NCBI RefSeq assembly: GCF_003859795.1
Contig: NZ_RQYI01000015.1
Location: 1-52,487, forward strand
Length of the DNA stretch: 52,487 nucleotides
Source: Alloprevotella sp. OH1205_COT-284
GTDB lineage: Bacteria > Bacteroidota > Bacteroidia > Bacteroidales > Bacteroidaceae
Direction of reading: 5' to 3'
Part shown: one piece after another, positions 1-52,487 of the stretch
How the letters are laid out: each line of letters starts with the position of its first letter
Numbering within the stretch: position 1 is the first letter of the stretch
Notes under the pieces: model-generated
Told to the model about the DNA's origin: nothing
Databases searched by the model: none
Seen by the model: the letters and a program-made list of their open reading frames with translations, nothing else
Program-made: the position numbers and the translations under genes

Positions 1-1
1 C

Positions 2-103
2 GGGCAACCCGTCATCGATGCTTTTTTCCGCATCTATGGCATCGACATCAAAAAGGCCGGATGCCTGAACATGGTCGATTTGGAAGTGGACAGAATAGGA
101 TAA
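2..103 (+). CDS. C-terminal end of an unidentified protein (truncated by window edge)
   Basis: An open frame enters from the left edge and ends at a TAA at 101-103. The 33 visible residues begin GQPVIDAFF and end DLEVDRIG. They are too few to assign a family. The stop lies only 21 bp before the ATG of the first dynamin-like GTPase, and no terminator or promoter is visible between them. The two genes are therefore probably cotranscribed, and this gene may belong to the GTPase system. Being a real coding end is moderately supported; its function is unknown. Confidence 0.55.
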   Translation, partial: GQPVIDAFFRIYGIDIKKAGCLNMVDLEVDRIG

Positions 104-124
104 AACTTTTTTAATTATATACGT

Positions 125-1753
125 ATGAACAATATGATGAAATATCAAGAGGCACTGGGTAAAGTGTCCGAAGTGTCAAATCTGCTCATCGGAGAGGCAC
201 AAAATAGTTTTAAGGTGAAATCGGAAGAGTTCATGGACGAAGTTCGAGCTTCACAATACATCAAAGTGCCGCTGGTGGGTGTGTTCAGTGCCGGAAAAAG
301 TTCGTTGCTGAATATCTTCACCGGAAAGTCGGGCATGTTGCCCGTCGACACCATGCCCGAAACGGCCGTGGCCTATGAGTTGTATTATGGAACGACCGAA
401 ACGGTGGAACTCTATCGCGACGGAACAAAAGTGGATATCAAGCCTCTCGCCGAGATTAAAAACCTCAACACGGAATCCGGCGACATCGCAAAAGTGTATT
501 GCACGAGCGAACCCATCAAACGCCTTCAAGAGAAAGACATCATTTTGGTAGACATGCCGGGAATAGGTTCGGGCATCAAGCGTCATGATGACGCCATTTC
601 CCACTACATCAACAGCGGCACGGCTTTTGTTTTGCTCGTGGACGCCGAGCAAGGATCGCTTCGCGGAAGCACATTGAGCTTCATGCAGGAGCTTTCTCAA
701 TACAAAATGTATCCGGCCGTGTTGGTTTCCAAAATCGACAAAAAACCGGAAGGAGATGTCAAGGAAATTGTGGACTACATCCGCTTTCAGATGTCAAAGC
801 TCGGCAACGAACAGCCTTTCGTCGGAACCGTATGCTCTGTAAACAACGATTTGGAGGGGCTCAACCGTTATCTTTCCGGATTAAATCCGGAGGCACTCGT
901 GGCCGAAAAACTTGGCAAGAAGTTCAAGTATCTGGTCGGCGGAGTGATCGAACAACTGAAAATGCGCATCGCTCTGCGCAGCAAAGACATTGCCGACGTC
1001 GATGAGAAAATCAAGCAAATCGATGAGGAAATCTCCAATGTGAAGACCGAGTTGCCCACCGAAAACTGCAATGCCGACACCCCGGAGAAGTCCACACAGG
1101 ATATTCTCGACAATGTTCGTTTCGCTCTCGAAGCCAAAGCCGGCGACATCGCGCAGATGATTGTCAATCGGGAAGACGAGGAGACCATCAAGGCGACCAT
1201 TCTGAGCATCGTCAGGGCAGAAATGATTTCTTCGTTCAAGGACGAAAGCGATCAATACTCCTCGGCACTGGGACTTGCCGTGCAAGAGTCGATGAAAGAC
1301 ATGGAAGCCATTAAGCTCTCTCCCGACTTCATGAGCGATTTTTCTCCCATCATAGAGCTGTTCAAAGGCCCCATTCTTGAGCTGTTACCCGTGGCTGCTC
1401 CTTGGAAGATGTTGTTGTCTGCTTTGTTGCCTTACTTGCCGAATATTCTAAGTCGCTTGTTTGGCAAGAACGAACAGGAAGCCGTTGAGGAAGTGCGTGG
1501 CAAGGTGATTGAACTATGTGTGCAACAAGTGCTGACAAGCATTCAGCCCATGGTGCTCAAAATCACAAAAGAAAATCAACAAAGAATACAAAAGCAGATT
1601 CAGGAAGAAGTGATCTCCAAAATGGAGAAGGTGAAAGCCGGACTTCGCGAGAAAATGGCCGATGCCCACAAAAACAAAGAAGAAGTGGAGGCCGAGCTCA
1701 CACAGCTGAATGCTGCCATTTCGCATCTCAATGCCGTTGTCGAAAGTGTTTAA
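125..1753 (+). CDS. Dynamin-like GTPase 1 (LeoA-like)
   Basis: The 542-aa protein has the GTPase motifs of the Dynamin_N family: P-loop GVFSAGKS at residues 52-59, G3 DMPG at 143-146 and G4 SKID at 202-205. A predicted helical region follows. A strongly hydrophobic, proline-containing stretch at about 402-445 looks like a membrane-inserting paddle. The last ~70 residues are charged and coiled-coil-like. This layout of GTPase head, helical stalk with hydrophobic tip, and returning helix is typical of bacterial dynamins such as LeoA. Such proteins bind and remodel membranes in a GTP-dependent way. The gene is close behind a truncated upstream gene, and a hairpin separates it from two further dynamin-like genes. 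Family assignment is firm; the biological role is inferred. Confidence 0.85.
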   Translation: MNNMMKYQEALGKVSEVSNLLIGEAQNSFKVKSEEFMDEVRASQYIKVPLVGVFSAGKSSLLNIFTGKSGMLPVDTMPETAVAYELYYGTTETVELYRDGTKVDIKPLAEIKNLNTESGDIAKVYCTSEPIKRLQEKDIILVDMPGIGSGIKRHDDAISHYINSGTAFVLLVDAEQGSLRGSTLSFMQELSQYKMYPAVLVSKIDKKPEGDVKEIVDYIRFQMSKLGNEQPFVGTVCSVNNDLEGLNRYLSGLNPEALVAEKLGKKFKYLVGGVIEQLKMRIALRSKDIADVDEKIKQIDEEISNVKTELPTENCNADTPEKSTQDILDNVRFALEAKAGDIAQMIVNREDEETIKATILSIVRAEMISSFKDESDQYSSALGLAVQESMKDMEAIKLSPDFMSDFSPIIELFKGPILELLPVAAPWKMLLSALLPYLPNILSRLFGKNEQEAVEEVRGKVIELCVQQVLTSIQPMVLKITKENQQRIQKQIQEEVISKMEKVKAGLREKMADAHKNKEEVEAELTQLNAAISHLNAVVESV

Positions 1754-1763
1754 CCCCTCAAAA

Positions 1764-1797
1764 AAGCTGTGTCAAGACGCATGTTTTGACACAGCTT
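1764..1797 (+). terminator. Hairpin terminator or attenuator after GTPase 1
   Basis: A perfect 12-bp stem (1764-1775 with 1786-1797, arms AAGCTGTGTCAA and TTGACACAGCTT) encloses a 10-nt loop, 10 bp after the stop of GTPase 1. The downstream T-run is weak, so termination may be partial. It marks a transcription boundary inside the GTPase cluster. Confidence 0.6.
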
Positions 1798-1851
1798 CAT
1801 TGGGCTTTGTGCATTGAGTGAGACGAAAATCCGAAAAGACAACGAATCAAA

Positions 1852-1878
1852 TTGAGATTTTCGTACGCAATACGTTTG
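1852..1878 (+). promoter_or_regulatory. Candidate promoter for the four-gene GTPase operon
   Basis: A TACGTTTG box at 1871-1878 matches the Bacteroidota -7 consensus TAnnTTTG. A TTG at 1852-1854 could be the -33 element, but the spacer is 16 bp rather than the usual 19-20, so the match is imperfect. The box lies about 50 bp before the ATG of GTPase 2, after the hairpin that follows GTPase 1. Confidence 0.35.
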
Positions 1879-1927
1879 TTTCGCCAAACCGCACACGGCT
1901 TTTACCCTATTTTATCTATTTCTCATT

Positions 1928-3988
1928 ATGGCCTTAGCAAGAAAAACAAATCCGCAAGCAGGAAGAAATGCCGTTAAACGGCAAGTGATCAAAGTGAATC
2001 CGTATGAAAATCCGGAAAATGTGATGGAACTGATGGCAAAGATCAGTTCTGCAACGGCTTCTGCCGATATGGATCAGTTTGGGGAACGTCTCGATACAGC
2101 TTTTTGTCAAGAAATTGAAGGGATGAGTTTGTCTGATTATCTTCCACAATATCGTTCCCTATTACTAAATGGGGATTTTTTAGCTGATTTAAGGACGTTA
2201 TGTAAGAACCTTTCTATTACTCTGGGAGCACACGAAAATACGAAGCATACACAGATTGTGGTGGCAGGAGGATTCTCTTCCGGAAAATCTTCTTTTCTGA
2301 ATCGCCTGACCAATAGCGCTAACTTGTTACCCACGGGCGTGGAACCGGTGTCGGTGGTGAAAACCTACTTGTATTGCTCGGGCAATAATCGCTCCGTTTC
2401 CGTCAGAGGAGTTAATTTGAAAAATGTGTTGGTCGATTTGGAACCCGGTGTGTTGCAGGCGATTCAGCATGCCAAACAATCGCATGTGTTTTTGGCCTCC
2501 GTTTTGGAAAAGTTGTTTGTGGAAATTCCTTCCAAAGATTTGGATGGTTTGGTTTTCATCGACACACCGGGCTACAACAATTCGGACAGAGCCAATCAGT
2601 CCAACGGAAAAACCGACAGAGAAACGGCCATGGAGGCTTTAAGCGAAGGCAATGTGCTCTTTTGGCTGGTCGATTGTGAACGAGGCACCACGGTGGCGGA
2701 CGATATAGAAATGATCAAGCAATTTGAGGGCAAGAAAGTGATTATTTTCAATAAAGCCGATAAGAAAGGAAAGCAGGAGGCGGTTCAGATTGTCAACAAT
2801 GCCGCTCGCACTTTGTTGCAGGAATTTCCGGAAGATATTATCGATATTTTGGCCTTATCCACCTTGGATAATATGATTTATTATTCCTATAATAAGAAAA
2901 CGATGGGACAGATCATTCAAGAGGCAAAGCAAAGCGGTAATGGGGATAATGGAAACATGTTATGGCGAAATGCCATCGAAGATATTTTTGATCAAGAAAT
3001 TGGTGCTTGTGAAGTCACAATTCAAAGTCTTAAAAAAGAATATAAAGAAGAATTGCTGCCTGAGAAAGAAGAGTGTCATACTGATTATCAAAACTCCAAA
3101 GAAATTAGTGATATTCAGATTAAAGAATTGAGAGAAGTTTGTCAAGAAAGTTATACCGAAGTTTTTAATACGATGAAAAAATATGAAGATTCCAACTATT
3201 TTGCTCTTAATCAGTTTTCTGAATTTATTGGAGAGATGTATGCATGGGATAATACAGAACATACATGTTGGGAGAATACGCTGACTCCAAAAATCAATGA
3301 AGGAGCTCGGCAGAATAAATTCGGATGGAATAGATACAATGCTATCAATTATGAATATTATGAAGCAGACTATCGAAAAGAACTTGTAGATTGGTTTGAA
3401 AGTATGGAGCAGCAGAGAATAGAGTTCTTTGAAAATTCTTATAATAAAGCGTGTCAGGATTGTGAAGATAATCTCGAACGTCAACAAGCAGAAAAAGAAA
3501 TGCACCAACGGATGTCGGCGTATAAAAACTTATTCATGAAGGCCCTTGATGAAGCCATTCGCACATATCAACGGCAGAATAAAGCCAAAAAGGTGTATGA
3601 TGACGCATACGTGGTGCCCAATGTGTTTGAGAGCATTCAAAAAGAAGACTATAAGGCTTTCTTGCGTAGCTTTGAAAACGGAGTGGATTTGGCGGTATGC
3701 AATCCGAACGGATATTCGCCTTTGACGCTTGCCGTGCAAATGGGCAACAACGAGATGGTGAAGTTTATGCTCGACCATGATGCCGACCCCTCGATAAAAG
3801 ACAGAAGAGGCTATAACGCGTTTCACACCGCTGTCGAAAACCAATATCGCGACATTTGCAAAATGCTCTTGGATGCGGATCCCGACTTGATAGCCACCAA
3901 AACGGAAAAAGGAGAAACCATCGAAGAGCTGGCGCGAAAACAAACGTTCAGCAAATGGATTGAACAAGAAATAAAAAATGCGTTCTAA
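1928..3988 (+). CDS. Dynamin-like GTPase 2 with C-terminal ankyrin repeats
   Basis: The 686-aa protein has P-loop GGFSSGKS at residues 114-121, G3 DTPG at 212-215 and G4 NKAD at 275-278, all well preserved. The middle (about 310-560) is charged, helical and rich in Glu, Lys, Tyr and Asn. The C-terminus (about 590-660) has two ankyrin-type repeats, seen as the phrases GYSPLTLAVQMGN and GYNAFHTAVENQ, each followed by a second helix. Ankyrin repeats usually mediate protein binding, so this tail may sense a partner or recruit the other GTPases. Base composition is mosaic: about 2860-3530 is much richer in A/T than the GTPase head and the ankyrin end. It ends 2 bp before GTPase 3, consistent with translational coupling. 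GTPase identity is firm; role is inferred. Confidence 0.85.
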   Translation: MALARKTNPQAGRNAVKRQVIKVNPYENPENVMELMAKISSATASADMDQFGERLDTAFCQEIEGMSLSDYLPQYRSLLLNGDFLADLRTLCKNLSITLGAHENTKHTQIVVAGGFSSGKSSFLNRLTNSANLLPTGVEPVSVVKTYLYCSGNNRSVSVRGVNLKNVLVDLEPGVLQAIQHAKQSHVFLASVLEKLFVEIPSKDLDGLVFIDTPGYNNSDRANQSNGKTDRETAMEALSEGNVLFWLVDCERGTTVADDIEMIKQFEGKKVIIFNKADKKGKQEAVQIVNNAARTLLQEFPEDIIDILALSTLDNMIYYSYNKKTMGQIIQEAKQSGNGDNGNMLWRNAIEDIFDQEIGACEVTIQSLKKEYKEELLPEKEECHTDYQNSKEISDIQIKELREVCQESYTEVFNTMKKYEDSNYFALNQFSEFIGEMYAWDNTEHTCWENTLTPKINEGARQNKFGWNRYNAINYEYYEADYRKELVDWFESMEQQRIEFFENSYNKACQDCEDNLERQQAEKEMHQRMSAYKNLFMKALDEAIRTYQRQNKAKKVYDDAYVVPNVFESIQKEDYKAFLRSFENGVDLAVCNPNGYSPLTLAVQMGNNEMVKFMLDHDADPSIKDRRGYNAFHTAVENQYRDICKMLLDADPDLIATKTEKGETIEELARKQTFSKWIEQEIKNAF

Positions 3989-3990
3989 AC

Positions 3991-6216
3991 ATGGATAGAA
4001 ATCAACTGTTAAACCTTATTCAGAAATCCGAAACCCAACTTGCACAGCTTAAAAGGATAGACTATGACGGTCTCAAAGGAGCCGTTACGGAGTTGGAAAG
4101 TGTTTTCAAAGAGTTTAAGGAGAGCGGCGAAGAGCTGCTCTCCGAAAACAACGTATTGCAGATCGGCATTGTGGGGCAGGTGAAGGCCGGCAAGTCTTCT
4201 TTCTTGAATTCCCTCTTTTTCAACGGAGAAGACGTGTTGCCGAAGGCTTCGACCCCGATGACGGCGGGACTGACCATTCTTGAATATTCGGAAAAGAACG
4301 TTTTTGAAGTGGAATACTTCAACGAAAAAGATTGGGAGATTTTTGTCAATCAAGACGAAGAATACAAGAAACGCGAACAGGAAGTGCGTACCGAAAATCA
4401 AGGCGCGCCCGAAAGCGTGATAAAAAAAGAATTGGAGAGCAGAACTTCCGAAAAAGTGCGCTCCGCCCACGAAATGGTGTCGGCTTGCAGCAGCAAAGCC
4501 CAACAGAAGATTGGCAGTCGAAACGATAGCAAGGAGTTTTACGACATCGATGATTTGCAGAATGTGTTGGAGCAGTATGTCGGTGCAAACGGAGAATACA
4601 CGTCGGTCGTGAAGAGTTTGTATATCAAGATGAACGACGAGCGACTGAAAGGCATGAAAATCGTGGATACGCCGGGAGTGAACGACCCGGTGGTGTCGCG
4701 CGAAAATCGCACGAGAACGTTTCTTCACAGTTGTCACGGAGTGTTTCTGCTGAGTGCCTCCACCGACTTCTTGGGGAGCGGAGATGTGGGATTTCTCAAC
4801 AACCGCATCGGAGGCTCGGGCATCGGGGCGGTGGTTTTGCTGGCCAGTAAATTCGACTCCGTGCTGCAAGACATCGGGGCGGAAAGAGAAATGAAGCAAG
4901 AGCCTCGCGGAGATTTGGTGGACACGGTGGAAATGCAAACCAAAAAGTTTAAGAAAAGGCTTCGAGAGCTGTCGGACACGATCGACGAGAAGCTGCGCGG
5001 CAGGCTCAAACTCGATACTACGGCCGGAATAGGCTACTCCATAGCCCGCAAACCATCGTCGAAGTGGGACAACGTGGAAAAACAGGTGGTGCAACAAATG
5101 AAACGCTACTATCCCGATTATTTCTCCACGGAGGCCAATGCGAAAGAGTCGTTTGAGGGATTGGCCAATATCGCAGAGATTCGAGAAAGCTATCTCGAAA
5201 GGCTGTTCATGGAAAATAAAGAAAGCATCATCGAGGAAAAGGTCAAGGAGTTTTTTGCGAAGAACAAAGAAAACATCTCTTCGAGCATCGAACGCATCCT
5301 GACGGGATACAAAAACCGACAGGAAGAGTTGAACAAAACGTCGATTGCCGAAATCAAACGGCAAAAGGAGATGCAACGCAAATTGTTTGATGAACTGAAA
5401 GATACATTCAAAAATGTCTTCAATCAATTTGCAAGAAACTTGAACGGCAATGTGACGAGCATTGCCAATAGAGTGCGCTTCAACGACATCAGAACGATAC
5501 CGACCGAGAGCATTGATGTTTCAATTACATGTAAAAGACCATGGTATAAAAAATGGCTTTCCGGTTCGGTGGATTTGGATATTGAGCAGGTGAATACCTT
5601 TGAATTGGGGCATCAAATCAGAAAATCGGTGGCAGAGTATGCAGAAGCTTGGAACACCGAATGGAGAAAGCTGTTTGATGAGACTCGAAAGGAGATGGCC
5701 GAGAAGTTGAACCGTGAGATCAGTGAATTTGAAAAGAAAATCATGAGCACCGCTTTCAAAGATTCTTATTATCGAAATCTGATCGATAGGGCTTTGGATG
5801 TGTTGCGTAATAGTAGGGAACTGGCTATCGGCGACATCATAGATGCCTATCAAAGAAGGGGAGACGATATTGCCAACAGACAATTCACCCCGTCGGGTAC
5901 AGAGGATTTGAAAGAAGAACGAGTGAGATCATATTTGGCGCAACAATTAAGAGACCACAATGCCGGACTGATCAATGCGTTTAGAAATCTGGCCGATGGA
6001 ATCAAGGAAGACATAAAGCAAGAAGTCAATAAGAAATGTGACGAAGCGGTGAGAGTGATAGAGGACATGAAGAAAAACTTTGCCGAAAAACTCAAAAAGG
6101 AAGGCGATGCCTATCTCGACGCACTCGAAAAAGACATGGCGGACAAAGTCGCCGTGTCGAAAAAAATGGACGACATCGTCAATTGCGTATCAGAATTATC
6201 CACTCTTTATCGATAA
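3991..6216 (+). CDS. Dynamin-like GTPase 3
   Basis: The 741-aa protein has P-loop GQVKAGKS at residues 62-69, a plausible G2 threonine in STPMTAG at 87-93, G3 DTPG at 226-229 and a G4-like SKFD at 286-289. Residues 90-200 form a long charged insertion between G2 and G3. After the GTPase head the protein is mostly charged helix or coiled coil to the end (about 400-741), with no clear transmembrane segment. This suggests a peripheral partner rather than the membrane-inserting member of the set. It follows GTPase 2 by 2 bp and precedes the next gene by 4 bp. It probably forms hetero-oligomers with the other two GTPases, as proposed for paired bacterial dynamins, but this is inference. Confidence 0.85.
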   Translation: MDRNQLLNLIQKSETQLAQLKRIDYDGLKGAVTELESVFKEFKESGEELLSENNVLQIGIVGQVKAGKSSFLNSLFFNGEDVLPKASTPMTAGLTILEYSEKNVFEVEYFNEKDWEIFVNQDEEYKKREQEVRTENQGAPESVIKKELESRTSEKVRSAHEMVSACSSKAQQKIGSRNDSKEFYDIDDLQNVLEQYVGANGEYTSVVKSLYIKMNDERLKGMKIVDTPGVNDPVVSRENRTRTFLHSCHGVFLLSASTDFLGSGDVGFLNNRIGGSGIGAVVLLASKFDSVLQDIGAEREMKQEPRGDLVDTVEMQTKKFKKRLRELSDTIDEKLRGRLKLDTTAGIGYSIARKPSSKWDNVEKQVVQQMKRYYPDYFSTEANAKESFEGLANIAEIRESYLERLFMENKESIIEEKVKEFFAKNKENISSSIERILTGYKNRQEELNKTSIAEIKRQKEMQRKLFDELKDTFKNVFNQFARNLNGNVTSIANRVRFNDIRTIPTESIDVSITCKRPWYKKWLSGSVDLDIEQVNTFELGHQIRKSVAEYAEAWNTEWRKLFDETRKEMAEKLNREISEFEKKIMSTAFKDSYYRNLIDRALDVLRNSRELAIGDIIDAYQRRGDDIANRQFTPSGTEDLKEERVRSYLAQQLRDHNAGLINAFRNLADGIKEDIKQEVNKKCDEAVRVIEDMKKNFAEKLKKEGDAYLDALEKDMADKVAVSKKMDDIVNCVSELSTLYR

Positions 6217-6220
6217 CAAC

Positions 6221-6886
6221 ATGAAAACGAAAATTGAAAAAATAAATCTTTCCATCGAAGAAAAGAAAGAACGTCTGAAAGAGAAAGCCGGACACTACTT
6301 CTCGGCCATTATCATTCCTACGTCGACAGAGGGAAGAGTGTCATCGGAGAAAGGGGCTAATCGCCCGATTGTTTATGCTTTGTATGGATTGGCGGCGGTT
6401 GCCGGATTGGGAGCCGTGGCCTCGGAGAGTTCCGGCTCGAAGGTGTTGGGCTTGGGCTTGGCGGCGGCCGGTGCATACGGCGCATATCGATTGTCGAAAA
6501 ACAACTCGCCCGAAGAAAACATCGGAAGCAAAACGCCCGAAAACAACATGACAACCGTCAAGAATGAAATCGTGACCAGAGTGAACGATGCGGTAAAAAG
6601 AACAATCGCCGAATGGGAGGAGTTCATGGAACTCAAACAAAAAGAAGTGCATGGCGCCATTGATTTTTCCGAGTTGGAAAGCTCTCGAAAAGAAGCCATG
6701 AGCTCGGCTACATTCACCTATGAAGTGATTGATATTCGCCTGATTGAATTCTCCGACATGATCAATGGCGCACAGAATGCGGCCGAAATAAAGCAGAGTA
6801 TCAATGACTACAAAGCAAAGCTGTTGAAAGCCATAGAAGTGGCGGCCGATAAGCAGATTGCCCGATATGGGGCATTGTTGCGATAA
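6221..6886 (+). CDS. Small protein with glycine-rich transmembrane hairpin, GTPase operon
   Basis: The ATG at 6221, 4 bp after GTPase 3, is chosen over an in-frame upstream ATG at 6080 that would overlap GTPase 3 by 137 bp. The 221-aa product starts with a charged amphipathic segment. Two hydrophobic segments follow at about 50-67 and 74-90, full of Gly and Ala in small-residue spacing (GLAAVAGLGAV, GLGLAAAGAYGAY) and joined by a short Ser/Gly turn. The rest is a soluble helical domain. I do not recognise the family. A Gly-zipper hairpin of this kind packs tightly in membranes and is found in membrane-anchoring and pore-forming proteins. In this operon it could be the membrane anchor or effector of the GTPases; that is inference. 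Confidence 0.75.
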   Translation: MKTKIEKINLSIEEKKERLKEKAGHYFSAIIIPTSTEGRVSSEKGANRPIVYALYGLAAVAGLGAVASESSGSKVLGLGLAAAGAYGAYRLSKNNSPEENIGSKTPENNMTTVKNEIVTRVNDAVKRTIAEWEEFMELKQKEVHGAIDFSELESSRKEAMSSATFTYEVIDIRLIEFSDMINGAQNAAEIKQSINDYKAKLLKAIEVAADKQIARYGALLR

Positions 6887-6928
6887 TGTTTGAAGCAAGA
6901 CAACAACTACTACACCAGCCGAATTGTC

Positions 6929-7339
6929 ATGGAACAAACGACATTGGAATTTTCCCACAACGCCCGCACCACCTATACGGCCATTAAGCATTTGTTTGAA
7001 ACACATCGCACCGAATTTTCGGGGATGAAGTTTGACGATGATTTGTTTGTGGTCGAGGCACGGCGCGGAGCTTGGTTGTCTCCGTTCTCGGAGAAGATCA
7101 AGATGAAAGTGGTGGCCGTGAGTGAGCGGACATGCCGGGTGGTGGTCAAGTCGTCGTCTCGTTCGATTTTCAATCTGCTTAATTTCGGAGCGAACAAGGG
7201 AAATGTCAATGAACTGTGCGATTATATCAATAATGCGGTTCATAAGCTGCACCACATCACCACCGTCTTGCCGGACGGAAGGGTGAAAGATCACTCCGAA
7301 ATAAGGATTGTCAGACCTGACATTCGTTTCAGATTATAG
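6929..7339 (+). CDS. Uncharacterised 136-aa protein, last gene of GTPase operon
   Basis: The frame can start at TTG 6890 (3 bp after the previous stop, 149 aa) or ATG 6929 (136 aa). The ATG is preferred because the product then begins directly with MEQTTLEF, and the extra 13 residues look like leader. The coupling distance would fit the TTG instead. The protein alternates strands and helices: a long helix with TYTAIKHLF, basic beta strands such as KIKMKVVAV and CRVVVKSSS, then a C-terminal helix ending near NNAVHKLHH. There are no transmembrane segments or catalytic motifs that I can see. A SRPBCC- or PH-like small fold is possible but not shown. Its position suggests an accessory part of the dynamin system. 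Confidence 0.7.
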   Translation: MEQTTLEFSHNARTTYTAIKHLFETHRTEFSGMKFDDDLFVVEARRGAWLSPFSEKIKMKVVAVSERTCRVVVKSSSRSIFNLLNFGANKGNVNELCDYINNAVHKLHHITTVLPDGRVKDHSEIRIVRPDIRFRL

Positions 7340-7341
7340 AA

Positions 7342-7377
7342 AAAGAGTCCGTTGCTATTCAATGCAACGGACTCTTT
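7342..7377. terminator. Bidirectional terminator between GTPase operon and minus-strand block
   Basis: A perfect 14-bp stem (7342-7355 with 7364-7377) encloses an 8-nt loop and has A/T runs on both sides. It sits 2 bp after the stop of the last GTPase-operon gene. Its right arm and loop also encode the last residues and stop of the convergent minus-strand gene. Confidence 0.85.
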
Positions 7378-8773
7378 CTATATTGTATTTTTCCAATTCG
7401 CTTTGTCGGGTGCTGATGTAGAGCATAAATTCGTCGAAGGCCAAATAGGTGTGGCCGTTCATGAGCATGATGCCGACATCGTCGCTAATGCGGATTTGAT
7501 CGAAGCCTTCAAAGGAGGATTTGGGAACTTTGAAAAATTCATCTTCGTTTTCAGAGAGGATGTAGAGATGAGTGGGGGTGATGGCGTAAAGGGCTGTTCG
7601 AAATTCGTATTCCAAATGTTCGTATGGCTTGATGATTTCGCAATCTTTGGAAAGCCATCTGTCGTAAATGTCGGTTACGGCCTTGTCGGTGCATTTGGTG
7701 AGGGAGAGGGATTGCGGCCAAACATGGGAACTCAACATCCGCTGCAAAGGAAGAACGACGGTGTCGGAATGATCGGGCATTTCCGTTTGGTACCACACTT
7801 GGTCGCTATCGCCATAGGACTGTCCCTGCATGCGGTGGGCGATGGCTTCGGGGTGTAGGATGTAGGCGATCAGACTGCCGTTGATGTGTTTGACAAGGAA
7901 AAGGGTGTAGCGGATGCCGGTCAGGCGGTTGTCGGCATCTTTGTGCCAATGGGTCATGAAATAGGTGCCGTCGTCTGCGGTGGGTTCGATTTGCCAAAAA
8001 TGGGTGTAGAGGAGTTTGCCCTCACATTCGTTCCAATAGCCTTCGATGTTCAGCCCCACGCGGTTTTGTTTCAAGTAGTCTGTCATGTCGTACATATTCT
8101 CGTTTGCCGCATAGCTTTCGTGTATGTGGAGTATTTGCGAAACATGAAACAAAAGCATGATTCGGGTTTTGTGTGGCTCTTCTCTTGCCTGCGTAATGCT
8201 TGGGAACAGGTGATGAAAGAAGTGGGTGACGGCCAACTTTTCAAAGAAACTCATGACGCGCTCAAACAGACGGGGCATGTCGATGACGTCGCCGTCTTTC
8301 GATTCATAGCCGGGTATGGCTTTGAGAAGCATCAGCAGAATGAAAGGGATATGGAGGTTGTGTTCAATGATGTGACGATATAGCGTTTCTCGCTTGGGAG
8401 GAATGTTGTCGGACCGATTGGGGGGATAGCAATAGAGGATCAGTTCTTGTGCGATCTCTTCGTATGTTGTACGTCTTTGAAGTTTTTCGTGATAGAATTT
8501 CCATGCTTTTCGATAGTGCGACATCACGCTGTCGAGCCGGAGTTGGCCGTCGGTATATAGTTCGACTTCGACTTTCAAATCTCGAAAAGCGGCACGAAGT
8601 TTCTGAGGGGTGGAGAAACTGCGCTTGATGCCATTGCCATGGATAGAACGATTGTCGAGCATGGTTTCAAGCTCTTCCATGGTGTTGTAAATGAGTCTTG
8701 TGTTGGCTATGGTGGTCAGCCATTCTTCGTATCGGGGGGCTTCTTTCATCATAATGGTGCGAAGATATTTCAT
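7355..8773 (-). CDS. Uncharacterised protein, ~472 aa
   Basis: The open frame extends up to 8881, but the first ~36 codons look non-coding. The start beginning MKYLRTIMMK at 8773 is preferred. The product is soluble, acidic and aromatic-rich, and has no signal peptide or transmembrane segment. The N-terminal third is helical (PRYEEWLTTIANTRL). The C-terminal half has many short strands (GTYFMTHWHKD, SLIAYILHPE). I recognise no known domain. It is the last gene after aroE on the minus strand with a 142-bp gap, so it may be transcribed with it. It ends inside the convergent terminator hairpin. Confidence 0.7.
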   Translation of the reverse strand: MKYLRTIMMKEAPRYEEWLTTIANTRLIYNTMEELETMLDNRSIHGNGIKRSFSTPQKLRAAFRDLKVEVELYTDGQLRLDSVMSHYRKAWKFYHEKLQRRTTYEEIAQELILYCYPPNRSDNIPPKRETLYRHIIEHNLHIPFILLMLLKAIPGYESKDGDVIDMPRLFERVMSFFEKLAVTHFFHHLFPSITQAREEPHKTRIMLLFHVSQILHIHESYAANENMYDMTDYLKQNRVGLNIEGYWNECEGKLLYTHFWQIEPTADDGTYFMTHWHKDADNRLTGIRYTLFLVKHINGSLIAYILHPEAIAHRMQGQSYGDSDQVWYQTEMPDHSDTVVLPLQRMLSSHVWPQSLSLTKCTDKAVTDIYDRWLSKDCEIIKPYEHLEYEFRTALYAITPTHLYILSENEDEFFKVPKSSFEGFDQIRISDDVGIMLMNGHTYLAFDEFMLYISTRQSELEKYNIERVRCIE

Positions 8774-8915
8774 AAAAGGATGTCTGCGGAGGAAAAGGCA
8801 GAGCGATTGCAGTCGGTGCAAGGAAAAAGTCGTGATTTTGTATCCATATACGAAGAGGAAGTGGGAGAAACGGCAGCGCAACCTCTAAAACAGCGGCTTG
8901 ACGGGTCGCGAAACA

Positions 8916-9689
8916 TCATTCTTGCCAGATCTTCCAAGCGGCGAGAGCTTGCAAATGAAGCATTTCGAGGCCGTTTTTGATAGTGGCGCCTTGCATGCGA
9001 CCGAGGGCGAGAAAGCGAGTTTCGAGAGGATTGTAGATTAAATCGTACAGAAGATGCCGATCGGTCAGTGCTTCGTAGGGGAGGGCGGGAGCTTCGGCTT
9101 CGCGAGGGTGCATGCCGAGCGGAGAGCAATTGACAATGAGGTGTACGGACGCGAAGTGAGCGGGAAGGAGTTCGGCATATTCGACAACGGGAACGGAAAC
9201 ACCCCCTACGTTCATTGTTTCGGCATGACGTGTGCGTGTGACGAAGGTGGGCGAAATACCCAAACGATGAAGGCCATAGACCACGGCACGCGATGCGCCT
9301 CCCGTGCCGAGAACAAAGGCACGGCGGTGGTGTGGACGGAGCAGGGGGCGGAGGCTGTCGGTGAAGCCGATGAAGTCGGAATTGAAACCGTGAAGCAGGA
9401 TTTTTCCATCGGTCTTTCGCTCGACGCGCACCACATTGACAGCTCCGATGGTTTGAGCTTCGGAAGAAAGTGTGTCGAGATGGGCTATCACGGCTTGTTT
9501 GTGGGGAATGGTCACGTTGAAGCCGACGAGGTCGGGATGATCTTCGACAAAGGAGCGAAGATCATCGACGGTGGGGAGATCGAAGTTGTCGTAGCGGGCG
9601 GAGATGCCCTCTCGTTTGAACTTTTCGGAAAAGAAACCTGCCGAAAAACTATGACCGAGGGGATGGCCGATGAGTCCGTATTGAAGCAT
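8916..9689 (-). CDS. aroE: Shikimate dehydrogenase
   Basis: The 257-aa cytosolic enzyme reduces 3-dehydroshikimate to shikimate with NADPH in aromatic amino acid and folate precursor synthesis. Visible signatures are the shikimate-binding start GLIGHPLGHSFS, the NVTIPHK segment with the catalytic lysine, the dinucleotide-binding GTGGASRAV near residue 120, and the NCSPLGM motif in the second half. Length is normal for compact AroE. It follows ubiE by 69 bp on the same strand and is probably in the same transcript. Confidence 0.95.
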   Translation of the reverse strand: MLQYGLIGHPLGHSFSAGFFSEKFKREGISARYDNFDLPTVDDLRSFVEDHPDLVGFNVTIPHKQAVIAHLDTLSSEAQTIGAVNVVRVERKTDGKILLHGFNSDFIGFTDSLRPLLRPHHRRAFVLGTGGASRAVVYGLHRLGISPTFVTRTRHAETMNVGGVSVPVVEYAELLPAHFASVHLIVNCSPLGMHPREAEAPALPYEALTDRHLLYDLIYNPLETRFLALGRMQGATIKNGLEMLHLQALAAWKIWQE

Positions 9690-9758
9690 GGAGAGTGGTG
9701 TGGAGAGAAAGAAGAAAAGCCCCTGAGGGCTTGAAAAGAAATGGGTTTCCGATACCTC

Positions 9759-10496
9759 TTATTTGGCAGCGGTGTATAGGGTGGAGAGACCGAAGGTGAA
9801 GCGACGGAAGCGCACATCGGTATATCCTGCTTTTCGTAGAATTTCCTGCATGACTTCGCCCTGCGGAAAAGCCTCCATGGTGGCCGGAAGATAGGTGTAG
9901 GCGCGTGCGTCGTGCGATACGGTTTTTCCGACGATCGGCATGAGTATGCGCGAGTAAAAGCGGAAAAGTTGTTTCATGGGAAAACGGACGGGAGTGGTCA
10001 GTTCGATGATGACCAATCGGCCGCCGGGACGGAGCACACGGCGCATCTCTTGCAATCCGCGATCGAGATCTTCAAAATTGCGCACGCCGTAGGCCACGGT
10101 TACGGCATCGAAACTGTTGTCGGGGATGTCGAGTTGCATGCAGTCGGCTTTGCGCAGGGTGATGCGGTCGGAGAGGCCTTGTTGTTCCACCTTTTCGCGT
10201 CCGACACGCAGCATTCCCTCCGAAAGATCGACGCCGAGAATGCTGTCGAGGTTGAGGCGACGCATGGCGAGAAGGGCAAAGTCGCCTGTTCCGGTGGCGA
10301 CATCGAGCAGACGTTTCGGAGCGAAAGGGCGCAGGCTGTCGATGGCGGTGCGACGCCACGAACGGTCGATGCCGAGCGAGAGGACGTGATTGAGAAAATC
10401 GTAGGAATGGGCAATGCTGTCGAACATTTGTTCGACCTGCCGGCCTTTCGCACCCTCGGGGGAGTAGGGTTTGATCTGTTCTTGCTGATAGTTCAT
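9759..10496 (-). CDS. ubiE: Demethylmenaquinone methyltransferase (UbiE/MenG)
   Basis: The 245-aa class I SAM-dependent methyltransferase performs the last step of menaquinone synthesis, C-methylation of the demethylated quinone. The start at 10496 ([11 protein letters not shown]) is chosen because the frame open further upstream is the shadow of the CLC gene. Family signatures include [18 protein letters not shown] motif I DVATGTGD at about 65-72, and [15 protein letters not shown] with RVLRPGG. It begins 11 bp after the CLC stop. In this phylum the quinone is menaquinone, so the MenG role is expected. Confidence 0.93.
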
Positions 10497-10507
10497 GCGG
10501 AGGGTAT

Positions 10508-12265
10508 TTATTCTTCGGAGAAGTCTTTGAGAATTTCGCGATAAGCACTGTAAAGGCGGGCTTGTGAAACGAAACCTACGTAGTAGCCGTCGGCATCGGT
10601 GACGGGAAGCGTTCCGGCATCGTTTTTTTGGAACTTGTCCATGATGTCCTGCATGCTGTCGTCGGTGCGGACGATGGCGTGGGGTTGTGACATCAGCCCG
10701 TTGACGGTGAAGGAATTGTAGAGCTCCGAGCGGAAGATGAGATGACGAATGTTGTTGATGTTTACTACGGCGAGCAACTTTTTGTCGGGAGAGCAAACGG
10801 CAAAGTGCAAACGTTTGCTGCTCGAAACGAGTTGGAGCATCTTGCCGAGCGTCATGTCGGGCGAGAGAATGGGGCGGCTCTTGTCGGTGACATCTTCGAG
10901 ATTCATCAGTGTGAGTACGCTTTGGTCTTTGTGGTGAGTGAGCAGTTCTCCCCGCCGTGCCAAACGCATCGAATAAATGCTGTGAGGCTCGAAGGTGTGG
11001 ATGACGAGATAGCTGATGGCCGATACGATCATTAAGGGTACAAGCAGGCGGTAGCCGCCGGTGAGTTCGGCAATGAGAAAAATGCCGGTCAGCGGAGCAT
11101 GAAAAACGGCACTCATCACTCCTGCCATGCCGTAAAGGCAAGAGTTGGTCGGCGGAAGGGTGATGCCGAAGGGGGCGAACTGATTCCATACTTGCGAGAA
11201 AGTGTAGCCGGTGAGGCAACCCAAAAAGAGGGAAGGGGCGAACGTTCCGCCACAACCGCCGCCGCCGTTGGTGGCTGTGGCGGCAAAGACTTTCAGCAAA
11301 ATGATCAGTCCGAGGTAGAGCAAAATCCACCGCTCGTGACCGTAGAACAAGGAGTTGTTCATCACATCGACGGCATCGCCGGTAGTCGTACTGTTGAGTA
11401 GGGTGGAGATAGTGCCGTAGCCTTCGCCGTATAGCGGAGGAAACAGATAGATCAAAAGTGCCAAAACCATTCCGCCCATGATCCAGCGCACATATAGATT
11501 GCCGAAGCGGGCGAAGACGCGCTCGAAGGCATTCATGACACGAGTGAAATAGAGTCCGATAAGCCCACACAATACGCCCAAAAGGATAGTGCTCGGCACG
11601 CGTTCAACGATGAAAGGATCGTTGAGCGCGATGTGAAACATGGTGCCGCTACCCGAAAGAAAGTAGCTCACGCAAGCTGCCGACGCGCAGGAAATGAGCA
11701 GTGGAACGAGGGAGGACATCGTGAGGTCGATCATCAATACTTCGATCGTGAAGACCAAACCGGCTATGGGGGCTTTGAAGATGCCTGCCACTGCCCCCGA
11801 AGCACCGCATCCGACGAGGATCATCAGTGTGCGGTGGTCGAGATCGAACCAACGCCCGATGCGGCTGCCCAAGGCGGAGCCCGTCAGAACGATAGGCGAC
11901 TCCGCTCCGACCGAACCGCCGAAACCGATGGTAAGACCGGAGGCGACCATTGAAGACCAAGTGTTGTGGGAGCGCAGAAAACCTTGGTTACGCGAAAGGG
12001 CATAGAGAATTTTGGTGACGCCGTGCCCGATGTTGTCGCGGACGATGTATTTGATGAACAGGGCAGACAGCAGGATGCCGACGGCCGGATAGAGGAGATA
12101 GAGCGGATTGGAGCTGTCGACGGTGAAATTTCGGGTGAGAAACTCTTCGACGCTGTGGATGAACCATTTCAAGAGGTTGGCAGCCAGTCCGGAAGCCAAT
12201 CCGACGCATAAGCTGAGCAGCAAAACAAACTGCCGTTGCGTGAGTTTTTGTTGAATGCCAAGCAT
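10508..12265 (-). CDS. CLC-family anion channel/transporter with CBS domains
   Basis: The 585-aa inner-membrane protein has the CLC core of many helices (about 1-430) and two C-terminal CBS domains (about 455-580) that usually bind adenine nucleotides and gate transport. The motif with the external gating glutamate is present ([10 protein letters not shown]), as is the [11 protein letters not shown] ion-binding loop. The usual GSGIP selectivity motif reads GHGVT. The position of the internal proton-transfer glutamate (E203 in E. coli ClC-ec1) appears to be Val, in the phrase FTIEVLM. This suggests a proton-uncoupled channel rather than a Cl-/H+ exchanger, an inference from alignment by eye. 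It is spaced 11 and 17 bp from its neighbours in the operon. Confidence 0.92.
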
Positions 12266-12282
12266 GAGTGTCGGAGTTGAGG

Positions 12283-12861
12283 TTATTCGCGAATAATGGT
12301 GATTTCGGACGAAGACGTGAGTTTGATGATAGAGGATGCGCGCTCATTGTCCTGTTCATCGCGTCGAGAGGTGCAAACGTAGTCTGCGGCATTTTTGATT
12401 TCTTCTGAAATTTCTGCAAAGCAGCGCGGTGCGGGTTGGCCGCTGATGTTGGCCGATGTGCTGACTATGGCGCGCTTCATGCGGAAACACAGCTCTTTGG
12501 AAAACTCCTCTTTCGTCATGCGGAGGGCCGCACTACCGTCTTCGGCTTTGAGATTGGGAGCGAGATTTCGCACGTTGTCGTAAATGATGGTGAGCGGACG
12601 TTCGGCCAGCTCTATGAGATTCCATGCCACGTCGGGCACGTCGGGCACGTAGAAATCGATTTTGGCTTCGCTGTCTACAAGGCTGATGAGTGCCTTGGCA
12701 TCCACACGCTGCTTGATGGCGTAGACTTTGGCAACGGCTTCGGGGTTGGTGGCGTCGCAGCCGATGCCCCAAATCGTATCGGTGGGGTAGAGAATCACAC
12801 CTCCCTGTTTCATTACGGAGAGGGCTTGGCGAATATCGTCGAGTTGGTCTTTCGTCAGCAT
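12283..12861 (-). CDS. Threonylcarbamoyl-AMP synthase (Sua5/YciO/YrdC family)
   Basis: The 192-aa YrdC-fold protein makes threonylcarbamoyl-AMP from threonine, bicarbonate and ATP for the t6A37 modification of ANN-decoding tRNAs. Signatures are YPTDTIWGIGCDA near residue 25, the KQR substrate-binding segment around 50, and STSANISGQ near 135. There is no Sua5 C-terminal domain, so this is the short TsaC-like or YciO-like form; these two cannot be separated by eye. It lies 17 bp upstream of the CLC gene and 19 bp after the acyltransferase stop. Confidence 0.88.
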   Translation of the reverse strand: MLTKDQLDDIRQALSVMKQGGVILYPTDTIWGIGCDATNPEAVAKVYAIKQRVDAKALISLVDSEAKIDFYVPDVPDVAWNLIELAERPLTIIYDNVRNLAPNLKAEDGSAALRMTKEEFSKELCFRMKRAIVSTSANISGQPAPRCFAEISEEIKNAADYVCTSRRDEQDNERASSIIKLTSSSEITIIRE

Positions 12862-12880
12862 ATCTGTGTTGTTGGGAATA

Positions 12881-13960
12881 TTAAAGATGTCGGGAGGTGG
12901 ATAGTTGTTCGTTCAGTCGGGTGTAGCTCCAAGCCAGCAACAGGGTGACGAGGAGGTAGAACAACACCGCTCCATAGACGAGTGTCGGCTCTTCCATGCG
13001 GAGCGCACGACAAGCCGGCAATATGGTGTAGTGGCGCACAATGGGGTGCAGAGCAAAGATTGCGGCCGAAATGGGGCCGATCCGTTGCAGCAGGCGGCGA
13101 AACTTGCCTTCACCGACGATTTGTGCAAGTGGCAGTGTGGCCATCAAAGCAAAAAGAGGAGAAAGCAGCCACAACCATACATTGAAAGCCGAAACGATAG
13201 TGAGCACCACGCCTGTCAATAGAACGGGAAGGGCTTTTACGGAAAATTCTTGTCGTGCGTAACCGATGCCGAGGGCGAAAGGAAAAAGGTGCCCCGGCGC
13301 GTTATAGCGCAGATAGGTGAGGGCTTCGACGCTTTCTCCGTTCCAAGAAAAACGAATGTCGGCTGCATAGAAGAAGACTTGGAGTGCGAGCGTTGCGAGC
13401 GTAACTCCCCAAAGCACGCCGCCCTTGCGAAAGGGGAAGAACACAAGGCGATAGAGGAGATAGCACTGCAAAATGAGCGAGAAAAACCACCAAGGCCCCA
13501 TGATGAAGTGTGCGACGGGAACGAGGTTGGAAGTATAAGTCAAGAGATGAACAACCCATTTCCAATCGCGAGAAAAACCGTCTCGAAAAATTGTTTCCGT
13601 CAGTATGAAAAGCAGAATGGCGGGCACCATCAGTTTCCACAATTTTAAGGCGTGGGCGGTCATGAAACGCAAAACGGATACTTTCGGAGCTTCGTTGCGT
13701 TCATATTTCTTGACGAGGCCGTAGCCGCTGAGAAAGAGAAACAACGCCACACCATAGTGTCCGAAATGCGAAAAGAAATTGAGAACAAGGTGAGGCCGTC
13801 CGTTTTGGAGATATTCCCAATATTGCCAAATGCGGGTGGCGTCGAACGTATATTCGTTTTCGGGTACGGCCATTGGCAACCAATGACAGAAATTGTGTAT
13901 CACAATCATCAGAATGGCGATGCCTTTCAAAAACGCGGTGTCGTTGCGAGATAGGGTCAT
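12881..13960 (-). CDS. Membrane acyltransferase (acyltransferase family 3)
   Basis: The 359-aa integral membrane protein has about ten hydrophobic segments. It opens with FLKGIAILMIVIHNF, the typical first helix of the Acyl_transf_3 family with its conserved His, and FLSGYGLVKKY follows. Members transfer acetyl or other acyl groups to sugars or envelope polymers across the inner membrane. Its start overlaps the stop of the upstream sulfatase-like transferase by 4 bp (ATGA), implying translational coupling. The pair therefore probably modifies the same surface molecule, such as lipid A, LPS or a glycan. The substrate cannot be read from sequence. Confidence 0.88.
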   Translation of the reverse strand: MTLSRNDTAFLKGIAILMIVIHNFCHWLPMAVPENEYTFDATRIWQYWEYLQNGRPHLVLNFFSHFGHYGVALFLFLSGYGLVKKYERNEAPKVSVLRFMTAHALKLWKLMVPAILLFILTETIFRDGFSRDWKWVVHLLTYTSNLVPVAHFIMGPWWFFSLILQCYLLYRLVFFPFRKGGVLWGVTLATLALQVFFYAADIRFSWNGESVEALTYLRYNAPGHLFPFALGIGYARQEFSVKALPVLLTGVVLTIVSAFNVWLWLLSPLFALMATLPLAQIVGEGKFRRLLQRIGPISAAIFALHPIVRHYTILPACRALRMEEPTLVYGAVLFYLLVTLLLAWSYTRLNEQLSTSRHL

Positions 13961-15765
13961 TGTTGAAGATTTGTGCGCATGGCTTTGTCATAGTCTACGG
14001 TTTGTTTGATCCAACGCGTGTGGGGGCGGAATTTTTCGGAAAGCAGGTCGCGCTGTTCGTCATAGTGCGGTGAGCGAATACCGGCAAGCCCCATTAGCAG
14101 ATGAGGAAGATCGTCGTGGCTGAACGGACGATCGAGAGCGCGGCGGATGCTCTGCACTACGGCCGGATGTTTCTTTCTGAAAGAAGGTGTTGTCCAGATC
14201 ATGAAGGGAATTTCATATTCGTATCGCAACACCTCGGCTTGGGGAGTCGGAGTATGATTGCGACCGTAGATGCCGCTTTCTCCGTCATACACCTCTTCGC
14301 CGTGATCCGAGAAATAGAGCACGATGGCATCTTCGTTTTTGAAATGAGTGAAGATGCTCGCTATCACTTCGTCGTTGTAACGGGTGGCGTTGTCGTAGTG
14401 TGCCACGATTTGCCGTTGTTCTTCGGTCAGGTCGGAACGTTGGATGTCGGCCGTCGTAAAGCGGGTTTTCTCTCCGGGGTACCTCCGGTGGTATTCCATG
14501 TGTTGCCCATAGAGGTGGAGAAGATAAAGGTTGCGCTCTCCGGGTTGAAAGCGTTGAAGCAATTTAGTGATTTCGGCTTCGGAGCGGCTTCGGAAACGGT
14601 TGCGAAAATCGAAACACAAGCTGTCCATGCGCTCGTCGTTGAGGAAGAATGAACCATTGAAATCTATCGAACCTTGTGCGGCCGACCGATAAAACTGATT
14701 GGTGACAAAAGCTACTTTATAGCCCGCACGACGAAAGAGCGTCGGAAACAACACACCGTCCGCCCACGTGCCGGGCTGATCGCCGCTGTGGGTGGAAAGG
14801 AACGACTTGAAACAGTTGCTCGTCAGGTTCCACGGCGTGACTACATCGGTAAAGACATGGAGCGTTCCTTTTGATTTCAAACGGGCGAGATTGGGGGTCG
14901 TTTCGAGCGGATAACCATATATCTGCGCATGATGCTTGTTGTAGCTTTCTCCAATGATCACAACGATGTTCGGGCAGGTTGCCGTGCAGGCGTCGACTTG
15001 CAGTGTGCCCATTCGTGACATCAGATTTTCCGTTTCTTGTCGGGCGATGTTCAAGAAATGTGTGGCGTGTATCAAACGATAGAACGAAGTGAAGAAAATG
15101 TATTCCGGAAAATCCTCGGCCTGTCGCGTATGCGTATTTCCGAAAAACTCGATCATCTTCTGCTTCTCTCCCCACCATGCACGGCCGTTGGCGGTTATCA
15201 ATGCGAGCACCAAAACCGAGAGTCCGGCCCGCTTAATGCCGTTTGCCGCCCAATGTGCCTTGTGCAGATCTCGAAAGAATACCTTTGCACCACGACGAAA
15301 CGCTTTTCCGCCTCGAATTCCGAGCAAAACATTGAGTACGAAAATCGACGAGAAAATACCCAGTGATTTCCAAAACTCTTTGCTCGTCCGACAAATGCCG
15401 AGAAACTCTCCGGCTTCGTTGCCGTTCGTTTCCAAGAGCAGATTGAGCATACTCGGGGAAAAGGTCAGCCGAAAGCGCATAAACAGAAAGCATTCCACGA
15501 CGGCAAGCAGATAGGCGACGGTGTAAACGCCGTATTTGAACGGAACGCCTATTTTCTTGGGTAATAAGCAGAAAATGAGGCAAAGCACATAGAGGTCAAT
15601 GCTCAGTTGGAATGCGTAAAAAGTGTGTTCGCTTCCCGGTCGTCCGATGATGAGGCAGGTGCTGACGGCCAATCCCGTCAGCACACAGAAGAACAGCCCG
15701 TGTCGCGACAATGGGACACCGAGCCATAGGAGATATTGCCAAATTTTACGAAAGAAGAGCAACAT
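13957..15765 (-). CDS. Phosphoethanolamine transferase-like sulfatase-fold enzyme
   Basis: The start at 15765 (MLLFFRKIW) is taken because the promoter lies inside the longer open frame. The 602-aa protein has about five N-terminal membrane segments (to about residue 195) and then a periplasmic alkaline-phosphatase-superfamily domain. Metal-site motifs are visible: IGESYNKHHAQIYGY near 271-285, a likely nucleophile Thr315 in PWNLTSN, and FSDHGEEVYDG followed by GRNHTPTP. This matches the EptA/CptA type, which moves phosphoethanolamine from phosphatidylethanolamine to lipid A or core sugars and lowers negative surface charge. It is coupled to the acyltransferase by a 4-bp overlap. Confidence 0.9.
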   Translation of the reverse strand: MLLFFRKIWQYLLWLGVPLSRHGLFFCVLTGLAVSTCLIIGRPGSEHTFYAFQLSIDLYVLCLIFCLLPKKIGVPFKYGVYTVAYLLAVVECFLFMRFRLTFSPSMLNLLLETNGNEAGEFLGICRTSKEFWKSLGIFSSIFVLNVLLGIRGGKAFRRGAKVFFRDLHKAHWAANGIKRAGLSVLVLALITANGRAWWGEKQKMIEFFGNTHTRQAEDFPEYIFFTSFYRLIHATHFLNIARQETENLMSRMGTLQVDACTATCPNIVVIIGESYNKHHAQIYGYPLETTPNLARLKSKGTLHVFTDVVTPWNLTSNCFKSFLSTHSGDQPGTWADGVLFPTLFRRAGYKVAFVTNQFYRSAAQGSIDFNGSFFLNDERMDSLCFDFRNRFRSRSEAEITKLLQRFQPGERNLYLLHLYGQHMEYHRRYPGEKTRFTTADIQRSDLTEEQRQIVAHYDNATRYNDEVIASIFTHFKNEDAIVLYFSDHGEEVYDGESGIYGRNHTPTPQAEVLRYEYEIPFMIWTTPSFRKKHPAVVQSIRRALDRPFSHDDLPHLLMGLAGIRSPHYDEQRDLLSEKFRPHTRWIKQTVDYDKAMRTNLQQ

Positions 15766-15806
15766 AAGTTTGTTTGGACTGCCGGCGGCGGTATGAATGT
15801 TTGGGG

Positions 15807-15837
15807 CAAAATTACGGCTTTCGGCGCAGGTCACAAA
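15807..15837 (-). promoter_or_regulatory. Promoter of the sulfatase-acyltransferase-tsaC-clc-ubiE block
   Basis: On the minus strand, TTTG (15834-15837) and TAATTTTG (15807-15814) are separated by 19 bp, an exact match to the Bacteroidota sigma consensus TTTG-N19-TAnnTTTG. Transcription should begin near 15800 and give a leader of ~35 nt before the ATG at 15765. Confidence 0.7.
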
Positions 15838-15875
15838 AAGATATGCCTTTTTTTCGCGACCGTGTCATAAAGAGC

Positions 15876-15901
15876 AGTCCGAAGCAGGGCGGCTTCGGAC
15901 T
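15876..15901 (-). terminator. Terminator after prfA
   Basis: A perfect 10-bp stem (15876-15885 with 15892-15901, AGTCCGAAGC and its complement) has a 6-nt loop. It lies 46 bp past the prfA stop on the minus strand and is followed by a short T-containing stretch. It separates prfA from the next operon's promoter. Confidence 0.65.
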
Positions 15902-15947
15902 ATTTTCGTATTTCGTCACACTCGGTCGGAGGCTCATCGGTTGCCGC

Positions 15948-17060
15948 CTACAATTCCGCCTCTTTGAGCCGTTCGGCGTTTTCTGCCACAATGAGGTGGT
16001 CGATGCAGTCTTGAATGTCGCCGTCCATGAAAGCGGAAAGGTTGTAGATCGTGTAGTTGATGCGATGATCGGTGATGCGTCCTTGCGGATAGTTGTAGGT
16101 GCGGATCTTGGCCGATCGGTCGCCCGAGGAAACAAGCGTTTTGCGGCGCGAAGCAATGTCGTCCACATATTTTTGGTGTTCTTTGTCGTAGATAAACGTG
16201 CGGAGGCGAGCCAAGGCGCGTTCTTTGTTCTTGGGTTGGTCGCGTGTTTCGGTACATTCGATCAGTATTTCCTCCACCGCTCCCGTGTTGGGATTTTTCC
16301 AGTTGTAGCGCAGACGTACTCCCGACTCCACTTTGTTGACGTTCTGACCGCCGGCACCCGATGAGCGAAAGGTGTCCCATTTTATTTCGCCCTCGTTGAT
16401 GATCACGTCGAAGGCTTCCGCTTCGGGGAGCACGGCCACCGTGGCCGCGGAGGTGTGTACGCGCCCTTGTGTTTCGGTGGCCGGAACGCGTTGCACGCGG
16501 TGTACGCCGCTCTCATATTTCAGCGTGCCGTAAACGTCGTCGCCCGTCACCGAACAAACTATTTCCTTAAATCCGCCGGACGCTCCCTCCGATGCACTCG
16601 AAACTTCGAGTCGCCAGCCTTTTGTCTCGCAGTATTTGGCATACATGCGGAAAAGGTCGCCGGCAAAAAGAGCTGCTTCGTCGCCACCCGTTCCGCCGCG
16701 AATTTCGAGAATGGCATTTTTGCTGTCTTCGGGGTCTTTGGGGACGAGCATCAGTTTGATTTCTTCTTCCAGTTCGGGAATGCGCCGCTCGCACACTGCG
16801 ACTTCCTCGCGCGCCATTTCTTTCATTTCGGCATCGTCTTCGGTCATGAGTATGCTTTTGCTCTCTGACAGATTGCCGAGCAGATTGGCATATTCTTGGC
16901 GTGCCGCCATGAGTTCTTCGAGTTCTTTGTATTCTTTGGTCAGGCGAACGTAGCGTTGTTGGTCGGCAATGACGTTGGGGTCGGTGATGAGGGTCGATAC
17001 TTCTTCAAAACGTGCGACGAGGCCGTCGAGTTTTTCAAGGAGCGAAGTTGTTTCTGACAT
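15948..17060 (-). CDS. prfA: Peptide chain release factor 1
   Basis: The 370-aa factor reads UAA and UAG stop codons and triggers peptide release on the ribosome. The stop-codon-reading PAT tripeptide is visible in QRVPATETQGRVHTS, which marks RF1 rather than RF2. The catalytic GGQ is in GAGGQNVNK. The typical RF1 ending YNYPQGRITDHRIN is also present. Length is normal and there is no RF2-type programmed frameshift. The fic gene lies 52 bp upstream on the same strand. Confidence 0.96.
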   Translation of the reverse strand: MSETTSLLEKLDGLVARFEEVSTLITDPNVIADQQRYVRLTKEYKELEELMAARQEYANLLGNLSESKSILMTEDDAEMKEMAREEVAVCERRIPELEEEIKLMLVPKDPEDSKNAILEIRGGTGGDEAALFAGDLFRMYAKYCETKGWRLEVSSASEGASGGFKEIVCSVTGDDVYGTLKYESGVHRVQRVPATETQGRVHTSAATVAVLPEAEAFDVIINEGEIKWDTFRSSGAGGQNVNKVESGVRLRYNWKNPNTGAVEEILIECTETRDQPKNKERALARLRTFIYDKEHQKYVDDIASRRKTLVSSGDRSAKIRTYNYPQGRITDHRINYTIYNLSAFMDGDIQDCIDHLIVAENAERLKEAEL

Positions 17061-17112
17061 AAGTAAATAATAATTATCCGGGGGTGAATGGAAGATAAGG
17101 GAAGAGTATGGA

Positions 17113-17874
17113 TCAGGACAACAGTTTCAAGTATGCTTGCAATGCTTCTATCTCTTTTTCTGCGACTAATTGCCGGAAGGATTGAGAATGGGCTTTTGTG
17201 TGGCTTTCTTCGAGCGCGGTGTAATAGCGCAAGCGGTGGTCAAGGTCGCCTTTTATATTGACAATCACGTAGCCCCGACGCAGCAGGTAGAGGTTCATCA
17301 GCAAGCGCGAAGTACGTCCGTTGCCATCGACAAAGGGATGAATATTCACCAGCCTTTCGTGGAGGAAAGCCGCCAATAGCACCGGATGCTCCCCCTCATT
17401 TTCTCGACGTTCGAACTCGTTGATGAAATGCTCCATTTCTTCGGCGATCATAAAAGGGGGAGGAGGGGTGTGCCGACTCCCTGATATGAGCACCGGCACC
17501 GTTCGCCAACGTCCGGCGTTTGCACGGTCAATGCCACGCAGGATGAGGGCATGGATTTGCAGAATGAGTTGTTGAGTTACGGGGAGTTCTTGTCGTGCAA
17601 TCTCTTTGATGAAGGCTATCGCCTCGAAGTGGTTGATGGCTTCAAGATGCTCGCGCATCGATTTCCCGCCAATGGTCAGACCTTCTTCTACGACCAAAGC
17701 CGTTTCCTGCAACGTAAGCGTATTGCCTTCTATCCGATTGCTCTCGAAAGTGTAGGCAATGTCGAGTGCTTGTTGCACCTTTGCGAGTGCAGCAGGAGAA
17801 AAGGGGCGATGCCCGCTCAACTGTGTGCGGAGTGCATCAGCCTTTTCCAACAGCTGTTGTAGATAGACATTCAT
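17113..17874 (-). CDS. Fic-domain protein with N-terminal inhibitory motif
   Basis: The start MNVYLQQLLE at 17874 is chosen over MLSLFRM six codons upstream. The 253-aa protein has the complete catalytic motif HPFVDGNGR at residues 179-187, so AMP transfer (or another nucleotide transfer) to a target hydroxyl is expected. The N-terminal sequence SNRIEG at 45-50 fits the (S/T)xxxE(G/N) inhibitory helix of class II Fic proteins, in which the Glu blocks ATP and keeps the enzyme off. It lies between purM and prfA on the same strand; no antitoxin gene is seen and none is needed with a built-in inhibitory helix. The target is unknown. Confidence 0.92.
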   Translation of the reverse strand: MNVYLQQLLEKADALRTQLSGHRPFSPAALAKVQQALDIAYTFESNRIEGNTLTLQETALVVEEGLTIGGKSMREHLEAINHFEAIAFIKEIARQELPVTQQLILQIHALILRGIDRANAGRWRTVPVLISGSRHTPPPPFMIAEEMEHFINEFERRENEGEHPVLLAAFLHERLVNIHPFVDGNGRTSRLLMNLYLLRRGYVIVNIKGDLDHRLRYYTALEESHTKAHSQSFRQLVAEKEIEALQAYLKLLS

Positions 17875-17910
17875 TCTAAAAAGAGATAACAAAAAGTATC
17901 CTTCTTTCTT

Positions 17911-19080
17911 TTAATACTCAAACTCTCCAAATTCGCTCTTGATCGTCAGGCTGCGCTTGCCCTCTTCGACGCGCCCCACGATTTGGGCGTCGATATTGAA
18001 CGAACGAGAAATTTCGATGACGCGTTCGGCGTGTTCGGGAGCGAGGTAGATTTCGAGGCGGTGTCCCATGTTGAACACTTTGTACATCTCTGCCCAATCC
18101 GTTCCGCTCTGTTCGGCAATGGCGCGGAAGAGAGGAGGGACGGGAAACATGTTGTCTTTGACCACGCGGCAGTTGTCCGACACGAAGTGCAACACCTTTG
18201 TTTGTGCGCCTCCCGTGCAGTGTACCATGCCGTGAATGTCGGGACGAAGTTCGTCGAGCAGGCGTTTCACGACGGGGGCATAAGTGCGTGTGGGCGACAA
18301 CACGAGCCGTCCCGCATCGATGGGCGAGCCCTCCACGGCGTCGGTCAGCTTGTAGGCACCTCCGTACACCAATTCTTCGGGCACGGCGTGGTCGTAGCTT
18401 TCGGGATATTTTTCGGCAAGATATTTGGCGAAAACATCGTGGCGTGCCGAGGTCAGACCGTTGCTGCCCATGCCGCCGTTGTAGCTTTTTTCGTAAGAGG
18501 CTTGTCCGCTCGACGAGAGCCCCACGATCACGTCGCCGGGGCGGATGTTGGCGTTGTCGATAACGTCGCTGCGCTTCATGCGACAAGTCACGGTGCTATC
18601 CACGATGATCGTGCGCACCAAGTCGCCCACGTCGGCCGTTTCGCCCCCCGTGCCGTAGATGCCGATGCCCATGTCGCGCATTTGGGCGAGGAGTTCGTCC
18701 GTGCCGTTGATGATGGCACTGATGACTTCGCCGGGAATGAGCATCTTGTTTCGGCCGATGGTCGAGCTGACCAAAATGTTGTCTACCGCCCCGACGCAGA
18801 GCAGGTCGTCGGTGTTCATGATGAGCGCGTCTTGCGCAATGCCTTTCCACACAGACAGGTCGCCAGTTTCTTTCCAATACATATAGGCAAGGCTCGACTT
18901 CGTGCCTGCTCCGTCGGCGTGCATGATGTTGCAATATTCGGGATCGCCGCCGAGAATGTCGGGAATGATTTTGCAGAAAGCCTGCGGAAAGATGCCTTTG
19001 TCAATGTTTTTGATGGCGGCATGCACATCTTCTTTCATGGCGCTTACGCCGCGCATCATGTATCGTTGATTTTTGTCCAT
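17911..19080 (-). CDS. purM: Phosphoribosylformylglycinamidine cyclo-ligase (AIR synthase)
   Basis: The start at 19080 (MDKNQRYMMRGVSAMKEDV) is chosen over an upstream in-frame Met whose leader is low-complexity basic sequence. The 389-aa enzyme closes the imidazole ring of AIR from FGAM with ATP in purine synthesis. PurM family features are visible: ADGAGTKSSLAY near 60, MNTDDLLCVGA, GGETADVGD and GLSSSGQASY. The form is somewhat longer than E. coli PurM (~345 aa), as is common in Bacteroidota. LemA is 25 bp upstream and fic 36 bp downstream. Confidence 0.93.
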   Translation of the reverse strand: MDKNQRYMMRGVSAMKEDVHAAIKNIDKGIFPQAFCKIIPDILGGDPEYCNIMHADGAGTKSSLAYMYWKETGDLSVWKGIAQDALIMNTDDLLCVGAVDNILVSSTIGRNKMLIPGEVISAIINGTDELLAQMRDMGIGIYGTGGETADVGDLVRTIIVDSTVTCRMKRSDVIDNANIRPGDVIVGLSSSGQASYEKSYNGGMGSNGLTSARHDVFAKYLAEKYPESYDHAVPEELVYGGAYKLTDAVEGSPIDAGRLVLSPTRTYAPVVKRLLDELRPDIHGMVHCTGGAQTKVLHFVSDNCRVVKDNMFPVPPLFRAIAEQSGTDWAEMYKVFNMGHRLEIYLAPEHAERVIEISRSFNIDAQIVGRVEEGKRSLTIKSEFGEFEY

Positions 19081-19105
19081 GGGGGAGGGGAATAGGGTGC
19101 GGTAT

Positions 19106-19702
19106 TTAGAATTGAACGGAGGGTGCGTTTTGCGCTTCTTGCGAAGCCTCGAAGCCGGTTTTCTTCTCAAAGCCGAACATGGCCGAGAGAATGTTCATCG
19201 GAAACGAACGCACCGTTACGTTATACGTCTGAACGGCGGCATTGTAGAGCTTGCGGCTTTCGTTGATGCGGTTTTCCGTGCCTTCGAGCTGTGCTTGGAG
19301 TTCGGAGAAGTTTTGATTGGCTTTGAGATCGGGGTAGTTTTCGGTGATGGCGAGCAGTTTGCCGAGAGCTTGCGAGAGTTCGCCTTGCGCGCTTTGGTAG
19401 GCTGCGAGTTGTTGAGGCGTGGCTTTTGTCGGATCAACGGTGATTTGTGTGGCCTTGGCGCGGGCTGCCACCACCCCTTGCAGGGTTTCGCTTTCGTGCT
19501 TGGCATAGCCCTTCACCGTGCTGACGAGATTGGGAATGAGATCGGCACGACGTTGATAACTGCTTTGGAGGTCAGACCAAGTGTTGTTTACCGTTTCTTC
19601 CTGACTGACAAGGACGTTGTACTTGGACACGGCACAGCCTCCGAGAGAAAGAATGCCGACAACTACTACGAGCAGCATGATGAGCGATTTGGAAAGTTTC
19701 AT
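19106..19702 (-). CDS. LemA family lipoprotein
   Basis: The 198-aa protein begins with a signal sequence and lipobox LSLGGC (Cys near residue 23), so it is probably a lipoprotein. The LemA domain follows, with characteristic VNNTWSDLQSSYQRRADLIPNLV and a long coiled-coil region (SETLQGVVAARAKATQ, ENYPDLKANQNF). LemA proteins are envelope proteins of unclear function, often encoded beside TPM-domain proteins, exactly as here (92 bp apart, same strand). This supports a shared role in the envelope. Confidence 0.93.
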   Translation of the reverse strand: MKLSKSLIMLLVVVVGILSLGGCAVSKYNVLVSQEETVNNTWSDLQSSYQRRADLIPNLVSTVKGYAKHESETLQGVVAARAKATQITVDPTKATPQQLAAYQSAQGELSQALGKLLAITENYPDLKANQNFSELQAQLEGTENRINESRKLYNAAVQTYNVTVRSFPMNILSAMFGFEKKTGFEASQEAQNAPSVQF

Positions 19703-19794
19703 GTTGATGGGTGTTTAAGTGTGTGCGAATGAGTGGAAATGCGAATGAATGCCGAAAAGGAAATCGAAGACGTCGGGTCTGGGGGAATCGAAGG

Positions 19795-20760
19795 CTAAAA
19801 TCGTCCGCCCGATCCGCCTCCGCCGAAACTTCCTCCCCCGAATGAACCTCCTCCGAAAGCCCCTCCTCCGGAGTGGCGACCGCCGCGCATCATGCCGGCG
19901 AGAAGGGCACCGGTGAGCAAAGCCGCTCCGCCGTTGAAGTCATCGTTGTCTTCGTGGCGATCGGTTTGGACGTGTCCGCAGGCCGAACACCGGTAGATCG
20001 TTTCATAGACTCGTATGCGACCTTTGCCTCTTTGGGCGTGATAGTTGCGATGGCTGTGCCACCGCAACTCTTTTTGCCCGCATTTCGGACAAAGGCGAGG
20101 CTGCTTTTTGAGGCGTCGGGAATGACGGGCGATGCTCAGCAGGAGCAGCAGGAAAACCACCATTGCCGCTACGAAAATCCAAATTCCGCTCCCGTCGTTG
20201 GGCTTCTTTGAAGCTTTGGTCAGTGTGTCGTCGCCGCGGCATACTCTGTCTATGGTCGCAATGGCTTCGACCATGGCCTTGTCCCAATCCTCGCGTTTGA
20301 GATGTGGCACAAACACGCGGTCTTCTATGCGTTGTATGATGGCGTCGGGCAGGGTGGCTTCGAGGCCGTTTCCGGTGAGAAACTGATAAGAACGATCTCC
20401 CGTGGCCAGCACGACAACCAGCCCCGTGCGTTTCTCCTTGCTGCCGACACCATACTTTCTCGCCATGGTCATGGCAAAGTCATAGGGGGTGTCGCCCTCC
20501 AACTTGTCCAAAACTATGACGAGTGTCTGCACCCCTTTGTCGCGTTCGAGTGCAAAGAGGATGCGGTCGATGGAGTCTGCGGCTGCCGTCGACAGAATGT
20601 TTTCGGGATTGCTCACATAGCGGCGTGCGTCCTGCAAATAGGGCACGGGCACTTCTTCGGGCTTCCATATTCGGGCATAGCTTTGTGTGCCGAGTAGCAC
20701 CACGGCCAAGAAGACCAATAGCCGGTGTTTGGCAAAAAAGAGGGTGACTTGCCGATACAT
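19795..20760 (-). CDS. TPM-domain membrane protein with zinc ribbon and Gly-rich tail
   Basis: The 321-aa protein has a signal segment (about 10-29) and a periplasmic TPM/Psb32-like domain (about 38-175). A transmembrane helix lies at about 192-210. A cytosolic zinc-ribbon follows, with CPKC at 224-227 and CSAC at 258-261. The C-terminus is a Gly/Ser/Phe tail of GGGSF-like repeats (last ~25 residues). TPM proteins of the YgcG type commonly pair with LemA, as here. The tail repeats explain the simple-sequence DNA at about 19798-19865. Function in the envelope is not established. Confidence 0.9.
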   Translation of the reverse strand: MYRQVTLFFAKHRLLVFLAVVLLGTQSYARIWKPEEVPVPYLQDARRYVSNPENILSTAAADSIDRILFALERDKGVQTLVIVLDKLEGDTPYDFAMTMARKYGVGSKEKRTGLVVVLATGDRSYQFLTGNGLEATLPDAIIQRIEDRVFVPHLKREDWDKAMVEAIATIDRVCRGDDTLTKASKKPNDGSGIWIFVAAMVVFLLLLLSIARHSRRLKKQPRLCPKCGQKELRWHSHRNYHAQRGKGRIRVYETIYRCSACGHVQTDRHEDNDDFNGGAALLTGALLAGMMRGGRHSGGGAFGGGSFGGGSFGGGGSGGRF

Positions 20761-20777
20761 CTATTGAGTTTTGAAAG

Positions 20778-20809
20778 CAAAGATACGCACACTTCTCCGA
20801 ACAAACAAA
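20778..20809 (-). promoter_or_regulatory. Promoter of the TPM-LemA-purM block
   Basis: On the minus strand, TTTG (20806-20809) and TATCTTTG (20778-20785) are 20 bp apart, a good match to the Bacteroidota consensus. The predicted start of transcription is near 20771, about 10 nt before the ATG at 20760, so the leader is very short. Confidence 0.65.
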
Positions 20810-20909
20810 ATTAACCAAAGTTTTTGCACTTCGTTTTGAGTACAGTACTTTCACGCTGTGAAGTATACCAAGGAGTTGGTTGCATTTAGGTAAGACGTAG
20901 AAATGTCGC

Positions 20910-20922
20910 CCTCTGAGGTAGG
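20910..20922. repeat. CCTCTGAGGTAGG motif, copy 1
   Basis: The 13-mer has a palindromic core (CCTC-T-GAGG) and recurs exactly at 36853-36865. A 12-base match, CCTCTGAGGTAG, lies at 36832-36843. Here it sits about 100 bp upstream of the TPM promoter. Possible operator; function not shown. Confidence 0.45.
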
Positions 20923-20979
20923 CGCGCTTACATGGCTTGTAGTATTAAACCGCTCTTGGTTTATCGTGTTTGTTTCTTT

Positions 20980-21000
20980 CGCGCGTATGTGCGCGCGCAT
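20980..21000. repeat. Alternating purine-pyrimidine tract
   Basis: Twenty-one bases alternate pyrimidine and purine without a break, mostly CG with TA and TG steps. Such tracts can adopt Z-DNA under negative supercoiling. It lies directly before the TTTTGCCTTCACT repeat cluster. Confidence 0.6.
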
Positions 21001-21016
21001 TTCCCTTATATTCGTA

Positions 21017-21283
21017 TTTTGCCTTCACTGCCTCCGCTTTTTGGAGTAAATTTTTGAAAATCAAGTTGTTCCGGTGAAGGCAAGTGAAGGCAAAAAGAAA
21101 TTTTGTTTTCTAAGGTGATGGTAGTCAGTGCGTTGTGTCGATTTTCTCCTTTCATCTCCTCGAAAATGGGTGTTTTTCACGGCATGAGGTGAAGGCAGGT
21201 GAAAGCAAAACGAGGGTTTTGCTTTCACTGCATTGGTTTGGTTTTCAAATGGTTGATTTTTTCTCGGAGGTTTTGCCTTCACT
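21017..21283. repeat. Cluster of TTTTGCCTTCACT direct and inverted repeats
   Basis: The 13-mer TTTTGCCTTCACT occurs exactly at 21017-21029 and 21271-21283. Its exact reverse complement is at 21083-21095. A one-mismatch copy (TTTTGCTTTCACT) at 21217-21229 forms the right arm of a perfect 13-bp hairpin (21199-21211 with 21216-21228, 4-nt loop). Partial copies (GGTGAAGGCA) lie at about 21073-21082 and 21188-21197. Spacing is irregular, so this is not a CRISPR array. Purpose unknown. Confidence 0.75.
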
Positions 21284-21750
21284 TTGCCTTCGCACGAAAC
21301 TTGCAGATACACAGCTATATATGCGATTTAGCGGAGGCAAAACGAGAAAAACATAAATTCCCGGTATGAAACAGAGAGAAACAGAGGGATTTTGGTCGTT
21401 TCGGAGAGTTTTCGCCGGAAGAAAAAGAGAGAGGGATTTTTGTATGAACCGAAAGCGGAGGAAAGCTGTTTGGGAGACATCGTTATCCATGCGCCAATAC
21501 TTTGGGGTTATTAACATGTGTATTTGTCGTCGAACGACCTCTGATCTTCTTCCTTTTTCTTCTATTTTTAACGTATGAAGGGCGTTGGATGGTTGTGAGG
21601 TTTCTAAAACGATAACTCGACCTTGCATTTTGGGGTGTTGAGCGAGTCTCTTTTATCGGACGTTTTTCATAGGTTAGTAGGCGAAATACCCCATTTTAAG
21701 GCATGAAAAGGGGTGATAAAAAATATTTTCTCTCTTTTTTGTAAAAAAAG

Positions 21751-21782
21751 TTTGTTTGTATCGTTTGTTATAAATATATTTG
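21751..21782 (+). promoter_or_regulatory. Promoter of the SusC/SusD operon
   Basis: TTTG (21751-21754) and TATATTTG (21775-21782) are 20 bp apart, matching the Bacteroidota consensus. Transcription should begin near 21789, giving a leader of ~40 nt before the SusC ATG at 21828. No anti-sigma, ECF-sigma or hybrid two-component gene is adjacent, so the regulator, if any, is elsewhere. Confidence 0.65.
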
Positions 21783-21827
21783 TCGTGCAAACCTTAAATC
21801 TTATTGTTTTCTTAAATCTTTTATTTT

Positions 21828-24800
21828 ATGGATCCAAAAGCCTTATCCAAACTGCTCTGCATGCCATTGTTTTGGTCTATCGGAGCAACCATGATTTGTC
21901 CGGCTAACGGCCATGCAAATCCGAACCTATTGGTAGTTAATGATCAAAAGGATGTTCTTAAAGGCTCTGTTTATGATGCCGACGGGCCATTGTCGGGAGC
22001 GGTCATTCGCGTGAAAGGTACGAACAACGCCGCACTTTCCGACCTTAAAGGAGAGTATCAACTGAAAGGCCTTAAAAAAGGAGCTGTCATCGAGGTTTCT
22101 CTTATTGGTTATATACATAAGACCTTTGTCTATAATGGTGAAGCCCGATTGGATATTCTTTTGGAAGAAGACACCCAAAATCTTAATGAAGTTGTGGTGA
22201 CGGCACTCGGTATTAAACGAGAAAAGAAAGCCTTGGGATATTCGATGCAGGAGATCAAAGGAACGGAGCTCGTTTCGAGTCGCGAAACAAACTTAGCCAA
22301 TGCCTTGTCAGGTAAAATTTCCGGATTGCAGGTGATTCGTTCGGGTAACGGTCCCGGTGCATCTTCCAAAATCCAACTTCGTGGTAGCAACTCTCTGACC
22401 GGCCTCAACCAACCGCTCATCGTGGTGGATGGTATTCCTTTGGAAAACTTCACGGGAGCAACCAACAACGACCTTTGGAACCCTACGGCCGACATGGGTA
22501 ACGGTATAGCCGACATCAACCCCGAAGATATCGCTTCAATGTCGGTACTCAAAGGAGCTTCTGCAGCTGCTCTCTATGGTTCGCGTGCCGGTAATGGTGT
22601 TATTCTGATCACCACTAAGCAAGGAAGAAAGACCGAAGGACTGGGCGTGACTTATTCGCAGAGTGTATCGGCTGAAACGATCTTCATGACCCCAAAAATG
22701 CAAAATGTTTTCGGACAAGGGGGAGAGGGTGTTTATGACAAAGAATCCGGAAGCAGCTGGGGACCGAGAATCGAAGGACAGGAATATGAAAAGTGGAACG
22801 GAGAGAAAGCATTCATGCGATCTTATGACAATGTGGAAAACTTCTTCCAAACGGGACTTAATTTCACCGAAACCGTTTCGTTCGCACAGCAATTCAACAA
22901 AACGGCCGTCTACTCCTCTTTCACAAGGATGGATGACAAAAGTAAAATTCCCGGTTCTGATTTGAATAGAACGAGTTTTACGGCGCGTGTGACTTCGCCT
23001 TTGGGAGACGATGATCGCTGGATGCTCGATACGAAAGTACAATATATCAACTCCGAAGCGAACAATCGCCCCATCAGTGGACGAAATAGTGGTAATAGCT
23101 TTATGAGTATGTATCTGATGCCACGCTCGCTTGATATTCGTGACTTCTCGGCAGGTGTTCGTGGTGATAACACAATGCTTTGGTATGGAAGCGGTCAAGG
23201 CATTAACCCCTATTGGGCGAAAGATCACAAACTCAACAACGATGTTCGCGATCGTTTCTTGCTGAGTGCTTCTTTGAAATATCATTTCACGTCATGGCTC
23301 AATGCCGAATTGAAAGCCGGAAGCGATATGTATTTCACCGAATATGATAGTAAAACCTATGCCGGAGGCCCATTGAACAACGCTTACTTCACCAAGCAGG
23401 ATCGTTTTTATGAAAATAATTTAAGCTTCTTGCTGAGTGCGCATAAAGACAATATTTATGGAAAGTGGGGAGCTAATGCCACCTTCGGAGGCAACTTGAT
23501 GTCGCGCAATTCTCGCTCGCTCAGTGCCAGTGTCGGCAAGTTGAAAGTACCCGATCTTTTTACTGTGAACAATGGAGAGAAAGCACCGAATATCGAAGAG
23601 AAATTCAGTCGTATGAAGATCAATTCTTTCTATGGAACGGCACAAGTGAACTACGACGGATTCTTCTTCCTTGACGGTACTTTCCGCAATGACTGGTCGT
23701 CTACGCTTAGCAAAGAAAATCGTTCTTATTTCTATCCCTCGATTTCTACGTCTTGGGTGATCTCCGACATGCTCCAAAAAATGGATGCCTCGCTGCCCGA
23801 ATGGTTCTCTTACAGCAAATTGAGAGCATCTTTTGCAGAGGTGGGTAACTCCCTTGAACCTTTCCAACTCTATAATACCTATTCCATCGGACAGGCGCCC
23901 GACGAAACGCCCACGATATCCCAAAATAAAGTGAAGTACAACAAAGATGTACGCTCGGAATTGATTAAATCGTGGGAAGTGGGAGCCGAATTGCGTTTTT
24001 TCAACAATAGATTGGGATTGGATGTGGCTTGGTATAAAACCAATGCTACTCGACAGCTCATTAACCTGCCCATGGACGATCTTTCCGGATATAACGCACG
24101 AAAAATCAATGCCGGAAATATCGAAAACCAAGGTTGGGAAATCATGCTTAATGCTCGTCCTATTCAAACGGCTTCCGGCTTTAAGTGGGATGTCATGATG
24201 AACTTCTCCAGCAACCGCAACCGCATCGTCGAACTATATAAAACCGCTGAAGAAGAAATTACTCTCTATCCTTTGGGAGGCTACGACAATGTTCAAGTAT
24301 ATGCCAAAGCCGGTGGAAACTACGGTGAAATTTGGGGAACGACTTTCAAACGCGTAACCGACGAAAAATCTCCTTATTACGGCAAATTGATTACCGAGAA
24401 CGGATTGCCTACCGCTACCACCGAGAAATCGAAAATCGGAGATCAGCAGGCCAAAGGACTCTTGGGTATCACCAATACTTTCTCCTACAAAGGATGGACA
24501 TTCGGATTCATGATTGATGCTCGATTTGGTGGAGAAATCTTCTCGGGAACACACCAAATGATGCAGTTGACCGGAACTTCCGACATGACTGTTGTCAATG
24601 GCGAACGTCCGAAGATGGTCGTTGATGGTGTCTTCCTCAACTCGTCGGGCAACTACGAACCCAACACCACCGAAATCACGACAGAAAGCTATTGGAAAGC
24701 AGTGGCCGGTGCCGGAAATCTCGGCGTGGGAGAACTTAACATTTATGATGCAACGAACATCCGTTTGCGCAACATCTCTCTTTCTTACGATTTCAGTAAA

Positions 24801-24995
24801 GAGCAACTTAGAAAACTTCCATTCCGCCAGTTAAAACTCGGCGTTTCGTGCAACAACGTATGGATGCTGAAAAGCCACATGAAAGGCATTGATCCGGAAT
24901 CGATCTATGCCACCAGCACCAACGCCACGGGTTTCGAACTGGGTAGTGCCCCGACGTCGCGCACTTATCTTTTCAATCTTACAGTCGGATTCTAA
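21828..24995 (+). CDS. SusC/RagA-type TonB-dependent outer-membrane receptor
   Basis: The 1055-aa protein starts with a hydrophobic, atypical signal region (to about residue 30). A carboxypeptidase-regulatory-like domain follows (about 43-115, VLKGSVYDADGPLSGAVIRVKG). Then come the LNEVVVTALG connector and the plug domain with KGASAAALYGSRAGNGVILITTK. The rest is a 22-strand-type beta barrel ending in TYLFNLTVGF with a terminal Phe. It pairs with the next gene, SusD, in a lid-and-barrel complex that imports a large nutrient using TonB energy. No glycosidase, peptidase or SusE/F gene is next to it, so the substrate cannot be guessed. Confidence 0.95.
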   Translation: MDPKALSKLLCMPLFWSIGATMICPANGHANPNLLVVNDQKDVLKGSVYDADGPLSGAVIRVKGTNNAALSDLKGEYQLKGLKKGAVIEVSLIGYIHKTFVYNGEARLDILLEEDTQNLNEVVVTALGIKREKKALGYSMQEIKGTELVSSRETNLANALSGKISGLQVIRSGNGPGASSKIQLRGSNSLTGLNQPLIVVDGIPLENFTGATNNDLWNPTADMGNGIADINPEDIASMSVLKGASAAALYGSRAGNGVILITTKQGRKTEGLGVTYSQSVSAETIFMTPKMQNVFGQGGEGVYDKESGSSWGPRIEGQEYEKWNGEKAFMRSYDNVENFFQTGLNFTETVSFAQQFNKTAVYSSFTRMDDKSKIPGSDLNRTSFTARVTSPLGDDDRWMLDTKVQYINSEANNRPISGRNSGNSFMSMYLMPRSLDIRDFSAGVRGDNTMLWYGSGQGINPYWAKDHKLNNDVRDRFLLSASLKYHFTSWLNAELKAGSDMYFTEYDSKTYAGGPLNNAYFTKQDRFYENNLSFLLSAHKDNIYGKWGANATFGGNLMSRNSRSLSASVGKLKVPDLFTVNNGEKAPNIEEKFSRMKINSFYGTAQVNYDGFFFLDGTFRNDWSSTLSKENRSYFYPSISTSWVISDMLQKMDASLPEWFSYSKLRASFAEVGNSLEPFQLYNTYSIGQAPDETPTISQNKVKYNKDVRSELIKSWEVGAELRFFNNRLGLDVAWYKTNATRQLINLPMDDLSGYNARKINAGNIENQGWEIMLNARPIQTASGFKWDVMMNFSSNRNRIVELYKTAEEEITLYPLGGYDNVQVYAKAGGNYGEIWGTTFKRVTDEKSPYYGKLITENGLPTATTEKSKIGDQQAKGLLGITNTFSYKGWTFGFMIDARFGGEIFSGTHQMMQLTGTSDMTVVNGERPKMVVDGVFLNSSGNYEPNTTEITTESYWKAVAGAGNLGVGELNIYDATNIRLRNISLSYDFSKEQLRKLPFRQLKLGVSCNNVWMLKSHMKGIDPESIYATSTNATGFELGSAPTSRTYLFNLTVGF

Positions 24996-25008
24996 AAACA
25001 TTCTCGTC

Positions 25009-26946
25009 ATGAAACGTTTACAATATTTTTATTTATATGCACTTCCCATTGGCACGTTGGCAATGTCTGCCTGCTCAGATTTCGAGGAAGTGAATACAGA
25101 CCCTTCCGCATCCAACCTCGAACAGGCTCGTGTGGAATATGCCATCAACAAGTCCATCACCGAAACGCAACAAAATCCCGAAGTGGCAGAGCGATGCTTT
25201 GTGCTCAATTGGCAATCGGCTGCTCGACAGATTGATCCTAATACCAATGGCGGATTGAGCGTGGGATTATACGATGACGGTTGGATCGAAAATTATTACT
25301 CTCACTTCTCCGGTTGGATGTCTCCCATCGTGTTGGCCATCAATCTTGCCGAAGAAAAGATGAAAGGAGAGCTCAATGCCCACGAAGCGGAAATGATACC
25401 GAATCTGAAACAGGTGGCTCGTATCTGGCGTGTCTATCTGATGAGTGAGTTCACCGATAGTTTCGGAGTGATGCCCATCGAGTCTTTTACCGGAAAGAAT
25501 CCGGAGTTCAATTCTTGTAAAGACGTTTATTACTTCATGTTGGAAGAGTTGAAAGACGCTGTCTCCAAAATTAAAACCGATGTGAAGCCTAACAATGCCG
25601 AGAAAGGCTGCGATCGGGCTTACGGTTTCGACTTCAATAAATGGGTGCGCTATGCCAACTCCATGCGTATGCGTCTGGCCATGCGTCTTTCGGAAGTCGA
25701 TCCTCAAAAGGCGAAAACCGAATTTGAGGCCGCAGCTACTGCACAATACATCGATAATCTTGCCGACAATTTCGCCGTGAAAGAAAATCTTGGTTGGGAT
25801 GCACTTACGGGTGTGATGACCAGAGAGTGGAACAATTTCCCCATCTCTGCCACGCTCAACAATCTCTTTGTCGGTTTGGGCGGCATCACTTCGGCCGATC
25901 AGTTGAAGGAACGTACCGACCTACTGCCTCACATCAAACCCGAAGGTTATATGGGCGTGCAGTATTTAGATCACATGGCTCTCAATACCAACGATCCTGC
26001 CAAAGGTTTTTGGTTTGACGGCTTGCACAACGTAATCGATCCAAGAGCCTATGCACTCTACACTATTCCGGGAGATCTTGATAATCCTCGTTATTGTAAA
26101 TATCCTTCGTGGAATAGCAGATATAAGGAATTGAAACGAAAACTTCTTAAAAATAAGGAAGATGCCGATGGTTTGGTAGAACTCGACGCTACTTTCACTT
26201 GGAATGCTTCGGCTTGCGGTGAATGGGGAGACAGAGGTTCGTTGAACAAGATGTACTATTGGCCGTGGGCTCTGCCTCGCTTGGAAATTAAGTATCGCGA
26301 CGGTACCAATTCCCGCATCTTCTTTGCATCGTGGGAGAGCTATTTCCTATTGGCCGAAGCCGCCGTGCGCGGTTGGAACGTTCCTCTTTCTGCCAAAGAT
26401 GCTTATGAGAAAGGTATCATGGAAAGCTTCAAATATCACAAGGTCGACGAATATATCGGCAGTTACCTTGCTTCCGAGAATTATAACAATGTCGGTACTT
26501 CCGTGAAGTGGGAACACACCGCAGAACCCGCTCCCAAAACGATAACCGCCGTCAACGGATATACGGGTGAGGCAATCAGTGACACCTACGCTTATCCCGT
26601 GGCTGCCAATACGCTCTATGGAAAGGCACTCAACGACCACCTCACCAAAATCATCACGCAGAAATACATTGCCAACATGCCGTGGTTGCCGCTTGAATCA
26701 TGGAACGATCAACGTCGTTTGGGATTGCCGTTCTTTGAAACGCCGGCCGTAGAAAAAGCCATTCCGACGATGCCCTCTCTCACTGCCGATAGCTACATGA
26801 AGCAAACTGTCAAGTTCTTCCCCCAACGCATGAAATTCCCTTCTACTTTGAGCAACAGCAGTCCTGATGCTTATGCCAAAGCAGTTCAACTATTGGGAGG
26901 AGAAGACGGAGTATTCACTCCCATTTGGTGGGCAAAACAACAGTAA
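25009..26946 (+). CDS. SusD/RagB-like nutrient-binding lipoprotein
   Basis: The start at 25009, 13 bp after the SusC stop, is chosen because it opens a clear lipoprotein signal (MKRLQYFYLYALPIGTLAMSAC). The 645-aa product matches the SusD-like branch whose mature end begins with an SDFEEVNTDPSASN-type sequence. It is helical with TPR-like pairs (RVYLMSEFTDSFGVMP, FNKWVRYANSMRMRLAMR) and carries the usual late motifs (SYFLLAEAAVRGW and LESWNDQRRLGLP). It is larger than the original SusD (551 aa). It should sit on the cell surface as the lid of the SusC barrel. Confidence 0.93.
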   Translation: MKRLQYFYLYALPIGTLAMSACSDFEEVNTDPSASNLEQARVEYAINKSITETQQNPEVAERCFVLNWQSAARQIDPNTNGGLSVGLYDDGWIENYYSHFSGWMSPIVLAINLAEEKMKGELNAHEAEMIPNLKQVARIWRVYLMSEFTDSFGVMPIESFTGKNPEFNSCKDVYYFMLEELKDAVSKIKTDVKPNNAEKGCDRAYGFDFNKWVRYANSMRMRLAMRLSEVDPQKAKTEFEAAATAQYIDNLADNFAVKENLGWDALTGVMTREWNNFPISATLNNLFVGLGGITSADQLKERTDLLPHIKPEGYMGVQYLDHMALNTNDPAKGFWFDGLHNVIDPRAYALYTIPGDLDNPRYCKYPSWNSRYKELKRKLLKNKEDADGLVELDATFTWNASACGEWGDRGSLNKMYYWPWALPRLEIKYRDGTNSRIFFASWESYFLLAEAAVRGWNVPLSAKDAYEKGIMESFKYHKVDEYIGSYLASENYNNVGTSVKWEHTAEPAPKTITAVNGYTGEAISDTYAYPVAANTLYGKALNDHLTKIITQKYIANMPWLPLESWNDQRRLGLPFFETPAVEKAIPTMPSLTADSYMKQTVKFFPQRMKFPSTLSNSSPDAYAKAVQLLGGEDGVFTPIWWAKQQ

Positions 26947-27036
26947 AGCATTTTATTAAATAGAGGGAAGTAGCAACACTTAAATGGACAAATAACAACT
27001 GTCACATAGATTGTTTTCCTCTCTCTATATATTAAC

Positions 27037-27082
27037 GACCGCTATCATTGAACCTTTTGATTCATTGATGGCGGTCTTTCTT
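27037..27082 (+). terminator. Terminator after SusD
   Basis: A ~16-bp stem with two imperfect positions (27037-27052 with 27061-27076) and an 8-nt loop is followed by TTTCTTTG. It lies 90 bp past the SusD stop. The remaining gap to the pirin promoter (about 27090-27390) is A/T-rich and holds no gene that I can see. Confidence 0.75.
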
Positions 27083-27401
27083 TGTCGTTAAAGGGGGCGT
27101 TTATAGGAGGGAGAGCAGAGCTAGTTTATCGTTTGGAACAGAAAAGTATATTTTTAATGCTTTGATCATGAACACAAAAACTCTGCAAATAATAACTTGC
27201 TATCATTTTTCTATATCTGTGATTTCAGAGCTATAAGCCTGATTATCAGCTCTGAATTTATGACTAATTTTCTGTCGTTTTTAGAGTTTTTGTAAAAGAA
27301 AAATAATATCATTGAAGTTACCTACATTAAGAGATTGTACGCCGAACTGAAAATAAACTTTTTTCTGCGATTACCTTGTTAAATAAAATCATAAATAGGA
27401 G

Positions 27402-27429
27402 TTTTTCTATATGTCTTTTTGTATCTTTG
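27402..27429 (+). promoter_or_regulatory. Promoter of the pirin-oxidoreductase pair
   Basis: A TATCTTTG -7 box at 27422-27429 precedes the pirin ATG by 77 bp. The -33 position (27402-27406) is only a T-run, so the upstream element is weak. Confidence 0.5.
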
Positions 27430-27506
27430 CGCAACGTTTTATTGATATATTCCAATAGAAAAACATTCTAAATATCCAATATCTATTTTATGTAAATCAA
27501 AGAAGT

Positions 27507-28235
27507 ATGAATAAAGTCTTTCATAAAGCAAATTCAAGAGGATACGCCAATCATGGATGGTTGAAAAGTTTTCATACGTTTAGTTTTGCCAGTTATTACG
27601 ATGCTAAGCGTATAAACTTTGGTGCTCTTAGAGTTATCAATGAAGATAGAGTTGTTGGCGGAAAGGGTTTTGGTAAGCATCCTCACGAAGATATGGAAAT
27701 TATTTCTATACCTCTATCTGGAGCACTCGAACATAAAGACAGCATGGGGAATGGAAGTGTTATTCGTCGTGGAGAAATTCAAGTAATGTCTGCCGGTACA
27801 GGAATAACTCATAGTGAGTTTAATGCGGATCAAGATAATCTTGTTCACTTCTTGCAGATTTGGATTTTTCCCAAGACTAAATCTGTTCTTCCCAGATACC
27901 AACAAATAAATATAGCGGAGAATGCTCGTAAGGGGCAGTTTCAGCAGATACTCTCACCTAATCCTGACGATGACGGGGTTTGGATTCATCAAGATGCATG
28001 GTTTTATTGGGGAGAATTTTCCTCCAATATGGTTCAAACTTATAAACTTCAAAAAAAAGGGAATGGAGTGTATTTTTTTATAATAAGTGGAGAGGTAGAC
28101 ATTGAAGGAGAAATACTTACAGATAGTGACGGTCTGGGTATTTGGGATACTGATGAAATCTTGATTAAGACATCGAGTGATAGTATCATTTTGGCAATGG
28201 AAGTTCCAATGGAGTTGCCTCAATATCTATTTTAA
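27507..28235 (+). CDS. Pirin family protein
   Basis: The 242-aa bicupin keeps the pirin metal-ligand pattern: H58 and H60 in KHPHEDME, and H102 and E104 in GITHSEF. Bacterial pirins bind Fe(II), and some (such as E. coli YhaK and YhhW) act on flavonols or respond to redox stress. It is followed 28 bp later by an FMN reductase, and both are distinctly A/T-richer than their neighbours. That suggests a jointly acquired redox module. The precise activity is not predictable. Confidence 0.92.
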   Translation: MNKVFHKANSRGYANHGWLKSFHTFSFASYYDAKRINFGALRVINEDRVVGGKGFGKHPHEDMEIISIPLSGALEHKDSMGNGSVIRRGEIQVMSAGTGITHSEFNADQDNLVHFLQIWIFPKTKSVLPRYQQINIAENARKGQFQQILSPNPDDDGVWIHQDAWFYWGEFSSNMVQTYKLQKKGNGVYFFIISGEVDIEGEILTDSDGLGIWDTDEILIKTSSDSIILAMEVPMELPQYLF

Positions 28236-28263
28236 TATAATAATAAACTTAAAAACAAAAACA

Positions 28264-28806
28264 ATGAAAGTATTAGCATTTGCCGGAAGTTCTTCACGTA
28301 ATTCAATCAACAAAGCACTTGTGAAATATGCATTAAGTTTAGTGTCAGATGTAGAAGTCATTTGGGCTGATCTTAATGACTACGAGATGCCCATCTATTC
28401 TGTTGATAGAGAAAAAGAAGGTGGAATTCCTCCTTTGGCTACTAAATTTAAAGAAAAAATCACAGAAGTAGATGCAATAGTATGTTCTTTAGCCGAACAT
28501 AATGGTGCTTTTAGTACGGCCTTTAAGAATATCTATGATTGGGTTTCTCGCATAGATATGAATGTTTTCGAGCAAAAGCCCATGCTTTTGATGAGTACAT
28601 CATTGGGAGAAAGAGGTGGAGCATCTGTGATAGAGCTTGCTGCAAACACATTCCCCTGGTTTGGAGCAAATATTGTTGCAAAATATTCTCTACCAAATTT
28701 CAATCAGAATTTTGATATGGAAAGTTGTGTTCTTTCTAATTTAGAAGAGAAAAAACTTCTTGAACAACAAGTGGATATTTGGTTTGAAAAATCAAACCAA
28801 CGTTAA
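28264..28806 (+). CDS. NAD(P)H-dependent FMN reductase family flavoprotein
   Basis: The start at 28264 (MKVLAFAGSSSRNSINKAL) gives a 180-aa flavodoxin-like protein. Its phosphate-binding loop is GSSSRNSIN near residue 8, and the isoalloxazine loop is AEHNGAFSTAFKNIYDW near 80. This fits the YieF/ChrR/AzoR-like NADPH:FMN or quinone reductases, which limit one-electron quinone cycling. An in-frame upstream Met overlaps pirin and is rejected. It probably shares the pirin transcript. Confidence 0.92.
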   Translation: MKVLAFAGSSSRNSINKALVKYALSLVSDVEVIWADLNDYEMPIYSVDREKEGGIPPLATKFKEKITEVDAIVCSLAEHNGAFSTAFKNIYDWVSRIDMNVFEQKPMLLMSTSLGERGGASVIELAANTFPWFGANIVAKYSLPNFNQNFDMESCVLSNLEEKKLLEQQVDIWFEKSNQR

Positions 28807-28874
28807 AGTAACGTGAAGATAAAGAGAACTAAATATGCTTTAATGTTATAATTTTAGTTTTCTGATTTCTTTTG

Positions 28875-28905
28875 AGGCCATCCCATAATGGGATGGCCTT
28901 TTAAT
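28875..28905 (+). terminator. Terminator after the FMN reductase
   Basis: A perfect 11-bp stem (28875-28885 with 28889-28899) has a 3-nt loop and is followed by TTTTAATTTT. This is a textbook intrinsic terminator. Confidence 0.88.
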
Positions 28906-28926
28906 TTTATATGGTATGATTGAAAA

Positions 28927-28957
28927 CGGGCTCGGTTTCATTGCTGAACCGAGCCCG
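28927..28957 (-). terminator. Terminator after the OmpA lipoprotein gene
   Basis: A perfect 11-bp stem (28927-28937 with 28947-28957) has a 9-nt loop. It is 37 bp past the OmpA-family stop and is followed on the minus strand by TTTTCA. It is back-to-back with the terminator of the convergent plus-strand pair. Confidence 0.8.
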
Positions 28958-28994
28958 AAAAGATTATGTTTTTGCTTTGATGGCGGAGAGGGAA

Positions 28995-29855
28995 TTATTC
29001 GTTGGTGGCAGGTGCTTGATCGATCAAGTCGAGGAATTGGTCGAGTTTGGGCGTGATAATGATCTGTGTGCGGCGGTTGCGCTGACGACCGATTTCGGTG
29101 TCGTTGGTGGCGATGGGGTTGTATTCGCCACGGCCTGCGGCAGAAAGACGTTGGGGGGCGATGCCAAATTCTGTTTGCAGCATCTGTACTACACTCGAAG
29201 CACGGAGAGCGGAGAGATCCCAATTGTTGCGGATGTTGGGGCGAGAGATGGGCACGTTGTCCGTGTTGCCCTCGACGAGTACTTCAAACTCCTTGTAATC
29301 GCTCAGAATTTTGGAAATCTTGGAGAGTGTGGTTTTCGCACGATCGTTGATTTCGTAAGATCCGGAGCGGTAGAGCATGTTGTCGGCCAAAGACACATAG
29401 ACAACTCCTTTCAACACTTTGACATCTACCTCTTGCAATTCGTCGCGTGTGAGCGAGCGCGTGAGATTGTTGGAAAGCACGAGATTGAGTGAATCGCTCT
29501 TGGTTTTGGCTTCCACCAGTTGCTTGATGTATTTGTTGGAAGCATTGATTTCGTCTACCAACTTCGAGATATTGATACTTCCCTGATTGCTTTGTGCGAG
29601 GCTTTGGTCGAGCGAGGCTTGAAGAGCGGCATAGCGTCGTTTGAGCTCTTCGTTTTCTCTGCGTGCGTCTGCCAAACGCTCTTCAAGGCTTTTTCCTTGT
29701 GTTTTGGCAGTGGCCAAATCCACTTGCGATTGGTGGTAGAGGGATTGCAGGCGAGTGTGTTCGGCTTGCAGTTTGGTGAAGTCTTTTTTCGGAACGCAAG
29801 CGGTGAACGTAAAGGCAATGCCGACGAGAGCGGCAAGAAATAGTTTCTGTTTCAT
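28995..29855 (-). CDS. OmpA-family peptidoglycan-binding lipoprotein
   Basis: The start at 29855 (MKQKLFLAALVGIAFTFTAC) is fixed by the lipobox and by a promoter just upstream. The 286-aa protein has a lipidated Cys near residue 20 and a long coiled coil (about 28-130, LQAEHTRLQSLYHQSQ). An OmpA C-terminal domain follows (about 165-275) with the peptidoglycan-contact Asp in EGNTDNVPIS and Arg in LSALRASSV. It should tether the outer membrane to the cell wall. Confidence 0.93.
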   Translation of the reverse strand: MKQKLFLAALVGIAFTFTACVPKKDFTKLQAEHTRLQSLYHQSQVDLATAKTQGKSLEERLADARRENEELKRRYAALQASLDQSLAQSNQGSINISKLVDEINASNKYIKQLVEAKTKSDSLNLVLSNNLTRSLTRDELQEVDVKVLKGVVYVSLADNMLYRSGSYEINDRAKTTLSKISKILSDYKEFEVLVEGNTDNVPISRPNIRNNWDLSALRASSVVQMLQTEFGIAPQRLSAAGRGEYNPIATNDTEIGRQRNRRTQIIITPKLDQFLDLIDQAPATNE

Positions 29856-29906
29856 ATTTTCATCGTTTGAAGTGAATATACTTTGCATAGGCCTTGGAGG
29901 CCGAGA

Positions 29907-29938
29907 CAAAGATAGGACACGTGGTGCGATCGGCCAAA
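29907..29938 (-). promoter_or_regulatory. Promoter of the OmpA lipoprotein gene
   Basis: On the minus strand, TTTG (29935-29938) and TATCTTTG (29907-29914) are 20 bp apart, an exact consensus match. The predicted leader is ~45 nt. Confidence 0.7.
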
Positions 29939-30130
29939 GATGAGTGCATAATTTTATCACTCTATGCGGCAAATCAAGTATTTTTATTAACTCCTTCCTC
30001 CCTTTTATCATCCATTGACGATGACCAAAAGGCTTTTGACCGTGAGGTTTCGGCAACGTCTTGTTACCATGGGGGGGCACGGCTTTCTGCATGGAGAGGG
30101 GAAAAACAGAGGCTTTGTGCCCGTCGGGAT

Positions 30131-31108
30131 TTATTTCACCAATACCTTTTTGCCGTTCACGATGTAGAGGCCGGAGGGAAGACGGTTGAGATGCTCGGCG
30201 GGGTAACGACGGCGCACGGCTTGCCCCGACAGGTTGTAGACATCGACATGCGTTTTGGGCTTGTCTTCGGGCAAGAAGATGCCGGTGGGATTTTGGTAGT
30301 TGTCGGGATCGAATGCCATGTCTTTGTGTTCGCCCCAAATGTACTGTTCCAATCCGGGGAAGTCGATGTAGGGGTTTCGGTTGCCTTGAAATTTCTCGGC
30401 TGCGTTGTTGCGGTCGATTTCCTTTTGGCTCACGGGGTCTTCCTTTGCCCATTTGAGCAGCAGGCGGATCGCCCATTCCTTATAGCCCGAATTGCGATTG
30501 TTGGACATCATCGGGCTGTTCCACGAGGCGATGCGGTTTTCGTAGGCTGTGGCCATATAGAAATAGGTGCGGGCGAGATCGCCTTTGAGCTCATCGTTGG
30601 GCTCGAAAACCTTTCCCGAATATCCCGGCGTATTGGAATCGCCTACTTTTGAAAAGCCGTTTTTGCTCTGATAGGTGATATTGCCGACTTCTCCGAAAGG
30701 GAGGTTGCCACGGCGGTTGTTGACGTAGGCGTCGGAAGGATATACGTGGAAAACGTCGTTGCGCATGGGATTTTCTTTGTTGAACCAGCTTTGCGGAACG
30801 GTGTGTTCGCGGTTGAAGCAATCGCCTTCCCTTTTGTAGTTTCCTCCCCTGTCATGGTCGTGGTCGTAGTTGGTGGCGTTGGAATAAATGTCCCACACTT
30901 TTCCGTCGGGGCGTCGGTCGGTGGTTTTGTAGGCCGTCCATAGCGCATTGTATCCGCGGTCTTTGTGAGAGCCGACAATTTTGTGGAAAGCTGTTTTCAG
31001 AGCATATCCTTTTGCGCCTTTGGTTGCGGCATAATAGCCGGGGCGAGGTTGGGCGAAAAGGGTGAGAACCGCCATTGAGGCGGTAAAGAGGAGGTATAAC
31101 TTTTTCAT
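30131..31108 (-). CDS. Secreted endonuclease I with type IX secretion-like C-terminal tail
   Basis: The start at 31108 opens a signal peptide (MKKLYLLFTASMAVLTLFAQ). The 325-aa protein is an endonuclease I (EndA/NucM-type beta-beta-alpha-metal) enzyme. The catalytic region reads NREHTVPQSWF followed by YVNNRRGNLPFGEV, giving the general-base His and the metal-binding Asn. The last ~35 residues (YNLSGQAVRRR to GLYIVNGKKVLVK) resemble the conserved end of Por/type IX secreted proteins, so surface or extracellular DNA degradation is likely. It lies 19 bp after pyrF on the same strand. Confidence 0.9.
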   Translation of the reverse strand: MKKLYLLFTASMAVLTLFAQPRPGYYAATKGAKGYALKTAFHKIVGSHKDRGYNALWTAYKTTDRRPDGKVWDIYSNATNYDHDHDRGGNYKREGDCFNREHTVPQSWFNKENPMRNDVFHVYPSDAYVNNRRGNLPFGEVGNITYQSKNGFSKVGDSNTPGYSGKVFEPNDELKGDLARTYFYMATAYENRIASWNSPMMSNNRNSGYKEWAIRLLLKWAKEDPVSQKEIDRNNAAEKFQGNRNPYIDFPGLEQYIWGEHKDMAFDPDNYQNPTGIFLPEDKPKTHVDVYNLSGQAVRRRYPAEHLNRLPSGLYIVNGKKVLVK

Positions 31109-31127
31109 AATATGGATGGTTAAAAGA

Positions 31128-31955
31128 TTACAAACCGCGCATGGTGAGCAGGTCGGCCATTTCCTGTTGTAGTTCGCATGCTTTTTCGGCAGCGGTCTGA
31201 GCGAAGTTTTTTGAAGAGTCGGCGTAGATGATGCCACGGCTTGAATTGACGAGCAGGCCGCATTCGGAGGTCATGCCGTAGCGGCAAACTTCTTCCAAAC
31301 TTCCGCCTTGTGCGCCAACGCCGGGGACAAGGAGAAAATGATTGGGGACGATGCGGCGGATGTCTTCAAACAAGCGACCTTGTGTCGCTCCGACGACATA
31401 CATCATGCGGTCGTCGCCTGCCCACTGGTTGCTTGTGCGCAATACTTTCTCGAAAAGACGTTCGCCCTCGCCGTCGGTGGTGAGCTGAAAATCGTGGCTT
31501 CCCTTGTTGGAAGTCAGTGCGAGGAGAACGACCCATTTGCCGTCATACTGCAAAAAGGGCGTGACCGAGTCTTCCCCCATGTAGGGAGCGACGGTCACGG
31601 AGTGTACTCCCATTTCTTCAAAAAAGCAGCGGGCATACATAGCCGAGGTGTTGCCGATGTCGCCGCGTTTGGCGTCGGCGATGATGAACTGGTCGGGATA
31701 ATTGGTTTTGAGGTAGTCGATGGTCTTTTCAAACGCCATCCATCCTTTCAGGCCGAAGCATTCGTAGAAGGCAAGATTAGGTTTGTAGGCCACGGTGTAG
31801 GGGGCGGTGGCGTCGATGATGGCTTTGTTGAAAGCAAAGATGGGATCTTCTTCTTCCAAGAGATGAGGCGGCAGCTTTTGGAGATCGGTGTCGAGCCCTA
31901 CGCAGAGAAAACTCTGTTTGCGGCGAATGTTGTCGATGAGTTCTTGCTTGGTCAT
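31128..31955 (-). CDS. pyrF: Orotidine 5'-phosphate decarboxylase
   Basis: The 275-aa enzyme decarboxylates OMP to UMP, the last step of pyrimidine synthesis. It is the longer type: [14 protein letters not shown] at the start, a phosphate-site [11 protein letters not shown], and the catalytic [11 protein letters not shown]. Length is normal for this branch. In many Bacteroidales genomes pyrF is near prfA and purM; here it is 12-14 kb away from them. Confidence 0.95.
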
Positions 31956-32015
31956 GGAAAGGTGATATTTTTAGGTTTTCGTGAGATGCGTTGGCAGCCG
32001 ATGTCGTCGTGCGGT

Positions 32016-34412
32016 TCAGAAGTCGAGCGCGAGGCGGAGGTTGATCTGTCGGCCGGTGAGATAGTTGGGCACGGCGTAGCGCGTGTTGGTGATGTCGGTC
32101 ACCCAATAGTAGGAATTGACGTTTCTGATGCCGAGCAGATTTAGGCAGTCCAGTCCGAGCCATGCGTTGCGCAGGTAGCGTCCCGTTCCTCTGAGCGGCC
32201 GTCGTCCGTCGCGGAGTTCCGATTTGAACAAGAGGTAGTTCAAACCGACATCCACCCGCTTGTAGGCCGGTGCGCGAAATGTGTGAGTGTTGCGTTGGCT
32301 GTGGGGAGGGCCAAAGGGCAGGCCGGCGGCCAATGTGGCACGGAGGGTGAGTGTCCAACGAGACGAGCCGGGGAAATAGTCGGTGAAGTAGAGCGAGAGG
32401 TTAAACCTTTGGTCTGTGGGGCGTGGCAGCCAGCGTCCGTCGAGTTTTTCTGCCGTTTTCATGATTGAGAAGGTGAGCCACGAGTCTGTTTCGGGCACAA
32501 ACTCCCCGAAGAGTTTGAAATCAATGCCGGTGGCATAGCCCGATGAGAGGTTGCGGCCGGCATACACCACTCGGACGTTGTCGACGGTGTAGGGGATGAG
32601 ATTCGACAGGGCTTTATAGTAAACTTCCGTCGTGAACTTGAAGGGACGGTTCATCATGCGAAACGTGTAGTCGCCACCGAGAACAAAATGCACCGAACGC
32701 TGACTTTTGAGTTCGCGGTTGAGGCGTACGGTGGCGATCCCCTCGCTCAGTGTGGTGTCGCGCAGTTCTTTGTAGAAAGGCGTCTGATAGTAAAGCCCCG
32801 TGGCCAAGCGTAGCGTCCAGCGGTCGTTGGCTTCGGGCAGAAAACCGAGAGAGGCGCGTGGCGAGATGATGGTTTCGTTGTTCCAATCCCAATGCGACAG
32901 CCGCAGGCCGTAGGTGAGGTTAAACAAGCCCGCCGAGGTGTTTTTCCTCCAAGTGTCTTGGACGAATGCTTCGAGCCGTCGGGTGTCGATTTCGTTTTTT
33001 GAGCGGAGGGCGTAGATGAGTTTCAGTTCGTGGGGAGAATGGGGGAGGGAGTAGCCCATGGAGTCGCGCATCTCCCATTCGCGTGCATTTTCGCGTATGG
33101 TTTCGCTGCGGTGATCCACACCGGCTTGCAGGGTGTGACCTTTGATTTTGCTGCGAAATCGCAGGCCTATATTATATACGCGCGCGCGAAGCCGATTGCG
33201 CGCATGCTCCATGTAGGTTCCCACGCCGAGTTGTTGTTGCGAGGTGGCTTCGTTGAGCCAATATTGTCCTTGAATGTCGTAGGTTTCCTGCTCTTTCGTG
33301 CCAAACGAGGAGAGTTGCACTGCCAGATAAGTGTCGGGAGTGAAGTGTCGGGTAAGCGTTGCCGAACCAAAGAGTGTGTGGAAGTGGTCTTTCTCCTGAC
33401 CGTCGAAATAAACCTTGAACGATTTGGCGTCGTACATTGTTCCAAATCGTGTTTCCCGGTCGGAGGGTTTGAAGCGGTAGTGATTGTCGGAAATGTTGCC
33501 CAACACGTCGAGCGTCCACCTGCGCGAGGGGCGCCACGACAGATAGAGCTGATAGTCGATGAAGTTGGGGCTGTATTCTCCGTCGGTGTCGAGCGATCCG
33601 AGCAGGTGTCTTGTTGTTTTGTGTCGCAGCGAGGTCATGAACGACAGCTTTTCGTTGCCCCAACCCACATAGGAGTTGGTGCCGAGCATGGAAGCCATGA
33701 TCGACGTTTCAAAACGAGTGGGACGTTTGTAGGTGATGTCGAGCACCGACGACATCTTGTCGCCGTAGCGCGCCTCGAAGCCTCCCGACGAAAAACCGAT
33801 GCTTTCGACCATATCGCTGTTGATGATCGAAAGTCCTTCCTGCTGCCCCGATCGCACCAATAAGGGGCGGTAGACCTCGATGCCGTTCAGGTAGACCACG
33901 TTTTCGTCAAACGATCCGCCGCGCACGTTGTATTGCGACGAGAGTTCGTTGTTGGTCGAAACGCCGGCCTGTGTGGCGATGATTTCTTCCACGCCGTTGC
34001 CGGTGGTCGAGGGCGAGAGGCGCGTGTCGGTCGGTTTGATCTTTTGGGTCGTTCCGCTCTGCACACCGTGTGCCTTGGCCACGGCCTCTCCCAGCACCAT
34101 GCCGTAAGTGGGCAGCACGACGTCGATGCGTATCGAGTCGAGCGGGGCGACGAGGGTGCGTTTGCGTGTTTCGTAGCCGATCATCGAAAAAACCACCACC
34201 ACCGTGTCGGTCGGTACAAACGAGAGCGAATAGCGTCCACTCAGGTTGGTGGTGGTCAGTAGGGGTTTGCCCTCAATGCGCACGGCAGCCAGTTCGATAG
34301 GCGCGCCGTCTTGATCTTTCACCGTGCCAAACACCCTGCAACGCGTTTGTGCCGCCACGCTCGCGGCGAGGCAGCAGACGATGCAGAAGAGGAGGGAGAG
34401 CCGTTGTGTCAT
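32016..34412 (-). CDS. TonB-dependent receptor with carboxypeptidase-like N-terminal domain
   Basis: The start at 34412 gives a signal peptide (MTQRLSLLFCIVCCLAASVAAQ). The 798-aa protein has a carboxypeptidase-regulatory-like domain (about 24-105, CRVFGTVKDQDGAPIELAAV). The plug follows (about 150-260, with GGSFDENVVYLNGIEVYRP and SGGFEARYGDKMSSV), then a beta barrel ending in LRLALDF. It is smaller than SusC and has no SusD partner, so it more likely takes up a small ligand such as a metal chelate, cofactor or short peptide. Ligand unknown. Confidence 0.93.
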   Translation of the reverse strand: MTQRLSLLFCIVCCLAASVAAQTRCRVFGTVKDQDGAPIELAAVRIEGKPLLTTTNLSGRYSLSFVPTDTVVVVFSMIGYETRKRTLVAPLDSIRIDVVLPTYGMVLGEAVAKAHGVQSGTTQKIKPTDTRLSPSTTGNGVEEIIATQAGVSTNNELSSQYNVRGGSFDENVVYLNGIEVYRPLLVRSGQQEGLSIINSDMVESIGFSSGGFEARYGDKMSSVLDITYKRPTRFETSIMASMLGTNSYVGWGNEKLSFMTSLRHKTTRHLLGSLDTDGEYSPNFIDYQLYLSWRPSRRWTLDVLGNISDNHYRFKPSDRETRFGTMYDAKSFKVYFDGQEKDHFHTLFGSATLTRHFTPDTYLAVQLSSFGTKEQETYDIQGQYWLNEATSQQQLGVGTYMEHARNRLRARVYNIGLRFRSKIKGHTLQAGVDHRSETIRENAREWEMRDSMGYSLPHSPHELKLIYALRSKNEIDTRRLEAFVQDTWRKNTSAGLFNLTYGLRLSHWDWNNETIISPRASLGFLPEANDRWTLRLATGLYYQTPFYKELRDTTLSEGIATVRLNRELKSQRSVHFVLGGDYTFRMMNRPFKFTTEVYYKALSNLIPYTVDNVRVVYAGRNLSSGYATGIDFKLFGEFVPETDSWLTFSIMKTAEKLDGRWLPRPTDQRFNLSLYFTDYFPGSSRWTLTLRATLAAGLPFGPPHSQRNTHTFRAPAYKRVDVGLNYLLFKSELRDGRRPLRGTGRYLRNAWLGLDCLNLLGIRNVNSYYWVTDITNTRYAVPNYLTGRQINLRLALDF

Positions 34413-34440
34413 GATATATGATAACGTGTCGTCGGGGTGT

Positions 34441-34896
34441 TTATTGTCGCGACGGGAGAACTTGGGCGATGTTTTGTTCGCGATGAACGAGCCGCACCTC
34501 CACGCCGAACTTGTCGTTGAGATGTTCGGCCAGATGTTGTGCCGAGTAGACGCTGCGGTGTCGGCCGCCCGTGCAGCCGAAGGCAAACATGAGCGAGGTG
34601 AAGCCCCGGTCTATGTAGCGCGCCACATGGTTGTCGGCCAAGCGATAGACGCATTCGAGGAAGTCGGTGATTTCGCCGTCGTCTTCGAGAAAGCGGATGA
34701 CCGGCTCGTCCAGTCCGGTGAGCATTTTGTAGGGTTCGTAGCGTCCGGGGTTATGGGTGCTGCGGCAGTCGAAGACGTAGCCTCCGCCGTGTCCGTTTTC
34801 GTCGGCCGGCATGCCGTTCTTGTAAGCAAAGCTGAACACGCGCACCACGAGGCGGTCGTTTCGGGTGTCGGCGGTGGAGGGAGAAGAAGCGTTCAT
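34441..34896 (-). CDS. Stand-alone RapZ C-terminal-domain protein
   Basis: The 151-aa protein corresponds only to the C-terminal half of RapZ. It has FSFAYKNGMPADEN, FDCRSTHNPGRYEPYK, GLDEPVIRFLE and FAFGCTGGRHRSVYSAQ. The N-terminal P-loop ATPase domain of classic RapZ (~284 aa) is absent. In E. coli this C-terminal domain binds glucosamine-6-phosphate and the GlmY/GlmZ RNAs. Its ATG overlaps the stop of the upstream AmgK-like kinase by 4 bp, so the two are translationally coupled. A shared role in amino-sugar or cell-wall metabolism is likely. Confidence 0.9.
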   Translation of the reverse strand: MNASSPSTADTRNDRLVVRVFSFAYKNGMPADENGHGGGYVFDCRSTHNPGRYEPYKMLTGLDEPVIRFLEDDGEITDFLECVYRLADNHVARYIDRGFTSLMFAFGCTGGRHRSVYSAQHLAEHLNDKFGVEVRLVHREQNIAQVLPSRQ

Positions 34897-35921
34897 GAGT
34901 GTGAGTTTGAAAATCGGGGAAGGGCAACCAGCGATCGCAAGGCTTCCTGCAACACGGGGTAGGGCGCAGCCACGCCCTCGTCCAGTTGTCGTTGCAGATT
35001 GTTGATGGCCGGAGGAATGGATTGAAGAAAGTGAGGCTTCCGCTCGAAGTATCCGCGCAGGCCGTATGCCCCCAACACCTGCAAAGTGCGAAAGAACACA
35101 AACAAACGGAGTTCGCTGCGAAATCTCCCGCTGTCTATCGGCGCAAGTGTGGCCGCTTCGTCGAGATATTCGTCGAGGAGCAAGGCTCTGAGTTGCGGCG
35201 TGTAGCCGGCCGAAGCCTGCCAAAGGAAAGAAGCCACGTCGTAGTGCAGCGAACCGTGACGGCCGCTTTGGAAGTCGATCAGATACGGCTCGTCCTCCAC
35301 CAGCATCACGTTGCGCGCTTGAAAGTCGCGATAGAGGAAACAGGGTTTTTCTCCGCAGCAAGCCACGAGGTTGTCGGCCAAATGCTCGAAATCGTCTTCC
35401 AGAGCCGATTCGTCGGGCATGGGAGCATCGACCACTTTGAAGAAACAGTATTTGAAATAGTGGAGATCGAAGAGCACCGTGCGCCGATCAAAAGCCGTCG
35501 GGGGGAGCAAGCGGTTCGTGTCCAAACCCTCCGCTCCTTTGATCTGAACGTGTGGCAACAGTCGCATGGTCGCCGTGAGCCATTGCGTTTGGCGCGCGTC
35601 AAATTGTCCGCCTCTCCGTCGGCCTTCGGCCAAGGCATCGTAGAGCGAAAGGTTGCCCAAATCCTGCTGCAAGTAGCACGAATCGTCGGGAGTGGCGGCA
35701 ATGATGTGAGGCACGGGCAAGCCCTTGTCTTCAAAGTGTCGTGCCAGATAAAGAAAGGCTCTGTTTTCGGCACGGTTGCTGCCCACGACGCCGATGCTGC
35801 TCGTTCCGTCGTTTGCCGATAGGCGATAGTAGGTACGGTTGGAGCCGGCCTGTGTCAGGGGCGTGACGGCGTGTGGCGCACGTCCGAACACTTCGGCATG
35901 GAGTAGGGAGAGAGCGTCCAT
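34893..35921 (-). CDS. AmgK-like sugar kinase (APH family phosphotransferase)
   Basis: The 342-aa protein has an aminoglycoside-phosphotransferase fold. The N-lobe includes LTQAGSNRTYYRL, the catalytic loop is FLYRDFQARNVML, and the metal-binding DFQ is in YLIDFQSGRHGS. The DFQ form and length are typical of AmgK, which phosphorylates the anomeric position of MurNAc or GlcNAc during cell-wall recycling. Antibiotic resistance is unlikely. The coupled RapZ-C gene supports an amino-sugar substrate. It starts 2 bp after the rsmE stop. Confidence 0.85.
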   Translation of the reverse strand: MDALSLLHAEVFGRAPHAVTPLTQAGSNRTYYRLSANDGTSSIGVVGSNRAENRAFLYLARHFEDKGLPVPHIIAATPDDSCYLQQDLGNLSLYDALAEGRRRGGQFDARQTQWLTATMRLLPHVQIKGAEGLDTNRLLPPTAFDRRTVLFDLHYFKYCFFKVVDAPMPDESALEDDFEHLADNLVACCGEKPCFLYRDFQARNVMLVEDEPYLIDFQSGRHGSLHYDVASFLWQASAGYTPQLRALLLDEYLDEAATLAPIDSGRFRSELRLFVFFRTLQVLGAYGLRGYFERKPHFLQSIPPAINNLQRQLDEGVAAPYPVLQEALRSLVALPRFSNSHS

Positions 35922-35923
35922 AG

Positions 35924-36664
35924 TCAGTGGCTTTTTTTGAGGTTCATCAAGTGAACGCCCACCAACGCCGCCGTTTCGGTGCGCAGGCGGCTTTGGCCGA
36001 GCGTCACGCTCCGAAAACCGGCCGCTTCGGCCAGTCTTACCTCTTCCACCGAGAAGTCGCCTTCGGGGCCGATGAGCACAAGTGTCGGCCGGTCGGCACT
36101 GACGACGTCGAGCAAAAAGGGTTTTTGCCCGTCGGTCGAAATGTCGGTTTGCTCGTAGCAGTGTGCGATGAACTTATCGCCCTCGAAGGGTTGTGAAAGA
36201 AAGGTTTTCAGTTTTGTCAGCTCCTCCACGGCCGGCTTCACGGCTTTTTGGCTCTGCTTGGTGGCACTGACGGCAATTTTCTCCACACGCTCCGTTTTGA
36301 GCACTCTCCGCTCGGAGTTGGCGCATTCCACGAAATGAAATCCGTCGAGTCCGATTTCGGTGGCTTTCTCCACAAACCATTCGATGCGATCCATGTTTTT
36401 GGTCGGAGCGACGGCCAGCCGTATGTCGCTTTTCCAAGGGCGTTGCCATTCCCTCTTGCGGTCTATGTTCAGCAGGCATCGCGGTCGTTTTCCGCTTTCG
36501 ATCAGGGAAATGGTGCAGTCGAAGAAATGTCCGCCGCCGTCGGTCACCCAAATCGGGTCGCCCTCCTGCATGCGCAGCACCCGGAGGGCGTGGGTGGCCT
36601 CCTCTTCGGGGAGCATGGCGGTGCGTTCGATTTCGGGGGCGAAAAAGAGGTGCGTTTCTTTCAT
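35924..36664 (-). CDS. rsmE: 16S rRNA m3U1498 methyltransferase
   Basis: The start at 36664 (MKETHLFFAPEIER) is preferred because earlier in-frame codons run into the promoter region of the divergent gene. The 246-aa SPOUT-class enzyme methylates N3 of U1498 in the 30S decoding region. Signatures are HALRVLRMQEGDPIWVTDG near 28, KNMDRIEWFVEKATEIG near 100, and the knot motif LIGPEGDFS with LGQSRLRTETAAL at the end. A weak TAACTTCG -7-like box lies at 36682-36689. It heads the minus-strand block rsmE-amgK-rapZ-receptor-pyrF-endonuclease. Confidence 0.94.
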   Translation of the reverse strand: MKETHLFFAPEIERTAMLPEEEATHALRVLRMQEGDPIWVTDGGGHFFDCTISLIESGKRPRCLLNIDRKREWQRPWKSDIRLAVAPTKNMDRIEWFVEKATEIGLDGFHFVECANSERRVLKTERVEKIAVSATKQSQKAVKPAVEELTKLKTFLSQPFEGDKFIAHCYEQTDISTDGQKPFLLDVVSADRPTLVLIGPEGDFSVEEVRLAEAAGFRSVTLGQSRLRTETAALVGVHLMNLKKSH

Positions 36665-36831
36665 GAGTTTTGTTTTGAGGGCGAAGTTACGACTTTTTGA
36701 AGAAATCCGCTCCATTCTTTGCCTCCGAACCTGCATTTTCTCGCGCGCGACCGCTTTGAAAAGCTGCCTTTCGACAGAGGCGAACGGGCATGGGCAAGCA
36801 GAAAAAACTAACTCAGAGCTAAAAAAAACGG

Positions 36832-36865
36832 CCTCTGAGGTAGAATTTTCTACCTCTGAGGTAGG
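36832..36865. repeat. Two CCTCTGAGGTAG motifs in inverted-repeat setting
   Basis: CCTCTGAGGTAG at 36832-36843 is followed by CCTCTGAGGTAGG at 36853-36865. GAGGTAGAA and TTCTACCTC between them form a 9-bp hairpin. The same 13-mer occurs at 20910-20922. Here it lies 30-65 bp upstream of the ThrE-like gene's -7 box, a good place for an operator. Confidence 0.5.
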
Positions 36866-36896
36866 CAAAGACACGTGTGGTATGGGTAGAAATTAC

Positions 36897-36904
36897 TATC
36901 TTTG
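36897..36904 (+). promoter_or_regulatory. -7 box of the ThrE-like gene
   Basis: TATCTTTG, the Bacteroidota -7 consensus, sits 23 bp before the ATG at 36928. No TTTG is found at -33 (around 36873-36877), so transcription may need an activator, perhaps at the adjacent CCTCTGAGGTAG motifs. Confidence 0.5.
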
Positions 36905-36927
36905 CGCCGAACCAATGTCTTAACGAT

Positions 36928-38286
36928 ATGTCATCGGAAACCGAACAACTCATCGCAAAAACAAGGCACGTGCATCGCAAACTCACCATTCTGCTCACCG
37001 TCGGCATGCTCCTCATGGAGAGTGCCGCCGACACGAACCGAATTGTGCGCAACATGAAACGCATTGCTGCTTTTCTCGGACTTGACGAGCAACATCTGCA
37101 CATCGATGTGCTCTATGGCACGCTCAAAGTCAATTACAGCGACGAGGCTCATTCGTTCAGCCGCTTTGTACATTCCGATCGCTACACCATCAACATGAAA
37201 GCCATTGCAGCCGTGAGCCAGCTGTCGTGGCGTGCCATTCAGGAAGACTATTCGGTGCAACGTTTCGAGCGCGTGGTGGAGCGCATTCGCCGCATGAAGC
37301 CCGACTATCCGGCTTGGATGGTCACACTCGGTGCGTCGATGGGCTGCGGCGGTTTTTCGGTGCTTTTCGGCGGCGACTGGCCGTCGTTCGTGCCGGCGAT
37401 GTTGGCCGGATTGGCCGGATTTTCCCTGCGCTTTTTTCTGCTCAAAGACCGCTTCAACTTCTACATGGTCACCGCCCTTTCCGCCTTTGTGGCCACGCTC
37501 ACGGCGTGGCTCATGCTCTATGTCATGCCCGAAGGCTTCACCGAAAGGCCTTATCATCCCTTCCTGTCGTGTGCCCTGTTTCTGGTGCCGGGTGTGGCAC
37601 TCATCAACTTCTTGGACGACATGATCGACAACTACCTGTCGATGGGCTTGGCGCGTCTTGCCAACGCCGTCGTGCAAATCGCCTCGATGACCTTCGGCAT
37701 CGTGCTGGCTGTGAGCATTTGCGGCGTGACGAATTTCCTCACGATGCTCGACATGACGCCTATCATATCCTATTGGGAAGCCGCCATTGCCACGGGCATC
37801 TCGGCCATGGGGTTCGGTTTGATTTTCAACGTGCCGCGCCGCACACTTCCGGCCGTGGCCGCCTTGGGCATTTTGGCCATGTGCACGCGTATGTTCGTGG
37901 CTTTCGAGCTCGGACAGGGGCTGATCATCGGCACGCTCGCCGGCGCATCGCTCATTTCGCTGCTGGCCGTTCGGCTCGTGCAACCCACGCGCAGCCCCAA
38001 CCACGTGTTGGCCATTCCGAGTGTCATCCCCATGGTGCCCGGCATCATGATGTATCGAGGCCTCTTCGGATTCATCCAATATGGCAACGAAATCGAGGGA
38101 TTTCTGCGTTCGTTCAACTTTCTGCTCGACGCCGCCCTTATCGTGCTCTGCATCTCGATCGGAGTGGCCATACCCAACATCTTTGCCCGTCGATGGATCG
38201 CGTCGAGCCGAAAACAGCAGTTGCAAGACCTCATCGAAGAACGACGAAAGAGAGGAAAATTTGTCAATCTCTCCGAGTTCGACTGA
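36928..38286 (+). CDS. ThrE-like threonine/serine exporter (DUF1212 fused form)
   Basis: The start at 36928 is chosen because the -7 box lies inside the longer frame. The 452-aa protein has a soluble N-terminal domain (to about 125) with MESAADTNRIVRNMKRIAAFLG, characteristic of ThrE. Ten or so membrane helices follow, in a five-helix ThrE part (MGCGGFSVLFGGDWPSF) and a second ThrE_2-like part (LVPGVALINFLDDM, SVIPMVPGIMMYRGLFG). Members export small neutral amino acids with the proton motive force. A 119-bp gap separates it from rlmN. Confidence 0.9.
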   Translation: MSSETEQLIAKTRHVHRKLTILLTVGMLLMESAADTNRIVRNMKRIAAFLGLDEQHLHIDVLYGTLKVNYSDEAHSFSRFVHSDRYTINMKAIAAVSQLSWRAIQEDYSVQRFERVVERIRRMKPDYPAWMVTLGASMGCGGFSVLFGGDWPSFVPAMLAGLAGFSLRFFLLKDRFNFYMVTALSAFVATLTAWLMLYVMPEGFTERPYHPFLSCALFLVPGVALINFLDDMIDNYLSMGLARLANAVVQIASMTFGIVLAVSICGVTNFLTMLDMTPIISYWEAAIATGISAMGFGLIFNVPRRTLPAVAALGILAMCTRMFVAFELGQGLIIGTLAGASLISLLAVRLVQPTRSPNHVLAIPSVIPMVPGIMMYRGLFGFIQYGNEIEGFLRSFNFLLDAALIVLCISIGVAIPNIFARRWIASSRKQQLQDLIEERRKRGKFVNLSEFD

Positions 38287-38405
38287 TCCGACTTTCGCAC
38301 GCCCGTGTCCGCCGAAAGGCCACACACGGCTCTCCGGAATATGGAGAAAAACACCGCGCCCGCGCGCACTCAACCATTCACCCCACACCTCACACTCATC
38401 ATCGC

Positions 38406-39506
38406 ATGAAACTCATCTACAAGGGCACGATCTACGGCTACGAACAAAAAAAAGTGTTGCTCGGACTGACACTCGACGAACTCACCGAAGTCGCCGTGGG
38501 ACTCGGACTGCCCAAGTTTGTGGGAAAACAAATCTGCGGTTGGATCTACGACAAGCACGTCCGCTCGATAGACCGCATGACGAACCTCTCGAAAGACGCT
38601 CGCAAACGCTTGTCGGACAACTACGTGATCGGCATCTCTACACCGGTGGAAAGCGTGCAGTCGAAAGACGGCACGATCAAATACCTCTATCGCACCATTC
38701 AGGGGCACTACATCGAGAGTGTCTACATACCCGACGGCAAGCGCGCCACGCTTTGCGTTTCGTCGCAAGTGGGTTGCAAGATGAATTGCGCCTTTTGCAT
38801 GACCGGCCGACAAGGATTTATGAACCAGCTTACGGCGGCCGATATTCTCAACCAAATATACAGTCTGCCCGAGCGCACGACGCTCACCAACGTCGTCTTT
38901 ATGGGGCAGGGCGAGCCTTTCGACAATCTCGACAACGTGCTGCGCGCCACTGCCGCCATGACCGCGCCGTGGGGCTATGCTTGGAGTCCGAAACGCATCA
39001 CCGTGTCCACCGTGGGGCTGGCCAAGGGCTTGGAGCGTTTTCTCGAAGAGAGCGCGTGCAGCCTTGCCATTTCGCTCCATCATCCCTTCCCGGAAGAACG
39101 GCTCAAAATGATGCCGGCCGAAAAAGCCTTCGGCTTGGAAGATATGATAGAGGTGTTGAAACGCTACGACTTTTGCAGCAAAACCGACGAAGACTACGAA
39201 GAGGGAACGAAACAGCGGCGGCTCACGTTTGAATACATCGTGTTTCGCGACCTTAACGACAGCGACCGCCACGCCGACGCCCTCGTGCGTCTGCTTCGCC
39301 CGCTGGATTGCCGCGTCAATCTGATACGCTTTCACAAAATTCCCGACAGTCCTTTTGAAGGCACCGACGACGAAGCCATGGTGCATTTTCGCGACTATCT
39401 CACGCGCCGCGGCATCACCACCACCATTCGCGCCTCGCGCGGACAAGACATCTATGCCGCCTGTGGCATGCTCACCACCAAAAAGTTGGAAGAAGAGCGC
39501 GCTTGA
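38406..39506 (+). CDS. rlmN: 23S rRNA (A2503-C2) / tRNA (A37-C2) methyltransferase
   Basis: The start at 38406 (MKLIYKGTIYGYEQK) is taken; the frame further upstream is a shadow of the exporter gene. The 366-aa radical SAM enzyme has the CxxxCxxC cluster motif with C124, C128 and C131 (VGCKMNCAFC). The conserved C-terminal Cys is in IYAACGML. These Cys residues are needed for the methyl-carrying mechanism. The Cfr relative is less likely given the genomic setting beside pdxA and the housekeeping context. It ends 24 bp before pdxA. Confidence 0.94.
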   Translation: MKLIYKGTIYGYEQKKVLLGLTLDELTEVAVGLGLPKFVGKQICGWIYDKHVRSIDRMTNLSKDARKRLSDNYVIGISTPVESVQSKDGTIKYLYRTIQGHYIESVYIPDGKRATLCVSSQVGCKMNCAFCMTGRQGFMNQLTAADILNQIYSLPERTTLTNVVFMGQGEPFDNLDNVLRATAAMTAPWGYAWSPKRITVSTVGLAKGLERFLEESACSLAISLHHPFPEERLKMMPAEKAFGLEDMIEVLKRYDFCSKTDEDYEEGTKQRRLTFEYIVFRDLNDSDRHADALVRLLRPLDCRVNLIRFHKIPDSPFEGTDDEAMVHFRDYLTRRGITTTIRASRGQDIYAACGMLTTKKLEEERA

Positions 39507-39530
39507 ACCTATTGTTTTATCGAAATCTCA

Positions 39531-40607
39531 ATGCTTATGACAGCCAAAATAAGAGTGGGCATCACCCACGGCGACACCAACGGAGTGGGCTGGGAACTAA
39601 TTCTCAAAGCCTTTGCCAACAACGAAATCTTCGACCTTTGCCAGCCCATTGTGTATGGCAGCGAAAAAGTAGCCTCCTATTATCGGAAAACCCTCGAACA
39701 AACTGCCACATGGCGCGTGGTGGGCGATGCCGCCGAAGCCAAAGACGGACAACTCAACCTCGTCGATGTGGTGGGAGAGAGCGAGGTGAAAATCGAGCCC
39801 GGACAATCTTCGCCCGAAGCCGGACGCATGGCACGCCTCGCGCTCGAAGCCGCGGTGGCCGATGCCAAGGCCGGAAAGATCGACGTGCTCGTCACGTGTC
39901 CCATCAACAAAGCCGGCATCCAAAGCGATGAGTTCCGATTTCCGGGACATACGGAGTATCTGCAATCGGCCTTCGGCAGCAACGGCTTGATGATACTGAT
40001 GAACAAAACGCTGCGTGTTGCGCTCGTCACCACCCACTTGCCGCTGAGCAAAGTGGCCGACAGCATCACGGCCGATCGCGTCGAGGAAAAACTTCGACAA
40101 ATCCACCTCAGCCTCAAACGCGACTTCTGTTTGAGTGCGCCGCGCATTGCCGTGCTCAGTCTGAATCCCCATTGCGGCGACAGCGGACTGCTTGGCAACG
40201 AGGAAAACGACATCATCCGCCCCCTCGTGCAAAAAATGAACGAAGAGGGAATGCCTTGTTTCGGCCCTTACGGTGCCGACGGCTTTTTCGGTGCCGGCAT
40301 GTACAGACATTTCGATGCCGTGCTCGCCATGTATCACGATCAGGGCTTGGCGCCTTTCAAAGCCCTCTCAATGGGCGAAAGCGTGAACTACACCTCCGGG
40401 CTTGACATCGTGCGCACATCGCCCGACCATGGCACGGCCTACGACATTGCGGGAAAGGGAAAGGCTTCCGAAGTCTCCTTGTTGCAAGCCGTCTATGCGG
40501 CGATCGACATCTATCGCAATCGTGCGCGCTACGATGAAGTCCATGCCAATCCGCTGCCTTTCGGCAGTCATGAACGGCGCGACAATCGCAGGACGTTCAA
40601 CGGATGA
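39531..40607 (+). CDS. pdxA: 4-hydroxythreonine-4-phosphate dehydrogenase
   Basis: The 358-aa NAD-dependent enzyme oxidises 4-phosphohydroxy-L-threonine on the way to pyridoxal phosphate. Features are RVGITHGDTNGVGWELI at the start, the metal-site His in FRFPGHTEYL, CPINKAGI, and the end pattern YHDQGLAPFKAL with the metal-binding His. Translation may begin at either Met of MLMTAK (39531 or 39537). rlmN precedes it by 24 bp, so both are probably on the same transcript. Confidence 0.95.
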   Translation: MLMTAKIRVGITHGDTNGVGWELILKAFANNEIFDLCQPIVYGSEKVASYYRKTLEQTATWRVVGDAAEAKDGQLNLVDVVGESEVKIEPGQSSPEAGRMARLALEAAVADAKAGKIDVLVTCPINKAGIQSDEFRFPGHTEYLQSAFGSNGLMILMNKTLRVALVTTHLPLSKVADSITADRVEEKLRQIHLSLKRDFCLSAPRIAVLSLNPHCGDSGLLGNEENDIIRPLVQKMNEEGMPCFGPYGADGFFGAGMYRHFDAVLAMYHDQGLAPFKALSMGESVNYTSGLDIVRTSPDHGTAYDIAGKGKASEVSLLQAVYAAIDIYRNRARYDEVHANPLPFGSHERRDNRRTFNG

Positions 40608-41098
40608 CAAAGTTTTTTCCCGACGGATAAAAACTGTTTGACGATAAGAAAAAAAACACTTCAACGACTGCTAAAAGACATTCGGCGGTTGAGCGGATTT
40701 TTCCTCCTTCGATGCCAATTGTGCGCCGTGCGATGAGGCTTGTGCAACGGCCGTTCCGAAATGCGGGGCGAAGGCTTTCGTCGGCTTTCTCGTTCCACTC
40801 CGCAGCGCGAAAGGCTTTTGCCGAAATTTGTGGCATGCCGACCGAAAAGCACCGCTCCATGTCGGAATAAAGGTAATGAGTGTTTAGGCTTATGCTATCT
40901 GAACCACACATTAGCAGTCGATGTTTGGTTAAATATCGTTGTATTTCGGGCTTTCTTGATGGAGTTTCCGATGTCCGTCGGGTAAATCTTGTATTTTTGC
41001 CGTTACTTTTGTCGGCAATGGGCAGACAAAGGTTTGTCACTACGTCGGAGAGGCGTATTTCCGCGTCGTCCGAATATTTTTGCAGGATTATCCAAATT
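40608..41098 (+). other. Gap before the DUF5686 gene; weak promoter
   Basis: There is no convincing gene in these ~490 bp. A TATTTTTG -7-like box at 40992-40999 lies 100 bp before the DUF5686 ATG and lacks a clear -33 partner. Short open frames on both strands have no recognisable product. Confidence 0.4.
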
Positions 41099-43744
41099 AT
41101 GAAGAGGACATTTCTCTTATTTCATTTATTATTGTTCGGCGTGTTGTCTGTTTGTGCACAACACCTTGTCGGGCGTGTGGTCGATGCCAAAAGCGGAGAG
41201 CCCACACCGTTTGTCAATGTTTCTTACGAAGGCGGAAAGGCTGGTATGCAAACCGACCTCGAAGGACGATTCAAACTACCGTTCAGAAAAGGGGAAAAAC
41301 TCATCGTTTCGAGCATAGGCTATGAAACAACGACACTCCGCCCCAAAAACACCGACTCGCTCTTGATCAAAATCAAAGCCGTCGATTTCGGTTTGGGAGA
41401 AGCCACCGTTAGGGGAAAGCGCACCAAATATTCGCGCAAAAACAACCCGGCCGTGATCCTCATGGAGAAGGTGATTGCAGCCAAAAAGGCTGTTCGTCTT
41501 GACCGCAATGACTATTACAGCGTTGAGAAGTATGACAAACTTTCGTTTGCTTTGAGCGATGTCACGCCGAGAATTTTTGAAGACGGCGCACTCAAAAACT
41601 TCGCTTTCTTAAAAGAGCATGTCGAAATCTCCAAGGAAACCGGAAAACTCATTCTGCCGCTTTCGGTGGACGAAACCGTTTCGCAGGAAATCTATCGCAA
41701 AGAAAACAACGAGAAGAAAACCATCGTCAAAGGCCAGCGCACCACCGGCATGAACGAACTCATCGACACGGGCGACATACTCACGTCGATGTTGCAGGAT
41801 GTGTTTACCGAGGTCAATATCTATGAAGATGATATTCGCTTTGTCCAATCGCAGTTTCTCAGCCCCATTGCCGGAAAAAGCGCGATCGCTTTCTATCGTT
41901 ATTTCATCGAAGACACAACCTACGTGGAAGGCACGAAGTGCATCCAAGTCTCGTTCGGCCCCAACAATTCCAGAGATTTCGGTTTCACCGGTTCGCTCTA
42001 CATACAGGCCGACTCTACCTATCGCATCGCCAAAGCCGACATCGGCATACCGATCAAATCTACCGTGAACTACGTCAAGCGCATCAACATAACCCAAACG
42101 TTCGATCGTTTGCCGTCGGGAGAGCAAGTGATGGTGAAAAACGATATGTTTGTCGTGTTGGAGGCGGCCAAGTTTCTGAAAACCTTGGAGGTGAAACGCT
42201 ACACCGAATACTCCAACTTCTCTTTCACCCCCTTGTCGCCGCGTTTGTTCCGCTTCAAAGGAAACACCAAGATCGAACCCGATGCACGCATGCAGCCCGA
42301 CGTCTTTTGGGGAGAGCATCGCACAGAGCAACTTACCAAAAGCGAAGGAAATATGTCGCTGCTCGTGAGCCGACTGCTCAATATGAAAGGGTTGAAGCCG
42401 TTTATCTGGGTTGGGAAGTCGCTGATCGAAAACTACGTGCCCACCTCCATAGATGAGAAAAATCCGTCGAAGCTCGACATCGGGCCCGTCAATACCATTG
42501 TGACCACCAATCCCGTCGACGGTGTGCGTTTGCGCGGATCGTTGCAATCGACGGCCAATTTCAGTCCGCATTTCTTTTGGCACGGATATATTGCCTACGG
42601 ATTTCGCGACCAGCGTTGGAAGGGTATGGCCGATCTGACCTATTCTTTCAATAAAAAGAACTACCTCCCTATGGAGTTTCCCGTGTCGAACCTCACGTTC
42701 AACTTCTCTTACGACGTGATGACCCCCTCCGACCAATATCTCTCCACCGATAAGGACAACGTGTTTGTGGCCGTGAAGTGGGCGCCGATCAAGCACATGA
42801 TGTACAGCCGCAGTTTCAAACTCTACTACGATCGGGAGTGGGAGAATGGATTGCAATGGAAAACGCAGTTGCGCCACGACAACACCGAACCGACTTATCA
42901 CCTCTTTTATCAACCGGTTTCGGTGGGCTTGCACTACGATGACGAGGGAAAATACAATCCCCGCCCCTATGGGCCGGCCGATAAGGTCAGCTTGGCGGCA
43001 CTCAACCGTCGCTTCCTCTCAACCACTGACCTCTCCATGCTGCTGCAATATCAGCCCGGAGTGGCCTACATCAACACCAAACAGCGACGCATCAGAGTCA
43101 ATAAGGAAGCTCCCATTTATCGCATTTCTCACACGGTGGGAGTAAAAGGCATTGCGAGCGATTACACCTACAACATGACTGAAATCGGCGTTCGCAAACG
43201 TGTTTGGCTGCATTCGTGGGGGCGCATGGACTTCGACATGACTGCCGGCGCGCAGTGGAACAAGGTGCCTTTCCCGCTCCTTTGCATGCCCAAGACCAAC
43301 CTGTCTTATATCTACGAAGACAGAATGTTTTATCTCGTCAATAACATGGAGTTTCTCAACGACCGCTACGCGCAGTTGTTGTTTAACTGGAATTTGCACG
43401 GGAAAATCTTCAACAGAATTCCGCTCCTCAAAAAACTGAAATGGCGTGAGCATATCGGGGTCAACTGTCTGTGGGGAAAACTCACCGATAAGAACAATCC
43501 CTATTTGGAACAAAACAAAGATCAGGTCGATTTGTTTTTCTTTCCCGGAGAGTTCAGGTACGACGGTTCGTATCGTTCAACGAGTCGAGTGATGAATCCC
43601 AAGCAACCCTACGTCGAGGCGGCAGTCGGCATACACAATATCTTCAAAATTCTCCATGTGGATTATGTGCGTCGTTTCTCTTATCTTGATGATCCGCAAA
43701 CCTCTAAATGGGGTATCCGATTTACTTTTCGTGTGATTTTCTGA
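41099..43744 (+). CDS. DUF5686 outer-membrane protein with carboxypeptidase-like domain
   Basis: The start at 41099 opens a signal peptide (MKRTFLLFHLLLFGVLSVCAQ); codons upstream are in the gap. The 881-aa protein has a carboxypeptidase-regulatory-like domain (about 23-105, LVGRVVDAKSGEPTPFVNV) followed by a long DUF5686-type region that reads as a beta barrel. It ends in WGIRFTFRVIF with a terminal Phe. The family is specific to Bacteroidota outer membranes and has no defined function. Confidence 0.88.
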   Translation: MKRTFLLFHLLLFGVLSVCAQHLVGRVVDAKSGEPTPFVNVSYEGGKAGMQTDLEGRFKLPFRKGEKLIVSSIGYETTTLRPKNTDSLLIKIKAVDFGLGEATVRGKRTKYSRKNNPAVILMEKVIAAKKAVRLDRNDYYSVEKYDKLSFALSDVTPRIFEDGALKNFAFLKEHVEISKETGKLILPLSVDETVSQEIYRKENNEKKTIVKGQRTTGMNELIDTGDILTSMLQDVFTEVNIYEDDIRFVQSQFLSPIAGKSAIAFYRYFIEDTTYVEGTKCIQVSFGPNNSRDFGFTGSLYIQADSTYRIAKADIGIPIKSTVNYVKRINITQTFDRLPSGEQVMVKNDMFVVLEAAKFLKTLEVKRYTEYSNFSFTPLSPRLFRFKGNTKIEPDARMQPDVFWGEHRTEQLTKSEGNMSLLVSRLLNMKGLKPFIWVGKSLIENYVPTSIDEKNPSKLDIGPVNTIVTTNPVDGVRLRGSLQSTANFSPHFFWHGYIAYGFRDQRWKGMADLTYSFNKKNYLPMEFPVSNLTFNFSYDVMTPSDQYLSTDKDNVFVAVKWAPIKHMMYSRSFKLYYDREWENGLQWKTQLRHDNTEPTYHLFYQPVSVGLHYDDEGKYNPRPYGPADKVSLAALNRRFLSTTDLSMLLQYQPGVAYINTKQRRIRVNKEAPIYRISHTVGVKGIASDYTYNMTEIGVRKRVWLHSWGRMDFDMTAGAQWNKVPFPLLCMPKTNLSYIYEDRMFYLVNNMEFLNDRYAQLLFNWNLHGKIFNRIPLLKKLKWREHIGVNCLWGKLTDKNNPYLEQNKDQVDLFFFPGEFRYDGSYRSTSRVMNPKQPYVEAAVGIHNIFKILHVDYVRRFSYLDDPQTSKWGIRFTFRVIF

Positions 43745-43857
43745 TTTCGCGAAAAGACGAAAACAGCACTGTGTCCGCCGGATGCGGTGCTGTGTCGTAG
43801 ATGGCGTGCCCTTTGTGTCGCCGAGAGTTTTTCAATTTTTCTTTCAACGTTGTTACG

Positions 43858-44574
43858 ATGATGAAGTTTGCTGTTATTGCTGCGGGCGAAGGTGCCCGTT
43901 TGGTCGAAGAGGGCGTGGCGTTGCCCAAACCCCTCGTTTTGCTCAATGGCGAACCGATGCTGGATCGTCTGTTGCGCATCTTTTTTGACAACGATGCGGA
44001 AGAAGTGGTGATCATCGTCAATGAGCGACATCCGCAGACGGCCGCCCACGTGCGCAGTCTGATGGCGGAACACCCTCATCGCCGTCTGCGCTTAATCGTC
44101 AAAAACACCCCTTCGTCCATGCACAGCTTCGCGGAGCTTTCTCCCTATTTGGAAAACGCGCCGTTTTGTTTGACAACGGTCGATACCGTTTTTCGGGAAA
44201 AGGACTTCCGGGATTATATATCCGCTTTCAAAACCTCCCTCGCCGAGGGCTGTGACGGCATGATGGGCGTGACGGATTTCATCGATGACGAAAAACCGCT
44301 TTATATCCATACCGACGAGGAGATGAACATCCGTGGCTTTTATGACCGCCCCCATTCGTGTTGTCGCTTCATATCGGGCGGAATATACGCTTTGACGCCT
44401 CGTGCACTTCGCACCCTCTCGCGCTGCATGGCGGAGGGACAGAGCCGGATGCGCAATTTTCAACGCGGACTTGTGGCAGACGGCTTGAAACTGAAAGCGC
44501 ATCTTTTCTCGAAAATTCTCGATGTAGACCATGTGACCGACATTGAGAAGGCTGAGCACTTTCTGCGCGGATAA
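43858..44574 (+). CDS. Sugar-phosphate-type nucleotidyltransferase
   Basis: The 238-aa Rossmann-like NTP-transferase has AAGEGARL near residue 8 (nucleotide-binding loop) and a conserved PKPLVLLNGEPML. The metal-binding Asp is in CLTTVDTVF and the substrate loop is FISGGIYAL. It lacks the glucose-1-phosphate thymidylyltransferase hallmarks. It heads a five-gene run with a CDP-alcohol phosphatidyltransferase, so it may make a CDP-activated polyol or alcohol, as CTP:inositol-1-phosphate cytidylyltransferases do. A MurU-like role beside the distant AmgK-like gene is a weaker alternative. The initiating Met is one of two adjacent ATGs (43858, 43861). Confidence 0.85.
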   Translation: MMKFAVIAAGEGARLVEEGVALPKPLVLLNGEPMLDRLLRIFFDNDAEEVVIIVNERHPQTAAHVRSLMAEHPHRRLRLIVKNTPSSMHSFAELSPYLENAPFCLTTVDTVFREKDFRDYISAFKTSLAEGCDGMMGVTDFIDDEKPLYIHTDEEMNIRGFYDRPHSCCRFISGGIYALTPRALRTLSRCMAEGQSRMRNFQRGLVADGLKLKAHLFSKILDVDHVTDIEKAEHFLRG

Positions 44575-44649
44575 TCTTTTGCGGGCAGGCGCGGATGTCT
44601 GTTCGTACCGTTTTCAAATGTCTTTTTCTTCATCATTTTCCCTCTTGCC

Positions 44650-45495
44650 GTGATCTACCTCATTTCGCGCGATGCGCGTTTTTCGCCCAACAGCACGACG
44701 CGCGACGAAACTGTTTTCAAGGCCGTTGTGCTTCAATTCGTGTTGCGAGGCCGAGCCATTCGGACGCTTGATGAAAGCGGTTTGCCCGATGAACTTCCCG
44801 ATGCCGAAGCCGTGCTCTCAATGGGGCGGTCTGTCGAAACTTTGCGCCGTTTGTCTGCTTGGGAGCGCGGAGGACTGCTCGTGCTCAATGCACCCGATGG
44901 TTTGCTCGAAAACAGCCGCTCCCGACTGTCGGAGCTGATCGCTCGGAGCGGAGTCGGCGCACGATATGTGGCCAATGAGCGTGAAACGGCGACCGTGGCC
45001 GAAAGGCTGTCTTTTCCGCTTTGGCTGAAACGCGGAGATGCCTGCGCGCAAACGGCCGGGGATGTCCGCTTTGTGACGACGCGCGAGGAGCTCGACGAAG
45101 CGATGACTTATTTCATGGAAAAAGGTTATGCCGATGTTGTTGCCGAAGAGCACCTCGAAGGGGATCTCATCAAGTTTTACGGTGTCGAAGGAACGGAGTT
45201 TTTCCGATACACCTATCCCACCGACGGCGGATTTTCCAAGTTCGGACTTGAAAAGCACAACGGAACACCGTCGTTCTTTCCTTTCTCTTCGCACGATTTG
45301 AAGCAAACGGCTGATGAAATTGCCCGATCGAGCGGAATGCTCTTCTATGGCGGTGATGCGGTGATCGGGAGCAATGGTGAGTTTTCCGTCATTGATTTCA
45401 ACGACTGGCCGTCGTTTGGCGACTACGCCCAAGAGGCTGCCATTGCCATTGTCGAACGAACGCTCTCTTTGCTTCAAGACCGCAGTGCAGAGTGA
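44650..45495 (+). CDS. ATP-grasp family protein
   Basis: The 281-aa protein starts at GTG 44650 (reads MIYLISRDARFSP); no in-frame ATG is near. The N-terminal third is a small alpha/beta pre-ATP-grasp domain. An ATP-grasp fold follows, with Lys in PLWLKRGD, the EEHLEGDLIKFYG strand, and the metal-binding acidic end in FSVIDFNDWPSF. ATP-grasp enzymes join a carboxylate to an amine, thiol or alcohol through an acyl phosphate. In this run it may add an amino acid to a lipid or sugar head group. Substrate unknown. Confidence 0.78.
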   Translation: MIYLISRDARFSPNSTTRDETVFKAVVLQFVLRGRAIRTLDESGLPDELPDAEAVLSMGRSVETLRRLSAWERGGLLVLNAPDGLLENSRSRLSELIARSGVGARYVANERETATVAERLSFPLWLKRGDACAQTAGDVRFVTTREELDEAMTYFMEKGYADVVAEEHLEGDLIKFYGVEGTEFFRYTYPTDGGFSKFGLEKHNGTPSFFPFSSHDLKQTADEIARSSGMLFYGGDAVIGSNGEFSVIDFNDWPSFGDYAQEAAIAIVERTLSLLQDRSAE

Positions 45496-45603
45496 TGTTT
45501 TTAATTTTAGTAGGTGTTGGAAACAAATTGATGAGGTCAAAGAAAAAAACAACTGCCTACGAAAAAGTATCGTTCGTTTTTAACACCCATTTATGATACG
45601 CTT

Positions 45604-46566
45604 ATGTCTTCCGATTCTCAACTCCGCTCCACTTTCAAAAGTCGCGACACCGAAGAAAATATCGACATTTATTTCACCCGCCCCATAGGATTGCTGTGGG
45701 CGAGAGCTTTCAATTCGTTTGGTGTTCACCCAAACGTTGTCACCGTTCTCAGTATTTTCATCGGAGTCGCAGCCGGTGTTTTTATGGCATTTGGCGAAGG
45801 CAGTTGGGAAAATACGCTCATCGGCATCGCTTTGCTGATGTGGGCTAATTTCTATGATTCGGCCGACGGACAAATGGCGCGCATGACGGGAAAGAAAACC
45901 CTTTGGGGGCGCATTCTCGATGGTTTCGCCGGCGATGTTTGGTTTGTCGGCATCTACGCCGCTATCGCTCTGCGCCTTATGCGCCAATCTGTTTTCCCGT
46001 TTTGGGACGAAAGTCCGTTGTGGAGTTGGTGGATTTTCCCTGTTCTTTACTACGTCGGTTTTCACATTCACGCCGTGCAAAGCCGTTTGGCCGACTATTA
46101 TCGAAACATTCATCTCTATTTCATCAAGGGTGAGAGTGGCAGCGAGCTTGATCGTTCTGAAAAATTGCGCGAAGAATATCGCCGTTTGGCGTGGCGCGAC
46201 CGCTTTGCATGGAAGTTGTTTTTGCGTTTCTATTGCGATTACACTGCCGGACAAGAGAAAGACACGCCTGCCTTCCAAGCCTTCAAACGCGAATTGGAAG
46301 CGCGCTATGGTCGTGTTCTGCCGGAAGAACTTGTTGCCGATTTTCGCCGAGGCAGTTTGCCGTTGATGAAATGGGCAAATGCCATTACGTTCAATTGGCG
46401 TGCGTTCACGCTCTACTTCTCCTTGTCGGTCGGTGTCGTGGTGCCGTGGTTCGTGGTGTTCTATCCGCTGTGCGAACTCACCGTGTTTCATTTCATTTAT
46501 CTCCGTATGCGCCGTCGTCACGAAAGTCTGTGTCGCCGGCTTCACGCACAACTTCTCGCTTCATAG
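45604..46566 (+). CDS. CDP-alcohol phosphatidyltransferase family membrane enzyme
   Basis: The 320-aa inner-membrane protein has about six hydrophobic segments and the class motif starting DSADGQMAR near residue 87, followed by GRILDGFAGD. The first Asp pair, Gly, Ala and Arg match the consensus D-x2-DG-x2-AR-x8-G-x3-D-x3-D. The last two Asp are separated by four residues, not three. Members transfer a phospho-alcohol from a CDP carrier to another alcohol (phosphatidylinositol-phosphate synthase is one example). It is preceded by an ATP-grasp gene and followed 7 bp later by an LPG-synthase-type membrane protein. The product lipid is unknown. Confidence 0.88.
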   Translation: MSSDSQLRSTFKSRDTEENIDIYFTRPIGLLWARAFNSFGVHPNVVTVLSIFIGVAAGVFMAFGEGSWENTLIGIALLMWANFYDSADGQMARMTGKKTLWGRILDGFAGDVWFVGIYAAIALRLMRQSVFPFWDESPLWSWWIFPVLYYVGFHIHAVQSRLADYYRNIHLYFIKGESGSELDRSEKLREEYRRLAWRDRFAWKLFLRFYCDYTAGQEKDTPAFQAFKRELEARYGRVLPEELVADFRRGSLPLMKWANAITFNWRAFTLYFSLSVGVVVPWFVVFYPLCELTVFHFIYLRMRRRHESLCRRLHAQLLAS

Positions 46567-46573
46567 ATTCTGC

Positions 46574-47581
46574 ATGAAACCGCTCTATCGCAACCTCTTT
46601 TTGATCTTCGGACTTTGTGCCATCGGGATAATGGTGTGGCAGTTTCCCGAAGGGTGGGACGTCATCCGCCGCAATCGCACGGCCGTTTTACTGTATCTTC
46701 CCGGCGTGGTCGGCATTTGGGCTTTTGTTTATGCGTTCAACGCATGGGCTTTTCAGATGTTGGTCAATACTTCCGATCACGACAAACACCTCTCTTTTCG
46801 CCACGCCGTCAAACTGACGCTTTCGGGCTACGCTTTTTCTTACACCACGCCTTTTGGCTCGGGAGGAAGTCCCTATCGGGTCATGGAGCTTTCGCGCTTC
46901 ATCGGCATGCCGCGCGCCGTTTCTTCCGTGGCACTCTATGCTATGATGCACGTGTTCAGTCATTTCTTTCTTTGGACAACTTCGCTCTTGGTCTTCGTTG
47001 TTGGCTATTTTGAGAAAATGTCGCCTTTCTTGTGGACACTCTTTGCGCTCTATCTTTCGGTGTTTTTGGCCGCCATTCTTTTTTTTCGTTACAGCTATAA
47101 GCACGGCATCATCGCGCGTTTGTTTCGCCTCTTTTTTTATATCCCCTTTTTGCGTCGTCCTGCACGCCGCTTTTATGAACGCAATTTAGAAGGCTTCCAA
47201 ACCATCGATGCCAACATTCGTTTCCTCTACGAACATCCTCGACAACTTTGGGGATCGCTCGCACTCGAATATGTGGGGCGATTGCTCAATGCTTTTGAAT
47301 TTTATTTCATTCTCTTGGCCTTTGGCATGTCCGGCGTTACTTTTGTCGAGGCTTTGATTTTGCTCGGCTTCTCTTCTCTCGTGGGCAATCTGTTGTTTTT
47401 CTTGCCCATGCAGATTGGAGCGCGCGAGGGGAGTTTGGCGGTGATCGTTACGCTTCTCTTTTCCGGTGTGCCCCAATCCATTGGCCTTTACGTTTCTTTT
47501 TTCACCCGCATTCGCGAGATCTTTTGGATCGTGGTCGGCGTTTCGTTGGTCAAAGTCGGCAATCGGCACCTCATGAAGTAG
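46574..47581 (+). CDS. Lysylphosphatidylglycerol synthase-type transmembrane protein
   Basis: The start at 46574 (MKPLYRNLFLIFGLCAIGIM), 7 bp after the phosphatidyltransferase stop, is preferred. The 335-aa protein has about eight membrane segments and matches the UPF0104/LPG-synthase TM region, including YTTPFGSGGSPYRV and the late FLPMQIGAREGSLA. It lacks the cytosolic aminoacyl-transfer domain, so it is probably a flippase-like lipid transporter. Tight coupling to the phosphatidyltransferase suggests that it moves that enzyme's product across the membrane. Confidence 0.88.
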   Translation: MKPLYRNLFLIFGLCAIGIMVWQFPEGWDVIRRNRTAVLLYLPGVVGIWAFVYAFNAWAFQMLVNTSDHDKHLSFRHAVKLTLSGYAFSYTTPFGSGGSPYRVMELSRFIGMPRAVSSVALYAMMHVFSHFFLWTTSLLVFVVGYFEKMSPFLWTLFALYLSVFLAAILFFRYSYKHGIIARLFRLFFYIPFLRRPARRFYERNLEGFQTIDANIRFLYEHPRQLWGSLALEYVGRLLNAFEFYFILLAFGMSGVTFVEALILLGFSSLVGNLLFFLPMQIGAREGSLAVIVTLLFSGVPQSIGLYVSFFTRIREIFWIVVGVSLVKVGNRHLMK

Positions 47582-47644
47582 CCCTTTCCCCGCGGCAATT
47601 TCATTTCATTCCTTTTCATCATTCTCTTGCTTCTCATCAACAAC

Positions 47645-48373
47645 ATGAAAACCTTACTTTTCGATTATGGCGGAACACTCGACACCGCAGCCCGCCACTG
47701 GAACTATGTCTTGCTCGACGGCTATCGGCATGTGGCGGCTCGTTTCCCCGAAATGCGAAAAGTGGAGGGTGAAGCGTGGCGCAAGGCTTATGTTCACGGA
47801 GAGCGGATGTTGGCAAAATCGCCGGTGATTTCCCCAGCCGATGATTTCCGTGAGTTGCTCTTGAAGAAAATACGCATCGAAATCGATTTTCTTCGTGCCT
47901 CCGAAACTATCGTGCTTTCGTCCGAACAAGCCGAGAGCGCAGCCTCCCATGTGGCCGACTATTGCGACGGGTTTGCGCGCAACATCGTTTCCGAGAGTCG
48001 GAGCATTTTGGCGCAACTTGCCACAAGGGGGTATCGCTTCGTGCTCGTCACCAATTTCTATGGCAATATTCGTGCTGTGCTGCGTGCTTACGGCATCGAC
48101 CGTTTCTTTCCCGACATCGTGGAAAGTGCCGTTGTCGGTGTGCGAAAGCCCGACCCTGCCATTTGGCAACTTGGCGTGGAGGTAGCCAGAGCAGCAGCCG
48201 ATGAGTGCATCGCCATTGGCGACTCTTATGGTAAAGACATCGTGCCCGCACAAAAGATCGGCTGTCAAACCATTTGGTTCAAAGGCGAGGAATGGGAGGA
48301 AAAACAATATGACGAAACGCTCCCTACGCACATCATCACCCGCCTGTCGCAACTGCTCGACATATTGAAATAA
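47645..48373 (+). CDS. HAD-superfamily hydrolase (phosphatase)
   Basis: The 242-aa cytosolic protein starts at 47645 (MKTLLFDYGGTLD). HAD motifs are complete: DYGGT at the start with the nucleophile Asp, VTNF for motif II, the Lys of RKPDPAIW for motif III, and IGDSYGKD for motif IV. It has a helical cap (about 20-110), typical of small-molecule phosphatases. It is the last gene of the run with the nucleotidyltransferase and phosphatidyltransferase, so it may act on a phosphorylated head-group precursor. Substrate unknown. Confidence 0.9.
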   Translation: MKTLLFDYGGTLDTAARHWNYVLLDGYRHVAARFPEMRKVEGEAWRKAYVHGERMLAKSPVISPADDFRELLLKKIRIEIDFLRASETIVLSSEQAESAASHVADYCDGFARNIVSESRSILAQLATRGYRFVLVTNFYGNIRAVLRAYGIDRFFPDIVESAVVGVRKPDPAIWQLGVEVARAAADECIAIGDSYGKDIVPAQKIGCQTIWFKGEEWEEKQYDETLPTHIITRLSQLLDILK

Positions 48374-48391
48374 ATCCCTTGCCTAAAAACG

Positions 48392-48433
48392 ACAATGCCC
48401 TCTTTCGTTCTTCGGAACAAAGGAGGGCATTGT
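48392..48433. terminator. Terminator between HAD gene and YgiQ gene
   Basis: A perfect 11-bp stem (48392-48402 with 48423-48433, ACAATGCCCTC and its complement) has a 20-nt loop that can pair further. It sits between two convergent genes. On the minus strand it is followed by CGTTTTTAGG, so it serves the YgiQ gene best. Confidence 0.75.
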
Positions 48434-48454
48434 TGAAGTCTTTGTGAGAAAGGT

Positions 48455-50512
48455 TTATCGTCTGTGGCGTTTGTTGCCTTTTTTCTCGCGTGGCGCATCG
48501 GGGCGATGCTGGCGAGGAGAGGGTGAGGTGTCGTGGCGCGATGCGTCTTTTCCATGCTTCTTCTTATCGGTGTGCCATGAGCTTTGCACCCGACTTCCGC
48601 CCAATCCCTTCGGATAGAGGCGTGCAATCAGGTCTGTGCGTCCGAGGCGTCGCAGCTCTTCGACGATGCGGCGTTGTTCTTCGGGTTTATACCAAAAGAA
48701 GAACATGTGTTGTTTGCGTTTGTCGTCGGGCGTATGTGCCGAAAACATCGGTTCGAGCGTGTAGGGATGATAGCCGCTCATCCATGCCTCGGTGCTCACG
48801 GTCATCGGAGTGGGCGTGAAGTCTTGCACCTGTTCGAGATGAAAGTCCAAATCTTTCGTAATGGCGGCGAGTTCGGCCATGTCTTCGGCTTCACATCCCG
48901 GATGCGACGAGATGAAGTAAGGGATAAGCTGTTGCCGCAATCCGGCTTCGCGGTTGATGCGTTCAAACACGGCTTTGAACTCATGAAACAAGCGGAAGGA
49001 GGGTTTGCGCATGAAGTGGAGCACGCGGTCGCTTGTGTGTTCGGGAGCAACTTTCAAGCGTCCCGAAACATGATTGACGATCAGTTCGCGCGTGTAGTCC
49101 ATGGCCGCCTTTCGCAGTCGTTCGTCTTTGTAGGGGTGGAGCAGGAGGTCGTAGCGCACGCCCGATCCCACAAAGCTCTTTTTCATACCCGGAAGGGCAT
49201 CGACCTCTTTGAAAATCTCCACGATCGGGGCATGGTCGGCGTTGAGATTGGGGCAGATGCCGGGGTGAATGCACGAAGGACGTTTGCATTTTTGGCAGAT
49301 TGAGAGATTTTTCCCTTTCATGCCATACATGTTGGCCGAAGGGCCGCCGAGATCGGATAAGTAACCTTTGAAATCGGGCATCTGCGTGATTTTCTTCACT
49401 TCGCGCAAAATGCTCTCTTTCGAGCGGCTTTGAATGAATTTGCCTTGGTGAGCCGAAATGGTGCAGAAAGAACAACCGCCGAAACAACCGCGGTGCATAT
49501 TGACCGAAAACTTGATCATCTCGTATGCCGGAATGGTTTTTCCCTTGTATTTGGGGTGGGGCAGGCGTGTGTAAGGGAAATCGAACGACCTGTCCACCTC
49601 GGCTTCCGTCATCGGAGGGTAGGGCGGATTGACCACGGCATATCGAGGGTCGAAGTTTTCTTTGGCTTTCTCTTCCGGCTTTCTCCAACGGCCGATTTGT
49701 TGCAAAATGCGTTGAGGTTCGAGTTTGTTGCTCTCTTCTTCGACATGTCGGAAGTTGGCCGCATGCAGTTTGCGGTCGCGCACACTCTCTTCGTGAGAGT
49801 GCAACACTATGTCCTCCTCTCCGATGCCTCCGGGAATGTCGGCCTCGTGCTCCAACGTTACGGTTTGTCGAATCGGATATTTCCGAAGCAGTGCTCTGAA
49901 CTTCTCGGCGTCGGCATACAAATCTTCTTTATGGTGGCAGAGTTTGTTTTCCGTCAGATGACACAATTCGGCCATCGGCTTCTCCCCCATGCCATAAATG
50001 AGCAAATCGGCACCGCTTTCTTCGAGCAGGCAGGGGCGCATGGCATCTTTCCAATAATCATAGTGGGTGACTCGCCGCAACGATGCCTCGATGCCTCCCA
50101 ACACGACCGGCACATCGGGATACAGCTCTTTGAGGATGCGTGTGTACACGATAGTCGGCATTTCCGGACGCATATCGTGTCGGCCGTCGGGACTGTAAGC
50201 ATCCTCCGACCTTAGACGTCGTGCCGCCGTGTAGCGATTGACCATTGAGTCCATGTTCCCCGGCGCAATACCGAAAAACAATCGTGGACGACCAAAGCGT
50301 TTGAAATCGCGGAAGTCGCCATGCCAGTCGGGTTGGGGTACGATGCAGATGCGGAAACCTTCGGCTTCGATGAGCCGACCGATGACGGCCACCCCAAAAG
50401 AAGGGTGATCGATATAGGCATCGCCCGAAAAAAGAATGACATCGGGTTGTGACCAGCCGCGAAGTTCCATTTCGCGTTTGGTAGTGGGAAGCCAGTCAGT
50501 GAGTTGTGGCAT
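48455..50512 (-). CDS. YgiQ family radical SAM protein
   Basis: The 685-aa protein has an N-terminal cobalamin-binding-like domain (about 22-140, DVILFSGDAYIDHPSFG) and a radical SAM core with CxxxCxxC at C343, C347 and C350 (RGCFGGCSFC). The C-terminal tail is Lys/Arg/His-rich. The opening MPQLTDWLPTTKREMELRGW and the PQPDWHGDFRDF and TPTPMTVSTEAWMSGYHPYT motifs identify YgiQ. The catalytic role of this widespread family is not established. A small unknown gene lies 48 bp upstream. Confidence 0.92.
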   Translation of the reverse strand: MPQLTDWLPTTKREMELRGWSQPDVILFSGDAYIDHPSFGVAVIGRLIEAEGFRICIVPQPDWHGDFRDFKRFGRPRLFFGIAPGNMDSMVNRYTAARRLRSEDAYSPDGRHDMRPEMPTIVYTRILKELYPDVPVVLGGIEASLRRVTHYDYWKDAMRPCLLEESGADLLIYGMGEKPMAELCHLTENKLCHHKEDLYADAEKFRALLRKYPIRQTVTLEHEADIPGGIGEEDIVLHSHEESVRDRKLHAANFRHVEEESNKLEPQRILQQIGRWRKPEEKAKENFDPRYAVVNPPYPPMTEAEVDRSFDFPYTRLPHPKYKGKTIPAYEMIKFSVNMHRGCFGGCSFCTISAHQGKFIQSRSKESILREVKKITQMPDFKGYLSDLGGPSANMYGMKGKNLSICQKCKRPSCIHPGICPNLNADHAPIVEIFKEVDALPGMKKSFVGSGVRYDLLLHPYKDERLRKAAMDYTRELIVNHVSGRLKVAPEHTSDRVLHFMRKPSFRLFHEFKAVFERINREAGLRQQLIPYFISSHPGCEAEDMAELAAITKDLDFHLEQVQDFTPTPMTVSTEAWMSGYHPYTLEPMFSAHTPDDKRKQHMFFFWYKPEEQRRIVEELRRLGRTDLIARLYPKGLGGSRVQSSWHTDKKKHGKDASRHDTSPSPRQHRPDAPREKKGNKRHRR

Positions 50513-50560
50513 GGCGGTGTTCTCGGAAAATGATCAAATCTGTTGATGTTGCGAGGCTTT

Positions 50561-50881
50561 TCACTCCTCAATCTCTTGACGGTGCTCCCGTCCGTTTTCC
50601 CATTCCAAGAAGAGAAGAATCAGGTTTTTCAAACCGAAGGCTTTCATCTTTTCATGATAAATCACGTCAATGCACAAATCAAGCAAATCTTTGGAATTCT
50701 CCGACGACGATGCAATCAGTGCGCGCACGTTGTGTTTCAGCTTGTCCAACACCTCTTCCGTCACATAGCCCGTCGAATCGACAAGATCTCGCAAAAGAGC
50801 ATGTTTTTCTATCGTTTTCAAATTTGCTTCGCTCACGGTTAGGTGGCGTGTACCGCTTTCGTTGAGTTGGATGTCATACAT
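50561..50881 (-). CDS. Small uncharacterised protein, 106 aa
   Basis: The frame begins at 50881 (MYDIQLNESGTRHL), 28 bp after a plausible -7 box. The product is acidic and mostly helical (KTIEKHALLRDLVDSTG, VLDKLKHNVRALI, KDLLDLCIDVIYHEKM). It has no signal peptide, membrane segment or known motif. It lies 48 bp upstream of ygiQ on the same strand, so the two probably share a transcript. A real gene is likely; function is unknown. Confidence 0.65.
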   Translation of the reverse strand: MYDIQLNESGTRHLTVSEANLKTIEKHALLRDLVDSTGYVTEEVLDKLKHNVRALIASSSENSKDLLDLCIDVIYHEKMKAFGLKNLILLFLEWENGREHRQEIEE

Positions 50882-50908
50882 GGCCTAAAAAATAAGGATT
50901 TCTTACTG

Positions 50909-50937
50909 CAAAAATACAATTTCTTTTCAATTCGCAA
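50909..50937 (-). promoter_or_regulatory. Promoter of the small protein-YgiQ pair
   Basis: On the minus strand, TATTTTTG (50909-50916) matches the -7 consensus. A TTG (50935-50937) lies 18 bp upstream. The leader would be about 20 nt. Confidence 0.5.
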
Positions 50938-51089
50938 CGCCGAATTTCGCAATACTCTTTCTCCGTTCCATGGTTTTCGGCTCTTCTGCGAAATTTCTTC
51001 CGCATTTGAGCCGAAAGCTCTCTCCCGGTCGATAACCTTCCTGCCGGATTGCTCTTTTTGCGGAAGCAGCGGAGGCAAAATCAATATTA

Positions 51090-51104
51090 ATATGCGCGCG
51101 CGTG
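51090..51104. repeat. Alternating purine-pyrimidine tract
   Basis: Fifteen bases alternate purine and pyrimidine (ATATGCGCGCGCGTG). A similar 21-base tract lies at 20980-21000, also ahead of a repeat cluster. Confidence 0.55.
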
Positions 51105-51366
51105 GGCGATGCCGTTCAAGTTGTTTTCCCTATCTGAATGGCAAACACAACTCCGCCTTGTGTAAAAAACAACCGGATAGGAAGAAGTCTTTTCTACTCG
51201 TTGCTTAGATTTTTCTACTCGTTATTCCGTTAGCACTACTCCTTGGGTAAGACGCGCACCGGCGCATTAAAGCATATTCGGACAAACCGAAGAGAAACCG
51301 GAACAATTCTCTGTGAAAAAAGCAACTTTCAGCCTTTACCAAGATTTTTTCTTCTTTTTCTCTACA

Positions 51367-51608
51367 TTGTCTACACTTTCCTACTTAAATCACAGAAATA
51401 TAGACTGTTGTGAATGTAGACAACGCAGAAAATAAACTACATTCGTTCTTACAACCTACACTCTGTATCGGGAAGGCGTTCAGCTGTCCGACATAGCAAC
51501 CATGTAGGCAGTGTAGGTTTTGGGAAAATTTGTCTACACTCATTTTTATTCTGTGTATCATATACTTATCCTCTTTCCGTGTATATCGTTACACTGCCTG
51601 CCTACACT
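51367..51608. repeat. Cluster of TTGTCTACACT / CCTACACT repeats
   Basis: TTGTCTACACT occurs exactly at 51367-51377 and 51530-51540. An inverted TGTAGACAA is at 51415-51423. CCTACACT is at 51455-51462 and 51601-51608, with its inverse AGTGTAGG at 51510-51517. Spacing is irregular. The layout resembles the TTTTGCCTTCACT cluster at 21 kb, but the unit differs. Confidence 0.65.
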
Positions 51609-51923
51609 CGCATTTCGCTGATATACAGATATGTACAAGGTGTAGTGTATGTTTTTCGGCGATTTCACGAGATGATCATAGGGGGAATGACTCATTATGG
51701 GGCATTCCCCCTGAAAAACTATATTCCACAATGTCGCCAAAGGCGCGTTCGAGTGAAACGCGGAGAGGGTAGGGGTGGTTTTGCTGCGGTTTTATTTGAG
51801 GAGTGTGCTGTTTTATCACGGTCTTGAAAGGAGGATTTTTTGCCTCAAACTTGCTGTTTTTGTTAATTGTGGGTTTCAAATATCTGGTATTTGAGGAAAT
51901 CTCATTTTTTTTTTCGTGTAAGG

Positions 51924-51955
51924 CTTGCAGCATAAGAAACTTTGTTCTACCTTTG
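51924..51955 (+). promoter_or_regulatory. Ribosomal RNA promoter
   Basis: CTTG (51924-51927) and TACCTTTG (51948-51955) are 20 bp apart, a good Bacteroidota promoter. A T-rich run lies just upstream (51904-51914). The predicted start is near 51962, giving a ~230-nt leader to 16S. Confidence 0.65.
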
Positions 51956-52070
51956 CATTCGCAATCGAGACGCAAGGCGAACTTGCTTTCAGCACTACGC
52001 TCTCTGCGTTTCGAGGCAAATGAACTTTGACTTATTTACATAAACGAAAACAGAAGTACAAGAACAACGA

Positions 52071-52118
52071 GAGCATTTATTCGTAAATGCTCGGGTGAAA
52101 GATTTTCTGATGAAAATC
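52071..52118 (+). other. Structured 16S rRNA leader
   Basis: GAGCATTTA (52071-52079) and TAAATGCTC (52084-52092) form a perfect 9-bp hairpin with a TTCG loop, a very stable tetraloop. GATTTTC (52101-52107) and GAAAATC (52112-52118) form a second 7-bp hairpin. These lie between the rRNA promoter and mature 16S and may be processing or antitermination elements. Confidence 0.55.
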
Positions 52119-52192
52119 GTTTTGCAAACGTCAATTTTTAGACTTCAAATAGATACGGCATCTTGAAACAGAAAAACAAATCATAAATATTT

Positions 52193-52487
52193 ACAATGAA
52201 GAGTTTGATCCTGGCTCAGGATGAACGCTAGCTACAGGCTTAACACATGCAAGTCGAGGGGCATCGGGGGAAGAGCTTGCTCTTTCTGCCGGCGACCGGC
52301 GCACGGGTGCGTAACGCGTATCAAACCTGCCGCATACTCGGGGACAGCCTTGCGAAAGTAAGATTAATACCCGATGTTATTAAGTTCTCGCATGAGGATT
52401 TGATCAAAGATTTATCGGTATGCGATGGTGATGCGTCTGATTAGGTAGTAGGCGGGGTAACGGCCCACCTAGCCATCGATCAGTAGG
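52193..52487 (+). rRNA. 16S ribosomal RNA, 5' part (cut by window edge)
   Basis: The mature 5' end is placed near 52193 by alignment to the E. coli start. AGAGTTTGATCCTGGCTCAG follows, then Bacteroidales-type GATGAACGCTAGCTACAGGC and the AACACATGCAAGTCGAGGGG segment. The sequence is collinear with 16S through the V1-V2 region (to E. coli position ~270-290) with no insertion. The rest lies past the right edge. Confidence 0.97.

Follow-up and report, generated by a model that had tools for sequence, protein, structure and literature searches.

The three dynamin-like genes and two small genes that follow one another at positions 125–7339 of the window, which is the whole stretch of 52,487 nucleotides analysed here (contig NZ_RQYI01000015.1 of Alloprevotella sp. 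OH1205_COT-284), raise the question of whether they form one conserved system and what such a system may do. All five reading frames given in the preliminary description were confirmed, and all lie on the + strand: D1 (125–1753, 542 aa), D2 (1928–3988, 686 aa), D3 (3991–6216, 741 aa), S4 (6221–6886, starting at ATG 6221, 221 aa) and S5 (6929–7339, 136 aa). The start of the contig cuts a sixth gene on the same strand, of which the last 33 codons and the stop remain (2–103); its translation gives a profile match with an E value of 2.3e-14 and its full-length relatives belong to DUF6140 (PF19637), a family for which no paper was found in a literature search.

D1, D2 and D3 match Dynamin_N with 63.8, 55.9 and 71.9 bits, respectively (Pfam cut-off 27), and each contains the P-loop, DxPG and KxD motifs in intact form, on which they are assigned to the dynamin superfamily. 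D2 additionally contains C-terminal ankyrin repeats (about residues 562–686), matching Ank_2 with 51.9 bits against a cut-off of 27.3, and its structure model and fold matches agree with this assignment. The proposal of three distinct dynamins, one of them ankyrin-tailed, thus holds with scores above the cut-offs. In D1, a hydropathy calculation identifies a hydrophobic segment resembling a paddle (about residues 417–435). An equivalent 19-residue segment (mean hydropathy 1.59–2.2, residues 415–465) is present in all 14 D1-type proteins computed, and the hydropathy maximum of the D2- and D3-type proteins in loci with the gene order of the window is at most 1.28. This segment is the sole sign that the trio may bind and remodel membranes.

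The genes are separated by 174 bp (D1/D2), 2 bp (D2/D3), 4 bp (D3/S4) and 42 bp (S4/S5). The widest gap holds a hairpin with a 15-bp stem on the + strand (1764–1797), with a z score of −3.90 against 200 shuffles in the fold of 1740–1935, and a single transcript for the five genes, as had been assumed, is unproven because of it. A hairpin scan found 17 terminator-like sites in 1–9000 where 10.0 were expected (sd 3.3), among which the site on the + strand 3' of S5 (7342–7377, 14 pairs) has the longest stem, and no Rfam family matched within 1–12000.

D1-D2-D3-S4 recurs in the same order and on the same strand in 6/6 loci found of this type (class A), more often than expected by chance. The preliminary description had made the co-occurrence of five genes its test, and this is found for D1, D2, D3 and S4, while S5 falls out. 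S4, expected to be a Gly-rich transmembrane hairpin protein, is conserved beside the dynamins in every class A locus; the expectation agrees with its model as a helical membrane-hairpin protein and with two Gly/Ala-rich hydrophobic stretches at residues 50–68 (mean hydropathy 1.83) and 75–93 (0.79). Residues 4–221 of S4 gave no match above cut-off in Pfam, PADLOC or NCBIfam, its model matched neither PDB nor viral folds at E ≤ 0.001, and its best PDB match by sequence has an E value of 0.2. The start of S5 is most likely ATG 6929 rather than TTG 6890, since its relatives align from there. S5 had been suggested as a further partner and is rejected as a component: it is present in two of the six class A loci (broken in L021) and in one of the five loci of a second type (class B), and it occurs without dynamins in three fetched stretches (L025–L027), of which L025 is an entire 8.5-kb contig. 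S5, of a possibly DUF1499-like look, gave nothing in Pfam at E ≤ 1, and its best PDB match by sequence has an E value of 0.23.

Judged by sequence, the dynamins comprise three subfamilies newly recognised here, alpha (D1), gamma (D2) and beta (D3), which have one-to-one relatives in Bacteroidota, Pseudomonadota and Deferribacterota. In a tree of 56 GTPase domains, alpha is supported by 99/96 and beta by 100/97, while gamma is weak at 92/43 (SH-aLRT 43); G1109 came to light once the tree had been built and does not figure in it. The class B loci of Bacteroidota (alpha, coiled coil, gamma, beta in 5/5 loci) and the trios of Pseudomonadota and Calditerrivibrio contain the same three subfamilies, one each, but unlike the window they have neither the ankyrin tail nor S4. 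The extra domain of gamma and the fourth gene vary between lineages. Class B loci encode a small coiled-coil protein with a membrane anchor, and their gamma has a membrane helix at its N terminus. In Pseudomonas, gamma contains a long coiled coil; in Escherichia, it lacks any extra domain (405 aa) and the next gene encodes an 829-aa CFI-box protein. Incomplete sets also occur, as a Moraxella plasmid contains beta and gamma with no alpha seen. Dynamin clusters from Ruegeria, Rhodobacter and Lachnospira fall outside alpha, beta and gamma and were left uncounted, as were L034, a Streptococcus match to the ankyrin part only, and L084, apparently the same contig as L033 (both 80,940 bases, with the same identities).

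The distribution of the set is accessory, patchy and mobile. Class A is present in at least 5 of 399 genomes of the family, and further counts of the set are at least 1 of 393 and at least 2 of 395 genomes, all of which are lower bounds since few candidates were scored per genome; the count at aroE sites is 2 of 21. Among 72,556 plasmid records, gamma has 15 matches, accompanied by beta in 15/15 and by alpha in 14/15; 10 of the 15 are near relatives and the independent lineages are therefore five. S4 and S5 have no match in the plasmid records. A search of 50,697 phage records with D3 gave no match, a scan of viral contigs with two peptide patterns only found no relative, and the Pseudomonas alpha has a single weak phage match (E 5e-6). 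The one PHROGs match, of the helical part of D3 to a tape-measure family (29.8 bits), is read as coiled-coil resemblance.

The reading we prefer, though with no better than even confidence, is that of an accessory, horizontally spread three-dynamin machine for membrane remodelling, hetero-oligomeric and with a membrane-anchored partner, which is probably anti-phage or membrane-protective. D1 would attach to the inner membrane through its paddle-like segment, and D2 and D3, which are soluble in this form, would join it in a hetero-oligomer, where the GTPase domains may influence one another, as they do in the bacterial dynamin pairs already known. The S4 hairpin would be inserted in the membrane, its helices placing the assembly, while the ankyrin tail of gamma may sense a partner or trigger, a part which the coiled coil or membrane anchor would take in other lineages; for both roles anatomy alone is the guide. 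GTP hydrolysis would then cluster, tether or reseal the membrane, most likely limiting phage-caused membrane damage or delaying lysis. The suggestion of defence comes from the patchy spread, the plasmid carriage and the neighbourhood of one distant relative, a Pseudomonas plasmid lineage in which the trio adjoins a WYL gene, ZorC (702.1 bits) and ZorD (453.5 bits), with ZorA and ZorB not among the annotated names there. The right flank of the window reads by eye as core chromosome, and no defence gene was recognised in it by eye, the 508-aa neighbour alone being run against PADLOC. A more far-reaching version, held only tentatively, is a cross-phylum immune machine of three obligate dynamins, with an alpha/beta core, gamma as an exchangeable sensor arm and a lineage-specific fourth subunit (S4 here), following a logic like that of Mx- or mitofusin-like innate immunity. 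In this version, the core that stays constant and acts on the membrane would consist of alpha and beta, and the arms of gamma would be the ankyrin, the coiled coil and the membrane anchor.

The remodelling machine need not be directed at phages, and the trio may instead repair or stabilise the inner membrane when antimicrobials or other stresses act on the cell. This is unlikely, as a housekeeping repair function is expected to be widespread, whereas the set is rare and patchy and is often plasmid-borne. Plasmid carriage could also mean that the trio serves its host plasmid or island, in conjugation, entry exclusion or stability, and not the cell itself: in Photobacterium, the trio is flanked by traU and traN, among conjugation genes, the Escherichia trios adjoin the partition genes parM/ParA, and the trio is plasmid-borne in 5/5 trio-bearing E. 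coli genomes. The fetched Bacteroidota copies (the window, G142 and G1109), however, are surrounded by genes that look chromosomal by eye, and conjugation genes were not noticed beside them, and this explanation is the least probable of those considered.

Only slightly more credible is a machine for vesicle release or secretion, as proposed for LeoABC, which would promote the output of outer-membrane vesicles. In ETEC lacking leoA, leoB or both, vesicle cargo is down by about half, according to the accessible part of PMC4159319, and Leo profiles match some members of the triad, best with PADLOC LeoBC against a class B beta (63.4 bits, in an alignment spanning most of the profile). However, D1 has no match at E ≤ 1 to the NCBIfam LeoA family NF041922 (cut-off 325 bits), D3 has none at E ≤ 1 to the PADLOC Leo models, and inspection by eye of the surroundings of the class A loci revealed no genes for vesicles or secretion.

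Most descriptions of bacterial dynamins so far concern lone genes or pairs, and the field still asks how their hetero-oligomers divide labour and are triggered. A set of three that moves together, in which two subunits stay constant and the third swaps recognition-like domains, makes the sensing and membrane-binding subunits and the need for three GTPases testable. If phage protection is true, it adds a defence type unnamed in the profile libraries searched.

The unit had been held to resemble no described system, and it indeed matches no named system testable here; no description of an ankyrin-tailed or three-dynamin bacterial system was recognised in the titles and abstract openings of the open-licence literature. 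LeoABC of E. coli ETEC and the Eleos ('Dynamins') defence system, the latter counted among dynamin-like defence systems in the accessible part of PMC11811056, likewise consist of adjacent dynamin genes on accessory DNA. To credit such systems with two or three dynamins is misleading, since the available text of PMC4159319 describes LeoC (206 aa) and LeoB (572 aa) as the two parts of a single split dynamin; Leo thus has two dynamins, unlike the three full ones here, and that text describes no ankyrin or S4. The PADLOC LeoA model gives 33.7 bits for D1 and the Leo models 26.5 bits for D2, all without a set cut-off, the Pseudomonas alpha reaches 25.5 of the 325 bits of NF041922, and LeoA (4AUR) is absent among the PDB matches of the D1 profile at E ≤ 1. 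Membership in LeoABC/Eleos is rejected, as the LeoA cut-off is missed and the two-dynamin layout is not matched, and the trio is kept as a probable relative because the PADLOC Leo models detect triad members. DynA of Bacillus subtilis, which delays phage lysis (PMC8844932, in the part available), is a bacterial dynamin at the membrane, as proposed for the trio, but it is a single fused two-dynamin protein rather than three separate ones, and D1 scores 30.2 bits against the NCBIfam DynA cut-off of 1600. The Campylobacter pair Cj-DLP1/Cj-DLP2 has two dynamins instead of three, for which the accessible text of PMC6104087 mentions neither an ankyrin tail nor a hairpin partner, and is found among the PDB sequence matches of D1 and D3, mainly in the GTPase region, and among the fold matches of D2. 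The same text states that bacterial dynamins function as hetero-oligomers, and describes this pair as the products of adjacent genes that form a membrane-tethering hetero-oligomer.

The window covers bases 1-52487 of contig C7 in a 2.3-Mb genome of 93 contigs, so its left edge is a contig end. The three large proteins D1, D2 and D3 are dynamin-like GTPases, as Pfam assigns Dynamin_N to each of them and ankyrin repeats to D2, and the GTP-binding motifs are intact in all three; these features were described correctly in the preliminary description, as was the placement of D1-D3, of the glycine-rich membrane-hairpin protein S4 and of the small protein S5. In the present analysis the start of S4 is at 6221 and that of S5 most likely at 6929. 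D1 is not the first gene, since it is preceded by the 3' end of a DUF6140 gene (2-103, the C-terminal 33 residues). A strong hairpin between D1 and D2 (1764-1797, region z -3.90) is a possible attenuator or terminator. Beyond about 8.9 kb the window looks like ordinary chromosome, with aroE, a menaquinone-type methyltransferase, a ClC-type channel and others named by eye. A 508-aa gene on the minus strand (7355-8881), which matches no known family, is found in 12/151 family genomes; in the window, L021, L025, L028, L110 and L113 it is next to clusters that contain dynamin, DUF6140 or S5 genes.

Relatives were gathered from genome searches and one scan of genome contigs. The order D1-D2-D3-S4 is kept on a single strand in six loci, termed class A (window, L021, L023, L024, L032 and L033), where S4 is divergent (20–37% identity of relatives to the window copy), all five relatives being tied to the window S4 by blastp (E ≤ 1e-4). 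S5, also placed in the operon by the preliminary description, is not constant across loci; the unit is D1-D2-D3-S4, with the DUF6140 gene leading in the window. A second type, class B (L022 and L028-L031), contains in 5/5 loci an alpha (D1-type) dynamin, a small coiled-coil protein with a membrane anchor, a gamma (D2-type) dynamin and a beta (D3-type) dynamin. A DUF6140-like gene lies ahead of alpha in three of the six class A loci (the window, where it is cut, L021, with one ORF between, and L033) and in four of the five class B loci. Of these, L031 has a divergent copy, and in the fifth class B locus, L029, none was found. The gamma gene of L033 (9001-10923) carries a near-exact tandem duplicate of one ankyrin repeat, as if its array were changing.

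The window's own genome has three DUF6140 copies, in the window, at C27:22046-22141 (L117) and at C14:24132-24344 (L116). The window opens with 90 bases that recur unchanged at the end of contig C27, so the assembly broke at an exact repeat. The C27 copy leads another operon, whose next gene encodes a 530-aa zinc-ribbon-like protein, and DUF6140 genes occur in 31/151 family genomes heading dissimilar accessory operons, as if they were a common 5' handle of unlike gene sets.

The three-dynamin set crosses phylum borders, and class A is its Bacteroidales form, distinguished by ankyrin repeats; no name for the set was found in the profile libraries or papers searched. Its dynamins represent three subfamilies, alpha, beta and gamma. 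Profiles built from the six class A members each pick out a single relative in every one of the plasmids from Photobacterium, Escherichia albertii and Pseudomonas aeruginosa, and likewise in Calditerrivibrio, which belongs to another phylum. The matches cover most of the protein for alpha (E 2e-54 to 5e-68) as well as for beta (7e-69 to 2e-80), and the GTPase region for gamma (2e-20 to 8e-36). In Moraxella, beta (6e-63) and gamma (4e-25) are present and no alpha was seen, and G1109, a Bacteroidota genome of a different class, has all three, listed at 191.9, 124.6 and 261.2 bits. A maximum-likelihood phylogeny built on 56 GTPase domains gives good support to the alpha (99/96, 15 rows) and beta (100/97, 16 rows) clades and recovers the gamma clade (92/43, 16 rows) weakly; the class A subtrees of the three agree broadly, if inexactly.

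The extra part of gamma is variable. Class A gammas have ankyrin repeats; those of class B lack ankyrin and have a membrane helix at the N-terminus plus a coiled coil. The Pseudomonas gamma has a long coiled coil with SMC-like matches, the N-terminus of the Calditerrivibrio gamma is weakly coiled-coil-like, and the Escherichia gamma (405 aa) is bare. The fourth gene also varies, being S4 in class A and the coiled-coil membrane protein in class B. In E. coli it encodes a CFI-box protein of 829 aa (CFI-box-CTERM, 829 aa or split, after the trios L079 and L080). At L138 (5773-8873) the G1109 trio instead encloses a TerB/beta-helix gene (39.1 bits, cut-off 24.4) and a SIR2-like candidate that falls under its cut-off (14.8 against 24.5 bits) and has no PADLOC match. 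In 14/14 alpha copies computed, residues 415-465 include a 19-residue segment of hydrophobic character (mean 1.59 to 2.2), and the best such mean in class A beta and gamma is ≤1.28. Because of this segment and the variability of gamma and the fourth gene, alpha may be the membrane-binding subunit and gamma an adaptor or sensor.

The set is rare. The D2 profile (E ≤ 1e-20) finds 6/399 family genomes (five class A, one class B) and the single D2 protein (E ≤ 1e-10) 9/201 (four class A, five class B); one of 393 genomes in the order sample, the window's own, reaches 1e-30, and beta occurs in 2/395 phylum genomes. Among 72,556 plasmid records, 15 match the window's gamma (E ≤ 1e-5), all within the 18 beta matches and 14 within the 18 alpha matches; ten are closely related Escherichia plasmids, so five independent lineages are counted. 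A near-identity search finds the Escherichia trio (plasmid loci L045, L079 and L080) in 5/5,426 E. coli genomes, every copy plasmid-borne. Within the genus, aroE is matched in 53/58 genomes and the operon lies to one side of it at two of 21 sites inspected, namely on the same side in opposite orientations in the window and G142, and is absent on that side from the 19 further sites (2.9 to 12 kb inspected). In G712 of the same genus, the operon, the same copy as L033, is on a contig other than that of aroE.

As a best guess, to which we give even chances, the role is membrane-protective, probably anti-phage. The Pseudomonas aeruginosa plasmid trio (L046/L141) has integrases downstream and a WYL gene directly upstream, past which lie ZorC (702.1 bits) and ZorD (453.5 bits over the stretch scanned), with ZorA and ZorB not among the annotated names there. 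This neighbourhood represents one lineage. Co-localisation of WYL regulators with defence systems has been reported (PMC9122601, the part consulted), and entries in two surveys list 'Dynamins' and 'Eleos' as such systems (PMC12629846, PMC11811056). Against defence, no defence gene was recognised by eye in the window flank, one trio sits amid conjugation genes, and beta genes are broken in some Escherichia plasmids, by an insertion sequence in L079 and split in annotation in L080.

The trio falls short of the LeoA and DynA family cut-offs tested. In NCBIfam, D1 is not listed for the LeoA family at E ≤ 1 and the Pseudomonas alpha scores 25.5 bits against a cut-off of 325; however, PADLOC Leo models show kinship with D1 (33.7 bits) and class B beta (up to 63.4 bits), with no match to D3. 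According to the portions of the reports consulted, LeoABC consists of LeoA and one dynamin split into LeoC and LeoB (PMC4159319), the Campylobacter dynamin pair acts as a hetero-oligomer (PMC6104087), and DynA delays phage lysis (PMC8844932). The trio plausibly works like the Campylobacter pair and DynA.
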